Virus record (IMG/VR): IMGVR_UViG_3300008952_000006
Coordinates: 1 to 64,000 of that record
Source: a virus
Length of the DNA stretch: 64,000 nucleotides
Reading direction: 5' to 3' (one strand)
Shown here: in pieces, positions 1 through 64,000 of the stretch
Position numbering within the stretch: position 1 is the first letter of the stretch
Layout: each line of letters opens with the position of its first letter
Made by a program: the position numbers and the translations under genes
Notes under the pieces: model-generated
Database searches by the model: none
Seen by the model: only the letters and a program-made list of their open reading frames with translations
What the model was told of the DNA's origin: nothing

Positions 1-13
1 CTAGTGCGTTCAT
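1..13 (-). CDS. Partial leader-family protein (start only)
   Basis: Only the first four codons (M-N-A-L) of a minus-strand gene are inside the window; the rest lies beyond the left edge. The start is 6 nt after the stop of the gene at 20-583 and has a GGAT-type ribosome site. MNAL is how the other leader-family proteins of this cluster begin, so this is probably another member. Nothing can be said about its body. Confidence 0.55.
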
Positions 14-19
14 TACTGT

Positions 20-583
20 TTATCCTTTGTTGCTTGCTAACAGGGCCGCCAAGCCACCGGCTCCACCAACGCCTGCGCCAATCCCAACATTAGTCTTTAA
101 TTGACGTTTGCGGTATTTACCCAACTCTTTACGCAGAAGCGCCTTATCAAGAGCCTTTCCGCCCATGTGGCCAGCTTTGCCGCCAAGAAGCCCGCCGATG
201 CCCGCGCCGCCAAGACCAATTAATGCCGCTTTTCCGGCGTCTGGTGCCGTATAGGCCCTCAATGCGTCAATATAAGCGTCATCTAACCCTGGTGTGTCGG
301 AGGTGCGCCCCATCTTCCAGCCTGCCTCCGCTTCAGCCTTTTCTGCCTTAGTCATCTTCGACCACACTGCCCGCATCTCCTTATTAGCCTTCAGCTGAGC
401 CCGACCGGCAGAGGTGAGTGCTGATCCAGCAACCCCACCTGCGTATGACCCGCCATATGCGCCAACACCTGCGCCTATCCGACGAAACTTTTTGCCTTCA
501 ACTGGCTTTTTGCCGTAGAGCATTCTGGCTAGGTACTCTTTAGTTAATTTCTTCTTTGCAGCGTATTTCTCTAATGCGTTCAT
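20..583 (-). CDS. Leader-family protein with glycine-zipper segments, paralogue of 1339-1755
   Basis: A 187-aa protein that begins with the leader MNALEKYAAKKKLTK, followed by LYGKKP. Two Gly/Ala-rich stretches (about residues 35-55 and 118-140) and a C-terminal one (about 165-185, ending GLAALLASNKG) look like glycine-zipper membrane segments. A charged middle separates them. The order leader, LYGKKP, zipper, charged linker, zipper, GLAALLA(S)NK is shared with the gene at 1339-1755, so the two are paralogues. The ATG at 583 overlaps the upstream stop (ATGA). A virion or injected membrane-active protein is an inference from the neighbouring tape-measure-like gene. Confidence 0.8.
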   Translation of the reverse strand: MNALEKYAAKKKLTKEYLARMLYGKKPVEGKKFRRIGAGVGAYGGSYAGGVAGSALTSAGRAQLKANKEMRAVWSKMTKAEKAEAEAGWKMGRTSDTPGLDDAYIDALRAYTAPDAGKAALIGLGGAGIGGLLGGKAGHMGGKALDKALLRKELGKYRKRQLKTNVGIGAGVGGAGGLAALLASNKG

Positions 584-1329
584 TTTGTCATCCTAAAGTC
601 CAACTGCCCTCCGGGGCCAGTTGGTGTTGGGGGTTTTGGCTTCCTTTTGAGTGCGCGAGCGCCATGCGCGGTAGGGGCGGGTGAGTAGTTCACGCCCCCC
701 TTGGGTGCCCAAGCGGGCTTCATGCGTAAAAACTCTGGTACATTCATAGAAGACTTCTCATACTGGTCCTTATACATAGGCTCTTTCCCTTTAAGCTGTC
801 TCACCTGTCTATCGGTAAGATATCCGGACCAGCTCTCAGGCATAGACTGTCTCCTTACAGGGTCTGGGCCAGCAGGCCTATGCTTTAAACCATAACGCGG
901 CGGGTAGAACTCAGACCCGGGAGAGGGTGTTATCCCTCTGCGCTTAAGGTAATCTCCATAGCCTTGCAGATCGGTCAGGTCGTCTAACTCTTTCTTGGTG
1001 AACGAAGTGTGCGTTGACCGACCCAGGCCCTCCAGAGGAGTTGACGTCAGGCCCCAGCCCTTTTCTTTTCTGACAGCGTTGGAAGCTCTTGCGAGAGCCG
1101 CTTTATTACTAGCGTACTGAGGGTTCTGGAGGATGACTTCCCCTGTCTGGGGAACATTCGTAGCAGTTGCGGGAAATACCTTCTTTCTGAACCCAACGCC
1201 TTGTGGGTATTCGCCTTTTCTATCACTAGTAATAGCTGCCCGGGTGTGCGGGACGGAAGGCCCCGTTGTCCAGGATGCTAACTTCGTAATTAAACGACGT
1301 TTTGCTAGATACCTCGCAAAGGCGTTCAT
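580..1329 (-). CDS. Leader-family protein, basic and proline-rich
   Basis: A 249-aa protein of unknown function starting MNAFARYLAKRRLITKLAS, a diverged form of the cluster leader. The rest is basic, rich in Pro, Gly, Arg and Tyr, with no membrane segment or recognisable enzyme motif. It ends in a Pro-rich tail (KPKPPTPTGPGGQLDF). Composition and location suggest an extended virion component. Its stop overlaps the next start. The start at 1329 has a GGGG-type ribosome site about 6 nt upstream. Confidence 0.75.
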   Translation of the reverse strand: MNAFARYLAKRRLITKLASWTTGPSVPHTRAAITSDRKGEYPQGVGFRKKVFPATATNVPQTGEVILQNPQYASNKAALARASNAVRKEKGWGLTSTPLEGLGRSTHTSFTKKELDDLTDLQGYGDYLKRRGITPSPGSEFYPPRYGLKHRPAGPDPVRRQSMPESWSGYLTDRQVRQLKGKEPMYKDQYEKSSMNVPEFLRMKPAWAPKGGVNYSPAPTAHGARALKRKPKPPTPTGPGGQLDFRMTK

Positions 1330-1338
1330 TAGTTACCC

Positions 1339-1755
1339 CTACTTATTAGCTAATAAAGCGGCTAAACCACCGGCTCCAGCTAAACCACCGGCCCCAGCGC
1401 CACCAATAGCCAGTTTCTTATTAACCGCTGCTCGGTTAGCGAGATACGCTTTGTTGGCACGGTGGCCTTTAATGCTACCGAGTACCGCTCCGCCTGTCCC
1501 GCCCATGGCCGCGCCACCGATGGGGAGGAGAGCACCTCGCACGTAATTAGCAGCAGTCGGTGGACCCTTAAGTCCTACCTCATGCCTAAACACGGCCTTT
1601 GCGCCACCCGCGCCAGCCAGCGCCCCTAACAAAGCTCCAAGAGCCTCTTGCTTGCCCTCTGACATGGGTTTCTTCCCATAGAGGATAGTGGATAGTCTTT
1701 CGACCATCTTTTTAGTTAATTGTTTCTTAGCTGCGTACTTTTCTAAGGCATTCAC
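1339..1755 (-). CDS. Leader-family glycine-zipper protein (GTG start)
   Basis: A 138-aa protein. I place the start at a GTG (1755), giving VNALEKYAAKKQLTKK, because the leader matches its neighbours; the longer frame upstream runs into the next gene. LYGKKP follows, then Gly/Ala-rich zipper segments (about 35-50, 65-85 and 115-135) and the terminal GLAALLANK, as in the gene at 20-583. Short hydrophobic Gly-rich helices suggest membrane insertion or tight helix packing. Function unknown. Confidence 0.75.
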   Translation of the reverse strand: MNALEKYAAKKQLTKKMVERLSTILYGKKPMSEGKQEALGALLGALAGAGGAKAVFRHEVGLKGPPTAANYVRGALLPIGGAAMGGTGGAVLGSIKGHRANKAYLANRAAVNKKLAIGGAGAGGLAGAGGLAALLANK

Positions 1756-1774
1756 TGGAAACTCCCTTGTTTCT

Positions 1775-2557
1775 TTATCGGTTGAGGTACTTCTTTGCGC
1801 CCACTGCTGCGGCACCTGTGCCAACAGCGGCGGCGGCAGGAAGTTTAAGTCCTTGGCGGATCTGTCCAGCAGCATCTTGCTTAAAGCCTTGTCCGATCCA
1901 GGGCGAATAAGGATGTCGCTCAGATATTAAACCTGATGGGGGATTTAGTCTTGTTCCTTTTGGTTTCCCTGCGTAAGCCTTAAATCGAGTTGATTCAGTC
2001 TCGGGGTATTTAACTGCGGAACGAGACCTTGGGTTCACAAGAGGTTTGTGAGGAGCGAACATGGAAGTGGTAGGATCTTTCTTCAGGTATTTAGCGTAAG
2101 CCTTGCCAGCAGGAGTATCCAACGGGATTCCACGACTTTGGACCGTGCTGAGTTCTTGCGCTCTACGCATAGTTGATGCTGGCACATCTGTAACTAGCTT
2201 ATCCATTTGTGTGGTAGGGGATCCAGTCCGACTTGTTACACCTCTGCCGCCTGTCTCTCGCAGCATTTTAGCAAGTGCTTCCTGGCCTGAAGAGCCCTTG
2301 GCATAGGTTGCGGTTCCAACGTCCCGGTGTCCCCTAGCTAGTCCCGGTATGTAGTTTCCTTCCCCGGCTTTCTGAGCTGTTCTGGCGAGCCTGTAGTCTT
2401 TGACTGCTTGGGGTAGGTTCATGGTTGCTTTTCCAAGCCCCTTAAGACCTTCGTATGCTGCTTTTCCTCCCCGAACTACTGCGCTCCAGGAGGGGCCAGA
2501 AGTCTTTAACAAGCCAGCAAGGCGTTTCTTGGCTGCGTATTTTTCTAAAGCGTTCAT
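1775..2557 (-). CDS. Leader-family protein of unknown function
   Basis: A 260-aa basic protein starting MNALEKYAAKKRLAGLLK. I chose 2557 rather than the more upstream in-frame start because AGGAGG sits 6 nt before it and the leader begins exactly there. The body has no recognised domain and is rich in Lys, Arg, Pro and Gly. It ends in a short hydrophobic Ala-rich stretch (PAAAAVGTGAAAVGAKKY) that may be a membrane helix. Confidence 0.75.
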   Translation of the reverse strand: MNALEKYAAKKRLAGLLKTSGPSWSAVVRGGKAAYEGLKGLGKATMNLPQAVKDYRLARTAQKAGEGNYIPGLARGHRDVGTATYAKGSSGQEALAKMLRETGGRGVTSRTGSPTTQMDKLVTDVPASTMRRAQELSTVQSRGIPLDTPAGKAYAKYLKKDPTTSMFAPHKPLVNPRSRSAVKYPETESTRFKAYAGKPKGTRLNPPSGLISERHPYSPWIGQGFKQDAAGQIRQGLKLPAAAAVGTGAAAVGAKKYLNR

Positions 2558-2567
2558 TAGAAACCTC

Positions 2568-2978
2568 CTAAAGACCAGCACCCATGCGGTAGAATGTGGA
2601 CTTATCTTTTGGTTTCATATTCTTTGGGGGAGATAAGAACTTCTGAACAATGCTAGGCTTAGTTGCAGGAGCTTTAGGCGTTGGGTTGACCGGCGTCAAA
2701 CCACTCACGAGCTTCTTTTCTTGTGGGTAGTGTTTGGGCGGGCTGATCTTAGCCATGTTCTTCTTGATTTCTTCCCGCGTTCTAGTGGGCTTGGTAAGAG
2801 GTTGGGGACCCCTAAGTTTTGGGAACTTCATTGTCTTCTTTAGTTCCGCCTTCCTCGCCTCAAACTTGCGAGCCGCTACTAGCTCAGGGGATTCAGTCAT
2901 GTCGGGCATAGCCCTTTTTTGCAGTAAAAGCTGCACCAAGTGTCTTTTCGCTGCATATTTGTTCAATGCGTTCATCAT
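2568..2978 (-). CDS. Leader-family protein, basic and proline-rich
   Basis: A 136-aa product starting MMNALNKYAAKRHLVQLLLQ, the cluster leader with Asn for Glu. A GGAGA ribosome site precedes the ATG at 2978; 2975 is an equally possible start. After the leader the chain is Lys/Pro-rich and low in hydrophobics (several KPKP-type stretches), which suggests an unstructured protein. It is the first leader gene downstream of the tape-measure candidate block. Confidence 0.75.
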   Translation of the reverse strand: MMNALNKYAAKRHLVQLLLQKRAMPDMTESPELVAARKFEARKAELKKTMKFPKLRGPQPLTKPTRTREEIKKNMAKISPPKHYPQEKKLVSGLTPVNPTPKAPATKPSIVQKFLSPPKNMKPKDKSTFYRMGAGL

Positions 2979-3069
2979 AGTAAGGGCTCTCCTTTTAATT
3001 AAGCGATAATACGTCAATAGAATAATAAAGGGAACCTGTTTAGGAGCCCCGTTGCAAGTATTCTACAAC

Positions 3070-3411
3070 TTATAGTCGCATGTTCGTATCCTTTAATAGC
3101 TCATCCTTTATATCTCTACTAATAGGGTCAACTCTACGCCCCGAACCAACAACGCGATAAAACCCAGCAACCTTCGATTGGTGTACCAAAAGAATGTCTG
3201 GGGACACAAAGGCAAGAAACCTAATGTGGTGCGTTCCCTGGTCAAAGGAGTAAGTAGTAAATACCTCATTACGGTTAGGACCTATAGTAGAATATTCAGT
3301 TAACCCACTATTAGCATCTGTCTGCCAAAATTGCCCGTCTACCTGAGTATGAGTCTGGGTCCCAGAGAAACGGGTAATAGGTGTCCAAAGCTGTGTATAC
3401 GTATTAGTCAT
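3070..3411 (-). CDS. Hypothetical protein, beta-rich
   Basis: A 113-aa protein, not recognised. It has a Thr/Tyr/Phe-rich alternating pattern (for example TYTQLWTPITRFSGTQTHTQ) typical of beta-sheet structural proteins, and few charged residues until the Lys/Asp-rich C-terminus. It starts 5 nt after the large tape-measure-like gene, so it is probably co-transcribed with it. A small tail or virion protein is plausible, but nothing in the sequence proves it. Confidence 0.7.
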   Translation of the reverse strand: MTNTYTQLWTPITRFSGTQTHTQVDGQFWQTDANSGLTEYSTIGPNRNEVFTTYSFDQGTHHIRFLAFVSPDILLVHQSKVAGFYRVVGSGRRVDPISRDIKDELLKDTNMRL

Positions 3412-3416
3412 AATAA

Positions 3417-6400
3417 TTACTCACTGCTCCAATAAACTCCCCAACCACCACCGGACGGGAGCTTCTGCACAATACGTTCAAGATTGTCAGCAAAACCAGA
3501 TAAGGCATCTGTAACCCGCGTGGCTGCGTCATTAGCCGATCCGCCCCTATTTGTAGTAGGTCTGACAGGGGTTGTTTGCCCAGCAAGGTTAGACACAAGG
3601 TCTTGGACTGAATAACCGTCATCAGTGGCACCCTCGGTAGCAACACCGCGAGCGATCTGGTCTGCTAGTTGGGAAGCCTCTGCCCCAGTCGGGTTCTTGC
3701 CCGCAGCATGCATAATGTCTCTGGCTGTGTCTTCAAGCATTCCCTCTAGTCTTGGGGTCAAGCCTTTAGCGTTTGTGCCCCTAAGGAATTGTTTTTCTTT
3801 CGTAGTTAGGTTGTTGAAGGCCGGGTCATGGCTAACACGAGCTAAAAACTTGGCGGGGGAGCCTTTACTCTGCTCCCACTGCTTGCTGTAGCGCATTGCT
3901 GCGCCCATTGTAGCCGCCATGTCACCGGATAAGGCTGTTCCGCCCTTGCCGAGGGCTGTTTGGGTGCGTCTCGCACGGTCATCAGAGATACTGAGCCCGC
4001 CTTCATCGCCTTCGGACAGAAAGGACTTTGCGAAATCCTGCATAGCCGCCGACTCCATATCCCCAGCCACAATAGTCCCATCAGCATTAAATGCTCTTTC
4101 ATATTTCTCCTGAATGCCCTTGAAAGCGCTCAGTTTCCGGTAGCCCCCACGCATGGCAGCAATGCGAAGGGCGGCGACATTTTGCCCAGACTCACCTTGG
4201 TCGCGCCTAACCTTACTTAACCGGGCCTGTCTCGCGACGTTAAATTGCTCAGCGTCGTCATAACCAGTAATACTGGTCCCTTGGGACAGCGCTGTGCTCC
4301 CCGGCTTGGCCGAATCGCGGCCTACCTGATCATCTAACAAGGCCTGAGCGTATTTCTGTGGGTCCGAGCCCCCAAAATCCATACCCAAATCTTGCAACTC
4401 TCCGGACAGCGCAATCGCGGTCTGGGTATCACCCCTCTGGTATAGCCTTCGATTTCTGGCTACAGCGCGGCTAAAGTCCCTGCCTTTACCGCTCTGACTC
4501 AGGACATTAGCAGTTATCTGCTCAAATGCCCCACCGCCCGCAAGAGTTGCTCCTCCGGTATTGGCGTTTTTCTCCAGCAAGCCTGTTAATCGTCTCTGGG
4601 CGAAGGCCATAGCTTCTTCGGGGGACCTTCTATTCCGGTTGCCGCCTGTTAAGCTTCCTTTTAGTGCGCCCTCAAAGCCCCTGCCTCCCTCAGCCGCAAT
4701 CAACATGTAGGCGTCTTGGGCGGTAGTGCCAGATTTCGCCATGAACTTTTCAAGAAGAACATGATCTTCAGGTGCTCCGCCAGTGCCTTTTATTTCTTTT
4801 AACCACTGCTGCACTTTTCCTTGTGGGGTCTTCTCATAAAGCTGGCCCATTTGCCCCGTGTTCATGGTGCGCATCATGTTTTCAGCGCTTGTTTGTCCCG
4901 CTGTTGTTAGAAATGTCTGCCGCCCCGCAACACCAGCCTGCCCCGAAGCTTCAAATGTACCTGCAAGAGGTAAGCCTCCGTCCGGGCCAGTGATGGGGGA
5001 GGTTGTCTCTAAGGCACCATCACCCAATATGCCCATCTGACCAAGATTGCTGATCAAGCGTGCATTATCACCAGTAATAGCGTTGGTTACATTAGGGGCT
5101 AAACCCATCCGCCTAGCATTGGCTGGGCCGACGTTGCTTACTAAATCATAAGCCATCAAGGGAGTGGATGCTGCGCCCAGCACCGCCCCCGCGCCACGCA
5201 TGGCTAAGCCGCCGAGACGCATGCCCCCGCCAATCATCCGCCCCGTCCCAGAGATCCCCCCGAGCCCACCTACTCCAAGTGGGCCGGTAGCCAAAGTGCC
5301 GGGGAAGACGCCCGCACGTGCCCCGCCGCTTATCATATTAGGGCCAGCGCCAGTAATACCTTGACCTGCCCAGCTTGTCGCAGCACCCGCAGCGCCAAAG
5401 ATATTGCGGCCACCCTGGAAGCCGCGCATCCACGAAGCACCAGCAAGGGCTGTTTGCGCAGGCTCATATTGTGGGAGGCCCATGCCACCGCCAGCTAAGT
5501 CAGAAAAACTAGTGCCCGGAGACGTAGCGCCTATGCGAAGGCCGGTAGGCGTGAAGCGGTTAGCCGCACGACCCAACCATCCGCGAGCAGGTTCACCACC
5601 GCCCCAACCAAAACCACCAGTCATCCCCGAACCCATATTCATACGGGTTGTCCAGTCATTTCGAGCAAAGGTATTGCCTGACTGCTGTAGATTAGACATG
5701 CCAGTATTAAAGCCCTGCATCTGCATGGCAGAGATACCGCCTGGATTAGTTGCTCCAGTAACAAATTGATTAGTCACATCCTCAACTGCGTCTTGCGCAT
5801 ATTGAGTCATGTTGGCACCCATCCGCTGGAACTTCTCACGGATTGGTTTGGTTAGGGTGTCCATCGCTGTGCTGATGATCTGGCTAATACTGGTCGGTCC
5901 TTGGCCTTCTTCAAAACCAGCGCGTGCTTCGGACAACATCTTATTACGAAGTTGGCCGGTGTTGGATGCGAGCATGTCCATGGCTCGGAGGTCATTACGG
6001 TTGAGCCCCGTAAGAGCACGGCGCAATGTCTCGGGCGTTTGACTTTGGTCTGATGCTCCTCTGAGCGCTCCGGAAATAGCTTGAGGCCCAAATTCGGAGA
6101 TGAACTGCCCTGCGATCTCACCACCACGAGCATTAAGCATATCCCTCTGTCGGCCACCGGAGATATTCCGGTTGTACGCAGCTTGAATCTCTTGCCAGCT
6201 CATGTTCCCAGAGGCCATTTGAGAGGCCATCCCAGTGTCAAATTGACCGCCAGGGGTCATCATCGCCCCTAATACTGTCTTGCCTTGTCTTGACCCGAGG
6301 AACCTAGTGGCTGCTTGTGTATATCTACCCTGCGCTGCGCCGGTCACTCCTTTGATGAGACCATGGCGCTCTGTGTAGCCATAAACACCGGCAGAAACCA

Positions 6401-7280
6401 TAGCTCCGGTAGCTGCTTGCATGGGATCTATGCCAGTAGAGCGTCCAAACTGTGCTCCTGCACCTGCTAGTCCCATCATTCCTTGTGGAGATATATTGGC
6501 TGCTTGGCCAATGCTCTTCATGGTTCCGAGGAATCCTGCTGCTTGGTCTCCTGATACGCCCATACCACTAACGGACTGCATTGCTTGTTGAGCTTGTTGT
6601 AATGATGTGTTCATTACTGTGGCTACATTGCGTACGTTATTCATTAATTTATTAAAGGACTGGGAAAATTGAGTAAGGGTTTGGGTGTCGATGGCTCCGC
6701 TATGCACACCTTGTTGCATAACAGCAGTAATCTCTCGTAAATTACCCATGCCCATACGTGATTGGGCTTCGACTTGGCCAGCCATCATGCCCATGCCTCT
6801 TGAGCCCATACCGGGGAACATTTGAGACATTTGGGAGTTGAGCATGCCGCGATTTTGCGCACCAGCCACCATGTGATCAGTGGCATAGTTAGCCATAGCG
6901 CCCATGCCCATGTAGGCACCTACGCCCATGGCTCCCATACCTACGGCAGCACCTATGCCTTGGCGAGAAAACCCTTGAAGTCCTAAGTTGGCTACACCGG
7001 AGAAGGGGTCAAGGATACGAGGGCCAAAATTCATCATGGCCATACCGGACATAGCTGCAACGCCATATCCAGGGGCTCGAGCCATTTGTGTGCCGATGGC
7101 ACCAGCCTGTAGGCCTGCCTGTGCTCCATAAGCAGTTTGGCGCGGGTCGTTAACGCCCATGCCACCAAAGCTTTGATACCCATACTGAGCGGAGACTGCT
7201 TGGGCATAAGCAGCAGATGCACTAAACATCCCTACTTGGGACTGAATAATATTGCTAATCTCAGTACTGGTAATTGGCAT
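3417..7280 (-). CDS. Tape-measure-like virion protein
   Basis: The largest gene in the window, 1287 aa. The first ~250 residues are rich in Gly, Met and Ala with hydrophobic patches (for example AVGMGAMGVGAYMGMGAMAN). A helical segment with alternating Met/Gln/Ala follows (about 175-270, including LREITAVMQQGVHSGAIDT), resembling the conserved part of tail tape-measure proteins. Further Gly-rich hydrophobic stretches occupy about 560-760, and the C-terminal third is soluble and charged. Great length, low complexity, membrane-like segments and surrounding small virion-type genes fit a tape measure, which sets tail length and is ejected with DNA. An internal core or injected protein is the alternative. 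The ATG overlaps the preceding stop. Confidence 0.6.
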   Translation of the reverse strand: MPITSTEISNIIQSQVGMFSASAAYAQAVSAQYGYQSFGGMGVNDPRQTAYGAQAGLQAGAIGTQMARAPGYGVAAMSGMAMMNFGPRILDPFSGVANLGLQGFSRQGIGAAVGMGAMGVGAYMGMGAMANYATDHMVAGAQNRGMLNSQMSQMFPGMGSRGMGMMAGQVEAQSRMGMGNLREITAVMQQGVHSGAIDTQTLTQFSQSFNKLMNNVRNVATVMNTSLQQAQQAMQSVSGMGVSGDQAAGFLGTMKSIGQAANISPQGMMGLAGAGAQFGRSTGIDPMQAATGAMVSAGVYGYTERHGLIKGVTGAAQGRYTQAATRFLGSRQGKTVLGAMMTPGGQFDTGMASQMASGNMSWQEIQAAYNRNISGGRQRDMLNARGGEIAGQFISEFGPQAISGALRGASDQSQTPETLRRALTGLNRNDLRAMDMLASNTGQLRNKMLSEARAGFEEGQGPTSISQIISTAMDTLTKPIREKFQRMGANMTQYAQDAVEDVTNQFVTGATNPGGISAMQMQGFNTGMSNLQQSGNTFARNDWTTRMNMGSGMTGGFGWGGGEPARGWLGRAANRFTPTGLRIGATSPGTSFSDLAGGGMGLPQYEPAQTALAGASWMRGFQGGRNIFGAAGAATSWAGQGITGAGPNMISGGARAGVFPGTLATGPLGVGGLGGISGTGRMIGGGMRLGGLAMRGAGAVLGAASTPLMAYDLVSNVGPANARRMGLAPNVTNAITGDNARLISNLGQMGILGDGALETTSPITGPDGGLPLAGTFEASGQAGVAGRQTFLTTAGQTSAENMMRTMNTGQMGQLYEKTPQGKVQQWLKEIKGTGGAPEDHVLLEKFMAKSGTTAQDAYMLIAAEGGRGFEGALKGSLTGGNRNRRSPEEAMAFAQRRLTGLLEKNANTGGATLAGGGAFEQITANVLSQSGKGRDFSRAVARNRRLYQRGDTQTAIALSGELQDLGMDFGGSDPQKYAQALLDDQVGRDSAKPGSTALSQGTSITGYDDAEQFNVARQARLSKVRRDQGESGQNVAALRIAAMRGGYRKLSAFKGIQEKYERAFNADGTIVAGDMESAAMQDFAKSFLSEGDEGGLSISDDRARRTQTALGKGGTALSGDMAATMGAAMRYSKQWEQSKGSPAKFLARVSHDPAFNNLTTKEKQFLRGTNAKGLTPRLEGMLEDTARDIMHAAGKNPTGAEASQLADQIARGVATEGATDDGYSVQDLVSNLAGQTTPVRPTTNRGGSANDAATRVTDALSGFADNLERIVQKLPSGGGWGVYWSSE

Positions 7281-7474
7281 TAGTTAGCCTTTTTTCTAAG
7301 CTGTTTCTTAATCTGGGTGAGTTCACCAGTTTGAGTATCGATCTTCCTGTCAACAGACTCGATCTTACTTTCAAGAGATGTCAGGCGGTATTGTGTGGAG
7401 TAGTAAAAGCCACCAAGTAATGCGACGAGGCCGCCAACAGTCAATATCGTCTTGATATCCAAAGTGAATTTCAT
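7280..7474 (-). CDS. Small membrane-anchored coiled-coil protein
   Basis: A 64-aa protein with one transmembrane helix (about residues 10-27, TILTVGGLVALLGGFYY) followed by a heptad-like charged helix (LTSLESKIESVDRKIDTQTG) and a Lys-rich end. The layout matches small phage membrane proteins with a soluble coiled coil, such as spanin- or holin-associated proteins, but is too generic to assign. It sits between the tape-measure-like and ADP-ribosyltransferase-like genes. Confidence 0.7.
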   Translation of the reverse strand: MKFTLDIKTILTVGGLVALLGGFYYSTQYRLTSLESKIESVDRKIDTQTGELTQIKKQLRKKAN

Positions 7475-7475
7475 A

Positions 7476-8042
7476 TTAGAGCCCTTTCTTAGATATCACT
7501 CGGAGGGCCTTGCTAAGCCACCCGGGTGCTCGAGGTGTTGAACGACTGACACGGCTCGACGGTATGTCCTTGTTGGACTGCACACCCAGAAGAAGATGAT
7601 CGGGGTCCCGCCGTAGAGTTAACCCACGGCCCTCAACCGCCAGAGGTTGGTAGCCTTGGAAAGTTTTCCAACCTTTACGAGCCCCCTCCAAGATACCTAA
7701 GATACTCTTTTTTCCGGGTTTGGACCGGCTGCCCGATTGCAGTGCTGCTATGATGTTACGTCGCCGTTTAGGATCGAGTGCCGTCCCATAAATCCGGGCC
7801 AAGTTTCTAGACCTGGACATTGTTACTTGCTGCTTCGTGTTCTTCTTGAATTGCTTGGTCATGGGATTGTCATGACCGATCAGGTCGCCAGCGGCCTGGA
7901 CTGCGCCCGTACCGCCTTTTGATGCCAGAAGCCCTTCCCGTAGGATCTTCTCCTCCACAGCACTCGGAGCCCCATGATAGTACGTTCCGCGCCAAGCTAT
8001 CTTCTCAAGTTCAAGACCAATCTTTTTAATATCAGGCTCCAT
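7476..8042 (-). CDS. ADP-ribosyltransferase-fold protein (putative)
   Basis: A 188-aa protein. Near the N-terminus TYYHGAP is followed by an EEKILREGLL helix, a typical ART-fold opening (YHG with His contacting NAD). TMSRSRNLARIYG resembles the conserved Ser/Tyr strand-helix. Near the C-terminus NKDIPSSRVSR resembles the late 'IPxxxI' element of small phage and bacterial ARTs. Members of this fold move ADP-ribose from NAD to protein or nucleic acid, or have 2'-phosphotransferase activity. Its place among virion-type genes suggests a packaged enzyme analogous to T4 Alt (inference). The catalytic Glu is not obvious. Confidence 0.5.
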   Translation of the reverse strand: MEPDIKKIGLELEKIAWRGTYYHGAPSAVEEKILREGLLASKGGTGAVQAAGDLIGHDNPMTKQFKKNTKQQVTMSRSRNLARIYGTALDPKRRRNIIAALQSGSRSKPGKKSILGILEGARKGWKTFQGYQPLAVEGRGLTLRRDPDHLLLGVQSNKDIPSSRVSRSTPRAPGWLSKALRVISKKGL

Positions 8043-8053
8043 ATGGTTTTCCT

Positions 8054-8518
8054 TTACTTGGAATGCACGGGCATTTTGGCCAATAAAGAGGGCCTTGCCA
8101 TAGTTCCCTCACGCAGAGGGGGCTTGCCGTAGTTCTTCAAGGCTCTTTTAGCTGACTGCGCCCATGATTGATTACCATGTATTTTTTGAATCGTCGGAGT
8201 AGGGGGCTTGTAGTTGTGCACCTCTTTCATTGATTTGAGGTGCGCTGGTTTATTATAAAAGTCCCAGTCCTTTTGGGTAGGCCTTCTGACAATCGGGCGC
8301 TTCCCCGGTCCAGCGTTCAGCATATCTGACCTCTTCTGGCTGCTGAAGTAGGCGGTGTTCTTACCTGCCTTGTGAGCCATTCGTTTCCCCTGCACATACC
8401 TTTGGAGGTTGGGCTCCAGTTTGCTAATCGCATCCCAGCCCAGCTGTAAGATCTTCTTCTTGCTAGCAAGCTTCTCAACTAACAGCTTCTTTGCGGCATA
8501 TTTTTCTAGAGCATTCAT
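8054..8518 (-). CDS. Leader-family protein, basic
   Basis: A 154-aa protein starting MNALEKYAAKKLLVEKLASK, the most typical copy of the cluster leader. The remainder is basic and rich in Lys, Pro, Gln and Tyr, with no membrane segment or known motif. Its ATG overlaps the stop of the gene upstream (ATGA), so the two are translationally coupled. It lies about 1.2 kb beyond the tape-measure-like gene, which shows that the leader is not confined to one sub-operon. Confidence 0.75.
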   Translation of the reverse strand: MNALEKYAAKKLLVEKLASKKKILQLGWDAISKLEPNLQRYVQGKRMAHKAGKNTAYFSSQKRSDMLNAGPGKRPIVRRPTQKDWDFYNKPAHLKSMKEVHNYKPPTPTIQKIHGNQSWAQSAKRALKNYGKPPLREGTMARPSLLAKMPVHSK

Positions 8519-8970
8519 ATGGCTTTCCTTTGGGGTGTGGGGAGCCTAAGACGGAGACCGGGAGGGGTATCCGAAGGCTTGTAGATTGTTTTTACTACAT
8601 GTCTGGGCATCTTTTTCCCTACATCACCGATAATAGCGTGTCCGCGACCCGGCCATGTATAATGATACGTCATTCCCTTTCGTAGTCGCATCTTCAATAA
8701 AGATTTACGAAGGGCCTTGATTTCTTTATCGGTAATTGTTGAGCGTTGTTGGGCTCTCTGTTCCACATGACCAAGCATCTTTGCTAGTTTCGTCTTGCTT
8801 CGGTTAGCTATTGCCTTCTTCATCCTTAGAAGCTGTTTGGGGCCCATTTTATCTAAACAGGTTGTGCCTGTTAGCTTCTTAGACCACCGCTTGAACTTGG
8901 GGTCATCATCCCAAGGAATCTTAGCCTCAGTAGCCAGTCTGTGTATCTCTTGTTTACTCACCGATGGCAT
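8515..8970 (-). CDS. Hypothetical basic protein, first gene of the minus-strand block
   Basis: A 151-aa basic protein. The N-terminal half contains IPWDDDPKFKRWSKKLTG and a following LDKM..KQLLRMKKAI helix, reminiscent of small phage regulators in which a 'W..kLTG...L..m...qL' pattern recurs. The C-terminal half (HVEQRAQQRSTITDKEIKAL, then a short strand-rich part) resembles DUF4258-type toxin-like folds. Both comparisons are weak. GGGAG lies 7 nt before the ATG. It probably heads the virion operon and has no leader motif. Confidence 0.65.
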   Translation of the reverse strand: MPSVSKQEIHRLATEAKIPWDDDPKFKRWSKKLTGTTCLDKMGPKQLLRMKKAIANRSKTKLAKMLGHVEQRAQQRSTITDKEIKALRKSLLKMRLRKGMTYHYTWPGRGHAIIGDVGKKMPRHVVKTIYKPSDTPPGLRLRLPTPQRKAI

Positions 8971-8985
8971 CCAGCATCTCCCAAC

Positions 8986-9013
8986 GCAGTATATTACTAT
9001 TATCCGGTATAAG
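8986..9013 (+). promoter_or_regulatory. Candidate phage promoter GCAGTA-16-TATAAG
   Basis: Bipartite element matching the recurring motif of this window, with a slightly diverged first box (GCAGTA). GGTATAAGCATCATGAG is close to the downstream part of the copy at 23035. It faces the small plus-strand genes starting at 9092. Confidence 0.5.
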
Positions 9014-9091
9014 CATCATGAGTTCTAGTACCTAGGGCTCGAAATGTACAACACAAGAGGGAAACCTCGCTTAAAAAATAAGGAGTCTACT

Positions 9092-9232
9092 ATGGACTGG
9101 AGACAAACAGGGAAACTAATCTTTGCGGGCATCGTTATACCTATCGCTGTGCAAGTTGCATCACAACTAGCAGCAGCCTGGGCTGAAGAAATAACTCGGA
9201 AAACGAAACACCCAATCAGGATTAATTTCTAG
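9092..9232 (+). CDS. Small single-pass membrane protein
   Basis: A 46-aa protein starting MDWRQTGKL. An AGGAG ribosome site 6 nt upstream fixes this start over the longer frame from 9044. One transmembrane helix (about residues 9-30, LIFAGIVIPIAVQVASQLAA) is followed by a charged tail. Small membrane proteins next to virion and lysis genes are often holin-like, but nothing here is specific. Its TAG shares one base with the GTG start of the next gene. Confidence 0.6.
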   Translation: MDWRQTGKLIFAGIVIPIAVQVASQLAAAWAEEITRKTKHPIRINF

Positions 9233-9555
9233 TGTCGGCAGCATTATTGCTGTTCCTCGCTTTTCTAGTGTCATGGGCTCTTATGTACCCAGGTGGCCCC
9301 CTGGGATTTATAATGCTCTACCGAGTATCATACTACGTCACATCCAGTATAAGAACTTCTACGGAAAATATATCTGAAGGCCCCTTTGGGGGCATTTGGG
9401 TAAAAGTTCCGAACGAGGACTTCTGGATAAGACAGGACAAAGATGTCCATCACGAACTACTGAGTCATCTAGCGGATAGTCTGGCTAATAACCTTGGCTT
9501 CCGCAATGGCTTGGCACGTATCGACAAAACCCAAACCTCCTTCAGGTTCAGGTAA
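9232..9555 (+). CDS. Membrane-anchored hypothetical protein
   Basis: A 107-aa protein with an N-terminal hydrophobic helix (ALLLFLAFLVSWALMYPGG), probably a membrane anchor or uncleaved signal. The soluble part contains aromatic and charged residues and many Asp/His near VHHELLSHLADSL. The start is GTG overlapping the previous stop, so the two membrane proteins are likely coupled. No family recognised. Confidence 0.6.
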   Translation: MSAALLLFLAFLVSWALMYPGGPLGFIMLYRVSYYVTSSIRTSTENISEGPFGGIWVKVPNEDFWIRQDKDVHHELLSHLADSLANNLGFRNGLARIDKTQTSFRFR

Positions 9556-9586
9556 AATAAGCCTTATTTGTATTACTCGGTAATAT

Positions 9587-9615
9587 GCAAAATAGGCTGC
9601 GCTTCTTGGCATAAG
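9587..9615 (+). promoter_or_regulatory. Candidate phage promoter GCAAAA-17-CATAAG
   Basis: A clear copy of the recurring bipartite motif, continuing as GGCATAAGAATCATGGAAGA. The downstream part is almost identical to the copy at 20666. It precedes the gene at 9655 by 40 nt. Confidence 0.65.
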
Positions 9616-9654
9616 AATCATGGAAGAAACTTAACCCTTAGTTCTGGAGACCCC

Positions 9655-9954
9655 ATGTCTAATGCCTCTGTAAGCGCAGCCGTCCTACCCCACAAAGGAG
9701 GACTGTTCCTCAGTGATGAGGAACTCGAATTGGTCATCGACCACGCACCCCACGTAGATTCTCACCCAAACAACCCGGAAGGGTGGTTGGTGTGGGCGGC
9801 GTGGATGCCGACCAAATCCCAACAGCTGGGCGACCCCGACGCGCAGGTTGCTCACTTAGATAATGGGAAATGGCTTTGGTGGGTACCTAAGCAGGTCAAC
9901 CTGACCACAGGCGTGGTCACCCCGGCCTTTTTCGAGATCAAGCACCACCCTTAG
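9655..9954 (+). CDS. Hypothetical acidic protein
   Basis: A 99-aa protein starting MSNASVSAAVLPHK. The ATG at 9655 has GGAG 5 nt upstream and lies just after a promoter-like element, so I prefer it to the longer frame from 9568. It is Trp-rich (EGWLVWAAWMP, KWLWWVPKQ), a pattern seen in small globular phage proteins. Not recognised. A stem-loop straddles its stop codon (arms in GAGATCAAGCACCAC and GTGGTTTGATCTC). Confidence 0.6.
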   Translation: MSNASVSAAVLPHKGGLFLSDEELELVIDHAPHVDSHPNNPEGWLVWAAWMPTKSQQLGDPDAQVAHLDNGKWLWWVPKQVNLTTGVVTPAFFEIKHHP

Positions 9955-9974
9955 TGGTTTGATCTCCGAAGATA

Positions 9975-10010
9975 AGTACGATAGCTCCCCAGCCATCGTA
10001 CTTTTTTTCG
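9975..10010. terminator. Intrinsic terminator
   Basis: Arms AGTACGAT and ATCGTACT around a 12-nt loop, followed by seven T on the plus strand. It lies between converging genes (9954 plus, 10011 minus) and would end the plus-strand transcript. The minus-strand side has no clear T-run. Confidence 0.8.
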
Positions 10011-10205
10011 CTATTCTTCGCCGTACGTTCTCTTTATCCATCGGGGGCGCGGTATCTGCTCCATCACAATGGTTTCGTACTCTGGGTGTACCTCTGATAA
10101 TACTTCTAGAAGGTATGCCTCTTCGTAGGAGCTAGAGGCCTGTAAGACGAATTTCTGTTCTTCTTGAAGATGTAAGTTGTAAACAGTAACCCGCCAAAAT
10201 ATCAT
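10011..10205 (-). CDS. Small hypothetical protein
   Basis: A 64-aa protein, not recognised. MIFWRVTVYNLH and the central SSYEEAYLLEVLSEV helix give the look of a small alpha/beta domain of the kind phages use for many unknown accessory proteins. It follows the lipoprotein gene by 5 nt and ends against the shared terminator. No membrane segment or metal ligands. Confidence 0.55.
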   Translation of the reverse strand: MIFWRVTVYNLHLQEEQKFVLQASSSYEEAYLLEVLSEVHPEYETIVMEQIPRPRWIKRTYGEE

Positions 10206-10210
10206 AGTAT

Positions 10211-10585
10211 TTAAATTCCATTGGTACGGATCTGGTAGGTACCTTTGTTGCGTTCTTTCTTGGGAGGGGTGCGATTAACCGGTGGGGAGTAGAGAAATTG
10301 GGCGGGGGGCTTCTGTAATTCTTTGGGTGGGTTGATGGCTTGACAATCCATGCTCCTTTCCTGTTTAACGCGAAAACCGACACTGTTCTCGGTTAATTCT
10401 TTAAGAGGTGTGCTTTTCGGGTCATCCTCCTTAATCACGGAAATACCTTGACTTACCTCAATATTGGTCCACTGGCAAATGTAGGATACGGGGGGTTCAG
10501 TTTTTACTCTAGGCTTCGGGATAGTGCAACAGCCTGTTCCAAGCACCAAAAGGCACATTAATAGTTTTGAAACCAAACACTTCAT
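10211..10585 (-). CDS. Putative lipoprotein
   Basis: A 124-aa protein with a lipoprotein signal: MKCLVSKLLMCLLVLGTGC, with a lipobox-like LGTGC and a second Cys after it. The mature part is Pro- and Lys-rich without membrane helices and could span periplasm or attach to the outer membrane. I chose the ATG at 10585, which starts the signal exactly; a GTG at 10606 is possible. An o-spanin-like role is conceivable but unproven. It implies a Gram-negative type envelope. Confidence 0.65.
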   Translation of the reverse strand: MKCLVSKLLMCLLVLGTGCCTIPKPRVKTEPPVSYICQWTNIEVSQGISVIKEDDPKSTPLKELTENSVGFRVKQERSMDCQAINPPKELQKPPAQFLYSPPVNRTPPKKERNKGTYQIRTNGI

Positions 10586-10658
10586 AGGTAATAATACCCA
10601 TGCCACGCCACTTAGTAGAAGTGGCCCACTTTTTATTTTTATTACTTCTATTTATTAC

Positions 10659-10687
10659 GCAAAATAAACAGCTAGTAATGGCATAAG
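10659..10687 (+). promoter_or_regulatory. Candidate phage promoter GCAAAA-17-CATAAG
   Basis: GCAAAATAAA, then GGCATAAG 22 nt from box start to box start, 21 nt before the phosphoesterase start. The intervening sequence differs from the other copies, so the two boxes are what is conserved. Confidence 0.65.
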
Positions 10688-10707
10688 AGTGATGGAGGAG
10701 ATGTCCC

Positions 10708-11343
10708 ATGAAAGTAATTCACAGCAGCGACCTACACGGTCACTTCGACGCGCTGTTTGCGCATCGGGAGTTCGATCTTTGGATCGACACCGGCGATTTC
10801 TTTCCCAACGAATCTCGGGGAGGCCCGGGGGAAGAAGCGTACCAAAGAAACTGGACACTCGAGGCAGACGTGGCGAAGACTATTGTCAACTGGCTGGATG
10901 GGAGACCTATGGTGTCTGTCCCAGGCAACCATGACTACGCAGACCTTGTAGACATCCTCTGCGCCTACGGAGCCAACGCTCATCGTGTAGACGAGCAGGG
11001 TGTAGAGGTAGCTGGTCTAAAGTTTGCGGGCTTCAGAGAAGTCCCGTGGATTGAGGGAGAATGGAACGGGGAAACATATGCTTTTGAGGCGCTGGTAGCG
11101 TCAACAATCGCGAGCGACCCAGACGTTCTTGTAACTCACGCCCCGCCATCGGGCGTATTAGACCTATGTCCGGATAATAACCATGGTGGAATAAGTGAAC
11201 TAACTACAGCACTCACTTGGTCTGACCATAATATAAGAGCACATTTTTTCGGACATATCCACCAAAACGGTGGGAAGGTTCGGAAAGAGATGGGCATAAA
11301 GTTCATCAACGGGGCCACGAAGGTGTTGACCCACGCTCTTTAA
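10708..11343 (+). CDS. Calcineurin-like metallophosphoesterase
   Basis: A 211-aa protein with the full set of metallophosphoesterase motifs in order: SDLHGH (D8, H10), DTGDFF, PGNHDYAD, THAPPS and GHIHQNG. These bind two metal ions and hydrolyse phosphomono- or diesters; the substrate cannot be read from sequence. The length is typical of a single-domain enzyme of the family. GGAG lies upstream of the ATG, just behind a candidate promoter. It is the first gene of a transcription unit followed by a strongly folded intergenic RNA. Confidence 0.85.
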   Translation: MKVIHSSDLHGHFDALFAHREFDLWIDTGDFFPNESRGGPGEEAYQRNWTLEADVAKTIVNWLDGRPMVSVPGNHDYADLVDILCAYGANAHRVDEQGVEVAGLKFAGFREVPWIEGEWNGETYAFEALVASTIASDPDVLVTHAPPSGVLDLCPDNNHGGISELTTALTWSDHNIRAHFFGHIHQNGGKVRKEMGIKFINGATKVLTHAL

Positions 11344-11350
11344 ACACTTT

Positions 11351-11460
11351 GGGAGGGGGGAGGCCAAGGTATCCAGCGGCCCTCAACGGGGCTGAGCGCC
11401 TTGGCTGTCGTTCTAGAGCGGCAACGGTTCTGGGATAAGTAAAGCCTTAGCCCCCCTCCC
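11351..11460 (+). ncRNA. Structured RNA element closed by a 10-bp G/C stem
   Basis: GGGAGGGGGG (11351-11360) pairs perfectly with CCCCCCTCCC (11451-11460). Inside lie CCAAGG/CCTTGG (11364-11369 with 11399-11404) carrying an AGC-CCC/GGG-GCT hairpin, and a second arm around CGTT/AACG. The result is a multi-branch fold of about 110 nt between the phosphoesterase gene and the next gene. It could be a processed small RNA, a 5' regulatory element or a strong RNA end structure. No T-run follows, so it is not a plain terminator. Confidence 0.5.
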
Positions 11461-11484
11461 ATCTCCCTAATAATTGAGGACAAC

Positions 11485-11928
11485 ATGAAGACAATTGAAG
11501 TAGGGGACGTAGTTACCGCTGGTAACGATGTCTACAAAGATGGAAAACTGTACGCGGACACCGGAGCAAGGGGTCTGGTGTGGAAAGTTCTCAACCACCC
11601 AGAGGGACGGGTGGTGTTGGTGAGTTTTCATTTCAGTAAAATTCTTATAGAAATGCCTGAAGACGAGGTGGTCTTCAGGTCTAGACGAAGGTGCCCTATC
11701 TGTAAAGACTGGGATCCCTTTAGTGCAGACGAGTACATGCTCAAGGACGAGGTTTGGTATCAGGTAATGCCCACCCATAAAGGGCACCCCCACATTGCAT
11801 GCTTTGAGGAAAGGCTGGGGCGTCATCTACGTGAAGAAGATTTTCGTAAGAACGTCCCACTAAACCGCATGATCCTACTTGGTATTAAGATCGGCAAACG
11901 CACAGCCAATTCAGAGCCAGGTGGTTAA
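11485..11928 (+). CDS. Conserved phage-type protein, possible zinc site
   Basis: A 147-aa protein. An N-terminal SH3/KOW-like strand region (KTIEVGDVVTAGNDVYKDG) is followed by CPICKDWDP and a later HIACFEERLGRHLREEDF. The C..C pair, then a Trp-containing strand and 'CxExRLGRxLxxxDF', is a recurring pattern in phage and plasmid proteins of unknown function. The ATG at 11485 follows TGAGGA. It is bracketed by two folded non-coding stretches. Confidence 0.65.
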   Translation: MKTIEVGDVVTAGNDVYKDGKLYADTGARGLVWKVLNHPEGRVVLVSFHFSKILIEMPEDEVVFRSRRRCPICKDWDPFSADEYMLKDEVWYQVMPTHKGHPHIACFEERLGRHLREEDFRKNVPLNRMILLGIKIGKRTANSEPGG

Positions 11929-12254
11929 AGCCAGCGAATTATAAATAGTAATATTAATCACCCTTGTTTGAGGGGGGAACATCTCAGAGTGTACTGGGCT
12001 TGGAAACTTGCTTGCCAGTACATGCGGTGGCCCCGCTTCGGATGTGCAACGGAATGTTCCGGCAGTCCCCTGGAAAGGGGTCTGAGTCGATTACTAGTCG
12101 GGTTAACACGGCTCTTAAGAGACAGTGCATCAAGACACTCGAGTAAGCCTTTGCAGCGCGAAGTGGGAGTAACGACCCCATGTTGCAACGGAAGAAGTAG
12201 AGCTGGGATGTTCTCTCCCCAGACAAGGTTTCTTTAACAAAGAAGGAGGGCGAA
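11929..12254 (+). ncRNA. 325-nt folded non-coding region, candidate RNA
   Basis: No credible gene lies here. Several complementary segments occur: GTACTGG/CCAGTAC (11991-11997 with 12015-12021), GGAACA/TGTTCC (11976-11981 with 12055-12060), CTCAGA/TCTGAG (11983-11988 with 12081-12086, crossing the previous pair as a pseudoknot would), CCCC-TGGAAA-GGGG (12067-12080), CTGGG/CCCAG and TTCTTT-AAC-AAAGAA just before the next ribosome site. The density of pairings in a gene-dense genome suggests a structured RNA. It lacks the signature sequences of RNase P RNA and tmRNA that I know. Confidence 0.45.
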
Positions 12255-12446
12255 ATGCCATATTTAGGAAGAGTAGAAAATGCGCCAGTAAAAGCGGCGA
12301 GGCTCGGTGCAAGGCACAGGGCGGGAGAGAAGATCTGGGAAGTGTGCGCGGTACGCGGGCACCGAGTACAGATTAAATATTACTGCCCGCACAGCGGCGA
12401 GACAGTAAGGCGTTGGATCTCCCAGAAGGAGTTCAGTGAATGGTAA
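12255..12446 (+). CDS. Small basic hypothetical protein
   Basis: A 63-aa protein with a strong ribosome site (AAGGAGG, 6 nt before ATG). It is basic, with a strand-rich centre (EVCAVRGHRVQIKYYCPHSG) and a C-terminal WISQKEFSEW. The compact beta pattern could be an SH3-like nucleic-acid or protein-binding fold, but no family is recognised. It sits directly behind the folded region 11929-12254. Confidence 0.6.
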   Translation: MPYLGRVENAPVKAARLGARHRAGEKIWEVCAVRGHRVQIKYYCPHSGETVRRWISQKEFSEW

Positions 12447-12577
12447 GAAAGAAGAAAACCAGGAAAAGGAGGAGCATCGTTGCGCTCCAGATGATTCTCC
12501 GTACTGGTAACCACACAGGAGCGCATAAAAACCGGACAGCCGACATCCGAAAGGGTAGATGCAGGAAGGTCAAACAC

Positions 12578-12615
12578 AAGAGGGGGGCTGGCGAAAGCGG
12601 CCCCTCTTCTTTTTT
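12578..12615 (+). terminator. Intrinsic terminator
   Basis: AAGAGGGG (12578-12585) pairs with CCCCTCTT (12601-12608), with an inner GC-GAAA-GC tetraloop, and is followed by a T-run. It ends the unit containing 12255-12446 and speaks against the open frame 12440-12661 being a gene. Confidence 0.8.
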
Positions 12616-12627
12616 AGGAGGTACATT

Positions 12628-12720
12628 ATGGATACCAATTGTGCAGAGTCGCTATTTATAGTGGTGGTGATGGTAGCTGTGCTACTCGCCTACATCGCGA
12701 CTCCCGTAGAGCTAGGCTAA
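12628..12720 (+). CDS. 30-aa membrane peptide
   Basis: A very small open frame with AGGAGG 7 nt before ATG and the sequence MDTNCAESLFIVVVMVAVLL followed by AYIATPVELG: one transmembrane helix with short ends. The stop overlaps the next start (TAATG), which supports it being translated. It is too short for any family assignment; small membrane peptides in phages range from holin regulators to superinfection proteins. Confidence 0.5.
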   Translation: MDTNCAESLFIVVVMVAVLLAYIATPVELG

Positions 12721-12989
12721 TGAAACCCTGTATAGGTTCTGGCTATTGTTGTTGGAAGGCTCCATGCACGGAGTCATTAAAGAAAAACCCAGGGCTAACG
12801 AGCGGTCCATGCCCAGAGCTTACATGGGATGGGACTCGTCATTTATGCGGCCTAATACTTGAAGCGGGCCCACGGAGGAAAGAATGGCTAAAGGGGAAAT
12901 TGTACATAGGAGGGGGTTGTTGCAGCCCACTCAACAGCTGGAGGCGGGAGAGCCTACAAGACCGGACCAATTACGTCCCGAGTTTTTAA
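12720..12989 (+). CDS. Conserved cysteine-rich phage protein
   Basis: An 89-aa protein starting MKPCIGSGYCCWKAPC, with a later RHLCGLIL and the C-terminal LYIGGGCCSPLNSWR. This 'GYCC...PC ... C ... IGxGCCxxLN' layout recurs in small phage proteins of unknown function. The paired Cys suggest a metal site or redox pair. The start overlaps the previous stop (TAATG). Its 3' part is overlapped by the next frame for about 105 nt. Confidence 0.65.
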   Translation: MKPCIGSGYCCWKAPCTESLKKNPGLTSGPCPELTWDGTRHLCGLILEAGPRRKEWLKGKLYIGGGCCSPLNSWRRESLQDRTNYVPSF

Positions 12990-13168
12990 TTGAGTTCATA
13001 AGAGAACTAATAAAAAATAATCCAAACGGAGATCTCTTAAGTCTTTCTCTCGTAACAGCAGCACGAAGAACGTCTGCAACGTCAGAGGAAGAGATGCTCT
13101 TGAAGAAAGCAATAAAACAGACAGCAGAGCAGAGCATGTGGCCGACAGGATTTTATTCATCGGTGTGA
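12884..13168 (+). CDS. Hypothetical protein overlapping the preceding gene
   Basis: A 94-aa frame with a good ribosome site (GGAGGAAAG before ATG) that begins inside 12720-12989 in another frame. The C-terminal two thirds is a normal-looking helical protein (for example LIEFIRELIKNNPNGDLL and EEEMLLKKAIKQTAEQ). The N-terminal ~35 residues lie in the overlap and may be an extension forced by the other frame. Not recognised. It ends 9 nt before the promoter-like element upstream of the TROVE region. Confidence 0.5.
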   Translation: MAKGEIVHRRGLLQPTQQLEAGEPTRPDQLRPEFLIEFIRELIKNNPNGDLLSLSLVTAARRTSATSEEEMLLKKAIKQTAEQSMWPTGFYSSV

Positions 13169-13177
13169 TTGCGCTGT

Positions 13178-13206
13178 GCAAAACTGCCCGTTATTTGTGG
13201 GATAAG
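13178..13206 (+). promoter_or_regulatory. Candidate phage promoter GCAAAA-17-GATAAG
   Basis: GCAAAACTG, then GGATAAG at 22 nt, continuing AAGAATGGAAGAA as in the copies at 9587 and 20666. No gene starts within 400 nt, so its product would begin with the folded non-coding stretch upstream of the TROVE gene. Confidence 0.65.
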
Positions 13207-13211
13207 AAGAA

Positions 13212-13597
13212 TGGAAGAATAGCTAGATGCCGGTGAGGACTACATCGAACAAACATGTCTTTGCTAAATCCTTGCTAGCTATTCGACCTTTGCTTCCTCC
13301 TAACGGGGGTAGTTTCTTCCCGGCTCCGAATGCCGTTGTGGTCTACATACCAAAACTAATGTAGCGTGGCTTAATTGCTGCGTCATGACTACAGCACTTA
13401 TTCGTCGGAGCCACCCTTTTCTCATGGTCGGTGACCACACATGAGGAATTGTATGCGAAGTTGCATAACAGTGGTCACCCATTTACCGGGTTAGGGGGGA
13501 GCATCCAAAACATAACATAGCTCCCCCCTTCCCAACGCTTTCCTCATGCCAGGGGATTTTAAGACCTGGGCCGTCTTTAAAGGGCCCATATTTTTTT
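13212..13597 (+). ncRNA. Candidate Y RNA upstream of the Ro60-like gene
   Basis: This gene-free stretch runs from a promoter-like element to an intrinsic terminator, directly before a TROVE/Ro60 gene. Nested or adjacent perfect stems are GAATAGCTAG/CTAGCTATTC (13217-13226 with 13275-13284), GGCTCCGA/TCGGAGCC (13322-13329 with 13405-13412, enclosing CTACAT/ATGTAG and TGCTG/CAGCA hairpins), GGTGACCAC/GTGGTCACC (13430-13438 with 13471-13479) and GGGGGGAGC/GCTCCCCCC (13494-13502 with 13520-13528). In bacteria Y RNAs are typically encoded next to the Ro60 homologue Rsr and bind it, so function follows from position plus fold (inference). One or more RNAs may be made here. Confidence 0.55.
13567..13597 (+). 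terminator. Intrinsic terminator before the TROVE gene
   Basis: TGGGCC (13567-13572) pairs with GGCCCA (13583-13588) around a 10-nt loop, then seven T (13591-13597). It would end the RNA started at 13212, with partial read-through into the TROVE gene possible. Confidence 0.7.
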
Positions 13598-13641
13598 CCT
13601 ATAAATAAACTGAACTTTTGTCAATTCTCGTAGGAGGGAAA

Positions 13642-15258
13642 ATGAACCGTGAAATCTTTAATACCCTAACCCAACAGGCCCCATTACCGGAGCCTCTACC
13701 GGAACCACTCGTGCTGAACGAGGCAGGCGGGGCGGCGTACGCTCTGTCGAACATGGAGGCTCTAGCGCAACTCGCCTGTACTGGAACCTTTAACGACACC
13801 TTCTACGAGGGTGGAGCCGAGCAGTTCACCAAGGTACTTGAGCTTTGTGAGCAAGTGCCCCCGCGCTTTATTGCGCAGTGTGCGATCTACGCACACCAGC
13901 AAGGGAAGATGAAAGATATGCCAGCGTTGTTGCTGGCTATCGTGGCGTCGAAAGACGTCACCTTGTTTCCAATGCTGTTCGCGACAGTGGTGGGAGGCAA
14001 CCCTAAAATGCTGCGGAACTTCGTCCAGATCATCCGGTCTGGGGTGTTGGGTCGTAGGTCCTTTGGGTATCGCCCCAAGAAGGAGATCCAACAGTGGTTC
14101 CAGGAACGGGACCCCCTGACTCTACTGAAATGTTCAGTGGGAGGGTCGCCAACCCTGGGGGACATCATAAAGATGACTCATCCGAAACCACTGTACCCGT
14201 CTCAGGGTGCAATGTTCGGCTACCTGTGTGGCAGGGAGTACAATATTGAACTTCTCACCCAGCCTGTGCGGGAGTACATCCTGGCCACGCAGGGAGGGGC
14301 CATCACTGATGATGTGCTGAAGCTGCCGCACAGGTTGTTGACCAACCTGGAGTTGTCTGCCCAAGACTGGCGAACTATCGCTCTGAACTCGGGCTGGACC
14401 GCTCAACGGATGAACCTTAATACGTTCGCCCGTCATGGTGTCTTTGAGGGGCCAATGGGAGACTTCACAGCCGAAAGGCTGGCCGAAAAGCTTGCTGACC
14501 CCGTTAGGGTTCGCAACAGCGGCTGTTTCCCATACCAACTTCTGCAGGCTTTTAAGTCTGTCGATGGTGGGGTGCCTCAAGTGGTGAAGGCGGCATTGGA
14601 AAATGCGCTGGACACAGCCTGCTACAATGTTCCTGAGATGGATGGGCGAATGGCAGTACTGGTTGACACCAGCTACTCCATGACCCAAGCCATTACTGGG
14701 AACCGTAGAGGGTCCACATCGGCCACAAGCTGCGTAGACGTAGCGGCCTTAGTCGCCTCAGCGTTCTTGAAGAAGAACCAGGGCAACTGTGAGGTGGTTC
14801 CGTTTGATACGCGGGTCCATGGGGCAATGCTGCAGGCCGGGGCACCAGTTATGGCGAATGCCCAAAAGCTGGCTGACCTTGGCGGGGGTGGTACAGATAT
14901 TGGATGTGCTATTGCGCATCTGAATTCTATAGGCCACACCGGAGAGCTGGTGATCCTTGTGAGTGACAACGAAAGTTGGTTCACGGGTGACCAAGCAAGC
15001 TACCGTAGCAACTACTACAACTCGGGCACCAGCCCGACCCAGGAATGGGTGGCATATAAAGCCAGAAACCCAACCGCGAAGTTGGTGTGCATTGATATCC
15101 AACCGTACTCCACCACACAGGTGGCTACGGACAAGGACGTCTTGAATATTGGAGGCTTTAGTGACTCCGTATTTGAAGCTATTAAAAGCTTCGTGGACAG
15201 CGATGGAGAAGAAAGTTGGATCAAGTTGATTGAAACTCAGGTTGGTTCTCTGGTATAA
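13642..15258 (+). CDS. TROVE-domain (Ro60/Rsr-like) RNA-binding protein
   Basis: A 538-aa protein. The N-terminal ~330 residues are a helical repeat domain of TROVE type; TLTQQAPLPEP, AYALSNMEALAQLACTGTF and MPALLLAIVASKD mark it. The C-terminal third is a vWA-like domain with the MIDAS motif DTSYS (D342) and a later GGGTDIGCAI. Ro60 proteins are rings that bind misfolded RNAs through the central hole and Y RNAs on the outer face, and act in RNA quality control with nucleases. Length and both domains fit the family. Start at 13642 (GGAGGG upstream), not the longer frame from 13618. A terminator follows the stop. Confidence 0.85.
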   Translation: MNREIFNTLTQQAPLPEPLPEPLVLNEAGGAAYALSNMEALAQLACTGTFNDTFYEGGAEQFTKVLELCEQVPPRFIAQCAIYAHQQGKMKDMPALLLAIVASKDVTLFPMLFATVVGGNPKMLRNFVQIIRSGVLGRRSFGYRPKKEIQQWFQERDPLTLLKCSVGGSPTLGDIIKMTHPKPLYPSQGAMFGYLCGREYNIELLTQPVREYILATQGGAITDDVLKLPHRLLTNLELSAQDWRTIALNSGWTAQRMNLNTFARHGVFEGPMGDFTAERLAEKLADPVRVRNSGCFPYQLLQAFKSVDGGVPQVVKAALENALDTACYNVPEMDGRMAVLVDTSYSMTQAITGNRRGSTSATSCVDVAALVASAFLKKNQGNCEVVPFDTRVHGAMLQAGAPVMANAQKLADLGGGGTDIGCAIAHLNSIGHTGELVILVSDNESWFTGDQASYRSNYYNSGTSPTQEWVAYKARNPTAKLVCIDIQPYSTTQVATDKDVLNIGGFSDSVFEAIKSFVDSDGEESWIKLIETQVGSLV

Positions 15259-15325
15259 ACGGCGCTTCCGCCGGAAGGTGTGGGATTAAGTAGATCCCCC
15301 CCTTTCGGTGGAGCAACGCTGTAAC

Positions 15326-15348
15326 AGGGGCTTCGGCCCCTCTTTTTT
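15326..15348 (+). terminator. Intrinsic terminator after the TROVE gene
   Basis: GGGGC-TTCG-GCCCC, a UUCG-capped hairpin followed by T-rich sequence. The same hairpin occurs at 23621-23642. Confidence 0.9.
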
Positions 15349-15390
15349 ACTCGCTTATGGGAGGCGCATATCACCGAGCAAAAATGGCGG

Positions 15391-15798
15391 ATGACTATCA
15401 CTGATGTCATCGATACGGAAAATAAGTGTGTTATTGAAATAGAGTTGGACGACGACTTCGAGGAGAAGTTTATAGAAATCCACAAAGCACGAAAATGGAA
15501 CGAGGCGCAATTTAAATCCTGGTTCAAAAACGTCCTTTGGAGAACGCTATTGACTATAGAAAAAGGCGGATACGATACAATTTATGATAAATATATCACT
15601 AATAAAATCATTGGTGATATTAAAAATGCGAAAGTTGGAGATATCGTGTCCTTCTGGAAATTAAACAATGGGGAACACACGAGATACATCTCTGATATAA
15701 GTAAAGCGACCCTTGTGACAGAGCCGCTATGGGAGACAGACCAATCCTATAGAGTTAAATTTAAGGACATCACAAGAATTGTGCGTAAGATCCCGTAA
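15391..15798 (+). CDS. Hypothetical protein
   Basis: A 135-aa Lys/Ile-rich protein, noticeably AT-richer in codon choice than its neighbours. The acidic N-terminal segment (ENKCVIEIELDDDFEEKFIE) is followed by WFKNVLWRTLLTIEK and a strand-rich C-terminus. Not recognised. The ribosome site is poor (GGCGG next to the ATG); a GGAGG at 15359 belongs to a 15-codon frame that overlaps the start, so coupling is possible. Possibly a late acquisition. Confidence 0.55.
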   Translation: MTITDVIDTENKCVIEIELDDDFEEKFIEIHKARKWNEAQFKSWFKNVLWRTLLTIEKGGYDTIYDKYITNKIIGDIKNAKVGDIVSFWKLNNGEHTRYISDISKATLVTEPLWETDQSYRVKFKDITRIVRKIP

Positions 15799-15819
15799 TA
15801 TCTTGAAGCTGCCTCCCCG

Positions 15820-15876
15820 CCCGCCACCGTCCATGGGCTTGTTGTTGCCCGCTCCTACGGGGGTCAGGGTGGCGGG
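15820..15876. terminator. GC-rich stem-loop between converging genes
   Basis: CCCGCCACC (15820-15828) pairs with GGTGGCGGG (15868-15876) between the ends of a plus and a minus gene. It lacks a T-run but is positioned as a two-way transcription end. Confidence 0.5.
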
Positions 15877-15890
15877 GGGCGGCTTCCTGC

Positions 15891-16031
15891 CTAGTAGAGC
15901 GCGTGTAAGGTAAAAAAGGTTGTCAGTGTCGCAACGACAGACCCATAGCAAACACCGATAAACATACCCAAAGAAAAAGCACTGAGCTTTTTCGTGACGC
16001 TGAAGATTTTTAGTATTATATTTTTTATCAT
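15891..16031 (-). CDS. Small single-pass membrane protein
   Basis: A 46-aa protein starting MIKNIILKIFSVTKK. GAGGT lies 7 nt upstream of this start, which I prefer to the longer frame from 16142. Positively charged N-terminus, then one transmembrane helix (about 18-40, AFSLGMFIGVCYGSVVATLT). Not assignable. It is the last gene of a four-gene minus-strand island that includes another membrane protein. Confidence 0.55.
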   Translation of the reverse strand: MIKNIILKIFSVTKKLSAFSLGMFIGVCYGSVVATLTTFFTLHALY

Positions 16032-16063
16032 CGATAATACCTCGGCCCTGCACTCATGAATAT

Positions 16064-16384
16064 CTAGTGAACAATGTAGGCACCAAAGAGATGCCAGCCG
16101 AAGACCATTAAGTAGCCTGCGAGTAAGAAAGAGAGAATCCACCGATACTTGCTGGACAGGGCGTAATCAAGAAACAGCAAAGCAAAGGCAACGATTAAAG
16201 CTTTCGCAAAAATAAAAAGAGAAGGGCTAACCCCATAAAAAGCTTCCATAATTGGGTTGAGTTCTTCAACCCCCTGCTCAAGGAAATGAAGCGTGAAAGC
16301 ACCGTCCAGTATGTTCAACAGGTAGAGAATTATTACCCTTGAATCAGTACGCTTTCTACGTGGTCGGAAGGTTCTTCTAAACAT
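16064..16384 (-). CDS. Integral membrane protein, DUF5658-like
   Basis: A 106-aa protein. After an Arg-rich start (FRRTFRPRRKRTD) come three transmembrane helices: about 17-36 (VIILYLLNILDGAFTLHFLE), 52-72 and 80-102. The LDxxxTxxxLxxGxxELNP pattern in and after helix 1 is typical of small DUF5658-type membrane proteins. Role unknown. It is part of the same minus-strand unit as the genes at 15891, 16388 and 16593. Confidence 0.65.
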   Translation of the reverse strand: MFRRTFRPRRKRTDSRVIILYLLNILDGAFTLHFLEQGVEELNPIMEAFYGVSPSLFIFAKALIVAFALLFLDYALSSKYRWILSFLLAGYLMVFGWHLFGAYIVH

Positions 16385-16387
16385 AGG

Positions 16388-16588
16388 TTATTTTCCGTCG
16401 AAGTATTTTAAAATCAGGGATCGTAAGTGTCCTGCTGAATGGCTCTTGGGATTTCTGTGAAATTGATAGAGCCAGTCGCCGGGAACAACAAACAAGACGC
16501 CTTTTCTTGCGTCCCAAATGCCTGGGGAGAATTCGCACTGGCCTACGCCGGAGTCTCCATCTTTCGCAATAAATAAAAACCATGCCAT
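16388..16588 (-). CDS. Small hypothetical protein
   Basis: A 66-aa protein, MAWFLFIAKDGDSGVGQCEF at the start and a basic, His-rich end. An overlapping second frame (16377-16583) is Arg-rich and less protein-like, so I prefer this one. The ribosome site is weak (GAAG). Not recognised; moderate confidence that it is translated, mainly from its tight fit between the two neighbouring genes. Confidence 0.45.
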   Translation of the reverse strand: MAWFLFIAKDGDSGVGQCEFSPGIWDARKGVLFVVPGDWLYQFHRNPKSHSAGHLRSLILKYFDGK

Positions 16589-16592
16589 ATCT

Positions 16593-16937
16593 TCATTCTG
16601 GGCTAGTTATCACTCGCAGAGCGGGCCTCCCGTCTTTGCGAATTGGGGCAATCCCGTCATTTAATTCCTCAAAGTGAACAGCTATCTCACCGAATTCATT
16701 GGGGTTTTTGTCTCCCTCATCAACAGCAATAAAACAACGCGGGAACACACTCACAATTGTTCCGGTAGCGCCGCGCAATATTCGTCGCACAAAGGCTCCC
16801 CCTACAAAGGGATCGGCTACCTGTAAGTCGCGCATAAACATTACACGGGTGCCTTTTTCAAATAAGCGTGGGCTTTCGCCCTTCTTCCAAACCTTGGTTG
16901 AATATACTTTGTCTTCTTCGTCTTGAGTCACAGACAC
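16593..16937 (-). CDS. Hypothetical beta-rich protein
   Basis: A 114-aa protein. The middle (ATGTIVSVFPRCFIAVDEGD) has the alternating pattern and turn of a KOW/SH3-like barrel; the ends are charged. Such small barrels are common accessory proteins in phages. It heads the minus-strand island and diverges from the plus-strand gene at 17137; the 200 nt between hold a promoter-like element on the plus strand and an AT-rich TATAAATA on either side. Confidence 0.6.
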   Translation of the reverse strand: MSVTQDEEDKVYSTKVWKKGESPRLFEKGTRVMFMRDLQVADPFVGGAFVRRILRGATGTIVSVFPRCFIAVDEGDKNPNEFGEIAVHFEELNDGIAPIRKDGRPALRVITSPE

Positions 16938-17021
16938 GAATCCCCCCCTCAGCTATAAATATACATGTGTAATAAACGGGTGAGGAACCCTGTAATAAAT
17001 TCTAAAGGGGCTTCTACCCCG

Positions 17022-17050
17022 GCAATAAACCTGCCGCTCTTGGGTATAAG
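17022..17050 (+). promoter_or_regulatory. Candidate phage promoter GCAATA-17-TATAAG
   Basis: Member of the recurring motif with one change in the first box. A small GGGG-CTTCTA-CCCC hairpin immediately precedes it. It drives, by position, the gene at 17137. Confidence 0.55.
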
Positions 17051-17136
17051 GTTATTGTAGGGATATATTTATTTATACAAATATATTTCTATGGGAGAAG
17101 AAACTATTTGCCCCGTCTGGGGAGAAGGAGTCAAAA

Positions 17137-17652
17137 ATGAGTCTCATAGATGACATGTACGCAGGCAGGGTGTTGCCTGCTAGCACCTGCCCCCACAAGG
17201 TGGGGCAGATCCACAATGAGCTAGTACGTCGGCTAGAAAGGGAGCTTAATAAATCCCATGTCTGGCTTGCCGTGTGCACCGTAGCGGTAGAGGCTGGACA
17301 CTGGCGAGGGGACAGGCTTTTGAAGAGAAGGCTAAAGCTCCTAGACATGATAAACGCGTGCAGGTTGTTCCTAGGCACCGATATCTTGAAGCCAGAAACA
17401 GGTTGGGCCCGGAAGGGTCTTGTCTACGGATATGGCGCGCATAGCCAGTGGAGACGGGAAACCGGTCACAGTGCTGAGACAACATTCGCGTTGTCTGAAT
17501 TTGTGTTGACCGCTCTCAAGATTAACAATGGTATTGTGTTTGCGGCACCCGGCTTAAAAGAGGAATTAAACGAGTTTGGGGAAATGATGTTCAAACGCAT
17601 GCAAGAAGGCATGCTTAAGGAGGCAGAGGCATATGAAGAAGAAGAAGAATAA
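17137..17652 (+). CDS. Hypothetical helical protein
   Basis: A 171-aa protein with AAGGAG 8 nt before ATG. Mostly helical and charged, with a Glu-rich tail (EAEAYEEEEE). A central segment with Trp and His (VYGYGAHSQWRRETGHS) is flanked by amphipathic helices. No catalytic motif recognised. The next small gene starts inside its last codons. Confidence 0.65.
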   Translation: MSLIDDMYAGRVLPASTCPHKVGQIHNELVRRLERELNKSHVWLAVCTVAVEAGHWRGDRLLKRRLKLLDMINACRLFLGTDILKPETGWARKGLVYGYGAHSQWRRETGHSAETTFALSEFVLTALKINNGIVFAAPGLKEELNEFGEMMFKRMQEGMLKEAEAYEEEEE

Positions 17653-17791
17653 AGAAAGCTTAAGTGGTGGGAAGGCGTACATGGAATATCTATTCTCCAC
17701 GTATCCGCCATCAATGACGTTGAGGGACGTAGTGGCGTGCGAGCAAAAGCGAATGTCTGTAATTAAAGATGCAGCCAAAAGTAAAAAATAA
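17633..17791 (+). CDS. 52-aa basic protein overlapping the previous gene
   Basis: A small frame with an AGGAGG ribosome site 8 nt before ATG, overlapping the end of 17137-17652 by 20 nt. The product starts MKKKKNKESLSGG, has a central YMEYLFSTYPPSMTLRDVVA and ends in a Lys/Ser-rich tail. The strong ribosome site and tail overlap are typical of this genome's small genes. Function unknown; a nucleic-acid-binding role would fit the charge but is a guess. Confidence 0.55.
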   Translation: MKKKKNKESLSGGKAYMEYLFSTYPPSMTLRDVVACEQKRMSVIKDAAKSKK

Positions 17792-17843
17792 CCCATACCA
17801 CAGGCGGCCCCGCGCAAGATAAACTGGACGAGGAGGAAGAGAT

Positions 17844-18287
17844 ATGGATGATGGAACCACAGGCACGTTAGAGGCCATCGAGGCGCTCACTCTGCAGGCT
17901 GCTGCGCCCTACACTGTTTCCGCATGGACCGAAAAGGTACAAAGCGGCTATAAACAGTACGAGACCGCAGACAGGCTGACAACATATCTAATCCTTGCCT
18001 ACAAAGGAAGGGTCCTGTTCTACGGTGTGGAGGTCCCCAAAAAGCGCTTCACGATACCCTCACTTTCAGGTGATCCTGAGTGTGAGGAGTATCTTGCGGC
18101 TCTGTACACTCCGTGCTTGTTCGCTCATAGGGGCGACATCAGCATCGAAGAGTTAAAGGACATCGTGCATGCGGATAGCGACTATGAGATCTGCAGCTTA
18201 AAATCCCTGGCTCCTGGCGAAGAGGAAACCGACGATGGGTTCTTCTTAAGAAACGCCATGTGGCTTGTAAACGCATTAATCCATTAG
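17844..18287 (+). CDS. Hypothetical acidic protein
   Basis: A 147-aa acidic protein, not recognised. AGGAGG-like sequence (GAGGAGGAAGAGATATGG) precedes the ATG. The N-terminal part is helical, the middle has strands (TTYLILAYKGRVLFYGVEVP). An EELKDIVHADSDYEICSL segment follows. No metal ligands or membrane segments. Confidence 0.6.
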   Translation: MDDGTTGTLEAIEALTLQAAAPYTVSAWTEKVQSGYKQYETADRLTTYLILAYKGRVLFYGVEVPKKRFTIPSLSGDPECEEYLAALYTPCLFAHRGDISIEELKDIVHADSDYEICSLKSLAPGEEETDDGFFLRNAMWLVNALIH

Positions 18288-18298
18288 AGGAGGTAATG

Positions 18299-18478
18299 AT
18301 GGGCAGGCTTGGAGTAGAGTGGATCCCCGACTGGCATATGAAGAAATTAACTTGCGCCTCTTGCGGAGAGAGGCGATCAGTAAAGTATAAAACAAGTGAG
18401 GGAGAGACCCTCTGTAATATGTGTGTTGCAGCACCAAAGCGCACCCAAGCGCCAGCACACAAACCTACAGAGATTTGA
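18299..18478 (+). CDS. Small zinc-ribbon protein
   Basis: A 59-aa protein with two Cys pairs, CASCGER and CNMCVAA, spaced about 19 residues apart: a treble-clef or zinc-ribbon fold. GAGGAGG sits 5 nt before the ATG at 18299 and only 2 nt before the one at 18296, so I take 18299. Zinc ribbons of this size in phages are usually DNA, RNA or RNA-polymerase binding modules. Confidence 0.6.
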   Translation: MGRLGVEWIPDWHMKKLTCASCGERRSVKYKTSEGETLCNMCVAAPKRTQAPAHKPTEI

Positions 18479-18505
18479 GAGGGATACCCTGGGGTGGGTC
18501 GGCGC

Positions 18506-18543
18506 GGGCGGCGTCGTTAGTGCTCTCCAAGAGCACACCGCCC
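18506..18543 (+). promoter_or_regulatory. Perfect two-part stem-loop upstream of 18559
   Basis: GGGCGG (18506-18511) pairs with CCGCCC, and inside it GTGCTCT-CCA-AGAGCAC forms a 7-bp hairpin. There is no T-run. It ends 16 nt before a start codon and could protect the 3' RNA end of the previous gene or regulate the next one. Confidence 0.5.
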
Positions 18544-18558
18544 GTGGGGGAGGATCGA

Positions 18559-18714
18559 ATGATTCCAGCATGGCTGATCGAGGAACTTGAGAGACTTCGT
18601 GAAGAGCAACAACGTGAGGAGCAGGAGCGGCTCCAGTTACCGCTCCCAGAAAATAGGCGTCAGGAGCAACCGAAAAAAGAGCCCACGCCAACGACAATAA
18701 GTTTCGAACTGTAG
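18559..18714 (+). CDS. Conserved small phage protein (MIPAWLIEEL type)
   Basis: A 51-aa protein starting MIPAWLIEELERLREEQQ. This opening followed by a charged helix and a Pro-rich tail (LQLPLPENRR) recurs in small phage proteins of unknown role. GGAGG before the ATG fixes the start within a longer open frame. Its stop codon lies in the left arm of the folded element at 18704-18803. Confidence 0.6.
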   Translation: MIPAWLIEELERLREEQQREEQERLQLPLPENRRQEQPKKEPTPTTISFEL

Positions 18715-18803
18715 GGGTCAGTATTCCCCCGCCTGGGCCGAATACCATGTGAATCCCAGGTCGCGACACGGGTTTACCGGTGTGGGGAGCCTCTACAGTT
18801 CGA
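18704..18803 (+). ncRNA. Cloverleaf-like folded element
   Basis: TCGAACTGTAG (18704-18714) pairs perfectly over 11 bp with CTACAGTTCGA (18793-18803). Three hairpins lie inside: GGGG/CCCC, CCTGGG/CCCAGG with a 17-nt loop, and CACGGGT/ACCGGTG with one G-G mismatch. The four-arm outline resembles a tRNA, but there is no TTCGA-type T loop and no anticodon loop of normal size, so it is not called a tRNA. A tRNA-like regulatory or processing element is possible. Confidence 0.45.
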
Positions 18804-18843
18804 TTTAAAATCACGGACTTTCTTTTTGAGTGGAGAGATAACA

Positions 18844-19134
18844 ATGGAAAAAGCTGAAGACGAAGCCGTCCCAGTTAAGTGGTGGGAGTACGAGGTCTGG
18901 AGACATTGGACCCGCCACCCTAATGCTTGGACATACAAACACCCAGTAGAGAACCCACGTGTAATTTTTACGCGTTGGGGGAGCGTAAAGCTGGGCTGCA
19001 TACATAAAGAGATGGATGACGATGGTCGCATCACATACCGCATCGAAGGATCAAGGCATACTTTTCAATACCTTAAAGATGCTGGTTGCGCCTTATATGC
19101 AAGGCACTGTTTAAGTGGTCTTAGTACGTGGTAG
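18844..19134 (+). CDS. Hypothetical Trp-rich protein
   Basis: A 96-aa protein starting MEKAEDEAVPVKWWEYEVWR, with AGAGAT upstream. It is rich in Trp, His and Tyr in the first half and strand-rich in the second. Not recognised. It lies between two folded non-coding stretches. Confidence 0.55.
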   Translation: MEKAEDEAVPVKWWEYEVWRHWTRHPNAWTYKHPVENPRVIFTRWGSVKLGCIHKEMDDDGRITYRIEGSRHTFQYLKDAGCALYARHCLSGLSTW

Positions 19135-19137
19135 CGT

Positions 19138-19463
19138 GCTATGATCACAACGGCTCGGGGCGGTGAGCAGGTTGTGCTGCTTATAAAGGCCGCCGCTTAC
19201 GGGCCAACTCCTGCATCTACTCACTCCCCGATCTCCTTTCTAGTACTTTGGTGGGGGGAGTGGGTAGGTGCTACCCCAACATTTTTTAAGATTTCCTGCA
19301 ACGCTTAGGCAAGAAATACCGTTTAGTATGTTGGGTGGACTTGGATGACTCATCCACAAGTCTTTTTATAAAAAAGTTCCAATCACCGGTCAGATGAACC
19401 GGTCTTCTACACCTAGGATAGTGAGCCCTCAGCGGTTGCCCCGCTACGTAAGGAGTTAGCGAC
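19138..19463 (+). ncRNA. 325-nt folded non-coding region
   Basis: No gene found. Pairings include GGTAGC/GCTACC (around 19130 and 19270), GGCGG/CCGCC enclosing AGCAG-GTTGTG-CTGCT, CACTCCCC/GGGGAGTG, a terminator at 19338-19367 and ACCGGT-CAGATGA-ACCGGT after it. Size and layout (stems, terminator, then a ribosome site) are like the region upstream of the TROVE gene. A structured RNA ending near 19367 is a reasonable reading. Confidence 0.45.
19338..19367 (+). terminator. Intrinsic terminator
   Basis: GACTTGGATG-ACT-CATCC(AC)AAGTC hairpin followed by five T. It ends transcripts covering the folded region 19138-19367. Confidence 0.75.
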
Positions 19464-19640
19464 ATGAAAAATAAACCAATTAGCGATGAAGAGTTAGCAA
19501 TGGCGAAGTTTAAACAGCTTCAGAACAAACTGAACCCATCCGCTCGAGCCAGGGAGGCTGCCGAGCGGTCGGATCGGGCGATGCGAGTTTCGCCCAATAG
19601 TTGGCACCGGCACGGGAAACGTGGACCGGGCGAATTTTAA
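19464..19640 (+). CDS. 58-aa basic protein
   Basis: A short frame with AAGGAG 8 nt before ATG: MKNKPISDEELAMAKFKQLQ, then a helical Arg-rich segment (SARAREAAERSDRAMRV) and a His/Gly/Arg-rich end. Composition is protein-like throughout. Function unknown; charge would fit nucleic-acid binding. Confidence 0.5.
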   Translation: MKNKPISDEELAMAKFKQLQNKLNPSARAREAAERSDRAMRVSPNSWHRHGKRGPGEF

Positions 19641-19664
19641 AACCACCAAACCAATGAGGGCGTT

Positions 19665-20189
19665 ATGCCAGAACAAGAAAAAGAACCTACCAGCGAAGAG
19701 CTGCAAGAACTTATAGTCTACATGTCAGAGCTTCCAAAAGAGTTCGCTCTAGAAGCAGAGCCTGAGTTGCTAACAATTATGCGAGCAGCCGAGTGTTGGC
19801 AATCCGTGGTAACGGATGCGACAGAAAGGGATATGTCGGTCCAGGAAGAGGTGAGGAGCCACTTCACAAAGTTCAAAACCTACTTCGAGAAAGACATCAC
19901 AGGGCCCTGCGCGCATTGCGAAACCCCATTGTCTGCTGAAGACTATATCCTTGATTGTGGTCCCGAACTTATTGAAAATGTCTGCTGCATGAATTGCGGC
20001 ATAGGCATGTTAGCTGAACGGCACGTGGAATGTTGCGAGGCTCACTGGACCATGCGGATAAATCAAAGAGCGGGGCTCGACAGTGGCTTGCGGGGGTGCA
20101 TTGCCGAGTTCTCAACTAAAGAACACCCGCTACACGACGTGTACGTCATTACTAAAGCAAGGCTCTTACAGCAGGTAAGAGGCATGTAA
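19665..20189 (+). CDS. Hypothetical cysteine-rich protein
   Basis: A 174-aa protein. The helical acidic N-terminal half is followed by a Cys cluster: CAHC, then VCCMNC and VECCEAH, likely one or two zinc sites (about residues 84-128). The C-terminal tail is basic. Zinc-binding phage proteins of this kind are usually of unknown function. The terminator directly follows its stop and overlaps a promoter-like element. Confidence 0.6.
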   Translation: MPEQEKEPTSEELQELIVYMSELPKEFALEAEPELLTIMRAAECWQSVVTDATERDMSVQEEVRSHFTKFKTYFEKDITGPCAHCETPLSAEDYILDCGPELIENVCCMNCGIGMLAERHVECCEAHWTMRINQRAGLDSGLRGCIAEFSTKEHPLHDVYVITKARLLQQVRGM

Positions 20190-20219
20190 AAAAGGGGGCG
20201 CAAAACGCGTCCTCTTTTT
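20190..20219 (+). terminator. Intrinsic terminator
   Basis: AGGGGGCGC-AAAA-CGCGTCCTC-type hairpin with T5. The second half coincides with the promoter-like element at 20200-20228, so end and start of adjacent units are interleaved. Confidence 0.75.
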
Positions 20220-20228
20220 AGGGATAAG
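20200..20228 (+). promoter_or_regulatory. Candidate phage promoter GCAAAA-17-GATAAG
   Basis: The first box is the loop and right arm of the terminator hairpin; GGATAAG follows at 22 nt. It is 26 nt before the start at 20254. Confidence 0.6.
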
Positions 20229-20253
20229 TATAGTAGAAGGAGGGTTATCAACC

Positions 20254-20637
20254 ATGATGCCGAAACTAACATTGTCTTCTGGTCTTAAGGTGGCGAACTT
20301 CTCGTCCCCCCACACATTCACATTTACCACAGGGGAGCAGCTTGAGGCTTGCACCCCGGAAAGAAGCTCGTCGCTAATGCTGCGAGCCATCGAAGAGGAG
20401 ACCATGAACCCTCGCGGGTTCGTGGACATAGCGCTGCAGTTTAAGCTGTCGTCGGAGGTTGAGAGCGCACTGATAGATGCGCATCTTGACGAGGCGGTGG
20501 ACGTAATAATCGTACCATTCCCTGTAATAACTGCGGTCAAGGACGCGGGGATGTTCTCCCTGTTTCCGAAAATCAGGACCATTAGGTCTGCAGACAGGGT
20601 GACGAAGACGATCCACACGGATCGGTTTTGTCTATAA
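20254..20637 (+). CDS. Conserved hypothetical phage protein
   Basis: A 127-aa protein. LTLSSGLKVANFSSPHTFTF, then a LEACTPERSSSL segment, VDVIIVPFPVITAVKD and the C-terminal IRSADRVTKTIHTDRFC form a pattern I recognise from hypothetical proteins of large phages, without known function. Length agrees. GGAGGG precedes the ATG pair; 20254 or 20257 may be used. It stands alone between two terminators with its own promoter-like element. Confidence 0.7.
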   Translation: MMPKLTLSSGLKVANFSSPHTFTFTTGEQLEACTPERSSSLMLRAIEEETMNPRGFVDIALQFKLSSEVESALIDAHLDEAVDVIIVPFPVITAVKDAGMFSLFPKIRTIRSADRVTKTIHTDRFCL

Positions 20638-20639
20638 CC

Positions 20640-20662
20640 AAAGGGGGCCTCCCCCTTTCTTA
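20640..20662 (+). terminator. Intrinsic terminator
   Basis: AAGGGGG-CCT-CCCCCTTT, short perfect hairpin directly after the stop at 20637. Confidence 0.75.
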
Positions 20663-20665
20663 CCC

Positions 20666-20694
20666 GCAAAGCGTTGCCCTTTTTAGGGCATAAG
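20666..20694 (+). promoter_or_regulatory. Candidate phage promoter GCAAAG-17-CATAAG
   Basis: GCAAAGCGT, then GGCATAAGAAACATGGAAGAA; 12 of the last 13 bases match the copy at 9609. It precedes the PPP-type phosphatase gene. Confidence 0.65.
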
Positions 20695-20738
20695 AAACAT
20701 GGAAGAACTCACTTCTAAAACAGATAGGAGGTGCCTTT

Positions 20739-21587
20739 ATGGGTACTACGGTAATTATCGGAGATGTGCATGGATGCACTCTCGAATTAAAGTTTATGCT
20801 CGCCCTTGTCGGGGCTACGTATGATATTGAGGAAGTTATTTTCGTAGGTGACTTAATGGATAAGGGGCCCGCGTCAGCAGCGACATTAGAATTTGTCCGA
20901 GAGATGGACGAGGTGGGGCTTGCCGTAAAGCAGGACCTAAAGAAAATTACTGTGACCGTGGTAGAAGGTAACCACGAGAACAAGAACTTTCGCTTCTGGA
21001 CAAAAATGGCGGCGGGGGATGTAGAGGGCGCAATGGCCATGAAGGGGTCTGAGGAGATGGCCAGCATCTTTGAGGAAACATCCCAGGAGCTACGGGACTG
21101 GATGCGTGCAAAGTGCGTACCCTATGTCGTAAAGCCTGATTTGGGCCTAGCCGTGGTGCATGGTGGCATTCTCCCCTCTGTTGTGAAGTTGCCTCAGGAA
21201 CCTACAGAGCTTGGGGGTAAAAATAAACGCCGAGTTTTGCGGTCTATGTATATCAGGTATGTAGATAAGGACACGGGATCCATGATTAAATTCATGGATG
21301 AAAAACCAGGGGATCCCTTTTGGGCTGATATATATGATGGCCGCTTTGGTCATATATACTTCGGACACCAACCGTGGTTGGGTCAGACGTCCTGGGACGA
21401 GCCGCGTCCCCTCGACTTCACGAGAAAAGGAAACCCTAAGAAGTTCCCGCATGCTACAGGTTTAGACCTGGGGTGTGTCCATGGAGGCGAGCTTTGCGCC
21501 GTTTTGATTGATAACGAAACCCGTGAGCGTGAATTTTACTCCGTGAGTGCAGAACAGGAGTACTGCGCCCCATTGGACATCAATTAA
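20739..21587 (+). CDS. Serine/threonine-type (PPP) protein phosphatase-like enzyme
   Basis: A 282-aa protein with all PPP-family motifs: GDVHG, GDLMDKG, GNHE, VHGGILP, FGHQPW and a C-terminal LDLGCVHGGELC. The two-metal centre hydrolyses phosphoester bonds; relatives include phage lambda-type phosphatase and the ApaH-like diadenosine-tetraphosphatases. Substrate not readable. AGGAGG lies 7 nt before the ATG. A second, distinct metallophosphoesterase lies at 10708 and a third at 40904. Confidence 0.85.
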   Translation: MGTTVIIGDVHGCTLELKFMLALVGATYDIEEVIFVGDLMDKGPASAATLEFVREMDEVGLAVKQDLKKITVTVVEGNHENKNFRFWTKMAAGDVEGAMAMKGSEEMASIFEETSQELRDWMRAKCVPYVVKPDLGLAVVHGGILPSVVKLPQEPTELGGKNKRRVLRSMYIRYVDKDTGSMIKFMDEKPGDPFWADIYDGRFGHIYFGHQPWLGQTSWDEPRPLDFTRKGNPKKFPHATGLDLGCVHGGELCAVLIDNETREREFYSVSAEQEYCAPLDIN

Positions 21588-21674
21588 AAATAGTGGGGGG
21601 TGTAAAGCCCCCTCACTTCTTTTTATTTATTACTCGACTTCTTCAGCCCATATTACTTGTTATATCATTTAATT

Positions 21675-22841
21675 ATGGGGAAATTACTAATAATACTCGT
21701 ACTAGTATTTTCAGTAGGTTGTCAGGAAGAATATCGTCTCCTCAATATACGATGCCAACAGCCTTGCTACACAGGTCCACCTGAAACAAAAGACGTAGGT
21801 ATATGTAGGTCCGGAACCCCTGTTTGCGAGAACGAGGAAATAATTAGTTGTGAAGGGGAAGTCCTCCCAGAGGATGAGTACTGTGACCTAATTGATAATG
21901 ACTGCAACGGAACTGTTGATGACTCGGTGTGGGATGAGGAAGCAAACACTTCCTGCGGCTCCAATGTTGGCGAGTGCTACACGGGCCTAAACATATGTAC
22001 TAACGGTGGGATAGAGTGCGTCGGGGCAAGAGATGCGTCGGAAGAAACCTGTAATGGTCTAGACGATGACTGTAACGGATTTATAGATGACATGGAGCTT
22101 CTTGGTTACTGTTACGACGGAGATCCAGAAGACCTCTACCACGGAGAATGTCACGCAGGGATATTGATATGCGTGGACGGACTAGAGGTTTGCGACCAGC
22201 AACAGATGCCCACCGAAGAAATATGTGACGACCTTGACAACGATTGTGATGGTTTTATTGACGAGGACCTAAATGAAGGTGAGGAAGTAGACATCGTATT
22301 TGTCCTAGACAGGTCTGGTTCAATGAGAGATCACTTCCCAAGCGTGGCTAACGCGGCGCAACTATTCGCTGCAGCCTTTGCGGGAGTTCCGGAATTCCAA
22401 TTTGCGCTTGTAGGTATTCCCCACAGCCCCGGAACGTCTGACGTTGAGGTGCTCCTAGATTTTACCGATGCCTCGACATTTGTATCCACGCTTGCCACAA
22501 TGTCCACAACAGGTGGTGGAGCGGAAGCCAGCTATGATGCCCCGTACGCAGCCTCCAATGGAGATCTCGGCCTCTCTTGGCGAAGTGGTGACACTAGGAA
22601 GTACATTGTGCTGTTCACCGATGAGCAGGCTCAGAGCTATGTCTCCCCCGCATTGACGGAGGCCGACGTAGCTGCAGAGTTAGTGGCAGAAGATATTACT
22701 TTTTATGGTTTCATCTCCTCAATATACTATAGCCAGTTCGACGACATCGCTGACGACACAGGCGGAGCTATCTATTACCTAGGAAGCTCAGCTGACATGG
22801 AAGACGACCTAGCGAAAATATTCGACGACGAGTGTTGGTAG
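21675..22841 (+). CDS. Lipoprotein with MopE-type Asp-rich repeats and a vWA domain
   Basis: A 388-aa protein. The signal MGKLLIILVLVFSVGC has a lipobox (SVGC), so it is a predicted lipid-anchored export. Three copies of a C(D/N)xxDxDCxGxxDD motif follow (CDLIDNDCNGTVDD, CNGLDDDCNGFIDD, CDDLDNDCDGFIDE), like the metal-binding repeats of MopE-type proteins. The C-terminal half is a vWA domain with MIDAS DRSGS. Such proteins are frequent on myxobacterial surfaces and bind metal or ligands. On a phage genome it might alter the host surface or have been picked up from the host. The ribosome site is weak. Cys-rich throughout, so probably disulphide bonded. Confidence 0.8.
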   Translation: MGKLLIILVLVFSVGCQEEYRLLNIRCQQPCYTGPPETKDVGICRSGTPVCENEEIISCEGEVLPEDEYCDLIDNDCNGTVDDSVWDEEANTSCGSNVGECYTGLNICTNGGIECVGARDASEETCNGLDDDCNGFIDDMELLGYCYDGDPEDLYHGECHAGILICVDGLEVCDQQQMPTEEICDDLDNDCDGFIDEDLNEGEEVDIVFVLDRSGSMRDHFPSVANAAQLFAAAFAGVPEFQFALVGIPHSPGTSDVEVLLDFTDASTFVSTLATMSTTGGGAEASYDAPYAASNGDLGLSWRSGDTRKYIVLFTDEQAQSYVSPALTEADVAAELVAEDITFYGFISSIYYSQFDDIADDTGGAIYYLGSSADMEDDLAKIFDDECW

Positions 22842-22844
22842 CGG

Positions 22845-23045
22845 ATGGCGCGTAAAGGACCAGTCCTAGAGCGAGTAGTCACGAAAGATGAAGTGCAAGA
22901 ATGGTTACAAAAAGCCAGCCGAGATGAACTAAACATCTTCCACGATAGAAATGAGATCATAGTCCTGCTCTGCAAAGCCCTCCTGGCCGCATGGAAAGAG
23001 CTAGGTTGGTTAAAAAGCAAGAAAGAAGACCCTCGCAAAAGATAG
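22845..23045 (+). CDS. Small basic hypothetical protein
   Basis: A 66-aa helical basic protein (VTKDEVQEWLQKASRDELNI, later KALLAAWKELGWLK). It starts 3 nt after the lipoprotein stop, so it is probably co-translated. The first promoter-like box at 23035 lies in its last codons. No family recognised. Confidence 0.55.
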   Translation: MARKGPVLERVVTKDEVQEWLQKASRDELNIFHDRNEIIVLLCKALLAAWKELGWLKSKKEDPRKR

Positions 23046-23062
23046 GTAGCTCCTGGTATAAG
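23035..23062 (+). promoter_or_regulatory. Candidate phage promoter GCAAAA-16-TATAAG
   Basis: GCAAAAGATAGG, then GGTATAAGAACCATG at 21 nt; 46 nt before the gene at 23108. Confidence 0.65.
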
Positions 23063-23107
23063 AACCATGCTGTAAGAACACAGCTACAACCCCAATAGGA
23101 GAAACTT

Positions 23108-23602
23108 ATGGAATTTATTAAGAACGCGCTGAGGAACACGGTAGAAAAGCTCGGCGCAAAGCACTTTGAGCGTCCAGCAGGGTCATATGTCGAGGGCTTC
23201 AGAGACCAAGACAACGAAGGGCTGCATGTAGCCCTTTTCTTGGAGGGGTGTGACTGGCAAGAGGTCACTCCGCAGGCCGTGGAACTCGGAGTCGCTTTTG
23301 GCGACTGCCGTTATTTCCGTGCGCCGATTATAAACGAGGAAGCCTACGAGGCTGTCGCTCTTCTGAGCGAACTGGACGAGGAACAATTGAAAACCATCCG
23401 TGTGGTAAAGGGCCACCACGGGGAGATGGAATTGACAACCCCAGCAGTCTCACCTAGAAGGACAAAGGTCGTGCACCTTATTACAGGAACGCACGAGGGC
23501 AGTACGGTAGCCTTTACGTGGTATCCTGGTCGGTTGACCCGGCCAGCAGCTACGGGCTTAGATGGTAACACGCCCGTCAAGCTGTCCGGGGAGCCTGGGT
23601 AA
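23108..23602 (+). CDS. Hypothetical protein
   Basis: A 164-aa protein with AGGAGA before the ATG. Alternating strands and helices, a Cys pair far apart, and a strand-rich C-terminal half with VVHLITGTHEGSTVAFTWYP. It ends in a Gly/Pro-rich tail. Not recognised. It is a single-gene unit between a promoter-like element and a UUCG-capped terminator. Confidence 0.6.
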   Translation: MEFIKNALRNTVEKLGAKHFERPAGSYVEGFRDQDNEGLHVALFLEGCDWQEVTPQAVELGVAFGDCRYFRAPIINEEAYEAVALLSELDEEQLKTIRVVKGHHGEMELTTPAVSPRRTKVVHLITGTHEGSTVAFTWYPGRLTRPAATGLDGNTPVKLSGEPG

Positions 23603-23620
23603 AGGGTACGACATCGTATC

Positions 23621-23642
23621 TGGGGGCTTCGGCCCCTTTTTA
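23621..23642. terminator. Intrinsic terminator between converging genes
   Basis: GGGGC-TTCG-GCCCC with T5 on the plus strand. Same hairpin core as after the TROVE gene; the minus-strand gene ends 2 nt beyond it. Confidence 0.9.
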
Positions 23643-23643
23643 C

Positions 23644-23877
23644 CTAATCAACTATTTTTATGTCCCAAGGCCAATACCAGATAGGGAAGCCGTCTGGGGT
23701 AGTTACGTAGACGCAGTAGGCAAGGCCGAAAGCGTACCCCTTTAGGTCTGTAACAACGGAGCGTTCCCCAACAAATTCACCAGCTATTATCTCAACCGTT
23801 TGCCCAATCTTGGGGTGTACAATGTCTGCGCCACCAAACCGGTCTGAGTAGTTCCTGAATGTTCGGTGCTCCGCCAC
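23644..23877 (-). CDS. Small KOW/SH3-like protein
   Basis: A 77-aa protein. KIGQTVEIIAGEFVGERSVV is the pattern of a KOW motif (basic strand, Gly turn), continuing as a small beta barrel with aromatic residues (FPIWYWPWDIK). Many phage accessory proteins have this fold. It is the last gene of the minus-strand block. Confidence 0.6.
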   Translation of the reverse strand: MAEHRTFRNYSDRFGGADIVHPKIGQTVEIIAGEFVGERSVVTDLKGYAFGLAYCVYVTTPDGFPIWYWPWDIKIVD

Positions 23878-23939
23878 GCTATTCCCCCGCTAATAACTTT
23901 ACCAAGCATAGGTATTAGCGTGGAATATGGTCAGAAAGA

Positions 23940-24218
23940 TTAACTAGTCTTTCTTCTCAGATCGTGGACATGAACCTCGGTCACAGCAAGACGCTCACGT
24001 AAATCGTCCTGCTGTGCCATAGCCTCTTTAAGAAGTTCACGGTCTATAGCCATCATGCGCTCGAGGCTACTTATCTTCTCTTCAACACGAGCAGCGTTGG
24101 CGCGAAGATCCCCGGACAACCCTTGAATTTTAGAGGACAACAACCAAACAGCAGGCACAATCGTCCCAAGAATCCCGATAAGAGTGGACGCAATCTGTAC
24201 CCAGTCCGTGTCTGGCAT
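23940..24218 (-). CDS. Membrane-anchored coiled-coil protein
   Basis: A 92-aa protein with one transmembrane helix (about 10-28, STLIGILGTIVPAVWLL) and a long coiled coil (about 30-85, ending AVTEVHVHDLRRK). GAGGT upstream fixes the ATG at 24218. The layout is like the small proteins at 7280 and 62720; a lysis or membrane-organising role is possible. Confidence 0.65.
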   Translation of the reverse strand: MPDTDWVQIASTLIGILGTIVPAVWLLSSKIQGLSGDLRANAARVEEKISSLERMMAIDRELLKEAMAQQDDLRERLAVTEVHVHDLRRKTS

Positions 24219-24276
24219 AAACAACCTCTATAAATATAAGTGTAGTTCGTATAGCACGAAACTCATACCTATGGGT

Positions 24277-24304
24277 ATTATAGCCAAGAGCGGGGTGCTG
24301 ACAA
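24277..24304 (-). promoter_or_regulatory. Canonical sigma-70-like promoter
   Basis: On the minus strand TTGTCA, 16 bp, TATAAT, 59 nt upstream of the gene at 23940-24218. This differs from the GCAAAA-type motif and could be read directly by host polymerase. Confidence 0.5.
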
Positions 24305-24314
24305 ATAGGGGTAG

Positions 24315-24770
24315 TTATTTTTCCTGGGGTTGTTGCGCTTGTTCACTTTCTGCTTGTGCGGCGGCTTGTGCGGCGGCTTGTGCTTGCGCAGCTTCCTCAG
24401 CAGTGCGGACACCCCAGTAAACCAACAAATCTTCATGAGTGCCTAAGGCTTCCTGCGCTGTTTGGAACTCATCAAAAGAATAGACGCCCTTTTCCAGGAG
24501 AATCTTAAACACGGCAAACAGGTGATTTTCTAGTCTGTTTATCGCAACACCGGCCATCTGGTACCCACGCAAAAGCTCAGAGACATAGCGCTCAGCTACA
24601 ACGAGCCGCTCCTCGGTCGTCATTTCCTTGTTGGTGGCCTCAGGCATCCCAACAAACTGCGGGGGCAGAACTGGGGCCTTTCCGTCACTTTGAGGATCCT
24701 TTGGTGGATTTTGTTGAGGATTTACGTTTTGTTGAGGATTTCCGCTTGGTTGCGGATTTTGATTTTCCAT
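24315..24770 (-). CDS. Hypothetical protein with Gln-rich ends
   Basis: A 151-aa protein. The first ~30 residues are Asn/Gln/Pro-rich from an imperfect DNA repeat (NPQQNVNPQQNPP). The centre is helical (ERLVVAERYVSELLRG). A helical LLEKGVYSFDEFQTAQEAL segment follows. The end is Ala/Gln-rich (AAQAQAAAQAAAQAE). The ends look disordered. Central part resembles small virion assembly proteins only in general terms. Its 5' end overlaps the previous gene by 86 nt. Confidence 0.6.
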   Translation of the reverse strand: MENQNPQPSGNPQQNVNPQQNPPKDPQSDGKAPVLPPQFVGMPEATNKEMTTEERLVVAERYVSELLRGYQMAGVAINRLENHLFAVFKILLEKGVYSFDEFQTAQEALGTHEDLLVYWGVRTAEEAAQAQAAAQAAAQAESEQAQQPQEK

Positions 24771-25029
24771 TACTAGTCTCCATTGCGTTTAGCGTAGTTA
24801 AATTCTTCTCTATAGAAGCTTTCAGGTTGCTGATCTCGCCAAGAACACTTTCGATAGCAGAAATAGCAACAACCGGTTCGAGGCAAGGCCCCGAAACACT
24901 TAATGTTTCTGTACTATCACTTGTATCACTTGGCAAATAATCTTCAAGGTAGTTCTCAAGCTCTTGGTACACAGCCAGAGTATGTTGAAACTCTGTTATT
25001 CTGGCCAGGACCTCTTCAATTTTCATCAT
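24685..25029 (-). CDS. Hypothetical protein with Lys/Ser repeat tail
   Basis: A 114-aa protein. Helical acidic N-terminal two thirds (LARITEFQHTLAVYQELENY) then a tail of repeated KRKSSTKRKSSTK. The tail is encoded by the same repeated DNA that gives the next gene its NPQQN repeats in another frame. Start overlaps the upstream stop (ATGA). Confidence 0.6.
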   Translation of the reverse strand: MMKIEEVLARITEFQHTLAVYQELENYLEDYLPSDTSDSTETLSVSGPCLEPVVAISAIESVLGEISNLKASIEKNLTTLNAMETSNGKSKSATKRKSSTKRKSSTKSTKGSSK

Positions 25030-25679
25030 GCCTCCAGAAGAGATTTAAACGTTTGCGACAGATCACCCAATGACGCATCCTTAATAATACTCTTTAAAGG
25101 ATAATAGACACAGTCCCTGTCTCGTGCGGCCTCGAGGGCGATGCTGTGTCTTATGCCGGTGGCACCACGGCCCGCTAGGATGTCCTCCTCCCTAGCAATC
25201 TTGGCTTTCTTGAACCCACCTTCATTTTTTGTCCGCACAAGGTAGACGTCTGCCGCGCCATGGAGGACACCAAAAAACTCACACATGCGATCAGCAAGCC
25301 TGTCCGAAGGAAGGTTAAAACAGTATGAATCAGGGAGGTTTTCTCTGACACAAAAAGCCCCGCAAGTGGGGCACATCACGGTGGACACATACCAGTATTC
25401 ATATAATTGCTGATATTTTAGGGGCCACTTGGCAACATCAGTCATATTTTCTTCAGATATCTCCTGAAGAGCAATCTCTGGTAGAGTGAAGGTGTCAGAA
25501 AAATACCCCTTACACCCATCAGTTGGGCAAAACTTAAGAAGCTCATCGCCTTTTCCGAACCACCCACCCTTTTTCCAAAGCTGGATATTCCCAAGACGAT
25601 TGTTCGTCTTCGGTCTGAACGTAATGCTGACCTGTAAAATGTACTCAGCCACTAACTCGGTTGGATCAAGTATAGACAT
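25026..25679 (-). CDS. Hypothetical zinc-binding protein
   Basis: A 217-aa protein with two Cys pairs, CPTDGC (residues about 51-56) and CPTCGAFC (about 102-109), probably one zinc site, separated by a helical stretch. A later IAREEDILAGRGATGIRHS is basic. Not recognised. In a minus-strand series leading to an endolysin, so possibly late-expressed. Confidence 0.6.
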   Translation of the reverse strand: MSILDPTELVAEYILQVSITFRPKTNNRLGNIQLWKKGGWFGKGDELLKFCPTDGCKGYFSDTFTLPEIALQEISEENMTDVAKWPLKYQQLYEYWYVSTVMCPTCGAFCVRENLPDSYCFNLPSDRLADRMCEFFGVLHGAADVYLVRTKNEGGFKKAKIAREEDILAGRGATGIRHSIALEAARDRDCVYYPLKSIIKDASLGDLSQTFKSLLEA

Positions 25680-25686
25680 CGCTTCC

Positions 25687-26151
25687 TTACCTCACTGGGC
25701 GTACTTTATCATCATTCAGGCCGGTGCCTGTAGCGTAAGGGAGAGGCACTTCTAGTAGCCCATCCTCATCTGAGGCCATCTCAGCCCTGGTTGGGCGCAG
25801 ATTTGCATGGATAGAGGTGAAAAGTTTACGGATTTCTTGGGTGGTTTTCTCAATTTCTTCGGATTCGAAGATAAGAACCCAGCCAAACACCAGTTTTCCC
25901 CTACTCATGAAGTATTTTTTACCGACAAATGAATACCAACTGCCTTCGTTCGCTAAAAAATCCGCTAATACTTTGAGCCAGTATTCATCATCGTGCACGC
26001 GGCACAAAAAGCGAACATCCCCGCCCTTGCTAGAGACCGAAACCACCTCAATACACCCGCCAAGGGAGTCGAGAGTCTCTTTTACCTCTAATTGCAGTTT
26101 CTCTAACGAGACTACTTTCTTGGTGTCTGCTGCTTTCTTCTTTTTTGCCAT
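25687..26151 (-). CDS. Hypothetical protein
   Basis: A 154-aa protein with a Lys-rich start (MAKKKKAADTKK) and alternating strands and helices. No motif recognised. AGGA-type ribosome site. Part of the tightly spaced minus-strand block. Confidence 0.6.
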   Translation of the reverse strand: MAKKKKAADTKKVVSLEKLQLEVKETLDSLGGCIEVVSVSSKGGDVRFLCRVHDDEYWLKVLADFLANEGSWYSFVGKKYFMSRGKLVFGWVLIFESEEIEKTTQEIRKLFTSIHANLRPTRAEMASDEDGLLEVPLPYATGTGLNDDKVRPVR

Positions 26152-26160
26152 GCTGCCCTC

Positions 26161-26718
26161 CTAGGTAACAATTCTAAGACCGAAACTGGTCTCTGTTGTG
26201 GTGGCTCCTCGCGCTTCTGCCCCAAGAAGAACAACGGAGTCCTCCTCCAGAGTGTCCACTTCTACAAGGTGTAAGCCAATAAAATTATAATATTCCGAAC
26301 CGTCTGGCCCATCCTGTCTCTCGAGAGCAACAACGGTGGGTATACCCATCCAGTCACGAAAGAATTGGATAGACCCAACGAAAATATGGCTGGAGTATAG
26401 TCTCTTTTGGCCCAAAAAGAGCATGGCATCGAGCAATGTCTCTTTAGGGGACTTTGTCGTGGAAAATTCCTCCAAGGCTATGCGTGCCAAAACAACATCT
26501 GCGGCCTCTTCCGGCTCACCTATGCGCAATGAATCAGAGATAGCTTTATACCAAACAACCTCCATGGGGCGGCCTGTGCGTAAAGTAATAGACTGAACGT
26601 AGGGCTTTGTTAGGATGCGGCGCAAAGTAGTAAGAATACCCTCCGCCGTTGGGGGCATCTCCAGCTCCTCGACAGATAGCATTAAAGAGGCTTCGCGCTC
26701 TTCAAGATTCTCCCTCAT
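26161..26718 (-). CDS. Hypothetical protein
   Basis: A 185-aa acidic protein starting MRENLEEREASLM. I use the ATG at 26718 (GGTGGAG upstream, overlap of 4 nt with the preceding gene) rather than the longer frame from 26829. The central part is helical; a strand region with EYYNFIGLHLVEVDTLEEDS follows. Not recognised. Confidence 0.6.
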   Translation of the reverse strand: MRENLEEREASLMLSVEELEMPPTAEGILTTLRRILTKPYVQSITLRTGRPMEVVWYKAISDSLRIGEPEEAADVVLARIALEEFSTTKSPKETLLDAMLFLGQKRLYSSHIFVGSIQFFRDWMGIPTVVALERQDGPDGSEYYNFIGLHLVEVDTLEEDSVVLLGAEARGATTTETSFGLRIVT

Positions 26719-27317
26719 ATCTGCTCCACCTTTACAGCCTTCTCCGATTTGCGGCGGATATGCTCTAAATAAAGAATGACGATATCGGTCATTGTTGTGT
26801 CGTTTCTTGCGGCGTGGAGCTTCAACCACTTATGCAAGTCACCAGGGATGCGGATTTGCATCATCTTTTTCTCAGTCAACGCCATTACTACCTCCTCTAC
26901 TGCACCTAAAAAACATATCTCTTTCTCCACCCTGCCAAGGTAACGGTCGCCATGTAGGAAGACCTGACACAGCCAAAGGCTGCTTCGTGGGTTTTTTGCG
27001 TGCTCGTTTATAGAATCTAATATCCCTCTCGATGGGAAAGATGGTGGGAAAGTCCCGTGCCCAAAACCAAGCCCGTTCCGGACAATGTTTGCAGCCCGCA
27101 TTAACTCTATGGACGCCCTGGAGTCCTCGCGAGAGGAGTCTCCTTGTCCGCGTCTCGTAGTTATCCGAAGCCTTGGAGGCAGAGTCGAGCGACACTGCTT
27201 GCATGGCTTTGTTTGTAATGTCTTTTTTCGGCGCGGTTTCCCACATGAAGCACATATCCAATATTCGTTAAAATTGCGGTGTTTCTTCAACATCCCCTGA
27301 TGAATTGCCCTCGCCAC
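26715..27317 (-). CDS. Zinc-ribbon protein fused to a ribbon-helix-helix domain
   Basis: A 200-aa protein. Residues about 22-42 hold a zinc ribbon (CASCGKP, later CKQC). The last ~50 residues (MQIRIPGDLHKWLKLHAARN, then a second helix) are an Arc-type ribbon-helix-helix DNA-binding domain. The start is GTG at 27317 with AGGAG 6 nt upstream. Inside the frame an ATG at 26885 has a perfect AGGAGG, so the RHH part alone (56 aa) may also be made. A regulator with a full and a short form is an attractive reading. Confidence 0.6.
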   Translation of the reverse strand: MARAIHQGMLKKHRNFNEYWICASCGKPRRKKTLQTKPCKQCRSTLPPRLRITTRRGQGDSSREDSRASIELMRAANIVRNGLGFGHGTFPPSFPSRGILDSINEHAKNPRSSLWLCQVFLHGDRYLGRVEKEICFLGAVEEVVMALTEKKMMQIRIPGDLHKWLKLHAARNDTTMTDIVILYLEHIRRKSEKAVKVEQI

Positions 27318-27594
27318 TTGAATCTCCTAGGCCGATTTTTTCAGCAAAAGCAGCCGCTTGCGCAATATCTGCGATGTCTTCGGAGGGCGCGGAAACGCCA
27401 TTTGATGGCGGCGCATCCTCAGGAGCCAGCTGCCCAAAAAGGAATGAGGCCTGTTCCTCGGAGATGGGGAGCGAGAAGTCGTCCCCAGTCGCTAGGTTAA
27501 GAAGGATTAGCTCCGTTGTTGACGTCTCTCCGTCGAATAAAACCGTAGAAGAAACACCCATCACTAAAAGCCCACTATTTATCTGCTCAGTCAT
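27268..27594 (-). CDS. Hypothetical acidic protein
   Basis: A 108-aa protein. N-terminal strands (GLLVMGVSSTVLFDGETSTT), then an acidic Pro/Ser/Gly-rich tail that looks disordered. The tail overlaps the start of the next gene by 50 nt. Not recognised. Resembles small phage tail-chaperone-like proteins only in its acidic character. Confidence 0.55.
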   Translation of the reverse strand: MTEQINSGLLVMGVSSTVLFDGETSTTELILLNLATGDDFSLPISEEQASFLFGQLAPEDAPPSNGVSAPSEDIADIAQAAAFAEKIGLGDSSGEGNSSGDVEETPQF

Positions 27595-27892
27595 CTTTCA
27601 CCTCATATTTTTCTTTGCCCGAGAGAGTCCGGATAAGGATTGGGCCCTGCTTGAACGCCTCGTCCAAAAGCTCTTTTGTGCGATCTCTAGAACGTTTCCC
27701 AGAAGCCTCGATGTATGGATACATAGCCCGCTTATATGCATCGAAGGTCTCCTGTTTCTCTTTGGCACCTTGGTGAAGCCCAGCTAAAGCTAAGTAAAAT
27801 CGCTGCTCCTGGCGATATCGCTGGACAAGTATACAAAGAGCCTCCTGCAGGCTGCCGGGACGGGGCGGAGCGACCAACTTGTCGTAAAACAA
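27587..27892 (-). CDS. Hypothetical helical protein (TTG start)
   Basis: A 101-aa helical, basic protein (LQEALCILVQRYRQEQRFYL). No ATG or GTG is available in frame; TTG at 27892 is the likely start, with a weak AAGAG upstream. It ends overlapping the next gene's start. Not recognised. Confidence 0.55.
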   Translation of the reverse strand: MFYDKLVAPPRPGSLQEALCILVQRYRQEQRFYLALAGLHQGAKEKQETFDAYKRAMYPYIEASGKRSRDRTKELLDEAFKQGPILIRTLSGKEKYEVKDD

Positions 27893-27921
27893 ATTGGCTC
27901 TTGCCCAACCTATAGGAGACT

Positions 27922-28632
27922 CTACCCATTTTTTAATTTCTCGAAATCATCTGTGTAAAGGCGGTCAACGCGGTCGTTAAACCAATGCAAGTGGATAAGC
28001 AGAAGCTCGACCAGCTTCTCACCCATATGCATAACCTTTTTAAATTTTGCATTAAAAGCCTCGGTGTCTATAGAGCCGTCTTTTTTCTCGTAAGGATTAA
28101 AAGTATTACCGTTAATATTTTCGAGAGATAAGACGAGTCTCGCGTAACCCATCCAGCTTCGAAGCCCCCAGTCTGTCGCAGCCTCATCCTCAGCGCGGCG
28201 TTCAATCCAGAAGTTCTCGGAAGCCAGCAATGACCGATAGCGAACTGTAAGCTTGTTGGAGAGAATCGGCACTTCCTGAAGAACACGACCCGTCAGCACC
28301 AAATCAGAAAAGTCCATCTCTTCACAAGCTGCCTCAATTTTGGCGCGGATTTCTGGGTTATCCGATGGGGTGTTGCGGTAGAATACCGTATCCACCATCG
28401 GGTTAGCGCTCACAGAGTCTGGAAGTTCCTCTAGTTCAATGCGCTCAGGCTCCTTCTCCTGCTCCTCGGCATGGCGCATCTCCTCAACATCCTTGGCGTA
28501 AGCGCGGATCTGCTGCGACATCTCCTTAGACATCTGCGGCTTTTCTGGCGCTGGCTTCGGTGCTGGCTCATCCACCGGTTCCTTTGCTATCTGCTTTTTA
28601 ATTTTAGATAAGTCTGGTTTCTTACGACTCAT
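27922..28632 (-). CDS. Hypothetical protein
   Basis: A 236-aa protein. The first ~60 residues are Lys/Pro/Glu-rich and probably unstructured (SKIKKQIAKEPVDEPAPKPA), the rest is helical with aromatic clusters (ENFWIERRAEDEAATDWGLR). No known motif. Its start overlaps the endolysin stop (ATGA). Confidence 0.6.
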   Translation of the reverse strand: MSRKKPDLSKIKKQIAKEPVDEPAPKPAPEKPQMSKEMSQQIRAYAKDVEEMRHAEEQEKEPERIELEELPDSVSANPMVDTVFYRNTPSDNPEIRAKIEAACEEMDFSDLVLTGRVLQEVPILSNKLTVRYRSLLASENFWIERRAEDEAATDWGLRSWMGYARLVLSLENINGNTFNPYEKKDGSIDTEAFNAKFKKVMHMGEKLVELLLIHLHWFNDRVDRLYTDDFEKLKNG

Positions 28633-29483
28633 TTACCCGCCTCCTCCAACATGGAGTCAAAAGGAAACCCAGCTACATCCCACTTACGTTCGGTAACGTG
28701 GTAGTGCGCTATGTGTCCCTTAAAATCCCCAGGGTTTGTAATTACAGTAGTCGAATCAGGGTGCTCCAGGGGAACACCGAACTCCTCGTATATGAATTTA
28801 CTTAAAGCTACACAAGTATTTATTTGGTCATCATAAAACCCCAAAAAAGTTGTCGGAGCCCTATTATGAACCTGGGCTGTCCAGACCGGTCGTTTACCCC
28901 AACGCTTTTCGTAGTAGTCCTGATATTTTAAATAAACTGCGTTAGTAATCTCGAAGCCTATTGAGCGTTTGTTCACGATATGGTGGCCCGCGTGCCAGCC
29001 GACATGGTCCTTAAAGTCCAAAAACTGAATAAACGTGCCATCGTTGTCGATGCCCCCATGACAGGAGACTCCACGCTTCTTTAGGATCTTGTAGCAAGAC
29101 TCCGAACTCAGAGCAGCGTCCCAGTGCCAAACAACCTGTGTGGGGCTTTTTCTCCTAGAGGAGTGGCTGTGGCCGATTAAAGAAAACGCAGAGTCAGGCG
29201 AGCAAGGAATCGAATGAAAAGGCACGGGCTTTAACACCCCGCCACAACGAATAAACCCCTTGGCATCCGGGTACTTCTTGTGTGCAATGTACTCAGCTTG
29301 TGTCTGCAGTCTTCTCCAGGTGTTCGGCCCACACAGCCCATCAACCGTAAGGTTTTGATCTTTTTGGAACTCACGCACGGCGGCAGTCACTTCAGAAAGC
29401 GGGGCGTCCTCTGACAAGCCCAAGTGCTCTCTCGTCCAGCCTAGTTTGGCCATGCTCTTAGCGTTGTATTCTTCAGCGTTCAT
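28629..29483 (-). CDS. Endolysin: PGRP-type N-acetylmuramoyl-L-alanine amidase with peptidoglycan-binding domain
   Basis: A 284-aa protein. Residues about 15-65 form a PG_binding_1-type domain (AAVREFQKDQNLTVDGLCGP). The catalytic domain has VVWHWDAALSS (zinc His), HVGWHAG, RSIGFEITN, and GHIAHYHVTERKWDVAGFPF, which supplies the second zinc-region His and the K..D at the active site. Amidase_2 enzymes cut between muramic acid and the stem peptide. No signal peptide is visible, so release would need a holin. The gene order in the minus block suggests late expression. Confidence 0.85.
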   Translation of the reverse strand: MNAEEYNAKSMAKLGWTREHLGLSEDAPLSEVTAAVREFQKDQNLTVDGLCGPNTWRRLQTQAEYIAHKKYPDAKGFIRCGGVLKPVPFHSIPCSPDSAFSLIGHSHSSRRKSPTQVVWHWDAALSSESCYKILKKRGVSCHGGIDNDGTFIQFLDFKDHVGWHAGHHIVNKRSIGFEITNAVYLKYQDYYEKRWGKRPVWTAQVHNRAPTTFLGFYDDQINTCVALSKFIYEEFGVPLEHPDSTTVITNPGDFKGHIAHYHVTERKWDVAGFPFDSMLEEAGK

Positions 29484-29499
29484 TGTTTCTCAACTCCTC

Positions 29500-29751
29500 T
29501 CAATCGGGATTCTTGTCTTCCACAAATCTTCCGTGACGAGTCCTACGACAACCCTCACAGCTAAAAGAAGCCCACTGATGCCTCGCGGCAAACGTTAGGC
29601 AGGATTCGTAATTAATGCACTCCATGTGTCTTGGTATCACCAACTCATCGCCCAGCCTAAAGGGCCCAACTTCATTGTTGCCGTCCCTATCAATGGACCG
29701 CTGGTGCCTTATATAGGAAAAGAGCGACCATTGCTCGCTTGCTCGAATCAT
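29500..29751 (-). CDS. Small cysteine-containing hypothetical protein
   Basis: An 83-aa protein with dispersed Cys (CINYESC, CEGC) that could form a zinc site, and an Arg/His-rich end. Overlaps the HD phosphohydrolase gene end by 4 nt. Not recognised. Confidence 0.5.
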   Translation of the reverse strand: MIRASEQWSLFSYIRHQRSIDRDGNNEVGPFRLGDELVIPRHMECINYESCLTFAARHQWASFSCEGCRRTRHGRFVEDKNPD

Positions 29752-30299
29752 TCTTGAACTCCGTTAGCATGCCCTAGGAGAGTTAAATAGCGAGCTAAGA
29801 AAGCCTTCTCGGCGCTCTTGGGTAGCAGGGGGCAAATTGGGTACCCGTCCTCTATGAATGGGGGCAAGAAAAGAAACTCGTGCTCCAGGGCCTTTTTGTC
29901 GGCAGCGTGTATTACATCGGGGAATGGGTAAACCAGGGAGAACCTTCGCGCGATACACGTTTCAACCAAAACCTCGTAACGCCTATATTCTGGGAGCAGT
30001 TTTTTTAGGGGGCTTACCACATCCCCTAAGTATGCCTCCGCAGAGTCGTGCAATAATGCCGTAAGGGCCAATTGAGCGTCTTTAGTCTCCTCTTCCACAA
30101 TATTTGACACCATTATGCTATGCTCTGCTACTGAATAGTGTTCTTCTATGTGTCCGTTAAACCGGCACTGGAGAGATAGTGAGTGGGCGATATCTTCGAT
30201 AAACACCTCCTCCGGGCGTGGGTTTGTTAGATAAAATAAGCCACCAGTCCATGTGTGAACAAAGGGTCCTCTATCGGTATCTGGTCCTGCTTCTTTCAT
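29748..30299 (-). CDS. HD-domain phosphohydrolase (YfbR-type)
   Basis: A 183-aa protein with HD-family ligands: HYSVAEHSIMV (first His), LLHDSAEAYLGD (HD pair) and a later Asp in HAADKKALEHE. Short HD enzymes of this kind (YfbR 5'-nucleotidase type) dephosphorylate deoxynucleoside monophosphates and in phages help control nucleotide pools. The ATG at 30299 is preferred; an upstream ATG at 30317 has no ribosome site. First gene of the minus block. Confidence 0.75.
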   Translation of the reverse strand: MKEAGPDTDRGPFVHTWTGGLFYLTNPRPEEVFIEDIAHSLSLQCRFNGHIEEHYSVAEHSIMVSNIVEEETKDAQLALTALLHDSAEAYLGDVVSPLKKLLPEYRRYEVLVETCIARRFSLVYPFPDVIHAADKKALEHEFLFLPPFIEDGYPICPLLPKSAEKAFLARYLTLLGHANGVQE

Positions 30300-30346
30300 A
30301 TACTGTCTACCTACCATGATATGTGTATAACATATCAAACATTACA

Positions 30347-30374
30347 GCAAACATTAATCTTATTTCAGTATAAG
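30347..30374 (+). promoter_or_regulatory. Candidate phage promoter GCAAAC-16-TATAAG
   Basis: GCAAACATT, then AGTATAAGTAAACC at 21 nt; it faces the long plus-strand small-gene train starting at 30409. Confidence 0.6.
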
Positions 30375-30408
30375 TAAACCGGTAAAACTTAACAAAAGGA
30401 GATTACCT

Positions 30409-31149
30409 ATGGGACTCGATTGGTGCGTCCGAGACAAAATAATACCCGACATGGACGCGGGCTTACAGTTCGCAGATATACAACTTATTAGTGTTAATGA
30501 GAAAATAGACACTTTGTGGAAAACATACCTCAAAGAAAACTACCCAGACCACCCGGGGTATGGGGCGATATTCCCAAACCCGGCGTGGATAGCTTTTGAG
30601 GGGACTGAAGCTTACCTCGAAGAAAAGAAGCGGAAAAAGCACTGGGTTGATGTGCGGTCTAAGTGCGTTGTATCTCCGATGGAGACGCTCGGCGTGCCCC
30701 GTATCGGTATAGATGACGAAGCAACCGAATATGCTAAAGCGCGCTATGAAGAAGCGGTGCCAAATGATCCAGATATGTTGGAATCGTACCCAACAGCAGA
30801 AGACTATCTAGAGGATCACCACGGTACCTACGTGCCTAAGCTAGTAGAGTCCCCTGGGATAGGGTACGTCAGCGGCATGTTCGTTGGAGCAGAAAGCTTC
30901 CGAGGTAAATGTATCGCTTATATACCCTGGTTGGAAGACCACGGCTTTGATGAGGACTGCTATGCGGATCGTGAACCAGAAGACCTCGAGGTTCTCGGGG
31001 TCAGCCTAGACAAGGCAGCAGACCATTATGAAGCGAACTGTAAAAACATAACCGATGATGACAAACAAGAACTAAAGCTTGTGCGCGCTGCGGCGGACTG
31101 GTGCAGGTTTTGGGCTGAGAAGGGCCACGGCATGAATGCGTGGTATTAG
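30409..31149 (+). CDS. Conserved hypothetical protein (MGLDW type)
   Basis: A 246-aa protein starting MGLDWCVRDKIIPDMDAG, an opening shared by phage and bacterial proteins of unknown function. Acidic, with aromatic clusters (NPAWIAFEGTEAYLEE) and a C-terminal ADWCRFWAEKGHGMNAWY. No enzyme motif seen. AAGGAG precedes the ATG. First gene of the plus-strand accessory train. Confidence 0.65.
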   Translation: MGLDWCVRDKIIPDMDAGLQFADIQLISVNEKIDTLWKTYLKENYPDHPGYGAIFPNPAWIAFEGTEAYLEEKKRKKHWVDVRSKCVVSPMETLGVPRIGIDDEATEYAKARYEEAVPNDPDMLESYPTAEDYLEDHHGTYVPKLVESPGIGYVSGMFVGAESFRGKCIAYIPWLEDHGFDEDCYADREPEDLEVLGVSLDKAADHYEANCKNITDDDKQELKLVRAAADWCRFWAEKGHGMNAWY

Positions 31150-31157
31150 GAGAAGTG

Positions 31158-31472
31158 ATGGTATCCTCTAATAACGAAACAGGCCCTACGGAAAAGGGGC
31201 AGCTGTTTAATGTTGGTACAATTGTAACAACACAGAACTTCCAAGATAAAGTGAAGCTCCCATCTGTGGAAGTAATGAAGGCTGTCAGCCAGCATGCCAC
31301 AGGTAACTGGGGCCTAGTGGACGAAGAAGACTGGGCAACCAATGACTTCGCCTCTAGAAACGGTGGACGCGTAATGTCCGTGTACAAGTCGATATTTAAC
31401 GACACAACCTACTGGGTTATTACCGAGGCAGACCGCTCGGTGACGACGCTTTTATTACCAGAAGATTACTAG
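31158..31472 (+). CDS. Conserved mobile-element protein
   Basis: A 104-aa protein. The order 'FNxGTIVTT..., QHATGNWG, GGRVMSVY, WVITEADRSVTTLLLPEDY' matches a small family widespread on plasmids and phages with no proven function. The start at 31158 has AGGAG 5 nt upstream; the longer frame from 31140 is less likely. Confidence 0.7.
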   Translation: MVSSNNETGPTEKGQLFNVGTIVTTQNFQDKVKLPSVEVMKAVSQHATGNWGLVDEEDWATNDFASRNGGRVMSVYKSIFNDTTYWVITEADRSVTTLLLPEDY

Positions 31473-31479
31473 TAATAAG

Positions 31480-32973
31480 ATGTCTAAAAGCACATACAAG
31501 GGCGACAACCCTGGTAAGAAAGTGGCTCGGGCACGTGTTTGGTTGAGTGCTTCAACGCTCATGACCGCAATGCAGATCCCGTACATGGGGGCATACGTCT
31601 TAGCCGGTAACGGTGGGGACGTAGCCACATTAAAAGCGCTGGGGTTCACCCCCGGCACAATCACAGCTGTGGATACAGACAAGGAGAAAGTAGAGCTTTG
31701 CCAGCAATTATATCCTGGAATCCAGTCAGTAGTAGGGGAAGCTGGTGCGGTATCTTCGCGGGCTATGTACAACTCAGCCCACTTAGATTTCTGTAACGGC
31801 CTGACTCTAGAGAACATAGAGACGGCGGCGCGGGTGGCCAAAAATGCCGCAGTCATGCCATCCGTAATAAGTGTGACCATGATGAAGGGACGAGAGGCCC
31901 CAGCTAAGTACAATAGAGACCTGTGCCCTGCATTAAACAGGTCGCAAAGAAGAGCGTGGTTAGCTGATATAAAAAAGGGACGCGATGAGCATGGTTCCGG
32001 AGGATTGGTAGGCGCGCAGCTGCTGAAACGTGGTTCATTTGACCCATTGCTTTGCATCCAACGGGCCAAAAACCAGCTTAAAAGCATCTGGCCAAGTGAG
32101 GGTTCTCATGGGTTCAACTATGATAAGTCAAGGCATAAAAGCCGTGACTTTACCATCGTCAGAAACGGGAAGCTCACACCGCTTGGAAACGGGACTGCTC
32201 GGGTTGCGGCGCTCAGGGGCTGCCTCGAGAAACTGCTTATCCCTCACGGGATATACATAACCCTAGGCAGTGTGTTTTCGTACCACTCAAAGTGTGAGAA
32301 GAGTGGGGGGACTCCATTTGTCGCGGCTAATTTGATCGTCTGTACGGGTGACCAACACGCAGCGATTCAGCAGCTACTCTATAAGCTTGCAGGTGACTTG
32401 TTCTGTTTTGAGAACATTCCTGGTGGCGAGAGTAAAACAGCCCTCAGAGAGTACGCTCTTGCGGCCTGTAAAGGCCTAACAAGTGCGCAGGTTGGTCAGC
32501 TTTTCGATATCCCAGAAGGCAAGGTGCGCGCTTGGCGAGCACACGACACTATGGGAACCTACGCCGATGACAAGGCGGCAGCGAGTTACCGCGCTGGCAG
32601 GGATGGAGAGTCTGGCGCAAAGCGTAGCAGAATAGAATTCGCTTCAAACGAAGATTTAGATGGACGAGGCGCATACATCCAAGCTGGTTGGGGTCGCATG
32701 GCCTACAGCCCTAGCGCGGAGGTGCGGAGCCAGTTTAATGAAAACGCGTTTGATGAATTCAAAAATGCAGACCCGGAGCGCGACAACCATCGTCGGGAGA
32801 CAATTATAGGAGAATCTGAAAGGCACCTGAATAGAGTGATGGACGGAACGAACCAGGACTACGTCCGCGAGTTCACCAGTAGATTGATATCGCAGTCCGT
32901 ACCTACAGAAAAATGTATAACCAATGTCCAAAGACGCAAGAGTGAGAAGAAAGATGGGAAAGGGAACACGTAA
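31480..32973 (+). CDS. Large protein with methyltransferase-like N-terminal domain
   Basis: A 497-aa protein. Residues about 30-130 look like a Rossmann-fold SAM-dependent methyltransferase: YVLAGNGGDVATLKALG (glycine loop), ITAVDTDKEKVELC (acidic end of strand 2) and LDFCNGLTLENI. The C-terminal half is basic and holds a helix-turn-helix-like segment (LTSAQVGQLFDIPEGKVRAW). Substrate could be DNA or RNA. The family-level assignment is moderate; no clear DPPY-type motif is present. Overlaps the next gene by about 20 nt. Confidence 0.55.
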   Translation: MSKSTYKGDNPGKKVARARVWLSASTLMTAMQIPYMGAYVLAGNGGDVATLKALGFTPGTITAVDTDKEKVELCQQLYPGIQSVVGEAGAVSSRAMYNSAHLDFCNGLTLENIETAARVAKNAAVMPSVISVTMMKGREAPAKYNRDLCPALNRSQRRAWLADIKKGRDEHGSGGLVGAQLLKRGSFDPLLCIQRAKNQLKSIWPSEGSHGFNYDKSRHKSRDFTIVRNGKLTPLGNGTARVAALRGCLEKLLIPHGIYITLGSVFSYHSKCEKSGGTPFVAANLIVCTGDQHAAIQQLLYKLAGDLFCFENIPGGESKTALREYALAACKGLTSAQVGQLFDIPEGKVRAWRAHDTMGTYADDKAAASYRAGRDGESGAKRSRIEFASNEDLDGRGAYIQAGWGRMAYSPSAEVRSQFNENAFDEFKNADPERDNHRRETIIGESERHLNRVMDGTNQDYVREFTSRLISQSVPTEKCITNVQRRKSEKKDGKGNT

Positions 32974-33961
32974 CCATAGAAAGCTCAAAAGGGGGCTCAA
33001 AAGGGGGCGCAAGAAAAGGAAAGGACAAAAAGGTGTAACGGGGGAGATCATCCCCGACCCGATCAAACAAATGTTAGGTGGGGGGCCTAACGATCACCGC
33101 CTAATCGGACGCAATGTTGTTGATGTTTACTGTGACGGTGAAGAAGAGAACCCCGTCGAGCAAATTGTTGATGGTTTGGCGACCAGTGTGGAAAAAGATC
33201 GTAGAGAGTCCTTTAGGTCTTTCGCGGAGCCTTTTGTAACAATGGGCCAGGGAGGACTTCCAAGGATAACCCCCGTTATCTTTGAAAGTTCTGACATAGA
33301 GTCGCCCTGGACTAGGAAAGGTAGTGCCGCGTGGACTACCCCTAAAACCGTTACCGAACTAAAATTTGGTGAGATGACTAAAAATCAACAAGTCCTGTAC
33401 AATGCTATTTGCGCTGCAAGTGGTAGGCCACCGGCAGATGTTATTACAAGGAGTAACTTTGGTTGGGACCTCTGCTATCTTAGCGGTAGCGTCAAACTAG
33501 ACCGCCAAGCGGCGGACCCACGCTATCTCCAGTTGGAGAACTGCGATAGATATGCAAAAGTCGTACTTAGCGAAGAAGCACAACAGCTTTGGGAGCTTTT
33601 ACATGAAGGCGGTCACACGTGGGCCCAGTCAAGAACCATAGTTGAGTGGTGCGCGGCGTTTAACGTCCTGTTCAAACAGGCCCTTGAAAGTAGTGTTCGA
33701 GATGCGCAACAGTGGAGCAACCCTATTCCTTGGGGGCGTCTGATAGAGAGTTTAACGCTCAGGCATGTAGCCTACTTAACAAAGGAGTACTTTAAGCCCT
33801 GTTCGTGCTGTGTGGGTGACCCCTGCATAAACGTACACGACTTTGGTTCGGCGGGGACGATGGTATCGTTTTCGTTCATAGACAAGCCCCTAGACCTAAA
33901 AAGCATAGCAAGAGACCTGATAGTGTTAGAAGACGGACATTACGTTGGTGAAGACCCTTAG
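32954..33961 (+). CDS. Hypothetical protein with basic N-terminus
   Basis: A 335-aa protein whose first ~30 residues are strongly basic (GTRNHRKLKRGLKRGRKKRK). The ATG at 32954 is preferred to 32924. The rest is an alpha/beta protein with WELLHEGGHTWAQSRTIVEW and a late Cys cluster (CSCCVGDPC). HEGGH recalls an HExxH-like site but has the spacing HExGH, so no peptidase claim is made. Paired with the methyltransferase-like gene. Confidence 0.6.
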   Translation: MGKGTRNHRKLKRGLKRGRKKRKGQKGVTGEIIPDPIKQMLGGGPNDHRLIGRNVVDVYCDGEEENPVEQIVDGLATSVEKDRRESFRSFAEPFVTMGQGGLPRITPVIFESSDIESPWTRKGSAAWTTPKTVTELKFGEMTKNQQVLYNAICAASGRPPADVITRSNFGWDLCYLSGSVKLDRQAADPRYLQLENCDRYAKVVLSEEAQQLWELLHEGGHTWAQSRTIVEWCAAFNVLFKQALESSVRDAQQWSNPIPWGRLIESLTLRHVAYLTKEYFKPCSCCVGDPCINVHDFGSAGTMVSFSFIDKPLDLKSIARDLIVLEDGHYVGEDP

Positions 33962-34020
33962 ATTGATAAAGGCCCCGTAGGCGGCCCAAGGCCTACATAA
34001 ACAAAAAGACAGGAGTAGTT

Positions 34021-34326
34021 GTGACTGAGTTAATTATCGCAAGTTCAACCAAAACAGGTAAAACGAACATGCTTATTGATAGGGCAAACAGGGAATGCGC
34101 GGACGGGAGGAGAGTTATTTTCTACGTCCAAGAGTATGACGAACCGGCCCTCAGGAAAAGAGGTCTGGGTAAGGGAACAGAGGTTATTGTGGAACCCTTT
34201 GATGGGGTAAGCCTAGAACGAATCCATATAGACTTTGGGGATGACAATGAGATGACAGTTATGGCTGTGCGGACAACCAGCAGCCAAGCATTTCAACAGC
34301 TATGTGGCCGTAGCGACCCAGAGTAA
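34021..34326 (+). CDS. Small P-loop-like protein
   Basis: A 101-aa protein, GTG start with AGGAG upstream. It begins with a strand and ASSTKTGKTNML, a Walker-A-like loop, followed by a helix. A second strand with VIFYVQEYDE follows. The chain is only half the length of a normal P-loop ATPase and no Walker B is evident, so it may be a minimal or degenerate NTPase. A strong terminator follows. Confidence 0.55.
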   Translation: MTELIIASSTKTGKTNMLIDRANRECADGRRVIFYVQEYDEPALRKRGLGKGTEVIVEPFDGVSLERIHIDFGDDNEMTVMAVRTTSSQAFQQLCGRSDPE

Positions 34327-34348
34327 AATAAACCAAAATTCACAATAG

Positions 34349-34385
34349 AACGCACGCTCTCACAAATGGGGGCGTGCGTTTTTAT
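34349..34385 (+). terminator. Intrinsic terminator
   Basis: AACGCACGC and GCGTGCGTT arms with a long loop, then T5. The next gene starts 17 nt later. Confidence 0.85.
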
Positions 34386-34401
34386 TTTTATAGGAGAAAG
34401 A

Positions 34402-34653
34402 ATGAGCACACCATGCCTCGAGAAAGTACTCGCGCTAAGCACAGCGCACATGCCAAACAAGTACTCGGACTTCGGAGATCTCCGCGCCATACCATTTGAA
34501 TACGGTATTGTGGTGTGGGTTTCAGAGCCTGGAGACGGTGTCCCAGAGTGGCTAACGCCAGCCATGAGTCTGGCATACAAATCAGAATGCACGCTGGTCT
34601 TGTTTGATCGAGACTGTAACGAAGACCCAGACCTACCAACGTGGGACTGGTAG
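34402..34653 (+). CDS. DUF5983-like small protein
   Basis: An 83-aa protein starting MSTPCLEKVLALSTAHMP; the later VPEWLTPAMSLAYKSECTLV and FDRDCNEDPDLPTWDW fit a small family of phage and plasmid proteins (DUF5983-like, in my reading). Function unknown. AGGAG precedes the start, just after the terminator. Confidence 0.6.
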   Translation: MSTPCLEKVLALSTAHMPNKYSDFGDLRAIPFEYGIVVWVSEPGDGVPEWLTPAMSLAYKSECTLVLFDRDCNEDPDLPTWDW

Positions 34654-34665
34654 GAGAACTACAAA

Positions 34666-34869
34666 ATGGAAGACGAATACGTTTACGTAAAAGTGAAGTT
34701 GTACCTAAAACCAGGGCAAACAGAAGATTCAATACAAGAAATTGTACAAGAAGTAGACTATTCGTTTAACCACGAACAAGTAATAGAAACAGAGATAGTA
34801 GACATCTACGATGCCCAAACAGGAGGAAGAAGTGAAGCTGACAAATTACCAATTGGGAATTCTCCTTAA
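34666..34869 (+). CDS. Conserved small mobile-element protein
   Basis: A 67-aa acidic protein. YVYVKVKLYLKPGQTEDSIQ and the following VQEVDYSFNHEQVIETEIVD are characteristic of a short family common on plasmids and phages, function unknown. Its last codons overlap the start of the HTH gene. Confidence 0.65.
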   Translation: MEDEYVYVKVKLYLKPGQTEDSIQEIVQEVDYSFNHEQVIETEIVDIYDAQTGGRSEADKLPIGNSP

Positions 34870-35230
34870 CTGCCCGTACGAGAACCCGGGCCACATCGAT
34901 TTCAGGGGGCTGCCAAGCCACAAAAGGCAACAGTTTTTACAGCTCAGAGATGCTGGGCTGGTGGAAACTGACCCAGGGGATACGCGGGCGTACCGCAGAA
35001 CATTAGCAGGTGATGTTATGGCCAAGAATAATAACCACGTAATGGACGTAGCTGATCTAGCAAAAGAGCTAGGGATAAGCAAGAGCACAGTCTACGGATG
35101 GATACGTAAATCGAAAGTGCAAATTAGAACCCGAACTAACTACCGATGGGGCACCTATCTTGTGTACCTCGATACACTCCCCGAAAAATACAGGCGAATG
35201 TTGGCGGGGGAAGGAGACAAAAATGGCTAA
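34832..35230 (+). CDS. Winged-helix plus helix-turn-helix DNA-binding protein
   Basis: A 132-aa protein. Residues 1-60 resemble a small winged helix (LTNYQLGILLNCPYENPG, QLRDAGLVETD). Residues about 70-100 are a MerR/excisionase-like HTH (VADLAKELGISKSTVYGWIR). GTG at 34832 is chosen because AGGAGG lies 5 nt before it; an ATG at 34811 has no site. A candidate regulator of the small-gene train. Confidence 0.6.
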   Translation: MKLTNYQLGILLNCPYENPGHIDFRGLPSHKRQQFLQLRDAGLVETDPGDTRAYRRTLAGDVMAKNNNHVMDVADLAKELGISKSTVYGWIRKSKVQIRTRTNYRWGTYLVYLDTLPEKYRRMLAGEGDKNG

Positions 35231-35567
35231 AGAGCTTTACCGCGCCCTGAAGAACTTGGTCGCTACGGCCAGGACCTTCCGTGATGTTCCAAAAGAAGAG
35301 CAGCAGTGGACGCAAACAGATGATGACGCGCTGGGCGAAGCGTTCAGTGCTCTTGATGAGTACGAAAGCGCACCTAAAGAACCATGGCTGAACAACGAGC
35401 TTCAGTTCGCAAGACTCCTCTGTGAGATCGTTGCGAATGAGGAATTACCAAACTGGTCCGAAACCCGTAACTCTATGGACCTAACGGACAAAGAATTACA
35501 GGGGCTGTATGACCGCGCACACGTTGTGTGGGAAGCAGCAAAGGTAGAGGCCAAAGATGGCAGCTAA
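35223..35567 (+). CDS. Conserved hypothetical phage protein
   Basis: A 114-aa helical protein. The C-terminal LQFARLLCEIVANEELPNW, then ELQGLYDRAHVVWEAAK, is a pattern seen in many short phage proteins of unknown function. The ATG at 35223 follows GGAG and overlaps the preceding stop. Confidence 0.6.
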   Translation: MAKELYRALKNLVATARTFRDVPKEEQQWTQTDDDALGEAFSALDEYESAPKEPWLNNELQFARLLCEIVANEELPNWSETRNSMDLTDKELQGLYDRAHVVWEAAKVEAKDGS

Positions 35568-35751
35568 ATATAACCATATGATGGACATGGCGTTCAGTAT
35601 CGAAACCGACGCTGATGAAGAGTCCATCTTTAATAAAGAAAATATGCCCGCACTGCTTGCAAGAGCTAGGGCGAGGCTTGATGACATAGAACGTGAGGGT
35701 TGCACAGAGGCCTTCGGGCTCTGCGACACCTATGAGGTGGATAATGTTTGA
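35557..35751 (+). CDS. Conserved small phage protein
   Basis: A 64-aa acidic protein: KYNHMMDMAFSIETDADEE and the end EAFGLCDTYEV fit a widely found short phage family without known function. The start lies inside the previous gene's last codons; the next gene overlaps its end. Confidence 0.6.
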   Translation: MAAKYNHMMDMAFSIETDADEESIFNKENMPALLARARARLDDIEREGCTEAFGLCDTYEVDNV

Positions 35752-35950
35752 AGACACCGTAATACCAAAAAGGTGCCCGGTCTGCGCTAGCGATAATATC
35801 GAAAGCGAGGGGCTGGGCAATGACGAAGAGCCTCCCATGACGGAGGCGTATGAACGTTGCTCATGCGCGGAATGCAAGAGCCAGTGGATAAACCGAGCGG
35901 AACTCCGCTGGTACCAGTCAGAAGTAACACACGAAAGGATGAGTATATGA
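35744..35950 (+). CDS. Small zinc-ribbon protein
   Basis: A 68-aa protein with CPVCASDN and CSCAECKSQW, a two-Cys-pair zinc ribbon ending in Trp, as in many phage zinc-ribbon proteins. It overlaps both neighbours by a few bases. Confidence 0.6.
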   Translation: MFEDTVIPKRCPVCASDNIESEGLGNDEEPPMTEAYERCSCAECKSQWINRAELRWYQSEVTHERMSI

Positions 35951-36144
35951 CAGAGAAGGAATACCAATACGAGTGCTTCGGGGAAACCCTGGAGTTCGCG
36001 GAGTCTCTTGGATGGGTAGACAACCACCCGGACGGGACAAGCAAAGACTACGACGCAAACATGGTTGGTGACGCTATAGAGCAGGAAGCCATCGAGTTTA
36101 TAGAGGGCAAGGGCTACAAAGTGGTGGGGTATGATGATGACTAA
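35947..36144 (+). CDS. Small acidic hypothetical protein
   Basis: A 65-aa acidic protein, MTEKEYQYECFGETLEFAES at the start and a Gly/Asp end. Start overlaps the preceding stop (ATGA). Not recognised. Confidence 0.5.
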   Translation: MTEKEYQYECFGETLEFAESLGWVDNHPDGTSKDYDANMVGDAIEQEAIEFIEGKGYKVVGYDDD

Positions 36145-36541
36145 GTCACCAAACGACCAAGACCCGCCTGACTATGTAGCAGGGGATACCCCCCTGGCTG
36201 CGCTGTACGACAAAATCTACGAGAAGTACCCCTATCTAGAGGACTTCGAAGAGACATTGCACAACGAAGTAACCGCTTCAGGTGAGCCCATTGAGGGCAT
36301 CCATAGAATGCTTGAATACGTCATCCACGAGGCTTACGCTGTGGGACTAGACGATGCTAAGTCAGATATGGGTGAGTACATAGATGTCCTAGAGCAAGAA
36401 GCTCTTGGCGCTGTTCGAATGGTCTTAGATGCCGCTACGGAAGAAGGTCACGAACTCAGTGACAGTGAAGTCTGTGACGCCATCGACTGGGACTTACTTA
36501 GAAAGATAGATAAAAAATTCGGGAGAAGAGATGCTAAATGA
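36131..36541 (+). CDS. Acidic hypothetical protein
   Basis: A 136-aa acidic, helical protein (LYDKIYEKYPYLEDFEETLH). Three consecutive ATG-type starts (36131, 36134 and 36137 region) leave the exact start open. Not recognised. Overlaps both neighbours. Confidence 0.5.
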   Translation: MMMTKSPNDQDPPDYVAGDTPLAALYDKIYEKYPYLEDFEETLHNEVTASGEPIEGIHRMLEYVIHEAYAVGLDDAKSDMGEYIDVLEQEALGAVRMVLDAATEEGHELSDSEVCDAIDWDLLRKIDKKFGRRDAK

Positions 36542-36728
36542 TGACGAAATCCAAGAACACCTAATGCTGTTAAGGGTTGCGTTCGACCCAGAGTCACCCT
36601 TCAAGGGGATGATTAATATGAAGGGCGAGGGTGGCTTACTGTCGCTTCCGCTGCCCGAGCAACACCAAGTAAAAAACGCCATGAGCCCAGAGTTGGTAGA
36701 AATGGTTTTTGGGAGCAAGCGTGGGTGA
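36531..36728 (+). CDS. Small hypothetical protein
   Basis: A 65-aa protein: helical start (DDEIQEHLMLLRVAFDPESP) and LVEMVFGSKRG at the end. GGGAG upstream. Not recognised; kept because both ends overlap its neighbours in the usual way of this operon. Confidence 0.5.
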   Translation: MLNDDEIQEHLMLLRVAFDPESPFKGMINMKGEGGLLSLPLPEQHQVKNAMSPELVEMVFGSKRG

Positions 36729-36921
36729 CGACAGACGAGAAGCGACCAAAGCCAAACGGGCGAAAGCGTTTAAGTCAGAACAGCGTGAGTGTGTATCCCG
36801 CCTGCAGACAATGATAACAGCCGTCCTGGCTGGAAGTATGTACGAAATAAACCATGCCTATTTCTTAGTAGGCGCGTCACTTAAATACTTAGAAGCAAAC
36901 GATCCTGGAAGAGAGAAATAA
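36721..36921 (+). CDS. Small basic hypothetical protein (GTG start)
   Basis: A 66-aa protein, basic in the first half (DDRREATKAKRAKAFK), hydrophobic helix in the second. GTG at 36721 has GGGAG 5 nt upstream. Not recognised. Confidence 0.5.
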   Translation: MGDDRREATKAKRAKAFKSEQRECVSRLQTMITAVLAGSMYEINHAYFLVGASLKYLEANDPGREK

Positions 36922-36935
36922 AATTGGAAGAAAGA

Positions 36936-37190
36936 ATGAAAGTTAAGCCAGTAGGCGTTGTGGGCTACCATCAATGGGATGAAGCCTCGTATGACGACGA
37001 GGGCAACGTTGTGTTGCCGCAAGGAACAATTGAATGGTACGTATGGTCTCCTCAATGGGACGAGGACGAGGAAGTCTGGGTGAGGGTCTTCGACAACACC
37101 TTGGCAGGCCCCTTTGAAACCGAAGAGGAAGCAAACCAAGCATTAAATAAAATATCGTCACCACTGAGACTAGTGCCCAGGGAGGAGTAA
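36936..37190 (+). CDS. Small acidic Trp-rich protein
   Basis: An 84-aa protein with alternating strands and many Trp and acidic residues (TIEWYVWSPQWDEDEEVWVR), ending with a helical EEEANQALNKI. Start at 36936 (GGAAGA upstream) preferred to a TTG at 36924. Not recognised. Confidence 0.5.
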   Translation: MKVKPVGVVGYHQWDEASYDDEGNVVLPQGTIEWYVWSPQWDEDEEVWVRVFDNTLAGPFETEEEANQALNKISSPLRLVPREE

Positions 37191-37193
37191 GAG

Positions 37194-37466
37194 ATGCCAG
37201 CAGAGACAGTAATTAGTGATAATACCAGCCACTGGACCGACTACGGGGTCGGACGGTTGCAGGGGAAACGTGTAATAGAAGTTAGATACTTAACCAGCGA
37301 AGAAGCGAGAGCGATGGATTGGTATAGTCGGTGCTTGGTCATCATCTTTGACGATGGTTCCTACATTTTCCCGTCAAGGGATGACGAGGGAAATGACGCT
37401 GGTGCCCTGTTTGGGACATCAGCAGAAGGTGAGGAATGGACCTTTCCAGTCCTTCGAGTTGCCTAG
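37194..37466 (+). CDS. Conserved hypothetical phage protein
   Basis: A 90-aa protein. GKRVIEVRYLTSEEARAMDW, then a VIIFDDGSYIFPSRDDEGN segment and GALFGTS, match a family found in phages and their hosts with no known role. AGGAG-like site before ATG. Confidence 0.65.
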   Translation: MPAETVISDNTSHWTDYGVGRLQGKRVIEVRYLTSEEARAMDWYSRCLVIIFDDGSYIFPSRDDEGNDAGALFGTSAEGEEWTFPVLRVA

Positions 37467-37744
37467 ACCCAGCAACAATAGTCAAATGTTCTTTTTGTGA
37501 GGGCATCTTCAAATATGGGGATGCCCCACATGACATTAAGGGCCCATTGTGCGTAAGCTGCAACCGTGGTGGTGCACTGGTCGAATTAGACGATTCAGAC
37601 TGGCCTATTACTTGTAATAACTGTGGTGCGGGAACAACGGAAGCCAAAATGAAAAAAGCCCACGGACGGGAAAACTTTGAGGCTATGGGGGATATTTGTC
37701 CCCTCTGTAGCTTTGATGGCGGCCTGATGTGGGACTTCGCGTAG
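37436..37744 (+). CDS. Small protein with two zinc sites
   Basis: A 102-aa protein with Cys pairs CSFCEG, CVSCNRG, CNNCGAG and CPLCSFD: probably two zinc ribbons in tandem. Its ATG lies 31 nt inside the previous gene. Unknown role; ribbons like these often contact nucleic acid or polymerase. Confidence 0.6.
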   Translation: MDLSSPSSCLDPATIVKCSFCEGIFKYGDAPHDIKGPLCVSCNRGGALVELDDSDWPITCNNCGAGTTEAKMKKAHGRENFEAMGDICPLCSFDGGLMWDFA

Positions 37745-37754
37745 GAGCGTTAAA

Positions 37755-38015
37755 ATGAGAAAAAACATAAGGGATTACGGACTGCCTAATAGTGAAGTTC
37801 TTTCGGTGCCGGTCACCAAAGAGCTGCCAGAACACCTTAAAAAGGAGCCTTGCCCCAACTGCGGGTGTCAAAGCCTCGCAATGCTTGAGGTAGACGTTAA
37901 GCAAGACCTTGTAAGGGGTGGGGTTGGCAAAGGTGTCTATATTGGATGCCCCGCCTGTCCGTGGGCAAGCCCCTTATCAATACGACAAACAGTAAAAGGA
38001 GATGAAGATGGGTGA
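37755..38015 (+). CDS. Zinc-ribbon protein, Lar-like
   Basis: An 86-aa protein. CPNCGCQS and CPACPWAS are separated by strands, in the manner of Lar-type restriction-alleviation zinc ribbons, which is only a resemblance. Its last codons overlap the start of the next gene. Confidence 0.5.
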   Translation: MRKNIRDYGLPNSEVLSVPVTKELPEHLKKEPCPNCGCQSLAMLEVDVKQDLVRGGVGKGVYIGCPACPWASPLSIRQTVKGDEDG

Positions 38016-38493
38016 CCGTTGCTACATGGATATAACAATCCACCCAAGCGATTATCAATTAGCTAAAGACATCCTTGAGGATCAAATCTACGGGGACTGG
38101 CCTGCGCAAATCAGTGGTCTGCTGGATGGGACAGAGCCGCGTCACCGAGACGAGCTTTGGCTCCAGGATGGGGCCGTGTTCGTGTCTATATCCGAAGCTA
38201 ACTATGCTCTCGCAGACGCTATGGAAAACATGGCTAATGCCGGTGTGAGATTCATTGCCTACAACACCCCTGGTGGGGAATACGGTAGCGGAATTCAGTT
38301 CGGGACAGGGGACCCAAAGCGTTTCTACGGAGACGTTTCATGTGACCACGAGAGATACCCAGTCGCCCCTATAAACGAACACGGGAGCGTGCAGGCCCAG
38401 TGGCGAGACCGCTATAGAGAACTAATGAGAAACCTAACAAGACTCGAGAAAGAGTTTGAAAGATTGAAAGAGGAGACTGTTAACAATGCATGA
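38008..38493 (+). CDS. Conserved hypothetical phage protein
   Basis: A 161-aa protein. MGDRCYMDITIHPSDYQLA leads an alpha/beta domain; a Gly-rich TPGGEYGSGIQFG segment and a C-terminal coiled coil (LMRNLTRLEKEFERLKEE) follow. The start at 38008 is 6 nt after AGGAG. Unknown function. Confidence 0.6.
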   Translation: MGDRCYMDITIHPSDYQLAKDILEDQIYGDWPAQISGLLDGTEPRHRDELWLQDGAVFVSISEANYALADAMENMANAGVRFIAYNTPGGEYGSGIQFGTGDPKRFYGDVSCDHERYPVAPINEHGSVQAQWRDRYRELMRNLTRLEKEFERLKEETVNNA

Positions 38494-38767
38494 CTACACA
38501 GGAAATTGTATGCGCTGCGGCGAGGAGTCGGGAGCGCATATAATGTCCATGTATAGCAAAGCTATAATTTGTTTAGACTGTAAAGATATAGAGACAGAAA
38601 GGCCAGACTACCAAGCGGCTGTAAAGGCTGATGAGGACGCCATCAGGCGAGGTGACTTTAACTTCGAAGGACTTGGCGAGCCAGTGGTGGTCCCTTTCCC
38701 GGGAAACCCTACGCTTGAGCTAGAGGACCTTCCAGTGTCCATAATAAAAAAGAAAGGTAATTCATAA
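38486..38767 (+). CDS. Conserved zinc-binding mobile-element protein
   Basis: A 93-aa protein with CMRCGEESGAHIMSMYSKAI and ICLDCKDIE, then a helical part and NFEGLGEP. This 'C..CG...MS...IC..C' layout with NFxGxG is a common short protein of plasmids and phages, role unknown. Its 3' end overlaps a probable minus-strand gene. Confidence 0.65.
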   Translation: MHDYTGNCMRCGEESGAHIMSMYSKAIICLDCKDIETERPDYQAAVKADEDAIRRGDFNFEGLGEPVVVPFPGNPTLELEDLPVSIIKKKGNS

Positions 38768-39020
38768 CCTCGGTACAAAATGCTGCGGTGAGATCATGCT
38801 CGCGCAAAAGCATCCTCCAGGCATGCTCGTCTAACCTGACATCTTCATGTTTGGCGTGCATGACCTGGACGGTGGCGACTTCTTCGTCATCGTGGAAAAC
38901 AGATGCCTGAGCCCTAGCTTTTTCGTACTCGCTGTTCCCGCTAGTAACACAGCACTGTACCTCCCAGCTAGCCTTATCTATCGAGAAGTTCATGTGGAAA
39001 ATCATAGAACTCTTATTCAT
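38709..39020 (-). CDS. Probable minus-strand gene inside a plus-strand operon
   Basis: A 103-aa frame with GGAG 8 nt before ATG. The product is protein-like: N-terminal strands, acidic centre and a helix (DEHAWRMLLREHDLTAAF), with low hydrophobic bias. No plus-strand gene covers 38768-39115, which supports a real gene here. It overlaps the preceding plus gene tail-to-tail by 59 nt. The last residues (FLLWTLEGPLA) lie in that overlap. Not recognised. Confidence 0.45.
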   Translation of the reverse strand: MNKSSMIFHMNFSIDKASWEVQCCVTSGNSEYEKARAQASVFHDDEEVATVQVMHAKHEDVRLDEHAWRMLLREHDLTAAFCTEVMNYLSFLLWTLEGPLAQA

Positions 39021-39115
39021 TCTAAAGTCTCCATACCAGTAATAATTTTACCTTGGCGGCATAGATGGACGAAGAGATGCGAAGTAAAAATAAACAAAAC
39101 AACAAGGAGAACGGG

Positions 39116-39598
39116 ATGGGACAATATTATTTGATTGTGAACATCGACAAAAAGCAAAAGCTAAACCCCCACAAATTTGGTGCGGGTATGAAATTAATGG
39201 AATTTGGAAACCAGGGAGAAAGCATCATGACCGGACTAGCTGTTCTGCTTGCAGACGGCAATGGACGAGGTGGTGGGGATCTTCGAAGCAGCGACCCAGT
39301 TATCGGCTCATGGGCTGGAGACAGGATCGTCGTAACCGGTGATTATGCAGATAAAGGAAAATTTGTAGACGTTTATGATCTGGCCGCCGTAGAGCAGTTA
39401 AACCTGTTCGAGCATGCAAGTGATAACTTTGAAGATATTTCTGACAAAGTCATCACTGCCATCGCTGATGGTGAGGGCGGGTTTCATTCTCTATCCAAAC
39501 TAGACCTGTCCCAAGAAGGGTGGAGGCGGACGCATAGAGATGTAATCAACGCGGCTCTCAAGCAAGACCTAGAGTCGTCCAAAACAGGAGAACCGTAG
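39116..39598 (+). CDS. Conserved hypothetical protein (MGQYYLIVN type)
   Basis: A 160-aa protein. MGQYYLIVNIDKKQKLNPHK, then a KLMEFGNQGESIMTGLAVLL segment and SWAGDRIVVTGDYAD are hallmarks of a family found across phages and bacteria without known activity. AGGAG precedes this ATG and excludes the longer frame from 39065. Confidence 0.7.
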   Translation: MGQYYLIVNIDKKQKLNPHKFGAGMKLMEFGNQGESIMTGLAVLLADGNGRGGGDLRSSDPVIGSWAGDRIVVTGDYADKGKFVDVYDLAAVEQLNLFEHASDNFEDISDKVITAIADGEGGFHSLSKLDLSQEGWRRTHRDVINAALKQDLESSKTGEP

Positions 39599-40378
39599 AT
39601 GAAGTTATACCACGGGACCACTGAAAAAATTGCTCGCCTAGCCCTGATTGAGGGGCTTAGGCCTAGAGAAGAAACCGGCAGCAAAGGCAATTGGGAGCAC
39701 TCGATTGATTCAGCACTAAACCGCGTCTACTTGTCAGCGGCCTACGCGGGATACTTTGCTTATTGTGCTGCGGGTGTAGATGAGAAGTGGGGTATTGTTG
39801 AAGTAGACACAGAGCTACTCGAGCCTGACAAGTTCTACCCAGATGAGGACTTTATGGAGCAGGCCAGTAGAGCACAGGAAGTGCCAAAGTGGGTAGAGGA
39901 AGACCCCGATGATCCCATGGGAGACCCTTATGAGGAACTTCGTGCAGCAAATGCATTACCAGACAAAGATAGAATGAAAGCTCGGACAGAGTATTTCAGG
40001 AACAACATCTGGTTTTACGCGCACCTTTGGCGCGATAGTGTGGAGCACCTTGGTAACTGCTGTTATTTAGGGGAGATCCCACCAGAAGCTATCACGCGAG
40101 TGTCTGTCTTCGACCCAACGTCGAACATGGGAATCCAGATGTCCGTGGACCCCAGTATTACGCTGCTGAACTACAGAGTTTGCCAAAACAAATACAAGGC
40201 GATAACCCGTTGGTTAGCTGGTTACGAAGACGTAACTGTAGATGACATAACGATGCTCTTTGCTGGCGAAGACGAAAGGGTCGAAGAGGCCAGGGAATAC
40301 TGGCGAACTGAGGTCATCCCTAATCGATCCGGGTTAGAGGTTATCAGGGGCCCTGGAGATAAAAATGAAAGTTACTGA
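39599..40378 (+). CDS. ADP-ribosyltransferase-fold protein (putative)
   Basis: A 259-aa protein. KLYHGTTEKIARLALIEGLR is a typical ART opening (HGT with NAD-binding His, then 'I...GL'). NRVYLSAAYAGYFAYCAA is the second block (Tyr, then a helix). WGIVEVDTELLEPDKFYPDE and YLGEIPPEAITRVSVFD form the late part with a Glu before IPPEAI in catalytic position. Function could be modification of a host protein or nucleic acid. Better preserved than the copy at 7476. Followed directly by a small winged-helix-like gene. Confidence 0.55.
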   Translation: MKLYHGTTEKIARLALIEGLRPREETGSKGNWEHSIDSALNRVYLSAAYAGYFAYCAAGVDEKWGIVEVDTELLEPDKFYPDEDFMEQASRAQEVPKWVEEDPDDPMGDPYEELRAANALPDKDRMKARTEYFRNNIWFYAHLWRDSVEHLGNCCYLGEIPPEAITRVSVFDPTSNMGIQMSVDPSITLLNYRVCQNKYKAITRWLAGYEDVTVDDITMLFAGEDERVEEAREYWRTEVIPNRSGLEVIRGPGDKNESY

Positions 40379-40541
40379 AGTCCAAGCAGCCGTACTTAAG
40401 AAAGCCAAGCAGGGCAAGATCACCCACCCAAGACGATCTCTAGAACTCTTAGAGAAGAAGGGTCTGGTTGAGGGAAACAAACGCAACGGTTGGACCATCA
40501 CCTATAAAGGGTGTGTATGGCTGAACAGGGGCGCGAAGTAG
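40365..40541 (+). CDS. 58-aa winged-helix-like protein
   Basis: A small frame overlapping the ART stop: MKVTEVQAAVLKKAKQGKI, then SLELLEKKGLVEGNK and WTITYKGCVWL, the helix, recognition helix and wing order of a minimal winged helix. Followed by a strong terminator. Could regulate its own operon. Confidence 0.55.
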   Translation: MKVTEVQAAVLKKAKQGKITHPRRSLELLEKKGLVEGNKRNGWTITYKGCVWLNRGAK

Positions 40542-40548
40542 GGTATTT

Positions 40549-40576
40549 ATGGGGGGCCTTTGCCCCCCTATTTTTA
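40549..40576 (+). terminator. Intrinsic terminator
   Basis: GGGGGGCC-TTT-G-CCCCCC type hairpin with a T-rich tail, after the accessory gene train. Confidence 0.85.
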
Positions 40577-40713
40577 CCTACAGCCTACGAAAATCAGAAA
40601 AGTCTGAGGCCCTAGAAAAAATCGCTCGTGACGTAAAATAGGCAAGAGTAAAGGTGATAACCAGTGCTGCTTGCGCTGCTACATAAGCCTTTGCTTGAAT
40701 TCGATCTAACTTA

Positions 40714-40893
40714 CTATTCCTCTGGCGCATCTACCCCCCATTCCAGGGCGGTCATCTCTGCGGGTATATACTCAATAGAAATGATAGGCCCCATCTTTAC
40801 GGTAGCAATTGGCTTAACCGCAGCTGGCTTTTTATTAGCCGTACAACAAAAAAGGGCAGCTACGCCCAACATCGTAAAAAACTTCCAAAACAT
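40714..40893 (-). CDS. 59-aa putative lipoprotein
   Basis: A short minus-strand gene with GAGGA before ATG. The signal MFWKFFTMLGVAALFC has a lipobox-like AALFC followed by Cys, then a Lys/Pro-rich linker and an acidic end. It starts 10 nt after the metallophosphoesterase stop. The plus-strand open frame across the same bases (40664-40936) is less convincing. A spanin-type or other outer-membrane role is possible. Confidence 0.55.
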   Translation of the reverse strand: MFWKFFTMLGVAALFCCTANKKPAAVKPIATVKMGPIISIEYIPAEMTALEWGVDAPEE

Positions 40894-40903
40894 TATCGTT
40901 CCT

Positions 40904-42379
40904 CTATTTAACTGGTCCGTGTATTACCGCAACTAGCCCTTTTTCTTTGTCATGTAAATAGACTGGTAGCGCTTTTGGTGCACCAACATAACCGCGCACT
41001 GCGTGCCATCTATCAGGGCCAGAAAGACTCGATAACTGTCTGCGAGTCACCCCGTAGGAAACATCAGTCTCTGTCTTCTCGTAATGGAGGTGTCCTGTGT
41101 AAATTGTCTTATGTTCAACCGACCAATGCTCCTTAGCCTCGTTAGCCATAAGGCCTGCTAAGTCCTTGGTCTTGCCAACACCATCACCGTGCACGAAACC
41201 GATTAGGTTCTCACCATATTGGCAGTAGACTCTGGGGGTCCGCGTCCTGTTTACGGTAACGTCTATAGACGTCCTGTAGTAAGCATCCAAGTACAGAAGG
41301 AGCAGTAAACCGGAGTGCCTGTCATGGTTGCCCGACATCAAAACTAGCTCCACAGGGGCTACCTGCCGAAGCCTGTTGACCCAGTCAACCATCAACTCGC
41401 AACCAGAAGCCATGATCTCTGCGGGAGTCCCATCCATGTCTTGCACGGTCCCCCTTGTTGTAGTGCCCAGCTGGTTGTCTATCTGGAAGAAGTCGCTGCC
41501 TACGGGGACGTATATCTTCTCGGGGGCCCCAAAGTGGGCAACGCGTGAAAGAACGTCCTCGGTACAGGAAAACAGCCTCTCCCTAGCAATCTCGCGGTTG
41601 AACGCCTCCCAGTTCTCCCCGGCATCTGAGTACTTACCCCAGTGAAAATCACTCAGGCCAACCACAGCCACGTAGGGGTGGCGGGAGGCTTTTAAGTCTA
41701 ATCTGTCTGGGGCGGACGGTGGCGTGTCACCAACCAGAGAAAGAAACTCCCTTAAGACTGTGTCATCAAAGTTTCTCCACAGCCCCGCCTCCTTCTTGAT
41801 CTCCTTCCACTTATCGCTCTCTATCCTCCGGTAAATGGCGGCCCGTCTAATCTGTAGGGCCTCTTGTGCTAGGTCGTCCTCCGACCTGGACATGATCTCC
41901 TCTGTCGTGAAGGGCTCTTTATCATGCGTAATACCGTGGATGCGCAGGTACTTGACTATCAAGTTCCTAGGTAGCTTGAAGGTCCGAGCTAACTCATTGA
42001 TTGTGGACGGGTGCCCGTCATAGTTACTGTACGCCCTGCATAGCTCCCTGTGAACGGATCCGGGAACCTCCAAGGCATGCGTCTCCCCAGGTATAAACGT
42101 AGTGTAAGAGTCTGCGTCAGGATCGTACCAAACACGCTTATCACTTAAAAAAGAGCCGAGGTCTTCTTCTGTTTCCTCGGCCTGCTGCTCATCAGCAGCC
42201 CCCTCCTGGGACACTATCCACTTCCCCCAGGCGACCAGCTCCTCATAGGAAAAACCGAATTCCTCACCGTATCGCCTATGCAGCCGACGCCAATCACGGC
42301 TTTTTAACTGCTTTAGGAGCCTGTCCCCGTGCGAGCCTCTTAGGCTCTTCCATTTTTCGTTAATGGGTTTCTCTTTCAA
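40904..42379 (-). CDS. Metallophosphoesterase with N-terminal DNA-binding region
   Basis: A 491-aa protein. The C-terminal half has metallophosphoesterase motifs LSDFHWGKY, GSDFFQID, SGNHDRH, GFVHGDG and TGHLHYEK, as in Mre11/SbcD-like nucleases and phage relatives. The N-terminal half includes an HTH-like segment (TINELARTFKLPRNLIVKYL). A role in DNA processing is likely. The start is TTG at 42379 with a perfect GGAGG 5 nt upstream. It forms a two-gene minus unit with the lipoprotein. Confidence 0.75.
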   Translation of the reverse strand: MKEKPINEKWKSLRGSHGDRLLKQLKSRDWRRLHRRYGEEFGFSYEELVAWGKWIVSQEGAADEQQAEETEEDLGSFLSDKRVWYDPDADSYTTFIPGETHALEVPGSVHRELCRAYSNYDGHPSTINELARTFKLPRNLIVKYLRIHGITHDKEPFTTEEIMSRSEDDLAQEALQIRRAAIYRRIESDKWKEIKKEAGLWRNFDDTVLREFLSLVGDTPPSAPDRLDLKASRHPYVAVVGLSDFHWGKYSDAGENWEAFNREIARERLFSCTEDVLSRVAHFGAPEKIYVPVGSDFFQIDNQLGTTTRGTVQDMDGTPAEIMASGCELMVDWVNRLRQVAPVELVLMSGNHDRHSGLLLLLYLDAYYRTSIDVTVNRTRTPRVYCQYGENLIGFVHGDGVGKTKDLAGLMANEAKEHWSVEHKTIYTGHLHYEKTETDVSYGVTRRQLSSLSGPDRWHAVRGYVGAPKALPVYLHDKEKGLVAVIHGPVK

Positions 42380-42404
42380 GCGGGCCTCCGTGAGTAAGCT
42401 ATCT

Positions 42405-42760
42405 GTCAGAGACTATTAGCAGTCTCGGCATAAAAATTACTGTTGGAACAGCACCACGCCTCATCAGATTGATATTATACATAATAAAAAGAAAGGATCC
42501 ACCGTGCAGGCGGAGCCTGCGTGAGAGCATCGTCGCAGTGTGGTAATAAATCTAACAACCACGGAAAACATCTGAATAATCACCAGCACCCCATAATCGG
42601 TTAATTTGCTAGCGCCTCAAAATAGGCGATGGGCCATTGCCCGCAGTTACTACGAGCTAATGAGAAAGTGACAAAGTCAATTCCACCTGTATTGTACCCT
42701 TCATGCGTGGTTAGGTCGAAGACCTTAGCAAATACAGGCTAGTGGTGATACAAAGTTCGA
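42405..42760 (+). ncRNA. 350-nt folded non-coding region upstream of the RNR
   Basis: No convincing gene. Pairings: GAGACT-ATTAGC-AGTCTC near 42410, CAGGC-GGA-GCCTG near 42512, CGCCT-CAAAAT-AGGCG near 42613, and CCTGTATT/AATACAGG (about 42690 and 42732) enclosing AGGTC-GAA-GACCT. The last is a well-formed two-tier stem. No terminator-like T-run ends it. Strand is assigned from the downstream gene and is uncertain. Confidence 0.4.
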
Positions 42761-42878
42761 ACGAAAAAGCAAAACACCACATTACCAAAAATAACACTCC
42801 CAAAAAAATTCAAGGCAGTGTAGTGTTGTCACCTGAAAATATAAGGACGGCCCTAATTGACTTATACCAGTCAGATGT

Positions 42879-42906
42879 ACAAAACTGTGGGATTGCAAGG
42901 TATAAG
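42879..42906 (+). promoter_or_regulatory. Candidate phage promoter ACAAAA-16-TATAAG
   Basis: Recurring motif with A for G in position 1; 134 nt upstream of the RNR start, leaving a long 5' leader. It lies inside the weak frame 42742-42942, which argues against that frame being a gene. Confidence 0.5.
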
Positions 42907-43039
42907 ACTTCTGAAGAAATTTATCTTTACCCGATTCCATAATCTGTCCAAAAAGGGTAAGATACTTTAACCATAAAACCAGTACAATTTTATACGTAAA
43001 CCGACGACATTACGGCTATTTACCAAGGAGGCCTTGCTA

Positions 43040-45034
43040 ATGATACTAAGCCAAGTTTCTTCCACAGAAGAACGAAAAGTGAACAATTTCTCTCTGAGCA
43101 GTGCTTTCTTAGAGGACTATATAGGAACCCAGCCTGAATGGGGTCCCCTGGGCTATTTTACCTTCAAGCGTACTTACGCTAGGCCCAAAGAAGATGGCAC
43201 GACAGAGGAGTGGTGGGAGACTTGTCAGCGTGTAGTAGAAGGAATCTATAACATACAGAAGATACACTGCAAATCCCTACGATTGCCGTGGGATAATCGA
43301 AAAGCCCGAATCTCCTCCCAAGAGATGTTTCAGAGAATGTGGGAGTTCAAGTGGCTCCCTCCCGGTCGTGGCTTGTGGGCCATGGGCACTGAAATGATCT
43401 TTGAGAAAGGGGGCGCAGCGCTAAATAACTGTGCTTTCGTCTCTACCCAGAACATAGATGTAGACTTTGCGGCCCCCTTCACGTTCCTTATGGATATGTC
43501 AATGCTAGGGGTGGGTGTTGGTGGAGACACTCGAGGCGCGGGGAAGCTAAAAATCCAGGTCCCACGCATGAGTGAGAGGGAGTACGTAGTTGAGGACAGT
43601 CGAGAAGGTTGGGTAGACCTGATACGGGTTGTGCTCAACAGCTTTGTGGGCAAAGGGTATTACCCGCCAGAGCCCGACTACTCGCAAGTCAGAAAGCGGG
43701 GGGCGCTGATCAATGGATTTGGTGGTGTAGCCTCTGGGCCGCAGCCTCTCATTGATCTAGTCAAAAGTCTGACCGAGCTTCTCATGCCTGAAGACGGTGA
43801 GCCATACAAAATAACATCAGCTGTCATCGTAGATATCTTTAACCTTGTGGGCAAATGCGTTGTCGCAGGGGGTATCCGCAGGACAGCCGAAATTATGTTC
43901 GGAGACCCAGAAGACCAGGAATTCGTTACATTAAAGCAAAACGAAGAGAAGCTAAAAAGTCATAGATGGGCGTCTAATAATAGTGTGTTTGGCACAATCG
44001 GTATGGACTATACCGAAGTGGCAAAAAGCATCGCTAAGAATGGCGAGCCTGGAGTGATATGGCTCGATAATATGCAGCACTATCGACGAATGAATGGGGA
44101 GCGCAGTCGTTACGATATGAGAGTTATGGGCAGTAATCCATGCTCTGAGCAGTCTCTAGAGTCTTTTGAGCTGTGTTGCTTGGTAGAAACCTTCCCAGCG
44201 CACCACGAGTCCTTTGAGGACTACATGCGAACACTTAAGTTTGCATACCTATACGCCAAAACTGTAACGCTCATCCCGACCCATGACACGCGAACCAACG
44301 CAGTTATGATGAGGAACAGGCGTATTGGGTGTTCCCAATCGGGGATCATTCAAGCCATGCAAAAGCTTGGTCGGAGAGAATACCTCCGGTGGTCTGATGA
44401 AGGATATACCTACATCAGGGAGCTAGACAGGATCTATAGCGAATGGTTGTGTGTACCACGATCAATCAAAGTAACCTCTGTCAAACCAAGCGGAACGGTT
44501 AGTCTGTTATGTGGGGCAACACCGGGCATCCACTACCCACACTCAGAGTATTACATAAGAAATATTCGAGTAGCCAACACGTCCCCTCTTGTAAGTGCGG
44601 CGAAAGAGGCAGGGTATCCGGTGGAAGATGATACGTATGCCGAAGACACCTCTGTTGTTAGCTTTCCTGTACGGGAGAGGCATTTCATCAAAGGTAAGGC
44701 TGATGCCTCAATCTGGGAACAGTTTGCTAACGCAGCAGACCTCCAAAAGTACTGGGCAGATAATCAGGTCAGCGTAACTGTGTCTTTCCAAAACGGGGAG
44801 CACAGGGACATAAAGACTTGCCTCGAAGTATATGAGACAAGGCTGAAGTCCGTGTCTCTACTGCCGCTTCTGGACACGGACCACGGATATGTACAGGCAC
44901 CCTATATAAAGATCACTAAAGAAGAGTATGAGGAGCTTTCCACCGGCCTGTCTCCGATAAACTTTGAGTCCGCCGTGCACGAAGTCACTGATAAATTTTG
45001 TGACGGAGATAAGTGTGAGATAAAAATTAACTAG
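43040..45034 (+). CDS. nrdJ: Class II (B12-dependent) ribonucleoside-triphosphate reductase
   Basis: A 664-aa protein of the monomeric RTPR type. It shows LPPGRGLWAMG, ALNNCAFV (first redox Cys), the allosteric/active-site loop LGVGVGGDTRG, GGIRRTAEIMFGD, NPCSEQSLESFELCC with the Cys-x-Glu of the radical site, SVKPSGTVSLLCGATPG and a C-terminal CDGDKC redox pair. It reduces ribonucleoside triphosphates using adenosylcobalamin, so it works with or without oxygen and needs no NrdB or NrdG partner. AAGGAGG 8 nt upstream sets the ATG at 43040. Length is normal for the family. Confidence 0.9.
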   Translation: MILSQVSSTEERKVNNFSLSSAFLEDYIGTQPEWGPLGYFTFKRTYARPKEDGTTEEWWETCQRVVEGIYNIQKIHCKSLRLPWDNRKARISSQEMFQRMWEFKWLPPGRGLWAMGTEMIFEKGGAALNNCAFVSTQNIDVDFAAPFTFLMDMSMLGVGVGGDTRGAGKLKIQVPRMSEREYVVEDSREGWVDLIRVVLNSFVGKGYYPPEPDYSQVRKRGALINGFGGVASGPQPLIDLVKSLTELLMPEDGEPYKITSAVIVDIFNLVGKCVVAGGIRRTAEIMFGDPEDQEFVTLKQNEEKLKSHRWASNNSVFGTIGMDYTEVAKSIAKNGEPGVIWLDNMQHYRRMNGERSRYDMRVMGSNPCSEQSLESFELCCLVETFPAHHESFEDYMRTLKFAYLYAKTVTLIPTHDTRTNAVMMRNRRIGCSQSGIIQAMQKLGRREYLRWSDEGYTYIRELDRIYSEWLCVPRSIKVTSVKPSGTVSLLCGATPGIHYPHSEYYIRNIRVANTSPLVSAAKEAGYPVEDDTYAEDTSVVSFPVRERHFIKGKADASIWEQFANAADLQKYWADNQVSVTVSFQNGEHRDIKTCLEVYETRLKSVSLLPLLDTDHGYVQAPYIKITKEEYEELSTGLSPINFESAVHEVTDKFCDGDKCEIKIN

Positions 45035-45079
45035 CCACGAACTCCCCCTGTCACGCGGCAGGGGGAGTCTGTGTGGCTA
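45032..45079. terminator. Long inverted repeat, two-way terminator
   Basis: TAGCCAC..ACTCCCCCTG pairs with CAGGGGGAGT..GTGGCTA around an 8-nt loop: 17 paired bases with a two-base internal loop. It sits between the RNR gene and a converging gene. Confidence 0.8.
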
Positions 45080-45085
45080 ATTTTA

Positions 45086-45595
45086 TTAGGCTTGACGCTC
45101 TAGTTCTGCGTCGATCTCTTCTATAGCAGTGTTGATGGCCGACCAAACCTCATCGGAAACACAGTCACCTGGAGAATGATCCCAGGCAGCGTCACTAACA
45201 GCCGAACGTGCGTATTCGCTAGCGCAACGCTCAGCCGCATCTTGGGCCGCCTCGATAGCACTACTAAAGTAACTTTCAACAGTGCTGTTTACGCTTCCGC
45301 ACTCCTCCTGCGCCGCCTGCAGACTCTCACGCAGGCTTTCAAGAACGCTTCGGGACGGAGGGGGACCCGCTGAGGACCCCGCTCGGGGGCGTGGTTGGTG
45401 GATGTTTCCGTTGGTGATGTTCCGCTCGAAAGCAGAAAACACCGCATGTAGGTCCAGAGGCTGCCCATCCAGGGTCAGGCCTAGGTTAAGTCTTTCTAAA
45501 TTATATTTTGCAATACCTTCAGGGTTCGCCATAACAGCGCAGGAAAGAAATTTCCCGAACATCGACTCCCCGATAACAGTTAAATTGTAACTCAT
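45086..45595 (-). CDS. Hypothetical acidic protein
   Basis: A 169-aa protein starting MSYNLTVIGESMFGKFLSCA; AAGGA 8 nt upstream sets the ATG at 45595. The N-terminal part is strand-rich, then a Pro/Ser/Arg linker, then a helical acidic part with many Ala, Ser and Glu. Isolated minus-strand gene with its own promoter-like element. Not recognised. Confidence 0.6.
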   Translation of the reverse strand: MSYNLTVIGESMFGKFLSCAVMANPEGIAKYNLERLNLGLTLDGQPLDLHAVFSAFERNITNGNIHQPRPRAGSSAGPPPSRSVLESLRESLQAAQEECGSVNSTVESYFSSAIEAAQDAAERCASEYARSAVSDAAWDHSPGDCVSDEVWSAINTAIEEIDAELERQA

Positions 45596-45665
45596 AAGTG
45601 TGTCCTTACGGTAGAAAATGTAGGTCAAAGGTCTAATACGGGTAGATTACCCGGACAACAAAAAG

Positions 45666-45695
45666 CTTATACCAACAAATGTGTTTTTATTACGC
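45666..45695 (-). promoter_or_regulatory. Possible promoter, diverged recurring motif on the minus strand
   Basis: On the minus strand GCGTAA, 18 bp, then TATAAG in GGTATAAGC. Weaker match than the plus-strand copies, 71 nt upstream of the gene at 45086-45595. Confidence 0.35.
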
Positions 45696-45889
45696 AGTAA
45701 GCTAGGACAATCTTGTAAGATATACAGAAGTCGTAAAGTGCCGTTTATAACTAGGTTATTCTAAAGTCTACCTGTACTGCTCTGTATACAGCTATTGCGC
45801 ACAATGGCCCAAGGGCCGGGGGTCTACGACATGTGGGGTGAGTAGAGATAAGATTGTAGGTATGAAGAAACACACACGGAGGACAAACT

Positions 45890-46255
45890 ATGAAATCTGA
45901 TGGTGACGGGGCAATCATAATCCAGTTCCCACCAAGCCGAGGAAAATCGGCTAAGAAACCCCCCAAAGGAAAAATACAGCTAACGCAAGAGGGTGCGCAC
46001 GCCTTGATGGTCGCCATGTCGGCAATAAACATGGCTGCAAGGTACAAGGGAGAATTCGATGAAAACTGCAAGCAAAGCCTGGATGCAGGGAACTTTCCCT
46101 GTGGAGAGAACTGTGGGTGTTACTTCCACATGCTATCCTCTATGGCACTTGAAGTGGCCTTTGAGGGCCCAAGAAAGGACGAAGCAAAGGACGCGCTCAG
46201 GCAGGAGTATTCCACGCTGAGCCGTGAGGGGCCAAAGAAGAAAGATGACCTGTAA
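45890..46255 (+). CDS. Hypothetical protein with cysteine cluster
   Basis: A 121-aa protein. Basic/Pro-rich segment (SRGKSAKKPPKGKIQ) then a helical part and CGENCGCYFH, possibly a metal site. GGAGG precedes ATG. Not recognised. The 290 nt upstream (45596-45889) hold the divergent promoter-like element and nothing else I can identify. Confidence 0.55.
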   Translation: MKSDGDGAIIIQFPPSRGKSAKKPPKGKIQLTQEGAHALMVAMSAINMAARYKGEFDENCKQSLDAGNFPCGENCGCYFHMLSSMALEVAFEGPRKDEAKDALRQEYSTLSREGPKKKDDL

Positions 46256-46281
46256 TGAGTTAAGAGGTATTCTTGTGGCGT

Positions 46282-46309
46282 GCAAAATAAACAAGTACAC
46301 AGGTATAAG
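46282..46309 (+). promoter_or_regulatory. Candidate phage promoter GCAAAA-16-TATAAG
   Basis: GCAAAATAAAC, then AGGTATAAGAGC at 21 nt. The first ten bases equal those of the copy at 10659. It precedes 46369. Confidence 0.65.
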
Positions 46310-46368
46310 AGCGACGAAATAACGCAAACTGTCAATTAGGTCTTTAATGATATCAGGAAGGAAGTCAG

Positions 46369-46662
46369 ATGAAGGAAGACATAAACAAGATACTAGAAAT
46401 TTTAGAGCAAACAATGCCCGAAGTGGTTGAGATGATACGAAGTCTCGATAACCACGAAGAAACTGTTATAAAACTAGCAGAAGAGTTCAAAAAGCTCCAC
46501 GCGGAGTACCCTATGTTGTCAGCGCTTCTGGTTGACTCATTCGATATTGTGAGGGCGCACGAAGCAAAAATAGAGATACTAAAAGACCTGTTGTTGTCTA
46601 TCACGCAGGGAGGAGCGCAGCCAAAGAAGGAGTCCCCTGAGGACAAGTATTGGATCAATTAG
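46369..46662 (+). CDS. Small helical protein
   Basis: A 97-aa helical acidic protein (INKILEILEQTMPEVVEMIR), coiled-coil-like throughout, with GAAGGAAG upstream. Not recognised. A short peptide-like frame after it (46703) has no ribosome site and was not accepted. Confidence 0.55.
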   Translation: MKEDINKILEILEQTMPEVVEMIRSLDNHEETVIKLAEEFKKLHAEYPMLSALLVDSFDIVRAHEAKIEILKDLLLSITQGGAQPKKESPEDKYWIN

Positions 46663-46793
46663 TTATAATTAGGTATAACAGGTAAGCTATTATTAGCCTG
46701 CCGTGATGGCCCTCATAGTCGATCACACCTACTTACAATCCCCGCCTATATTATTATTGATAATAATCGGTGAAAGACACCAAGGAGAATATT

Positions 46794-46823
46794 ATGAAAA
46801 CGGGAAAGACCAATGTTTATTGA
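46794..46823 (+). CDS. 9-codon leader frame upstream of 46813
   Basis: MKTGKTNVY with AAGGAG 7 nt before its ATG. Its stop lies inside the next gene, whose own start at 46813 has no comparable ribosome site. Ribosomes ending this frame could restart at 46813. It may be a translational control element rather than a functional peptide. Confidence 0.3.
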   Translation: MKTGKTNVY

Positions 46824-47148
46824 AGTTCAAAGAAACACTGGTAAGGCTGCTTACCATACGAAAGCAGACACCAGCGAATGCGATGAAAAATGGTGGTACA
46901 AAACAACTCGCATAAGATCTGCTGCAATTGTGCGCGTCGAAGAGATTGGCCCCTGGGAGGGGCACCTAGATCCTGAGAATGGGCCCAAGTGCACCATATT
47001 CCTCATGACCGGGCAGGCGGTAGACGCCAAAGAGACTAGTGATGACGTATTGAGGCTTATTTACAAGTCTGAAAAGTCTGATAATACTAGCTATTCGGTG
47101 ACTCTGGAAGGTGCGGGGTTTAGTACAACCACTCAGTCTGGGCGGTGA
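46813..47148 (+). CDS. Hypothetical protein
   Basis: A 111-aa protein, strand-rich, with Trp/Tyr clusters (DEKWWYKTTRIRSAAIVR) and a Gly/Thr-rich end. A poor direct ribosome site but overlap with a 9-codon frame that has a good one. Not recognised. Confidence 0.55.
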   Translation: MFIEVQRNTGKAAYHTKADTSECDEKWWYKTTRIRSAAIVRVEEIGPWEGHLDPENGPKCTIFLMTGQAVDAKETSDDVLRLIYKSEKSDNTSYSVTLEGAGFSTTTQSGR

Positions 47149-47183
47149 CGCCATGCCTACAAATATAAACCAAGGGACAGAAC

Positions 47184-47648
47184 ATGATCTGTATTGACCT
47201 AAGCCGCCTCTATTTCGCGATACGTGAATTAAACGTAACGGTGAACTACGAGAAGCTAATAACTGTCCTTCTGGGAGAAAACAAAGCCCAGAAAATAGAG
47301 GCGTTCACAAAGGCGGACCCAAAGAATGCTAACCAAAGTAAGTTCCTGAAAAGGTTAGAGGACTTGGGGTTTAACCTTCACGTCTACGATGTAGCCAAGC
47401 AGAGTGGATCATTCTCTGCGGAGATCTCTGCATTGGCGGCTCTCGCTAAGGGAGAGAAGGTAACCATCCTGTCAAACGATCAGGCCCTCCTGGGAGTATT
47501 CAGTCTTCTGAAGGAGAGAGGCGTGGATCTGACCCTGTGCTTTTTTAGCGAAAAGCTTGAAAAGGGATGGACCCCAAAGATACTCTGCGGAGACGTAGAA
47601 TTTATAGACTTATCAAATCCGGAAATCCGGAAATCCATCACAAACTAG
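47184..47648 (+). CDS. NYN/PIN-like nuclease fold protein (putative)
   Basis: A 154-aa protein. CIDLSRLYFAIRELN begins with the strand-Asp of a PIN/NYN fold. A central KTILS-like strand is seen as EKVTILSNDQALLGVFSLLK, where NYN proteins have an SgDxDF acidic motif; here the Asp (SND) remains but the rest has drifted. If active it would cut RNA; the missing acidic residues leave activity open. Confidence 0.4.
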   Translation: MICIDLSRLYFAIRELNVTVNYEKLITVLLGENKAQKIEAFTKADPKNANQSKFLKRLEDLGFNLHVYDVAKQSGSFSAEISALAALAKGEKVTILSNDQALLGVFSLLKERGVDLTLCFFSEKLEKGWTPKILCGDVEFIDLSNPEIRKSITN

Positions 47649-47657
47649 GAGAATAGC

Positions 47658-48131
47658 TTGGGAGATGAAGCCTTATCTCAAATAGAGTTAAATTTTATAT
47701 CCATGATCCCAGTGCTCGATAAAGGTATCGAGAATGTTTCGAAAGAACATATCAAACAGGACGGGCTGAAAAGCGATATACAGCTTCGGTTTGAAGCTTT
47801 CCATAGACTAAACCCGCACGTGCTCGATGCCGTTATAGATCTAGCCCAGAGGACGAAGAAGGCAGGAAGAACTCGAGGGTCTATTAGTCAGATCTTTGAG
47901 GTGCTGCGGTACAGCTACGCACTCAGAACAGCGGGCGATGATTATAAGCTCGCAAACGCGCATAGAGCATTCTACGCACGGCTTGTCATGTCAGTTGTGC
48001 CGGAACTTTCCAATGGGAAGCCGTTCTTCCTGCTGAGTAGTCAGAGAAGCCCGTATATTATCGACTGGGCGTCCCTGGAAATAGAAAACAAAGGTTGGAT
48101 TTCCTACAATTGGAAGCTGCCAGCCCAGTGA
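47658..48131 (+). CDS. Conserved hypothetical phage protein (TTG start)
   Basis: A 157-aa protein. RFEAFHRLNPHVLDAVIDLA, then a SQIFEVLRYSYALRT segment and HRAFYARLVMSVVPEL form a pattern seen in hypothetical proteins of many phages and prophages. TTG at 47658 has AGGAG 6 nt upstream. Role unknown. Confidence 0.65.
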   Translation: MGDEALSQIELNFISMIPVLDKGIENVSKEHIKQDGLKSDIQLRFEAFHRLNPHVLDAVIDLAQRTKKAGRTRGSISQIFEVLRYSYALRTAGDDYKLANAHRAFYARLVMSVVPELSNGKPFFLLSSQRSPYIIDWASLEIENKGWISYNWKLPAQ

Positions 48132-48382
48132 AAACGATAGTACATGTAAACCAGCACGTCATAAAACGAAACCGCAAAAGCGGCGCTAGAGAGCCTGTAC
48201 TCACAGTAAAAACATATAAACAAAATGTTTACGGACATGAAGCCATCCTCCTCGACCAAGAAGGTCGAGAGGTGGCCAAAGTCATTTATAGGCCAGACAA
48301 ACCCCTGTCATGCGGGGCGACTGTCTGGATCGAAACACAAAATCCAGTGGACGTTATCGTCCTGGAGAACGAGGAGGAGTGA
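48128..48382 (+). CDS. Conserved small mobile-element protein
   Basis: An 84-aa protein (GTG start overlapping the previous stop). HVNQHVIKRNRKSG, PVLTVKTYKQNVYGHEA and YRPDKPLSCGATVWIET form a family frequent on plasmids and phages, without known activity. Confidence 0.65.
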   Translation: MKTIVHVNQHVIKRNRKSGAREPVLTVKTYKQNVYGHEAILLDQEGREVAKVIYRPDKPLSCGATVWIETQNPVDVIVLENEEE

Positions 48383-49002
48383 TGCATGCATTACACCTAA
48401 TAGCTGTCGAAGCGGACAGTCATGAGGAAGCTGAAGAAGAGGTCGATACGGCCCTGCGCCACTATGGCGACGGAGATGTTTGGGACTACTACGTGATTGG
48501 GGGTGGTTGGAAGGGCATCTTTGGTGACGAAAATAAGTATAGTTTATGCTTTTCAGAAGACCCAGAGGCGTTCAGAAAAAGTATCGAGAGCACGCGGAAG
48601 TGGCAAGACAAAGACTTCAAGGAACTAGTGGATAAAATTACAGGGAGGCAAATCACAGAGACAGATGTAGGAGATACAATATTTGGGATGGCCATCACAG
48701 ACAAAAAGGGAGCCGCTGAGCGAATGTCAGAGTTCAACCGACAAACCCACGAGCTTTTCCTAGAGCTACAAACCTTTGATAGGCTACCAGATGAAAACAC
48801 GACTGATAGCTTCCAGTCGGGGTTTGGTATGGTTGGGTATTACCTTCTGCGGCTTGGGAGGATCCTGTGCGGTCGATATACGTTCGAGTCACACTTCTTT
48901 GACGCGATTGAAGGAGACCCGAGAACTCACGCTGTTTTAGAGCGATGCGAATCAGGAGATGGCGACCGCCAGTACTTGGTGGCTGTCGATCTCCACAACT
49001 AA
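48382..49002 (+). CDS. Hypothetical protein
   Basis: A 206-aa protein starting MHALHLIAVEADSHEEAEEE; GAGGAGG precedes the ATG, which overlaps the preceding stop. The N-terminal domain has a Gly/Trp patch (DYYVIGGGWKGIFGDENK) seen in other phage hypotheticals; the C-terminal part has strands with HFFDAIEGD. The end is acidic. Not recognised by name. Confidence 0.6.
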   Translation: MHALHLIAVEADSHEEAEEEVDTALRHYGDGDVWDYYVIGGGWKGIFGDENKYSLCFSEDPEAFRKSIESTRKWQDKDFKELVDKITGRQITETDVGDTIFGMAITDKKGAAERMSEFNRQTHELFLELQTFDRLPDENTTDSFQSGFGMVGYYLLRLGRILCGRYTFESHFFDAIEGDPRTHAVLERCESGDGDRQYLVAVDLHN

Positions 49003-49013
49003 AAGGAGACGAT

Positions 49014-49886
49014 ATGCCTAACTGGTGTACCAACAATCTAATTGTGTCTGGGGCTGCCGATGAGGTACGCCCTTTTGTAGAAAAAATAACCTCTGGGGAG
49101 GGGCTGCTATCGAGCGTTTACCCGTGCCCAGAGACTCTAAGAAAAGTTACTTCAGGTTCTGAGGACCTTATGTACGACATGTACCACGGAGAAATCCCAT
49201 CTCACATCTGGTCTTGGGGTGACGTAGCCTCCTCAGGAATAAGCCCTCTGGCCCCAGACGTACGAGAGCAGCTCATTAAACTCTTCGTGGAAACCCGTAA
49301 CTGGGAAGATCACAAGGAGAAGGCCGACCTATATAAATACAACCTAGAGACGTACGGCTTTAAGAGTTGGTACAACTGGTGTATTAATAGTTGGGGTACA
49401 AAGTGGGACGTCCACGAATATTCCGGTAGCGATATTTCTGACGACGCTTCCTATTGGGAGGTAACTTTTGACACTGCGTGGGGTCCACCCGGGGAGTGGT
49501 TAGAAAAAGTAGGTGAAGACCACCCAATGTTAAATTTCAGACTAGAATTCTCCGAGCCCGGTATGTGGTTTGCTGGATTTTTAGAGATCAGCGAAGGGAG
49601 CGTTGTGGATTCGGGCAGCGGAGAATGTGACGCGACGGATGGCCTCGGGGAGCTTCTCTTCGAGTGGTGCGAGGTCGATGTAAAATATGCTAGGGAGGCG
49701 CAAGAGGAACTAGCTCGCGAGGAACTGGCCGAGAAAGAAGCGGCGAGCGGTATGTCAGTGGCTTGTTTCTTCTGCGAGGCCCCGGTCCACAAAAGAAATG
49801 CCTTAGAGGCCAATAAATATAATGACAATGCAGGTGGGTACATATGCTACACCTGCTCACGATTGAAGCAGCACGAGGAGGTATAA
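49014..49886 (+). CDS. Api92/YubB-like protein with C-terminal zinc ribbon
   Basis: A 290-aa protein. MPNWCTNNLIVSG is the characteristic start of DUF1281/Api92-like ferredoxin-fold proteins of phages and plasmids; NWCINSWGTKWD-type aromatic segments (YNWCINSWGTKWDVHEYSGS) follow as in that family. The C-terminal ~40 residues add CFFCEAP and CYTCSRL, a zinc ribbon not typical of the core. Function of the family is unknown. AAGGAG before the ATG. Confidence 0.75.
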   Translation: MPNWCTNNLIVSGAADEVRPFVEKITSGEGLLSSVYPCPETLRKVTSGSEDLMYDMYHGEIPSHIWSWGDVASSGISPLAPDVREQLIKLFVETRNWEDHKEKADLYKYNLETYGFKSWYNWCINSWGTKWDVHEYSGSDISDDASYWEVTFDTAWGPPGEWLEKVGEDHPMLNFRLEFSEPGMWFAGFLEISEGSVVDSGSGECDATDGLGELLFEWCEVDVKYAREAQEELAREELAEKEAASGMSVACFFCEAPVHKRNALEANKYNDNAGGYICYTCSRLKQHEEV

Positions 49887-50158
49887 TGGGTAATAACGTT
49901 AAAGTATTACAGGATATACAGCAAGAAAAAGAAAATAAAAAATTTTACGAGTTCGCGGAAAGGCTGGAAAAAGCTGGGGTTTTCCCGAGAGAGTACGATT
50001 TAGAGTCGTTGAAAACCCTCTATACGGCTGCTGAGGCGGTGCATCGTCACTTATGCAGACTTGACAGGGGGTACTACACAAAAGCTAGGGAGGTTAAGCT
50101 GTTTGAACTGGCAAATGTATACTCTGACGGAAAGTCAGGGTTACGGAAGCTAGTGTAG
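49886..50158 (+). CDS. Small helical protein
   Basis: A 90-aa charged, helical protein starting MGNNVKVLQDIQQEKENK. GAGGAGG precedes the ATG, whose first base is the last base of the previous stop. Not recognised. Confidence 0.6.
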   Translation: MGNNVKVLQDIQQEKENKKFYEFAERLEKAGVFPREYDLESLKTLYTAAEAVHRHLCRLDRGYYTKAREVKLFELANVYSDGKSGLRKLV

Positions 50159-50183
50159 CTTAACTAACAGGAGGAGCTATAAA

Positions 50184-50432
50184 ATGAGTAAGTATCTGAA
50201 AATCTGTGGAGCCGCCCTTGCTGCCGCTATTGTTTTAGGTGGCGCGGCCATCAAAATGGGTTGGATGGAGCTTTCAACAATAACGGATGCTATCCCAATG
50301 ATTGGGACAGCAGCCGAAGCTGAACCCACAACTGAATCAGAAGAGGCCGAAGAGCCTGCAGAAGCAACCGCTGAAGCAGAAGAAGCGGCCCCTGAAGAGG
50401 AAGCAAAAGACGAGGGAGACGCCGAAGAATAG
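50184..50432 (+). CDS. Membrane-anchored acidic protein
   Basis: An 82-aa protein. One N-terminal hydrophobic helix (KICGAALAAAIVLGGAA) is followed by a tail made almost only of Glu, Ala, Thr and Pro (about residues 42-82). The tail is likely disordered and strongly negative. Role unknown; such tails can repel DNA or recruit basic partners. GGAGG before ATG. Confidence 0.6.
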   Translation: MSKYLKICGAALAAAIVLGGAAIKMGWMELSTITDAIPMIGTAAEAEPTTESEEAEEPAEATAEAEEAAPEEEAKDEGDAEE

Positions 50433-50458
50433 GCGCTCCTCCGGTAAGGAATTTTCCC

Positions 50459-50782
50459 GTGAAGCATGTCATACCAAAAGAAGTCTCTCTCGGCGGCCAC
50501 TCTATCAAAGTAATCCGCAAAGAAGGTCTTCTTGAACATGCAGAAGCCTACGGTATCTTTGATGGCATTGAGTTAACAATAACAATTGACAAAAGCCTCA
50601 ATGATACCATGGCTTGGGAAACCTTCTGGCATGAAATAGTTGAGGCCATTAATTTTTTCTCAGAGGCCGATTTGGAGCATCGAACGATTCAGATCTTCGG
50701 GCTCCTTCTACATCAGACGGTAAACTCCGTACTTTCGGAACAGCAAGCAAAAAAGACTAATAAAAAGGCAGTTCCAAAGTAA
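50459..50782 (+). CDS. Metallopeptidase-like phage protein
   Basis: A 107-aa protein (GTG start, AAGGA upstream). FWHEIVEAINFF has HExxE instead of HExxH, followed by a helix with LEHRTIQIFGLLLHQ. A short family with 'HE(I/L)xE' or 'HExxH' at this place and a later 'H..I..l...l' is common in phages and related to ImmA/IrrE-like peptidases. The third His makes zinc binding possible; peptidase activity is unproven. Confidence 0.55.
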   Translation: MKHVIPKEVSLGGHSIKVIRKEGLLEHAEAYGIFDGIELTITIDKSLNDTMAWETFWHEIVEAINFFSEADLEHRTIQIFGLLLHQTVNSVLSEQQAKKTNKKAVPK

Positions 50783-50803
50783 GAGCGTAACTCCGCCGAC
50801 TGC

Positions 50804-50831
50804 GCAAAATCACCACATACTTAGGTATAAT
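50804..50831 (+). promoter_or_regulatory. Candidate phage promoter GCAAAA-16-TATAAT
   Basis: GCAAAATCA, then AGGTATAATAG at 21 nt. The second box is a canonical -10. It lies 440 nt before the next gene and is the only recognisable promoter ahead of the ubiquitin-like cassette. Confidence 0.6.
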
Positions 50832-51273
50832 AGAATTGTATGGATCCCAAAAGATCGCGTCTATTCAGATGATCAAGTTCATAGTCACTCTGTACCTCTG
50901 CTCCCTTGGTTGCCATGGCATAACCGACGAGAGCCAGCGTCACACGATACTTCCTGGTTGAAGAACTGATAAGAGGCCCTTAGGGGCGACCTGTACATCC
51001 TGCGCGTAGCCAGACCCATTCGTGGGTAAGATACGATGACTGTCGGGAAAAGACCGCTTTCGAGTATTCAACGTCAATGTGATTCCCATGATAGCGTTTT
51101 ACGCTCGGTATTTGATTTTGTTGTTTGACTAGGCTGGTCCGCCGAAGCAGGACCTTGTAATTGTTGCTCGTGTGCCGAATTAATTCGTCCGTGCACAGGC
51201 AGCATGTCAATAGCAAAAGCCTTACAAATAGGTATCCTCCCAGTGTAGTAGCTGAGCGAAGAGCAGAGGATTC
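50832..51273 (+). ncRNA. 440-nt non-coding leader with stems
   Basis: No gene found. Hairpins include AGCG-TTTTA-CGCT near 51090, GGTCC-GCCGAAGCA-GGACC near 51137 and the palindrome CGAATTAATTCG near 51175. Folding looks weaker than in the other gaps. It may be an untranslated leader controlling the ubiquitin-like cassette or a separate RNA. Confidence 0.35.
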
Positions 51274-51645
51274 ATGAAAGAATTTGAAATGGTGCCAGGG
51301 CAAGAAGAGTATTGGGCTCTTGTTTCCCAGTCACTAAAGAACCGTAAAAAAGTTAAAACAACCAGCTATGGTGGCTGGACTATTACTAGTTATGTTGGTT
51401 CTCGACCAACAACTGAGACTGGCACAAATATTACTCATATAGAGTATAGCGCTAGTGCCAAAACGGGTGACTTCGAAAGATCGCAGGAGCCCAATCTGTC
51501 CGATGACCCACGAACGATTCGTGTAGACTTTGATGATACATCTGTTGTTACGCTTTCCGCAAAGACAATGGAAGAACTAACAAACAGACTGAAAGAGATT
51601 TTCAATGGTTTTCATTGGGAACAGGAGAAAGAAAGACATGTCTAA
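51274..51645 (+). CDS. Hypothetical protein heading the conjugation cassette
   Basis: A 123-aa protein with strand-rich centre (KTTSYGGWTITSYVGSRPTT) and a helical end (TMEELTNRLKEIFNGFHWE). Not recognised. It overlaps the modifier gene by 8 nt and so is probably in the same operon. It could be a PRTRC-type accessory or unrelated. Confidence 0.55.
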   Translation: MKEFEMVPGQEEYWALVSQSLKNRKKVKTTSYGGWTITSYVGSRPTTETGTNITHIEYSASAKTGDFERSQEPNLSDDPRTIRVDFDDTSVVTLSAKTMEELTNRLKEIFNGFHWEQEKERHV

Positions 51646-52204
51646 CTACTTTGAAGAACAATTAAACGAGGCTACCACCGCACGTGATAACTTTGTCGCA
51701 GCTATGGGCGCAGACTACAGCCGAAGCAACCTGGACCGGCTCCAGGCACTACAGTCACAGGTTGACGCCGCACAGGCGCAACTGCAATCTACAACCCCGT
51801 CCAATGGGTCTAACGGATCCAATGGGTCTAACGGGTCTAACGGTATCGCCGTTAACGTTCAGCCTGCAGATAGCAGCGACGAGAACGTCGAGATGTGTGT
51901 CGTAAGCTTCATCAGGCACGGCAAAACAGACCGCTGCCGTGAGGTGCGTGCAGACGCAACAATCGGTGATATTATCCACACCCTTAATCTTGAGGAGCGA
52001 GGGTCGTGGGATGTAAGCAAACTAACGTTCAAACGGCGCGTTGGCCCAGGGCAAACGGCTGATATCACTGATCCAGCAAACACCAAGTTGGGTCCTGGTA
52101 CACACGAAATCTGGGTTGGGGACAAAGTCTCTGGTGGGCGTCGGCCAAAGCATAGCTGGGGGTTTATCCTTGAGCACGTGCTTGTCAATCACTACGTTCA
52201 GTAG
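51638..52204 (+). CDS. Ubiquitin-like modifier precursor (putative)
   Basis: A 188-aa protein. Residues 1-50 form a helix; about 55-70 is a Ser-Asn-Gly repeat linker. Residues about 86-167 read as a beta-grasp domain: MCVVSFIRHGKTDRCREV (strands 1-2), ATIGDIIHTLNLEE (helix), KLTFKRRVGPG and GTHEIWVGDKVSGG. Gly166-Gly167 follow the last strand, then a 21-residue tail. Ubiquitin-like proteins need a C-terminal Gly-Gly for E1 activation, and JAB peptidases trim tails, so cleavage after G167 would yield a mature modifier (inference). AGGAG fixes the ATG. Followed by E2-, JAB- and E1-like genes. Confidence 0.6.
   Translation: MSNYFEEQLNEATTARDNFVAAMGADYSRSNLDRLQALQSQVDAAQAQLQSTTPSNGSNGSNGSNGSNGIAVNVQPADSSDENVEMCVVSFIRHGKTDRCREVRADATIGDIIHTLNLEERGSWDVSKLTFKRRVGPGQTADITDPANTKLGPGTHEIWVGDKVSGGRRPKHSWGFILEHVLVNHYVQ
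51801..51843 (+). repeat. 9-bp tandem repeat encoding Ser-Asn-Gly linker
   Basis: About five copies of a TCCAATGGG/TCTAACGGx unit encode the repeated Ser-Asn-Gly linker in the modifier precursor. Copy number may vary between relatives by slippage. Confidence 0.75.
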
Positions 52205-52226
52205 ACCAGACTTAAGACACGACCAT

Positions 52227-52265
52227 GGCGGGGGGCTCCTTACAGGGCCTCCCGCTATTTTTTTT
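52227..52265 (+). terminator. Terminator-like hairpin between modifier and E2 genes
   Basis: GCGGG-GGGC and the later GGCC-TCCCGC arms form a GC-rich stem followed by T8, then immediately the GGAGG of the next gene. Partial termination here would give more modifier than E2. Confidence 0.65.
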
Positions 52266-52275
52266 GGAGGAAGAA

Positions 52276-53406
52276 ATGGCTGCAACCACTAACTGCTTTG
52301 TTCTAGATATTACAAAAAGCGAAGACCACATTGTTGAACAACTGCGCAGTGCGGTTGAGGCTGACTCAAAGAACGACACTGCGAGGATCCTAGAGCTTAA
52401 TGCTCGCATAAAGAAACTGGAGCCAATCTCTAAAATGAATGGCGTCAAAGTCGAAAAGCGGAGTGAAATATATGAGCGCATGCGTGCCCGTATGTCCGCA
52501 AAACATATAGAATACGAAAGAGCCCGAAACCGGGTTCGAACAGCTAGGGACAAGCACTGGGCAAGAATCACTAAGCAAGCTGAATGCGATGCCAGCATAG
52601 ACAGCCTGAAAACGGAAATATCCCGCATAAAACGAAGACTCGAGCATGCGGCAACTCTGTATGAAGGAGACGCCTTCGAAAGGCGAGCGTTGATGTTGAA
52701 ATTCGTTGCAGACCGCGTGGACACTAGCGTGCCAATTACGGTGCAAACCGTCAATGAAAACGAGCTAACAGTCAAATGGAAGACCAGCGACATCTATATA
52801 AAAGATGGTTTCGGTGGAACTCTCCCATTTAACTTTGGAAGCTTCCAGGTTCACATAACGTACAAAACCAGTTCCGAGCGGGGTAATCGTGTAGATGTAT
52901 ACTGTTACGACGCAGCTGATAACGATAAGAGGGCGGACTACTCACACCCGCACCTAAATGAACATGGGCATGCATGTCTCGGAAATCTAGCACCAATGCT
53001 TCTTAAGTTCCTAGGAGAGAAGGATATCGTCGGTGTTATAGAAAAGGTTACGGAGTTCCTTCAACACTACAATAGAGATAACCCGTATATAAAATTAGAG
53101 AACTGGTGCGAGAATAGGTGGGATAACGCCATTTGTGAGTCTGGTCGGCACATCCTAGCGGATTGCACCTGCCCAAGATGTGCTGGTTGTCGCCAAATTT
53201 TTGAAACCCCAGATATTGAAATAAGCGCCTGCGGGCACTGTCCTAGTTGCTGCATGGTCAGCCATATACACGTACCCACAATGACGGGTGTAAACGGTAC
53301 ACACTGCATCAATAGAGCAGAATACCGGCACGTTGAGTGCAACGAAACAAGCCCAGCGGGCTGTACGTATAAGCCAATTGGCGAGCCAACAAATGAAGGA
53401 GCATAG
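52276..53406 (+). CDS. E2-like ubiquitin-conjugating protein with C-terminal RING-like Cys/His cluster
   Basis: A 376-aa protein. Residues about 1-135 are coiled coil. About 145-275 is an E2/RWD-like core: FQVHITYKT strands, then HPHLNEHGHACLGN with Cys234 in the place of the conjugating Cys (HPHxxxxGxxCLG is typical of prokaryotic E2 families), and a following long helix. Residues 297-345 hold C299, C302, C305, C319, H321, C322, C325/326, H330, H332 and later Cys, spaced like a RING or other treble-clef zinc domain. An E2 joined to its own E3-like domain would be unusual. AGGAAG before ATG; 1 nt gap to the JAB gene. Confidence 0.65.
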   Translation: MAATTNCFVLDITKSEDHIVEQLRSAVEADSKNDTARILELNARIKKLEPISKMNGVKVEKRSEIYERMRARMSAKHIEYERARNRVRTARDKHWARITKQAECDASIDSLKTEISRIKRRLEHAATLYEGDAFERRALMLKFVADRVDTSVPITVQTVNENELTVKWKTSDIYIKDGFGGTLPFNFGSFQVHITYKTSSERGNRVDVYCYDAADNDKRADYSHPHLNEHGHACLGNLAPMLLKFLGEKDIVGVIEKVTEFLQHYNRDNPYIKLENWCENRWDNAICESGRHILADCTCPRCAGCRQIFETPDIEISACGHCPSCCMVSHIHVPTMTGVNGTHCINRAEYRHVECNETSPAGCTYKPIGEPTNEGA

Positions 53407-53407
53407 A

Positions 53408-54442
53408 ATGTCGAAAGTTCTAGAAAACCCAACAGTTCGTTTTACATACAAAGCGTATCAACAGATGCGCGACTTAACAAGAGACTGCCCCACTGAAGTC
53501 AGCGCGATGGGAATCATCGCAACGGACCAGCAACGAGAAGACTTGGGTATAGATGAAAGATTCTATATCCTAAGCTTTGTGGTCCCAGACCAAAGTTGTA
53601 CAGGAGTCTCGACCGTAATGAATACAGACTCTCTGAGTGAGATAGCCTTTGACCTTAGAGACAAGGGCATCCTGTCGGAGCAAGTCTGTGTCTGGTGGCA
53701 CAGCCACGTAAATATGGGAACAGGACACAGCGGCACAGACGAAAAACAGATTGAAGACTTCGACTTTGATGAGGTGTGTATATCACTCATCACCAATAAA
53801 GACGGTGATTTAAACTGTAGGGTCGATCTGTATAAGCCGATCAGATACTCCTTTGAGGAATGCGACTGGTGTGTTGATCCTGTAGATGTCTTAGAGAAGG
53901 ACTGGGCGAAAAAGCAGATCGAAGAGCATGTCTCGGTCCCAGCGCCTACCCGCTTAAATGTTGTTAAGGCACCAGTGGTAAAGAAAACCTACACCCCCTA
54001 CCAGTATGGCGGCTGGAACATGGGCGGTAACTATAGCTGGAACGGTGACTGGGAAGAGGAAGCCGAGGCTGAGAAGGATAAGTCGAAGGCGTCTTCCTAT
54101 GATGAGTACTGCAACTACGATAAAGACGTACCTGAAGTAAACTTCCCCGAGGAGCTTAAGCTGCTGGAGGAGCTACATGAAGAACACGTGGTAACCACAC
54201 AGGAGGCCATGGAGTACTACGCAAAATGGTACGCCAACGAGATAGGTACAGAGGAGCTGGAGGATGAGCTGCAAACTCTTTTCTATGAGAAAGAAATGGG
54301 CGGCGGCCAATCAGAGAAGGACGCAGATGAAGATGACGAGGACGCAGCTGGAAGAAAAATTCTAGAGTCCTTTGTCGTGCATGACATCAACGATGAAGTG
54401 GAAACGCCAAAAGTCTGTTCTGTTGTAGGAGGTTCAGAATGA
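53408..54442 (+). CDS. JAB/JAMM metallo-isopeptidase with acidic tail
   Basis: A 344-aa protein. Residues 1-150 are a JAB domain with the complete JAMM signature: Glu30 (TEVSAMG), H98-S-H100, seven residues, S108-x-x-D111. Zinc JAMM enzymes cut after the Gly-Gly of ubiquitin-like proteins, either to mature them or to remove them from targets. The C-terminal ~190 residues are not JAB: an aromatic/Gly patch (YQYGGWNMGGNYSWNGDW) and long acidic stretches, perhaps for partner binding. Its stop overlaps the E1 start (ATGA). Confidence 0.85.
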   Translation: MSKVLENPTVRFTYKAYQQMRDLTRDCPTEVSAMGIIATDQQREDLGIDERFYILSFVVPDQSCTGVSTVMNTDSLSEIAFDLRDKGILSEQVCVWWHSHVNMGTGHSGTDEKQIEDFDFDEVCISLITNKDGDLNCRVDLYKPIRYSFEECDWCVDPVDVLEKDWAKKQIEEHVSVPAPTRLNVVKAPVVKKTYTPYQYGGWNMGGNYSWNGDWEEEAEAEKDKSKASSYDEYCNYDKDVPEVNFPEELKLLEELHEEHVVTTQEAMEYYAKWYANEIGTEELEDELQTLFYEKEMGGGQSEKDADEDDEDAAGRKILESFVVHDINDEVETPKVCSVVGGSE

Positions 54443-55101
54443 TAGATACAACCCGACAGTCGGGGATTATCCCAGACAATAAGGTTCAAGAAATATCTGT
54501 CGCCATTGTCGGTGCGGGGTCCATTGGATCCCATACCGCCGAGGTGCTTTGTAAGATGGGTATTCGTAAATTACGCATCTTCGACTTCGACGACGTCGAA
54601 GGACACAACGTGGCCAACCAAGGCTATTACGTACCCGAAATTGGGTATAAGAAGTGTGAGGCTCTACGACTCCGACTTGGTTCGGGAACAGGGGTAGAAA
54701 TCATAGCCGAGAACCGGAGGTATGACGCCGGGGAAAAATTTCAAGAAGAATACGTTATCTCGGCAGTAGATAACATGTCTTCTCGAGCGGACATCTGGTC
54801 CGGTTTCCTAGCAAGCTCTGGTTGTCGCTACTTTCTAGACGCTCGTATGGGGGCAAGAAATGGTTCTGTGTTCTTCGTTGATAAGCGAAGCGTAGAATCA
54901 ATCTCCCGCTACGACCGGTCCTTGTTTCCTGACGAAGAAGCAGTTCAGTTACCGTGTACAGAGAAGAGCACCATCTTCTGTGCATATGGCCTCTCAGGTC
55001 TTATTGGTGCGCTCGTTGCCGAAAGTATTATCGGTGATAATGAGTTAAATTTCTCTGTGGATGTAGATTTCTCCAACATCCACATGTTTCGTAATACGTA
55101 A
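54439..55101 (+). CDS. ThiF/E1-like activating enzyme
   Basis: A 220-aa protein of minimal E1 type. GAGSIG (residues 25-30) is the nucleotide loop; IFDFDDVEGHNVANQ has the Asp residues and Asn-Gln that bind ATP-Mg; RMGARNG holds an Arg of the adenylation site; Cys173 (LPCTEKS) is the best candidate for the thioester Cys. Such enzymes adenylate the Gly-Gly end of beta-grasp proteins. The lack of extra domains matches ThiF proteins of prokaryotic conjugation operons, including PRTRC. Confidence 0.85.
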   Translation: MIDTTRQSGIIPDNKVQEISVAIVGAGSIGSHTAEVLCKMGIRKLRIFDFDDVEGHNVANQGYYVPEIGYKKCEALRLRLGSGTGVEIIAENRRYDAGEKFQEEYVISAVDNMSSRADIWSGFLASSGCRYFLDARMGARNGSVFFVDKRSVESISRYDRSLFPDEEAVQLPCTEKSTIFCAYGLSGLIGALVAESIIGDNELNFSVDVDFSNIHMFRNT

Positions 55102-55137
55102 ATCCTAGCTAGCTTATACACTTATAGGGAGAATCTT

Positions 55138-55896
55138 ATGGCTACCAATAACCGCGATAAAAATCGTTTCAGCTTCGGGCAAATGGGAGATCAAATGGTC
55201 TCACTGATTGACGAAGAGACGGCACCTGCCGTCATCCGTATTGAATATAATAACGTCATCTGTGAGATGGCGAAAGTCACAAGTGGTGGTCGCACGTACT
55301 ATACGGGCGTCCCAAAGACAAAGGATGGGCACAAGTGTAAATTTGGTTTTACGCTTGATTGTTCTGGGTACTTCGAAGGAAGTGCCGCAATGAACTACAT
55401 CGCAATGGGCGGGTGGCGTCGGGGGACTAAAAAGCCCACCCACGCAGAGAAGGCTAAGCGACGAACAGAGTTCGTGATGCAATTCCTCTCAAACTGCATC
55501 CACCACCGCAGCCCAGACGTCTCCTCTGAGCACGGCTTAGAGGGTCTTAAGAAGCTTGTGTCAAGCAGAACAGGGATGGAAGTGGTCACGGGGGAAATGA
55601 CCCCCGAAGACCTACGAGGATTGGCTTTGATGGCCGTCCCCTTCTATCTCGTAGAAATCTGTAAAGGGCGGGGGTTGAAGATGGTGCTGGACATACCCAA
55701 GTATGTCTCCCGTCTAGTTCAACCGCAGTACGCCAAATGTGAGCTTGGTGAGTGGGACCACGAGAGTGGTCAGGTAGCCATTACCAGTGCGCTCTCCGCA
55801 GCGCAGGCGCAGCTTATGCAGGAAGCAGGGTACCGGTTCCGAAAGGTTCAATACTCTGTTAAAGCGGCAGCTGAGCCTAAAAAGCAAGAAGAGTAG
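55138..55896 (+). CDS. Hypothetical protein of the cassette
   Basis: A 252-aa protein directly after the E1. N-terminal strands with IRIEYNNVICEMAKVTSGGR, a basic middle (RRGTKKPTHAEKAKRR) and a helical C-terminus with LSAAQAQLMQEAG. Lys-rich end. Not recognised; a scaffold, target or further cassette subunit are equally possible. Followed by the first pair of inverted repeats. Confidence 0.6.
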   Translation: MATNNRDKNRFSFGQMGDQMVSLIDEETAPAVIRIEYNNVICEMAKVTSGGRTYYTGVPKTKDGHKCKFGFTLDCSGYFEGSAAMNYIAMGGWRRGTKKPTHAEKAKRRTEFVMQFLSNCIHHRSPDVSSEHGLEGLKKLVSSRTGMEVVTGEMTPEDLRGLALMAVPFYLVEICKGRGLKMVLDIPKYVSRLVQPQYAKCELGEWDHESGQVAITSALSAAQAQLMQEAGYRFRKVQYSVKAAAEPKKQEE

Positions 55897-55961
55897 ATAT
55901 GGGTGGGGCGCGGCGTTATGCCGTGCCCCTATCCCATCTAATTTTTATTTATGAAGAGGGG

Positions 55962-56003
55962 TGACAACAAAGAGGTTGTCAAATGACAACATTGTTATTG
56001 TCG
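55962..56003. promoter_or_regulatory. Inverted-repeat pair 1 (TGACAAC-N6-GTTGTCA)
   Basis: Two 20-bp sites: 55962-55981 with perfect 7-bp arms, and 55984-56003 with a diverged right arm (ATTGTCG). Their starts are 22 bp apart, about two helical turns, as for operators or centromere sites bound side by side. Confidence 0.7.
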
Positions 56004-56108
56004 GGCAAAACGCTGTACCAACGGCTACTTACATAGAATATGTGGTATAAGGCAACTGACAACAACGTATCTGTCAGGCATAGACACTTTTCACCCAAAG
56101 GAGGGCCT

Positions 56109-57194
56109 GTGAAAGTCATTGAAATTTTAAACATTAGAGCCACTCCGCACGTAAAAGTGCGCGCTTACCCAACAACGAGTACTAACCGGTGGTCCAGAAA
56201 CGACTTTACTGATCCAGAAGATGATGAAGTCTGGGATGAAGATGACCTTACCCCTGTTGAAAGAGGTCACGTGTATCTATGGAAAGAAGACGATGATGGT
56301 TGGATACATATCTTTATGCCGTTTAAAATAATGGATGAAGAAACAGGTATACTGCTCAGAGGCTTCCAGACATTCCGCAGTACAGCTCCTTTTGTAACTG
56401 GCAGAAATCATGCCTTGGATAAGCTAACTAAAAATCCAAAATCTTGTCTCCAGAACTTTAAATTTACTAAAGAGTATTTTAATACATTTAAAAAGAAAGT
56501 TAAGGCTATAGACGGGGTAGTAGAGAAAGATGAAATTGACGTAGAAGCTCTTCTTTCCCATATCCAGGAAACAAGAGAGACTGTAAAAGCGCTTAATAGC
56601 ACAGTAGCCTCTTTAAGAACCACCTACTGTGTAGCTTCCAGTGAAGTAAAACTAGACACAAGAGAAAAACTAGAAGAGGCATTAAAACAATTCTCTATGC
56701 TAAGAGACTCTTTCAGAGAATCCGGTAAAGAGAGAGTTGTGTTAGCAAAAATTCTAAGTCGTTTAAAAGAAGAGTCTGGAAGGAAAACAGCTTACATTGA
56801 AGCGAGCGAGTGGTTTAGTGTGTTAACAAAAGAACTAAACCTCGTGCGCAGTGCAGACTTCGACAGACTAGAAAGAGAGGCGGTTCATAAACACAGGGTA
56901 GACATTGGGGACCTAGATATGACAGCTAGACCACCCACACTAATGGCTCTTGGAGTTGAATTAGATAGGTTAAAACAGTACTTCCCGTGTCTTATAAAAC
57001 TTAAAGTAGTCAACACTCAAAACACCGAAGCAGTCTACCTGGACTTACCAGGGATAAAAATATCCCTCTTAAGCGATGGTGCTGTAAAAGTAGAAGGTGA
57101 CCCAGCAGTACTTAAACCATTCGTAGAAGGCTCATCCGCAGTTCAGGCTGCGGGGAGGCGTAGACGTACGATCTACACAGAAGATGAAAACTAG
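56109..57194 (+). CDS. Hypothetical coiled-coil protein between inverted-repeat pairs
   Basis: A 361-aa protein. GTG at 56109 is chosen because AAAGGAGG lies 4-5 nt upstream; the ATG at 56040 has no site. The N-terminal ~110 residues are an alpha/beta domain with acidic loop (DPEDDEVWDEDDLTPVERG); about 125-270 is coiled coil (for example LLSHIQETRETVKALNSTVA). The gene is clearly AT-richer than its neighbours, suggesting separate origin. Flanking sites make it a candidate partner of the ParB-like protein, or a ParA-less partition factor. Confidence 0.6.
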   Translation: MKVIEILNIRATPHVKVRAYPTTSTNRWSRNDFTDPEDDEVWDEDDLTPVERGHVYLWKEDDDGWIHIFMPFKIMDEETGILLRGFQTFRSTAPFVTGRNHALDKLTKNPKSCLQNFKFTKEYFNTFKKKVKAIDGVVEKDEIDVEALLSHIQETRETVKALNSTVASLRTTYCVASSEVKLDTREKLEEALKQFSMLRDSFRESGKERVVLAKILSRLKEESGRKTAYIEASEWFSVLTKELNLVRSADFDRLEREAVHKHRVDIGDLDMTARPPTLMALGVELDRLKQYFPCLIKLKVVNTQNTEAVYLDLPGIKISLLSDGAVKVEGDPAVLKPFVEGSSAVQAAGRRRRTIYTEDEN

Positions 57195-57201
57195 GGAGGG
57201 G

Positions 57202-57221
57202 TGACAGAATGAAAGTTGTCA
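57202..57221. promoter_or_regulatory. Inverted repeat 3
   Basis: TGACAGA-ATGAAA-GTTGTCA, left arm 5 of 7 bases matching, right arm perfect. It begins 8 nt after the stop of the coiled-coil gene. Confidence 0.65.
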
Positions 57222-57274
57222 CTCACCGTTATTCGGTAGAATCCCGTAAACAAAGGTAATACCTAGGTTTTTGG

Positions 57275-57315
57275 TGACAACAATGAAGTTGTCATCGACA
57301 AGGTGAAAGTTGTCA
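57275..57315. promoter_or_regulatory. Inverted-repeat pair 4-5
   Basis: Site 4, 57275-57294, perfect TGACAAC-AATGAA-GTTGTCA. Site 5, 57296-57315, CGACAAG-GTGAAA-GTTGTCA. Starts are 21 bp apart, as in the first pair. They precede the ParB-like gene by about 155 bp. Confidence 0.7.
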
Positions 57316-57470
57316 CCCTCTAGGTACTTGTGGCTTGCATATGGATGAAGTTATTACCAATAATGTTAAATAGAATTTCTATTTTACCAACACGCTCAGC
57401 TACTACGACAGACGAATTGTTAGTAGCTTTATCTGGCAGCAACACAGTGAAACATGCCAAAGGAGAAACT

Positions 57471-58388
57471 ATGGCGCAAGACCAACTAAAACTTAAGAAG
57501 TTTAAGTTTGAAGACATCGAACTCAACGTTGATGGCTTCCAGAATTGTAGAAAGGCAGACATATATGATGTCAAAGAATTAAAGGAGTCCATCAAGCGAG
57601 AAGGGCTTCTAAATCCGCCAATCGTGCGGGTTTATAAAGATGATGACGGAGAGCAAAGAATTGTTCTTTTAGCGGGGTATCGAAGATACCAAGCTATTTC
57701 AGAGGAACGAAACACTCGAAAAGAGGCTGGGGAGAGCACTGCTAAGTTTTACGACATGATTCAGTGCACTGTCTTCTCAGGGTCTTTGGACGAAGCTCTT
57801 GCATTAAACTTGAGTGAGAATATGCAAAGGCAGAAGCTCAATCATGCGGACCAATGCGAAGCCATTGCGAAGCTTGTGGAGCGTGTTGGTAACCAAGAAC
57901 AGGTTTCCGGTATGCTTAGCATCAGCCAGCCTCAAGTAAGTGTTATGACTTCCACCTACCTTGGTCTATGCAAGATGGGTTTAGAGGCGCTCCGACACGG
58001 AAATATCCGCCTGAACCTAGCCAAGAGATTGGCGAGGTACTTAAAAGAAGATGGCTCTCCTGATGTTAAAAAGCAGGAAGAAATCCTCGAAGAGATATTA
58101 ACCGCAAAAGACGGCTCCCTGCCTGAAGATGCTCAACGTAAACGGGCTAAGACATATAGGAGCAAGCGCGAAGTGGAAGAACTGCGTGCCTTGTTAGCGA
58201 ACGCAGAGGGCGATGAAGTTGACGCAGACTACCGTAAAGTATCCATGCAGTGGTGCAAATGGTATTTCTGCGAGCTAAACACCGACACGATGCTTTACCG
58301 AGTGGAGGAGGACACTGTAGAGCTTATCGAAGAAGAAGCGCCAAAGCCCAAGAAAAAGAAGCGTAAGAAAATTCGCGTGGGTGAATAA
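57471..58388 (+). CDS. ParB-family protein
   Basis: A 305-aa protein. The N-terminal domain has DVKELKESIKREGLLNPPIV and GYRRYQA (residues 69-75, box II of the ParB CTP-binding fold), ALALNLSENMQRQKLN (box III), then an HTH (QVSGMLSISQPQVSV). ParB proteins load on DNA at palindromic sites and slide as CTP-dependent clamps in chromosome or plasmid partition. The Lys-rich end (KKKKRKKIRVGE) may add DNA binding. The start at 57471 has AGGAGA; the frame from 57330 overlaps nothing useful. No ParA-type ATPase was seen, but a ParB in a ThiF/JAB cluster is the hallmark of PRTRC cassettes. Confidence 0.85.
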   Translation: MAQDQLKLKKFKFEDIELNVDGFQNCRKADIYDVKELKESIKREGLLNPPIVRVYKDDDGEQRIVLLAGYRRYQAISEERNTRKEAGESTAKFYDMIQCTVFSGSLDEALALNLSENMQRQKLNHADQCEAIAKLVERVGNQEQVSGMLSISQPQVSVMTSTYLGLCKMGLEALRHGNIRLNLAKRLARYLKEDGSPDVKKQEEILEEILTAKDGSLPEDAQRKRAKTYRSKREVEELRALLANAEGDEVDADYRKVSMQWCKWYFCELNTDTMLYRVEEDTVELIEEEAPKPKKKKRKKIRVGE

Positions 58389-59945
58389 TTGAAAAGTGTC
58401 GAAGAACTCGACCTTTTGATACGTGCAGCCTACCCGGTCATCTTTGTGGTTTCCTACGAAGAAGGCCGGGTAGAGTCTGCGCTGTCAGAAATAGTCGAAC
58501 GCCGTAACGCTAAGGGATCGAATGCCAAACTACATGTTTGGTCGATAACTGAGGGTTGTCGGTGTGGTGATACTGTTCTACAAGATCTCGATGGACCTTT
58601 GGACGTCCTGGAATATATCCAGGGATACAAAGAATCCGGGGTGTTCTTGCTAAGAGACTTCGCAAATTTTCTTAACACAGGCCCAGAGTACCTCATACAG
58701 CGCAAGCTGAGAGATGCTATTTCGGGGCTAGGGCCTGGGGTCAACATAGTAATCGTTGACTCTGAGCTAGAGATACCGCCAAGACTAGAGAAGCTCCTGT
58801 CAGTGATTGACTTCGATCTTCCCAGCCTAGACGAGCTTAGTGTAATCGCTGAGCAACTAATGTCAGACTGTAGCGCCACGGCCTCCCTGAAGGAAGAAGC
58901 GCGGTCTACCATGGTATCGGTCGGAGCCAATACCGCGCTAGGGCTTACCCTGGCCGAGGCTGAGAATGTCTTCGCTAAATCACTAGCTTATAACAGGACG
59001 CTGGACCCACACATTATCATTGATGAGAAGAAGAATATTATCCGAAAATCGGGTGTGCTTCAATTCTATGACGTGGACAGGGACATGAGTTCTGTAGGCG
59101 GTCTAGGAAACCTAAAACGATGGCTTAGCCAAAGGAGTAGCTCCTTTAGTGATGAAGCCAAAGAATACGGCCTACCTAATCCTCGAGGGGTGCTAATTGT
59201 GGGCATCCCAGGGACAGGGAAGAGCCTTGTTTCGAAATGTATTGGGAATGACTGGAACATGCCAGTCCTCCGCATGGATGTGGGGGCCTTGTTTGGCTCC
59301 CTGGTTGGACAATCAGAATCCAATATGCGGAAAGCCTTAAAGACAGCGGAAGCCTTGGCACCCTGCGTGCTATGGATTGACGAGCTTGAGAAAAGCCTAG
59401 GCAGCTCTTCGGGCGTCTCCGATAGTGGGACAACCGCCAGAGTGTTTGGTTCCTTCCTAAGCTGGATGCAAGAAAAGACATCCCCGGTATTCGTCGTTGC
59501 AACAGCAAACGATGTATCGGCACTTCCGCCTGAAATGTTGCGCAAAGGAAGATTCGATGAATTATTCTTCGTAGACCTCCCTAACGCAGTAGACCGCCTC
59601 GAAATCATCGCTATCCATTTGGATAGGCTTGGTAGAAGCTGTACCCGTGACCCAAAAGAGCTATCGTCTCTGGTGGAAGTCACAGAGGGTTTCTCTGGGG
59701 CGGAGTTAGAACAAATCATTATAGATGGGATGTATGCGGCGTTTCCAGAAAACAGGGAACCCACAATAGAAGACTATTTCCAAGCAGCTAGCAACACGGT
59801 TCCCTTGTCATCCACGATGGATGGTAAGATCAGTGACCTGAGAAAGTGGGCGGCTGGAAAGGCTATCCAGGCAAATGAGTCTGGTGACACAGCCAACACA
59901 ATGATCCCAGCTAAAGTTAAACCACGACGGAGAATCATGAATTGA
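58389..59945 (+). CDS. AAA+ ATPase, Ycf46-like
   Basis: A 518-aa protein. Residues about 1-220 form an N-terminal domain with a degenerate P-loop-like region, typical of Ycf46-type proteins. The AAA+ module follows: GIPGTGKS (272-279, Walker A), VLWIDELEK (Walker B), FVVATANDVSALPPEMLRKG (sensor 1 and arginine finger region). Such ATPases remodel or unfold partner proteins. TTG start immediately after the ParB stop, so coupled. Neighbouring DUF2997, radical SAM and DUF1257-like genes repeat a linkage known for Ycf46. Confidence 0.8.
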   Translation: MKSVEELDLLIRAAYPVIFVVSYEEGRVESALSEIVERRNAKGSNAKLHVWSITEGCRCGDTVLQDLDGPLDVLEYIQGYKESGVFLLRDFANFLNTGPEYLIQRKLRDAISGLGPGVNIVIVDSELEIPPRLEKLLSVIDFDLPSLDELSVIAEQLMSDCSATASLKEEARSTMVSVGANTALGLTLAEAENVFAKSLAYNRTLDPHIIIDEKKNIIRKSGVLQFYDVDRDMSSVGGLGNLKRWLSQRSSSFSDEAKEYGLPNPRGVLIVGIPGTGKSLVSKCIGNDWNMPVLRMDVGALFGSLVGQSESNMRKALKTAEALAPCVLWIDELEKSLGSSSGVSDSGTTARVFGSFLSWMQEKTSPVFVVATANDVSALPPEMLRKGRFDELFFVDLPNAVDRLEIIAIHLDRLGRSCTRDPKELSSLVEVTEGFSGAELEQIIIDGMYAAFPENREPTIEDYFQAASNTVPLSSTMDGKISDLRKWAAGKAIQANESGDTANTMIPAKVKPRRRIMN

Positions 59946-60805
59946 TTAAGTATCGCACTGGGGTATGCCAGTTAGACGAAGCGTTAGCAGGGGGCTTCCC
60001 CTGCGGCGTTTCTGAGATTGTTGGGGGTGACGCCTGCGGCAAAACCTCACTATGCCTTAGTGTGATGCGAGAAGCTTCTCTTGAAGATCTCCCGACAGTC
60101 CTTATCTACACCGAAGGCTTACCCGATAAAGTATATTTTAGTAAGGCGGGTCCAAGCGACTGTGTAGTCGTGACTCCGGGGTTTGGGGAGGCAGCTATTG
60201 AGGCTGGCTTCTCAGCCCTGGTTCACGGGGCGAAGGTTGTCATAATTGACAGCATTACAAACCTGGGGACCTTTACAGAAATGGATTATCCAATTGGGGC
60301 CCGAGAGCCCTATGGTCAGAAGAAGCTCGTTTTCCACGGCCTGAAGGTTCTCCGAGAGGAGGCCATAAAAAGAGAGGCATTAGTCCTCGTGACAAGTCAG
60401 CTAAGAACCCAAATCGGGGCATTAGTCCAAGTACCAGCATCCTCGTTCGAAGGTATTATCAATAATATTTGTAGCACCCGGATAAAAACACGCCGTGCCC
60501 AAGTGAGAACAGAGTACGGTGAGCTAGCCTATGCGAAAATAGAATTCTCTATCTTTCGATCCTTGTCTACCCCTCCGGGGAGCAAGGCATATGGTTTCAT
60601 TTTCAACCAACAGGGCTACAATAAGAACTTTGAATTACTAAGAGCATTGATAGCTAACGGGGTTTTCCGAAAAGCGGGAGCCTACTTTACAGACCCAGAA
60701 GGAAACAATCTTGGGCCTGGGTATCAGCAAGCTTTAGAACAAATAGGAAACAACTTTAACCACTACTGGGAGCTTTATTATGGAAGTCAAAGTAACAATC
60801 AATGA
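59942..60805 (+). CDS. RecA-like recombinase/ATPase
   Basis: A 287-aa protein. LDEALAGGFPCGVSEIVGGD leads to ACGKTS (Walker A, Lys34), VVIIDSITN is Walker B, and LVLVTSQLRTQ matches the RecA loop region. Size and order fit phage UvsX/RecA-type recombinases, shorter than bacterial RecA. TTG start overlapping the preceding stop (TTGA). It could act in recombination; its position in the AAA-DUF2997 run leaves a cassette role open. Confidence 0.8.
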   Translation: MIKYRTGVCQLDEALAGGFPCGVSEIVGGDACGKTSLCLSVMREASLEDLPTVLIYTEGLPDKVYFSKAGPSDCVVVTPGFGEAAIEAGFSALVHGAKVVIIDSITNLGTFTEMDYPIGAREPYGQKKLVFHGLKVLREEAIKREALVLVTSQLRTQIGALVQVPASSFEGIINNICSTRIKTRRAQVRTEYGELAYAKIEFSIFRSLSTPPGSKAYGFIFNQQGYNKNFELLRALIANGVFRKAGAYFTDPEGNNLGPGYQQALEQIGNNFNHYWELYYGSQSNNQ

Positions 60806-60965
60806 GGACGGGTCAACCGAAATAGAAGTTGACGGCGTCAAAGGCCAGGGATGTACCAAGTACACCGATGCTGTAATCAAGGCACTCGGTGGTACGGTAA
60901 CCTCTGATAAAAAGAAGCCGGAATTTTACGAGAAGGCAGATGAAAACGTAAAGGCGGGGTCATGA
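60780..60965 (+). CDS. DUF2997-like small protein
   Basis: A 61-aa protein. EVKVTINEDGSTEIEVDGVK, GQGCTKYTDAVIKALGG is the pattern of DUF2997 (strand, DG turn, strand, GxxC, helix ending LG). Members are usually linked to DUF1257 and AAA genes; biochemical role unknown. It overlaps the RecA-like stop. Confidence 0.65.
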   Translation: MEVKVTINEDGSTEIEVDGVKGQGCTKYTDAVIKALGGTVTSDKKKPEFYEKADENVKAGS

Positions 60966-61381
60966 CTGGCGCTAGAAAAAATAGTCTATTTGTATTAGAC
61001 GATGGCGAGACATATGCTGGCGAAGGTCATGAAATACGTGTAACAGACGAGGAGCTTGCGCGGATTGTAAACGGCGAGAAGATCTACGAAGTTATCCCAG
61101 ATTGGGATGACCCGAATCGGGATGTTCCAGAAGGCGTGCCTACCGAGGCTGCTTTGGAGCCGCGCAGCTCTTTCGAGTATGTCCTAAACAACGATCACGT
61201 AAACAATCGTGTTTGGATAACCGTAAACGAGCCAGATGGCTCAGGTAAAGCCGACATCGGTATCCTGATTAACCATGATGGTGTCTCTATAGATGTTTAC
61301 CCTTTTCAGGCTGACGAAGCCGTGCTCCAACCCTACGTTCTATGGGGGGATATTAGAGAGGCAGAGAAAGATGAAGATTAA
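60962..61381 (+). CDS. Conserved hypothetical phage protein
   Basis: A 139-aa acidic protein. The C-terminal part (NNRVWITVNEPDGSG, GILINHDGVSIDVYP) matches short conserved phage and plasmid proteins; the N-terminal half is less typical. ATG overlaps the previous stop. Unknown function, probably an insertion into the cassette. Confidence 0.6.
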   Translation: MTGARKNSLFVLDDGETYAGEGHEIRVTDEELARIVNGEKIYEVIPDWDDPNRDVPEGVPTEAALEPRSSFEYVLNNDHVNNRVWITVNEPDGSGKADIGILINHDGVSIDVYPFQADEAVLQPYVLWGDIREAEKDED

Positions 61382-61979
61382 CGTCGCTGCGCTCGCGCAA
61401 GACAGTCTTGTGAATGGTCCTGGACGTCGTAATGTTTTACACGTCCAGGGGTGCTCTGTGGGCTGCCCTGGTTGCTTTAACAAACATACCTGGCCCAAGG
61501 CCGGGGGAACGGAGACAAGCGCTGAGGAGGTCGTCAGGCTGCTCCTGGAGTGGGAACCAGATGGTGTTACCATCTCTGGCGGAGAACCCATGGAGCAGTG
61601 GGAATCCTTGCGCCATATTCTAAAAGAAGTTCATAAAAGAAAGCCAGCAATAGATGTTATAATTTTTACAGGCTGGTCTAAAAACAGACTAAAAAAAGAA
61701 GGACGCCTAGAAGAAATGTCCAAGCCGTTCTACCAAAGTAAAACGCTTGTAAACATGGTTATCGCGGGGCCCTATGTTGAAGAACTTGCATGTGTGAAAC
61801 CACTAATTTCTTCGTCTAATCAAGAAATCATATACATAAACCCTGATTGTGAGAGGGTAGATTTATCTAAGCTCCCACGTGTAGCGGTAGACTGTGGCCC
61901 AAGTGGTTTCGTTATTACAGGTCTCCCAGACAAGGAAACACTAGAAGCGCTAACCAGCCCTGAGGGAGGTGAACGATGA
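61371..61979 (+). CDS. NrdG-like radical SAM protein
   Basis: A 202-aa protein. C28-x3-C32-x2-C35 in VQGCSVGCPGCFN binds the 4Fe-4S cluster; GVTISGGEPM is the SAM-binding GGE motif. Length and motifs fit the short activating-enzyme type (NrdG). The RNR of this genome is class II and needs no activase, and no NrdD is seen, so this protein probably serves the A AA/DUF2997/DUF1257 module instead. ATG at 61371 overlaps the previous gene. Confidence 0.75.
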   Translation: MKINVAALAQDSLVNGPGRRNVLHVQGCSVGCPGCFNKHTWPKAGGTETSAEEVVRLLLEWEPDGVTISGGEPMEQWESLRHILKEVHKRKPAIDVIIFTGWSKNRLKKEGRLEEMSKPFYQSKTLVNMVIAGPYVEELACVKPLISSSNQEIIYINPDCERVDLSKLPRVAVDCGPSGFVITGLPDKETLEALTSPEGGER

Positions 61980-62263
61980 GTAAACACGAGGAAGCGATGA
62001 TGGATGGTGATGCGCGTTTAATAGCAGCGGCCCCCGATATGCTCGCCGCCCTGAAGGCGCTAGACACTGTATGCATGGATGGTTTGGTTTCCGTATGCCC
62101 ACGTACAGGGCTTAGAAAGGAGCTTCACCTCCGAGAGATAATAGATGCAGCTATCAATAAAGCGGAAGGTGAGTGCGAACATGGTCATCCCCCTCAGAAT
62201 TGTATTCTGTGTGAGGATGAACAAGAAAGGGAGGTGAGTAATGTCAGCGTTAATAACGTGTGA
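61976..62263 (+). CDS. Small phage protein (RLIAAAPDML type)
   Basis: A 95-aa protein. DARLIAAAPDMLAALKAL is a well-known short phage helix motif of unknown role; a C-terminal CEHGHPPQNCILC segment (C-x-H...C..C) adds a probable zinc site. Overlaps both neighbours, so part of the run. Confidence 0.65.
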   Translation: MSKHEEAMMDGDARLIAAAPDMLAALKALDTVCMDGLVSVCPRTGLRKELHLREIIDAAINKAEGECEHGHPPQNCILCEDEQEREVSNVSVNNV

Positions 62264-62654
62264 AACGTGTATGAAAGACCAAAATGCCGTAGTAACCGCC
62301 CTGAAAAAATTGGGCATACCAGAAGAGTTAATCTTAATAGCCGAACCTGGGGAGCTTTTACAGCTCTCCGGGTATAGTCGCCAAAGCGCCCAAGTAGAGA
62401 TCTTAATAAAGAAGTCTTACTACGGTGGCTACGGTGACGTTGGGTTTGCTAAAGACAATAAGGGCAACTACAAAATATACGTAGATGACCTAGACGATGG
62501 TGGAGCCCTTGGGGCAAAAGTCGGGGGTAAATTCTCGTCTGGTGTCAGTCAATGGTACGCTGCCTGTGTGGCGCAGAAGGCCCTCAAAAAGCAGGGGCTC
62601 GTGACTAAAGTTAAGAAAAAGGGTAATAAGATTGTAGTTACTGCATCGGGGTAG
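62241..62654 (+). CDS. DUF1257/Ycf35-like protein
   Basis: A 137-aa protein. KDQNAVVTALKKLGIPEE, a strand VEILIKKSYYGGYGDVGFAK, NYKIYVDDLDDGG and a C-terminal helix and strands (KALKKQGLVTKVKKKGNKIV) match the layout of DUF1257 (Ycf35), usually next to DUF2997 and Ycf46-type AAA proteins. Function unproven. Good ribosome site (GGGAGGTG). Last gene of the run. Confidence 0.7.
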   Translation: MSALITCETCMKDQNAVVTALKKLGIPEELILIAEPGELLQLSGYSRQSAQVEILIKKSYYGGYGDVGFAKDNKGNYKIYVDDLDDGGALGAKVGGKFSSGVSQWYAACVAQKALKKQGLVTKVKKKGNKIVVTASG

Positions 62655-62676
62655 CCACTGTGCAGTAGCAACATTG

Positions 62677-62704
62677 TGTGGGCGCTAACGCGCCCCCACT
62701 TTTT
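62677..62704 (+). terminator. Intrinsic terminator at the end of the cassette run
   Basis: GGGCGC-TAAC-GCGCCC with outer pairing and T5. It closes the transcript that includes the DUF1257-like gene. Confidence 0.85.
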
Positions 62705-62719
62705 ATCTAGGAGGTAAGC

Positions 62720-63097
62720 ATGTTTTGGTTAGGTTTATGGGAGAGTATAAAGTCGGGGTCGAAGAAAGCCTGGGCAGCAATTAAAAAGCTGCCCCATTGG
62801 GCAATGATAGCGTTCTTTGTGTTGATCGCTTTGGTCTGGTGGATCTTTCAGCAGTACGTCGGCATCAAAAGAAAAGCCGCTGTAAGAACACAGCAGCTAG
62901 AGATCGAAAAGGAATACGCAAGAAAGGTCGCAGAGATCGAAGGGAATAACAAAGTCGAAGAAGAACGGCTTAGGAACGAATTCGAAGAAGGCAAGAAGAA
63001 GCTAGACGCCGTTAGCCTAGAGATTGACGAAGCAGCCAAGATGGGGCCTGTGGGTATCGCTAACGCTTGGGCGGACTTCCTTGGAGGGAACAAATGA
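62720..63097 (+). CDS. Membrane-anchored coiled-coil protein, i-spanin-like
   Basis: A 125-aa protein: short basic amphipathic start, one transmembrane helix (about 27-48, HWAMIAFFVLIALVWWIFQQ), then a long charged coiled coil (RTQQLEIEKEYARKVAEIEG). This is the build of an inner-membrane spanin (Rz) or a similar lysis protein. GGAGG before ATG. Its stop overlaps the next gene. Confidence 0.6.
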   Translation: MFWLGLWESIKSGSKKAWAAIKKLPHWAMIAFFVLIALVWWIFQQYVGIKRKAAVRTQQLEIEKEYARKVAEIEGNNKVEEERLRNEFEEGKKKLDAVSLEIDEAAKMGPVGIANAWADFLGGNK

Positions 63098-63516
63098 GAC
63101 ACGCTCTTATTACATATCTATCAGTGGGGTTAATAATCCTAACTACCCCCGCAATCGCTTCTGCGGAGCCTACAGACTGTATAGTGCCCCAAGCGATTAC
63201 TACCCCCTGTTCAGGAGTTCTGCTCCCCACAGACGCCGCTGAGGCTGGTTTACGTTGCTTAAGAGTGGACGTCCCCCGACTAACCCTAGAACTCGAGTAC
63301 CAGAAGAACCTATTTGAGTCCCAAAAGAATTATTACACGCTTATATTGAGCGCAGAGCAAAAGAGATCAGCGGGCTTATCTGCACAGATAGACGTGCTAA
63401 TAGCTAAGCCGTTACCAAAGAAGTCTGCGTTTGATAGTCCAGCGTTCTGGACTGTTTTGGGGATGTTTGTTGGCGCGGGTGCAGCTATAGGGATCGCCCA
63501 TTCGCTGCCCCGGTAG
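63094..63516 (+). CDS. Exported protein with C-terminal membrane helix
   Basis: A 140-aa protein. Signal peptide MRHALITYLSVGLIILTTPA with AIASAEP cleavage region, then DCIVPQAITTPCSGVLLPTD, a coiled-coil-like helix, and a C-terminal hydrophobic helix (FWTVLGMFVGAGAAIGIAHS). The 'PCSGVLLP' part recurs in phage lysis-associated proteins. Together with 62720 it likely forms a periplasm-spanning pair. GGAGGG before ATG. Confidence 0.6.
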   Translation: MRHALITYLSVGLIILTTPAIASAEPTDCIVPQAITTPCSGVLLPTDAAEAGLRCLRVDVPRLTLELEYQKNLFESQKNYYTLILSAEQKRSAGLSAQIDVLIAKPLPKKSAFDSPAFWTVLGMFVGAGAAIGIAHSLPR

Positions 63517-63518
63517 CG

Positions 63519-64000
63519 CTATTGCTGCATCTTGCGAGCTATGGAGATAAGCTTATCCGAAACACTGCCCGGATAGAAATCCGGCTTGCCGCTTAGTCTG
63601 CGTATCTCACGAGCCGTTCTTCTTGGGACAGATATAGCGCCCTCGTTTCGCATAATGTCGTAAGCGCCTTTCCCGTACATTTTCTCTATAGGCTTTCGCC
63701 ATTTTTCAGGAAACTTGGTTGGTGGAAGGAAGAAGCCCCCAAGAGGGTGGCCGCCCTTCTTAGGCTGAAGATTCCTTAGGTCTTGCTTCATTAGCTTTCT
63801 TAACGCCCTCTCACCTAGCCTCCCAAGAAGAGGTGTGTCAGCCAGACCTCTGGTAAGCTTACGATGCGCATATTGCATAGGGATTCCCGACGCCAGACCT
63901 GTAGCTCCACGCGACGAGAAGGTAAGACCGAGCGTGTCCATCAATGGGCTCTGTGGACTCTGTCCCTTGGCCGCCAAATACGAACGATGTGACGCGGTTA
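63519..64000 (-). CDS. Basic protein, incomplete at the right edge
   Basis: At least 160 residues of a minus-strand protein whose start lies beyond the window; the frame is open to the edge. It is basic (ERALRKLMKQDLRNLQPKKG), with a helical RRTAREIRRLSGKPDFYPGS end. Position suggests the start of another minus-strand block like that at 1-8970. No leader is visible because the N-terminus is missing. Confidence 0.6.
   Translation of the reverse strand, partial: TASHRSYLAAKGQSPQSPLMDTLGLTFSSRGATGLASGIPMQYAHRKLTRGLADTPLLGRLGERALRKLMKQDLRNLQPKKGGHPLGGFFLPPTKFPEKWRKPIEKMYGKGAYDIMRNEGAISVPRRTAREIRRLSGKPDFYPGSVSDKLISIARKMQQ

What the first reader, a model, noticed from the sequence alone, without database searches (positions are those of the whole stretch)
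51638..58388. Phage-encoded PRTRC-like ubiquitin-type conjugation cassette
A modifier candidate with Gly-Gly, an E2-like protein, an intact JAMM peptidase, a ThiF-type E1, one unknown gene, then a coiled-coil gene and a ParB-family gene are consecutive and mostly overlapping. ParB next to ThiF, JAB and E2-like genes is the definition of PRTRC cassettes, which are known from plasmids and integrated elements but whose biochemistry is little studied. Finding all enzyme classes together on a phage-like genome suggests a working modification system that could mark virion, host or ParB-bound DNA proteins.
Basis: partly seen in the sequence, partly recalled or inferred. Interest (0 to 1): 0.92.

Follow-up and report, generated by a model that had tools for sequence, protein, structure and literature searches.

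The report
Phage-encoded ubiquitin-like protein tagging cassette
This large bacterial virus carries what looks like a complete miniature version of the cell's ubiquitin tagging machinery (tag, two loading enzymes and a tag-trimming protease), and related blocks turn up in many other phages, probably including crAss-like gut phages, so protein tagging may be a widespread but overlooked phage tool.

Summary
At 51638-55101 of a 173-kb tailed-phage genome lie, in order, a pro-modifier (beta-grasp, Gly-Gly plus a 21-residue tail), an E2, a JAMM peptidase with all its ligands, and an E1. Profiles built from relatives match SUMO2 (5e-10), UBE2L3 with the active-site motif in register (1.6e-3), CSN5 (1.3e-3) and UBA5 (1.6e-18). 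The block recurs in the same order in many phages and some bacterial elements; crAss-like and Flavobacterium phages have JAMM-E1 preceded by probable E2 and modifier genes. Xanthomonas/Erwinia phages have a version without JAMM whose modifier already ends in Gly-Gly. A strong hairpin follows the modifier gene in 15 of 21 loci (15 of 87 control genes).

The PRTRC label is only partly right. A true PRTRC locus scores 4e-21 to 5e-74 on PRTRC models; the window scores none for A, B or C. Its E2 has the classical HPx(n)C motif that PRTRC E2s lack, and ParB is linked only in the window's own clade and one further phage.

Best reading: a phage Ubl-conjugation pathway, matured by JAMM, with unknown, possibly replication-related, targets. 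Conjugation itself is inferred, not shown. No description was found in the papers held.

The parts
51638..52204 (+). Pro-modifier (Ubl): low-complexity N-terminus, beta-grasp domain about residues 87-165, Gly166-Gly167, then a 21-residue tail to be removed
   Evidence: Profile of 10 relatives (A4) hits SUMO2 5.1e-10, SAMP2 2e-7, MoaD-type proteins; GG aligned at the same place in relatives, followed by 1-2 residues in the closest ones
52225..52258 (+). Terminator-like hairpin (14 bp, 9 GC) followed by T8, between modifier and E2 genes; probable partial terminator giving an excess of modifier
   Evidence: fold z -3.4; position conserved in 15 of 21 loci vs 15 of 87 control gene ends
52276..53406 (+). 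E2-like conjugating enzyme: coiled coil 16-128, UBC-like core about 133-275, motif HPH(224-226)...Cys234, Cys-rich C-terminus
   Evidence: Profile A3: all 47 PDB hits are E2s; A10: UBE2L3 1.6e-3 with HPx(n)C in register; AF2 core pLDDT 78, best Foldseek hits E2s, E 0.015, TM about 0.4; strong Shine-Dalgarno
53125..53403 (+). Cys-rich putative zinc-binding C-terminal region of the E2 (possible built-in E3-like part)
   Evidence: 12 Cys, 4 CxxC in 93 aa; Cys-rich tails in most phage E2s of the family; no Pfam match, low pLDDT: fold not shown
53408..54442 (+). JAMM metalloprotease (pro-modifier processing and/or deconjugation)
   Evidence: E30/H98/H100/S108/D111 invariant in six sequences of divergent phages; profile hits CSN5 1.3e-3, Rpn11, JAMM1
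54439..55101 (+). E1 (ThiF/UBA-type activating enzyme), GAGSIGS loop, D49, D51, K72, candidate catalytic Cys173
   Evidence: Pfam ThiF 1.8e-17; profile hits UBA5 1.6e-18; C173 invariant in the alignment
55138..55896 (+). Unknown 252-aa protein, conserved only in the window's clade
   Evidence: No family match; 38-55% identity in relatives; found only in the close clade
56040..57194 (+). Coiled-coil protein of the neighbouring ParB/AAA/RecA module (probably not part of the cassette)
57471..58388 (+). ParB-family protein (neighbour, probably not part of the cassette)
   Evidence: ParB_N 1.4e-6; restricted to the window clade and L024
58389..59945 (+). AAA+ ATPase (PAN/CDC48/FtsH-type AAA domain, phrog_8638), possible segregase partner
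   Evidence: AAA 6e-29, phrog_8638 1.6e-133; family also in 127 INPHARED phages, but AAA genes recur near cassettes in L032, L116, L123, L129

Best explanation
A self-contained, phage-encoded ubiquitin-like conjugation pathway. The modifier is made as a precursor, probably in excess over the enzymes because a terminator-like hairpin follows its gene. The JAMM peptidase trims the residues after Gly-Gly. The E1 adenylates the exposed Gly and takes it on Cys173; the E2 takes it over on Cys234 and passes it to an amine on a target, possibly helped by its own Cys-rich C-terminus acting as an E3. The JAMM may also remove the tag. Targets are most likely proteins of the phage replication/DNA-metabolism apparatus or host proteins met there, because the cassette sits among replication and repair genes in unrelated phages; an AAA+ ATPase may extract tagged proteins. 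Shown here: presence, order, motifs, homology, purifying selection. Inferred: catalysis, maturation, targets. Probability that it conjugates the modifier to proteins: about 0.8; that the main targets are replication/DNA-associated: about 0.35.
For: Four components each match the right structural family by profile. Order Ubl-E2-JAMM-E1 recurs in phages with only 25-38% E1 identity and in bacterial contigs, all across a strongly supported branch from ThiF/MoeB controls. JAMM loci mostly encode modifiers with residues after the Gly (GGI, GGF, GGE, GGQ, GGAR, GGRQ, window 21 aa), whereas PhiXhv-12 and the L067 phage have no JAMM match anywhere in their records and a modifier ending exactly in GG. 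Hairpin after the modifier gene in 15/21 loci vs 15/87 controls, p = 4e-6. Active-site residues invariant. Neighbouring genes in several phages are primase, ligase, topoisomerase, UDG, RecA. The same chemistry, including JAMM removal of a 9-residue pro-peptide, has been reconstituted for the Caldiarchaeum system (PMC5654768).
Against: No biochemistry. The E2 fold match is moderate (best E 1.6e-3 by profile; Foldseek E 0.015, TM about 0.4). The zinc-finger/E3 idea has no fold support. The JAMM-tail correlation rests on one supported independent contrast, and five bacterial JAMM loci have modifiers ending at Gly. In crAss-like phages the E2 and modifier assignments are weak. The window's 21-aa tail is not shared by its closest relative.
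Confidence: 0.78

Rival explanations
1. A sulfur-carrier system: the modifier is thiocarboxylated by the E1 and donates sulfur (ThiS/MoaD/Urm1/TtuB-like), for example for tRNA or nucleotide thiolation, with the JAMM freeing its C-terminus.
For: E1 is ThiF-like; the modifier profile also matches MoaD-type and TtuB proteins; ThiF/MoeB loci appear among the E1 relatives.
Against: Sulfur carriers need no E2. An E2 with HPx(n)Cys is present and syntenic, and the cassette E1s separate from ThiF/MoeB controls with strong support. No tRNA genes in the window.
Confidence: 0.07
2. A counter-defence device: phage modifier, E2 and JAMM act as decoys or deconjugases against host Bil or CBASS Cap2/Cap3 ubiquitin-like immunity.
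For: Bacteria conjugate Ubls onto phages (Bil), and Borg elements carry many JAMM proteins thought to deconjugate (PMC12660748). A JAMM alone could do this.
Against: A full E1-E2-Ubl chain with conserved catalytic residues is more than a decoy needs; some phages keep Ubl, E2 and E1 and lack JAMM entirely. The E1 resembles Cap2-type E1-E2 models only over its nucleotide-binding core.
Confidence: 0.13
3. A phage-borne PRTRC cassette serving genome partition with ParB.
For: E1 second-best NCBIfam model is PRTRC_ThiF; same relative order Ubl-E2-JAB-E1 in a plasmid PRTRC locus; ParB nearby.
Against: PRTRC A, B, C models do not match (positive control); classical HPH E2 motif; ParB missing from most cassettes and the L027 phage genome.
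Confidence: 0.04
4. A degenerate or repurposed remnant (for example a scaffold), no longer catalytic.
For: Divergent sequences; low-complexity N-terminus of the modifier; the window's modifier tail differs from relatives.
Against: Invariant catalytic residues over many lineages and dN/dS about 0.1.
Confidence: 0.05

Closest known systems
Caldiarchaeum subterraneum ubiquitin operon (Ub, E1, E2, small RING protein, Rpn11/JAMM; PMC5654768)
   Same: Pro-ubiquitin with residues after Gly-Gly removed by a JAMM enzyme; separate E1 and E2 genes
   Different: Archaeal; E1 with a distinct catalytic-cysteine domain (PMC11354881); separate RING gene; here a 220-aa E1, an E2 with its own coiled coil and Cys-rich tail, in phages
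PRTRC cassettes of plasmids (TIGR03734-TIGR03738; they resemble type 6d operons of Iyer et al. 2006, PMC1779556)
   Same: Relative order Ubl-E2-JAB-E1; E1 in the same broad family; mobile elements
   Different: PRTRC A/B/C models do not match; E2 lacks the His before Cys; extra genes and ParB as members; JAB with an N-terminal domain
Bil (BilABCD, ISG15-like) anti-phage system (PMC11354881)
   Same: Ubl, E2, JAMM and E1 in one operon; JAMM frees the Ubl C-terminus
   Different: Tandem Ubl, two-domain E1 with a Cys domain, CEHH-type E2 active site, a host defence; here single Ubl, minimal E1, HPx(n)C E2, in phages
CBASS Cap2/Cap3 and Bub pathways (PMC13373217 for Bub)
   Same: E1, E2 and JAB-type chemistry in bacteria
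   Different: Cap2 fuses E2 and E1; PADLOC E1-E2 models match only the window's E1 core (2e-12); the E2 is a separate gene here

Membership tests
PRTRC system | Matches to PRTRC A (JAB), B (E2) and C (Ubl) models | tested here: not met
   No hit at E up to 1; positive-control locus L193 hits at 3e-40, 3e-32, 4e-21
PRTRC system | PRTRC ThiF E1 above the curated cut-off | tested here: not met
   57.7 bits vs cut-off 144.75; control 248.7
PRTRC system | PRTRC ParB as a stable member | tested here: not met
   42.6 bits vs 278.6; ParB only in the window clade and L024; none in the whole L027 phage record
PRTRC system | E2 without the His before the catalytic Cys | tested here: not met
   Window HPHLNEHGHACLG; PRTRC B in L193/L194 PPFFN.YEDCRVCLG (PMC1779556)
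Ubl-conjugation systems in general (Ubl, E1, E2, JAMM) | Beta-grasp modifier with a Gly-ended C-terminus after processing | tested here: met
   Profile to SUMO2 5e-10, SAMP2 2e-7; Gly conserved; fold by profile, not by model
Ubl-conjugation systems in general (Ubl, E1, E2, JAMM) | E1 with nucleotide loop and catalytic Cys | tested here: met
   the role of C173 is inferred from conservation
Ubl-conjugation systems in general (Ubl, E1, E2, JAMM) | E2 of UBC fold with His and Cys active site | tested here: met
   profile; model; strength moderate
Ubl-conjugation systems in general (Ubl, E1, E2, JAMM) | JAMM metal ligands intact | tested here: met
Ubl-conjugation systems in general (Ubl, E1, E2, JAMM) | Actual covalent conjugation to proteins | not testable with these tools
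   Needs biochemistry or mass spectrometry
Bil (BilABCD) | Tandem-Ubl BilA, two-domain BilD E1, CEHH E2 | tested here: not met
   One Ubl domain, 220-aa E1, no E/H/H after Cys234 in the spacing given in PMC11354881 (read from the sequence)
RING-type E3 in the E2 C-terminus | Match to RING or another treble-clef fold | tested here: inconclusive
   Cys-rich with CxxC motifs but only sub-threshold Pfam hits in relatives, none for the window, no PDB match for L029

The most novel reading that the evidence does not exclude
A previously unrecognised class of ubiquitin-like conjugation system that is a standing part of many large tailed phages and probably of crAss-like gut phages: pro-modifier, E2 with a built-in zinc-binding ligase-like tail, JAMM maturase and minimal E1, acting on proteins of phage replication or host takeover, with an AAA+ unfoldase handling the tagged proteins.
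Probability: 0.5. Interest if true: 0.9.

Novelty: new variant of a known kind. Interest (0 to 1): 0.8.

Why it matters
Ubl conjugation in prokaryotes is known from archaea and from bacterial systems, several of them used against phages. Here the phages themselves carry a complete set, in lineages from uncultured environmental phages to, probably, cultured crAss-like phages of Bacteroides intestinalis, where the E1 is annotated as 'thiamine biosynthesis protein'. If it works, phages tag proteins during infection, the targets can be read out directly by mass spectrometry in culturable systems, and the evolution of ubiquitin signalling gains a large viral reservoir. It also makes testable whether the JAMM enzyme is mainly a modifier maturase or a deconjugase.

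Tried and rejected
Proteasome link: no proteasome-fold peptidase in the window phage or five relatives, so a phage-encoded proteasome was dropped.

AAA+ gene as a dedicated cassette member: its family is found in 127 INPHARED phages, so it is only a possible partner.

Foldseek with the full E2 model was swamped by the coiled coil; repeated with the core alone.

A broad E2 alignment could not seed a collection scan; the genome scan needed a closer E1 alignment.

JAMM-tail correlation as statistics: only one supported independent contrast, so it is used as illustration only.

RING identity of the E2 tail: not supported.

Literature: searches for crAss with ThiF or ubiquitin, phage E1/E2/JAB, PRTRC and jumbo phages found no description of this cassette; a 2021 jumbo-phage survey has no mention of E2-like, JAB, ThiF or Ubl (PMC7824862). 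Subscription journals and preprints were not searchable.
Full report
WHAT IS THERE. The window is the first 64 kb of a 173,034-bp virus record. It is a tailed phage: terminase large subunit (2e-71), DNA polymerase (6e-135), DnaB-like helicase and a ribonucleotide reductase (2.5e-129) are encoded. At 51638-55101, on one strand, lie a modifier candidate, an E2-like gene, a JAMM gene and an E1 gene, followed by an unknown gene, a coiled-coil gene, ParB, an AAA+ ATPase and a RecA/UvsX-like recombinase.

THE MODIFIER. The 188-aa protein has a low-complexity N-terminus, a beta-grasp-like domain, Gly166-Gly167 and a 21-residue tail. Relatives end ...AGGRQ...AGGI...AGGF...EGGE...KGGQ. A profile of ten of them hits SUMO2 at 5.1e-10, SAMP2 at 2e-7 and MoaD-type proteins.

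THE E2. The protein at 52276-53406 has no Pfam match by itself, but its core carries the pattern G-x-F ... HPH-x(5-7)-C-L-G ... L..YN...PY. A profile of 13 cores gave 47 PDB hits below E 10, every one a ubiquitin-conjugating enzyme; a profile of 21 cores hit UBE2L3 at 1.6e-3 with the profile's HPHisengdpCl aligned on HPNIDEKGQVCL. AlphaFold2 of the core (pLDDT 78, pTM 0.74) has best Foldseek matches to Rad6/Ubc2-type E2s, though with modest scores (E 0.015, TM about 0.4). The N-terminus is a long coiled coil. The C-terminus is Cys-rich (12 Cys in 93 aa), as in most phage members of the family and few of the bacterial ones; zinc binding and an E3-like role are guesses, as no fold match was found.

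THE JAMM AND THE E1. The JAMM keeps E30, H98-S-H100, S108 and D111 in all six sequences aligned, from divergent phages, and its profile hits CSN5, Rpn11 and JAMM1. The E1 keeps the nucleotide loop, D49/D51, K72 and C173; its profile hits UBA5 at 1.6e-18. dN/dS for the E1 is about 0.1 against relatives, so the protein is under selection.

DISTRIBUTION. E1 profiles found 143 viral contigs (80 kept) and 85 bacterial contigs (the weaker ones are ordinary ThiF/MoeB loci). Modifier, E2, JAMM and E1 follow one another in that order in most loci where all can be recognised; in some bacterial loci the modifier lies after the E1. Among sequenced phages, the E1 occurs in Xanthomonas PhiXhv-12/15/16, Erwinia Ep032, Flavobacterium psychrophilum phages and crAss-like phages, including 24 PhiCrAssBcn isolates on Bacteroides intestinalis, usually annotated as a thiamine biosynthesis protein. 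In the crAss-like and Flavobacterium group JAMM and E1 are clear; the gene before JAMM has a conserved HSH...CLG motif and aligns in register with the E2 (P 3e-4), and the gene before that carries an invariant Ser-Gly after a Ubl-like stretch, but neither reaches a PDB match, so these two assignments are tentative. In the E1 tree the cassette E1s lie across a 98% branch from ThiF/MoeB controls, and phage and bacterial members are interleaved, with at least three switches forced by well supported branches. Several bacterial loci lie beside mobile-element genes.

MATURATION. In JAMM loci the modifier nearly always continues past the terminal Gly. PhiXhv-12 (complete, 227,648 bp) and the L067 phage (238,018 bp) have Ubl, E2 and E1 but no JAMM match anywhere, and their modifiers stop exactly at Gly-Gly, as do the ThiS/MoaD-type controls. 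Exceptions exist: five bacterial JAMM loci end at Gly, and the phage contrast is a single clade. This fits a JAMM whose main task is to open the modifier, as shown for Caldiarchaeum pro-ubiquitin (PMC5654768), but does not prove it.

A HAIRPIN AFTER THE MODIFIER GENE. A 14-bp GC-rich hairpin with a T-run lies between modifier and E2 at 52225-52258. A hairpin better than at least 99 of 100 shuffles follows the modifier gene in 15 of 21 loci where the E2 comes next, against 15 of 87 other genes followed by a gap in the same loci (p = 4e-6); the stems differ in sequence. The simplest reading is a partial terminator that makes more modifier than enzyme. The loci are not all independent (four of the 15 are one clade).

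PRTRC. The order resembles plasmid PRTRC cassettes, but the family tests fail: no match to PRTRC A, B or C, and ThiF and ParB far below the cut-offs, while a real PRTRC locus scores strongly. PRTRC-type E2s lack the His before Cys (PMC1779556). ParB, the coiled-coil gene and the unknown gene follow the cassette only in the window's clade (and partly L024), and the L027 phage has no ParB. The system works like PRTRC, Bil or the Caldiarchaeum pathway in its predicted chemistry, but is a member of none of them by the features tested.

FUNCTION. The cassette lies among replication and repair genes in the window (RecA), in crAss-like phages (primase, UDG), in Flavobacterium phages (primase, UDG, exonuclease) and in PhiXhv-12 (ligase, topoisomerase). 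This suggests that targets belong to DNA metabolism or are host proteins met there. No proteasome is encoded. AAA+ ATPases of different kinds recur beside cassettes, including ClpB-like unfoldases directly after the E1 in Melainabacteria/Cyanobacteria contigs, which hints at unfolding of tagged proteins. This remains a hypothesis.

NOVELTY. No paper in the held library describes it; unheld literature could. Ubl conjugation cassettes in prokaryotes are a known kind; a phage-borne, widespread version with this E2 and this variation in maturation is a new variant.

Noticed in passing
L123:7763-10102, L126:3721-6276, L129:7883-10324, L132:7750-10023: In Melainabacteria/Cyanobacteria cassettes the E1 is followed directly by a ClpB/ClpC-like double-AAA unfoldase (AAA_2 1e-66 to 1e-72 in the three scanned), suggesting a Ubl-unfoldase link in bacteria.
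   Followed up: partly
window 52225-52258 and the modifier-E2 gap of many loci: Position-conserved, sequence-unrelated terminator-like hairpins after the modifier gene.
   Followed up: yes
L014-L016; INPHARED crAss-like phages: E1 of crAss-like and Flavobacterium phages is annotated 'thiamine biosynthesis protein ThiF'; probably a misannotation of a Ubl-activating enzyme.
   Followed up: partly
window 51638-52204, 3' end: The window's modifier has a 21-aa tail after GG while its closest relative stops two residues after GG.
   Followed up: no
window 13618-15258: Large RNA-binding protein, phrog_850 1.9e-26, possibly a Ro60/TROVE-like protein (name from memory, not tested).
   Followed up: no
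window 43034-45034 and 61293-61979: Ribonucleotide reductase (phrog_367 2.5e-129) and, downstream of the cassette, a radical-SAM activase-like gene (CxxGCxxC-type motif read from sequence); may point to an anaerobic host.
   Followed up: no
L183:8339-8815: A different bacterial locus with a classical E2-like domain (WHPNVFTAGTICLG) near a ThiF-type E1 and a JAMM-like gene.
   Followed up: no
L028:5921-7927: A phage locus in which the E1 is carried by a 668-aa protein with an HPH-containing N-terminal part, next to a 67-aa modifier ending AGGR and a JAMM.
   Followed up: no
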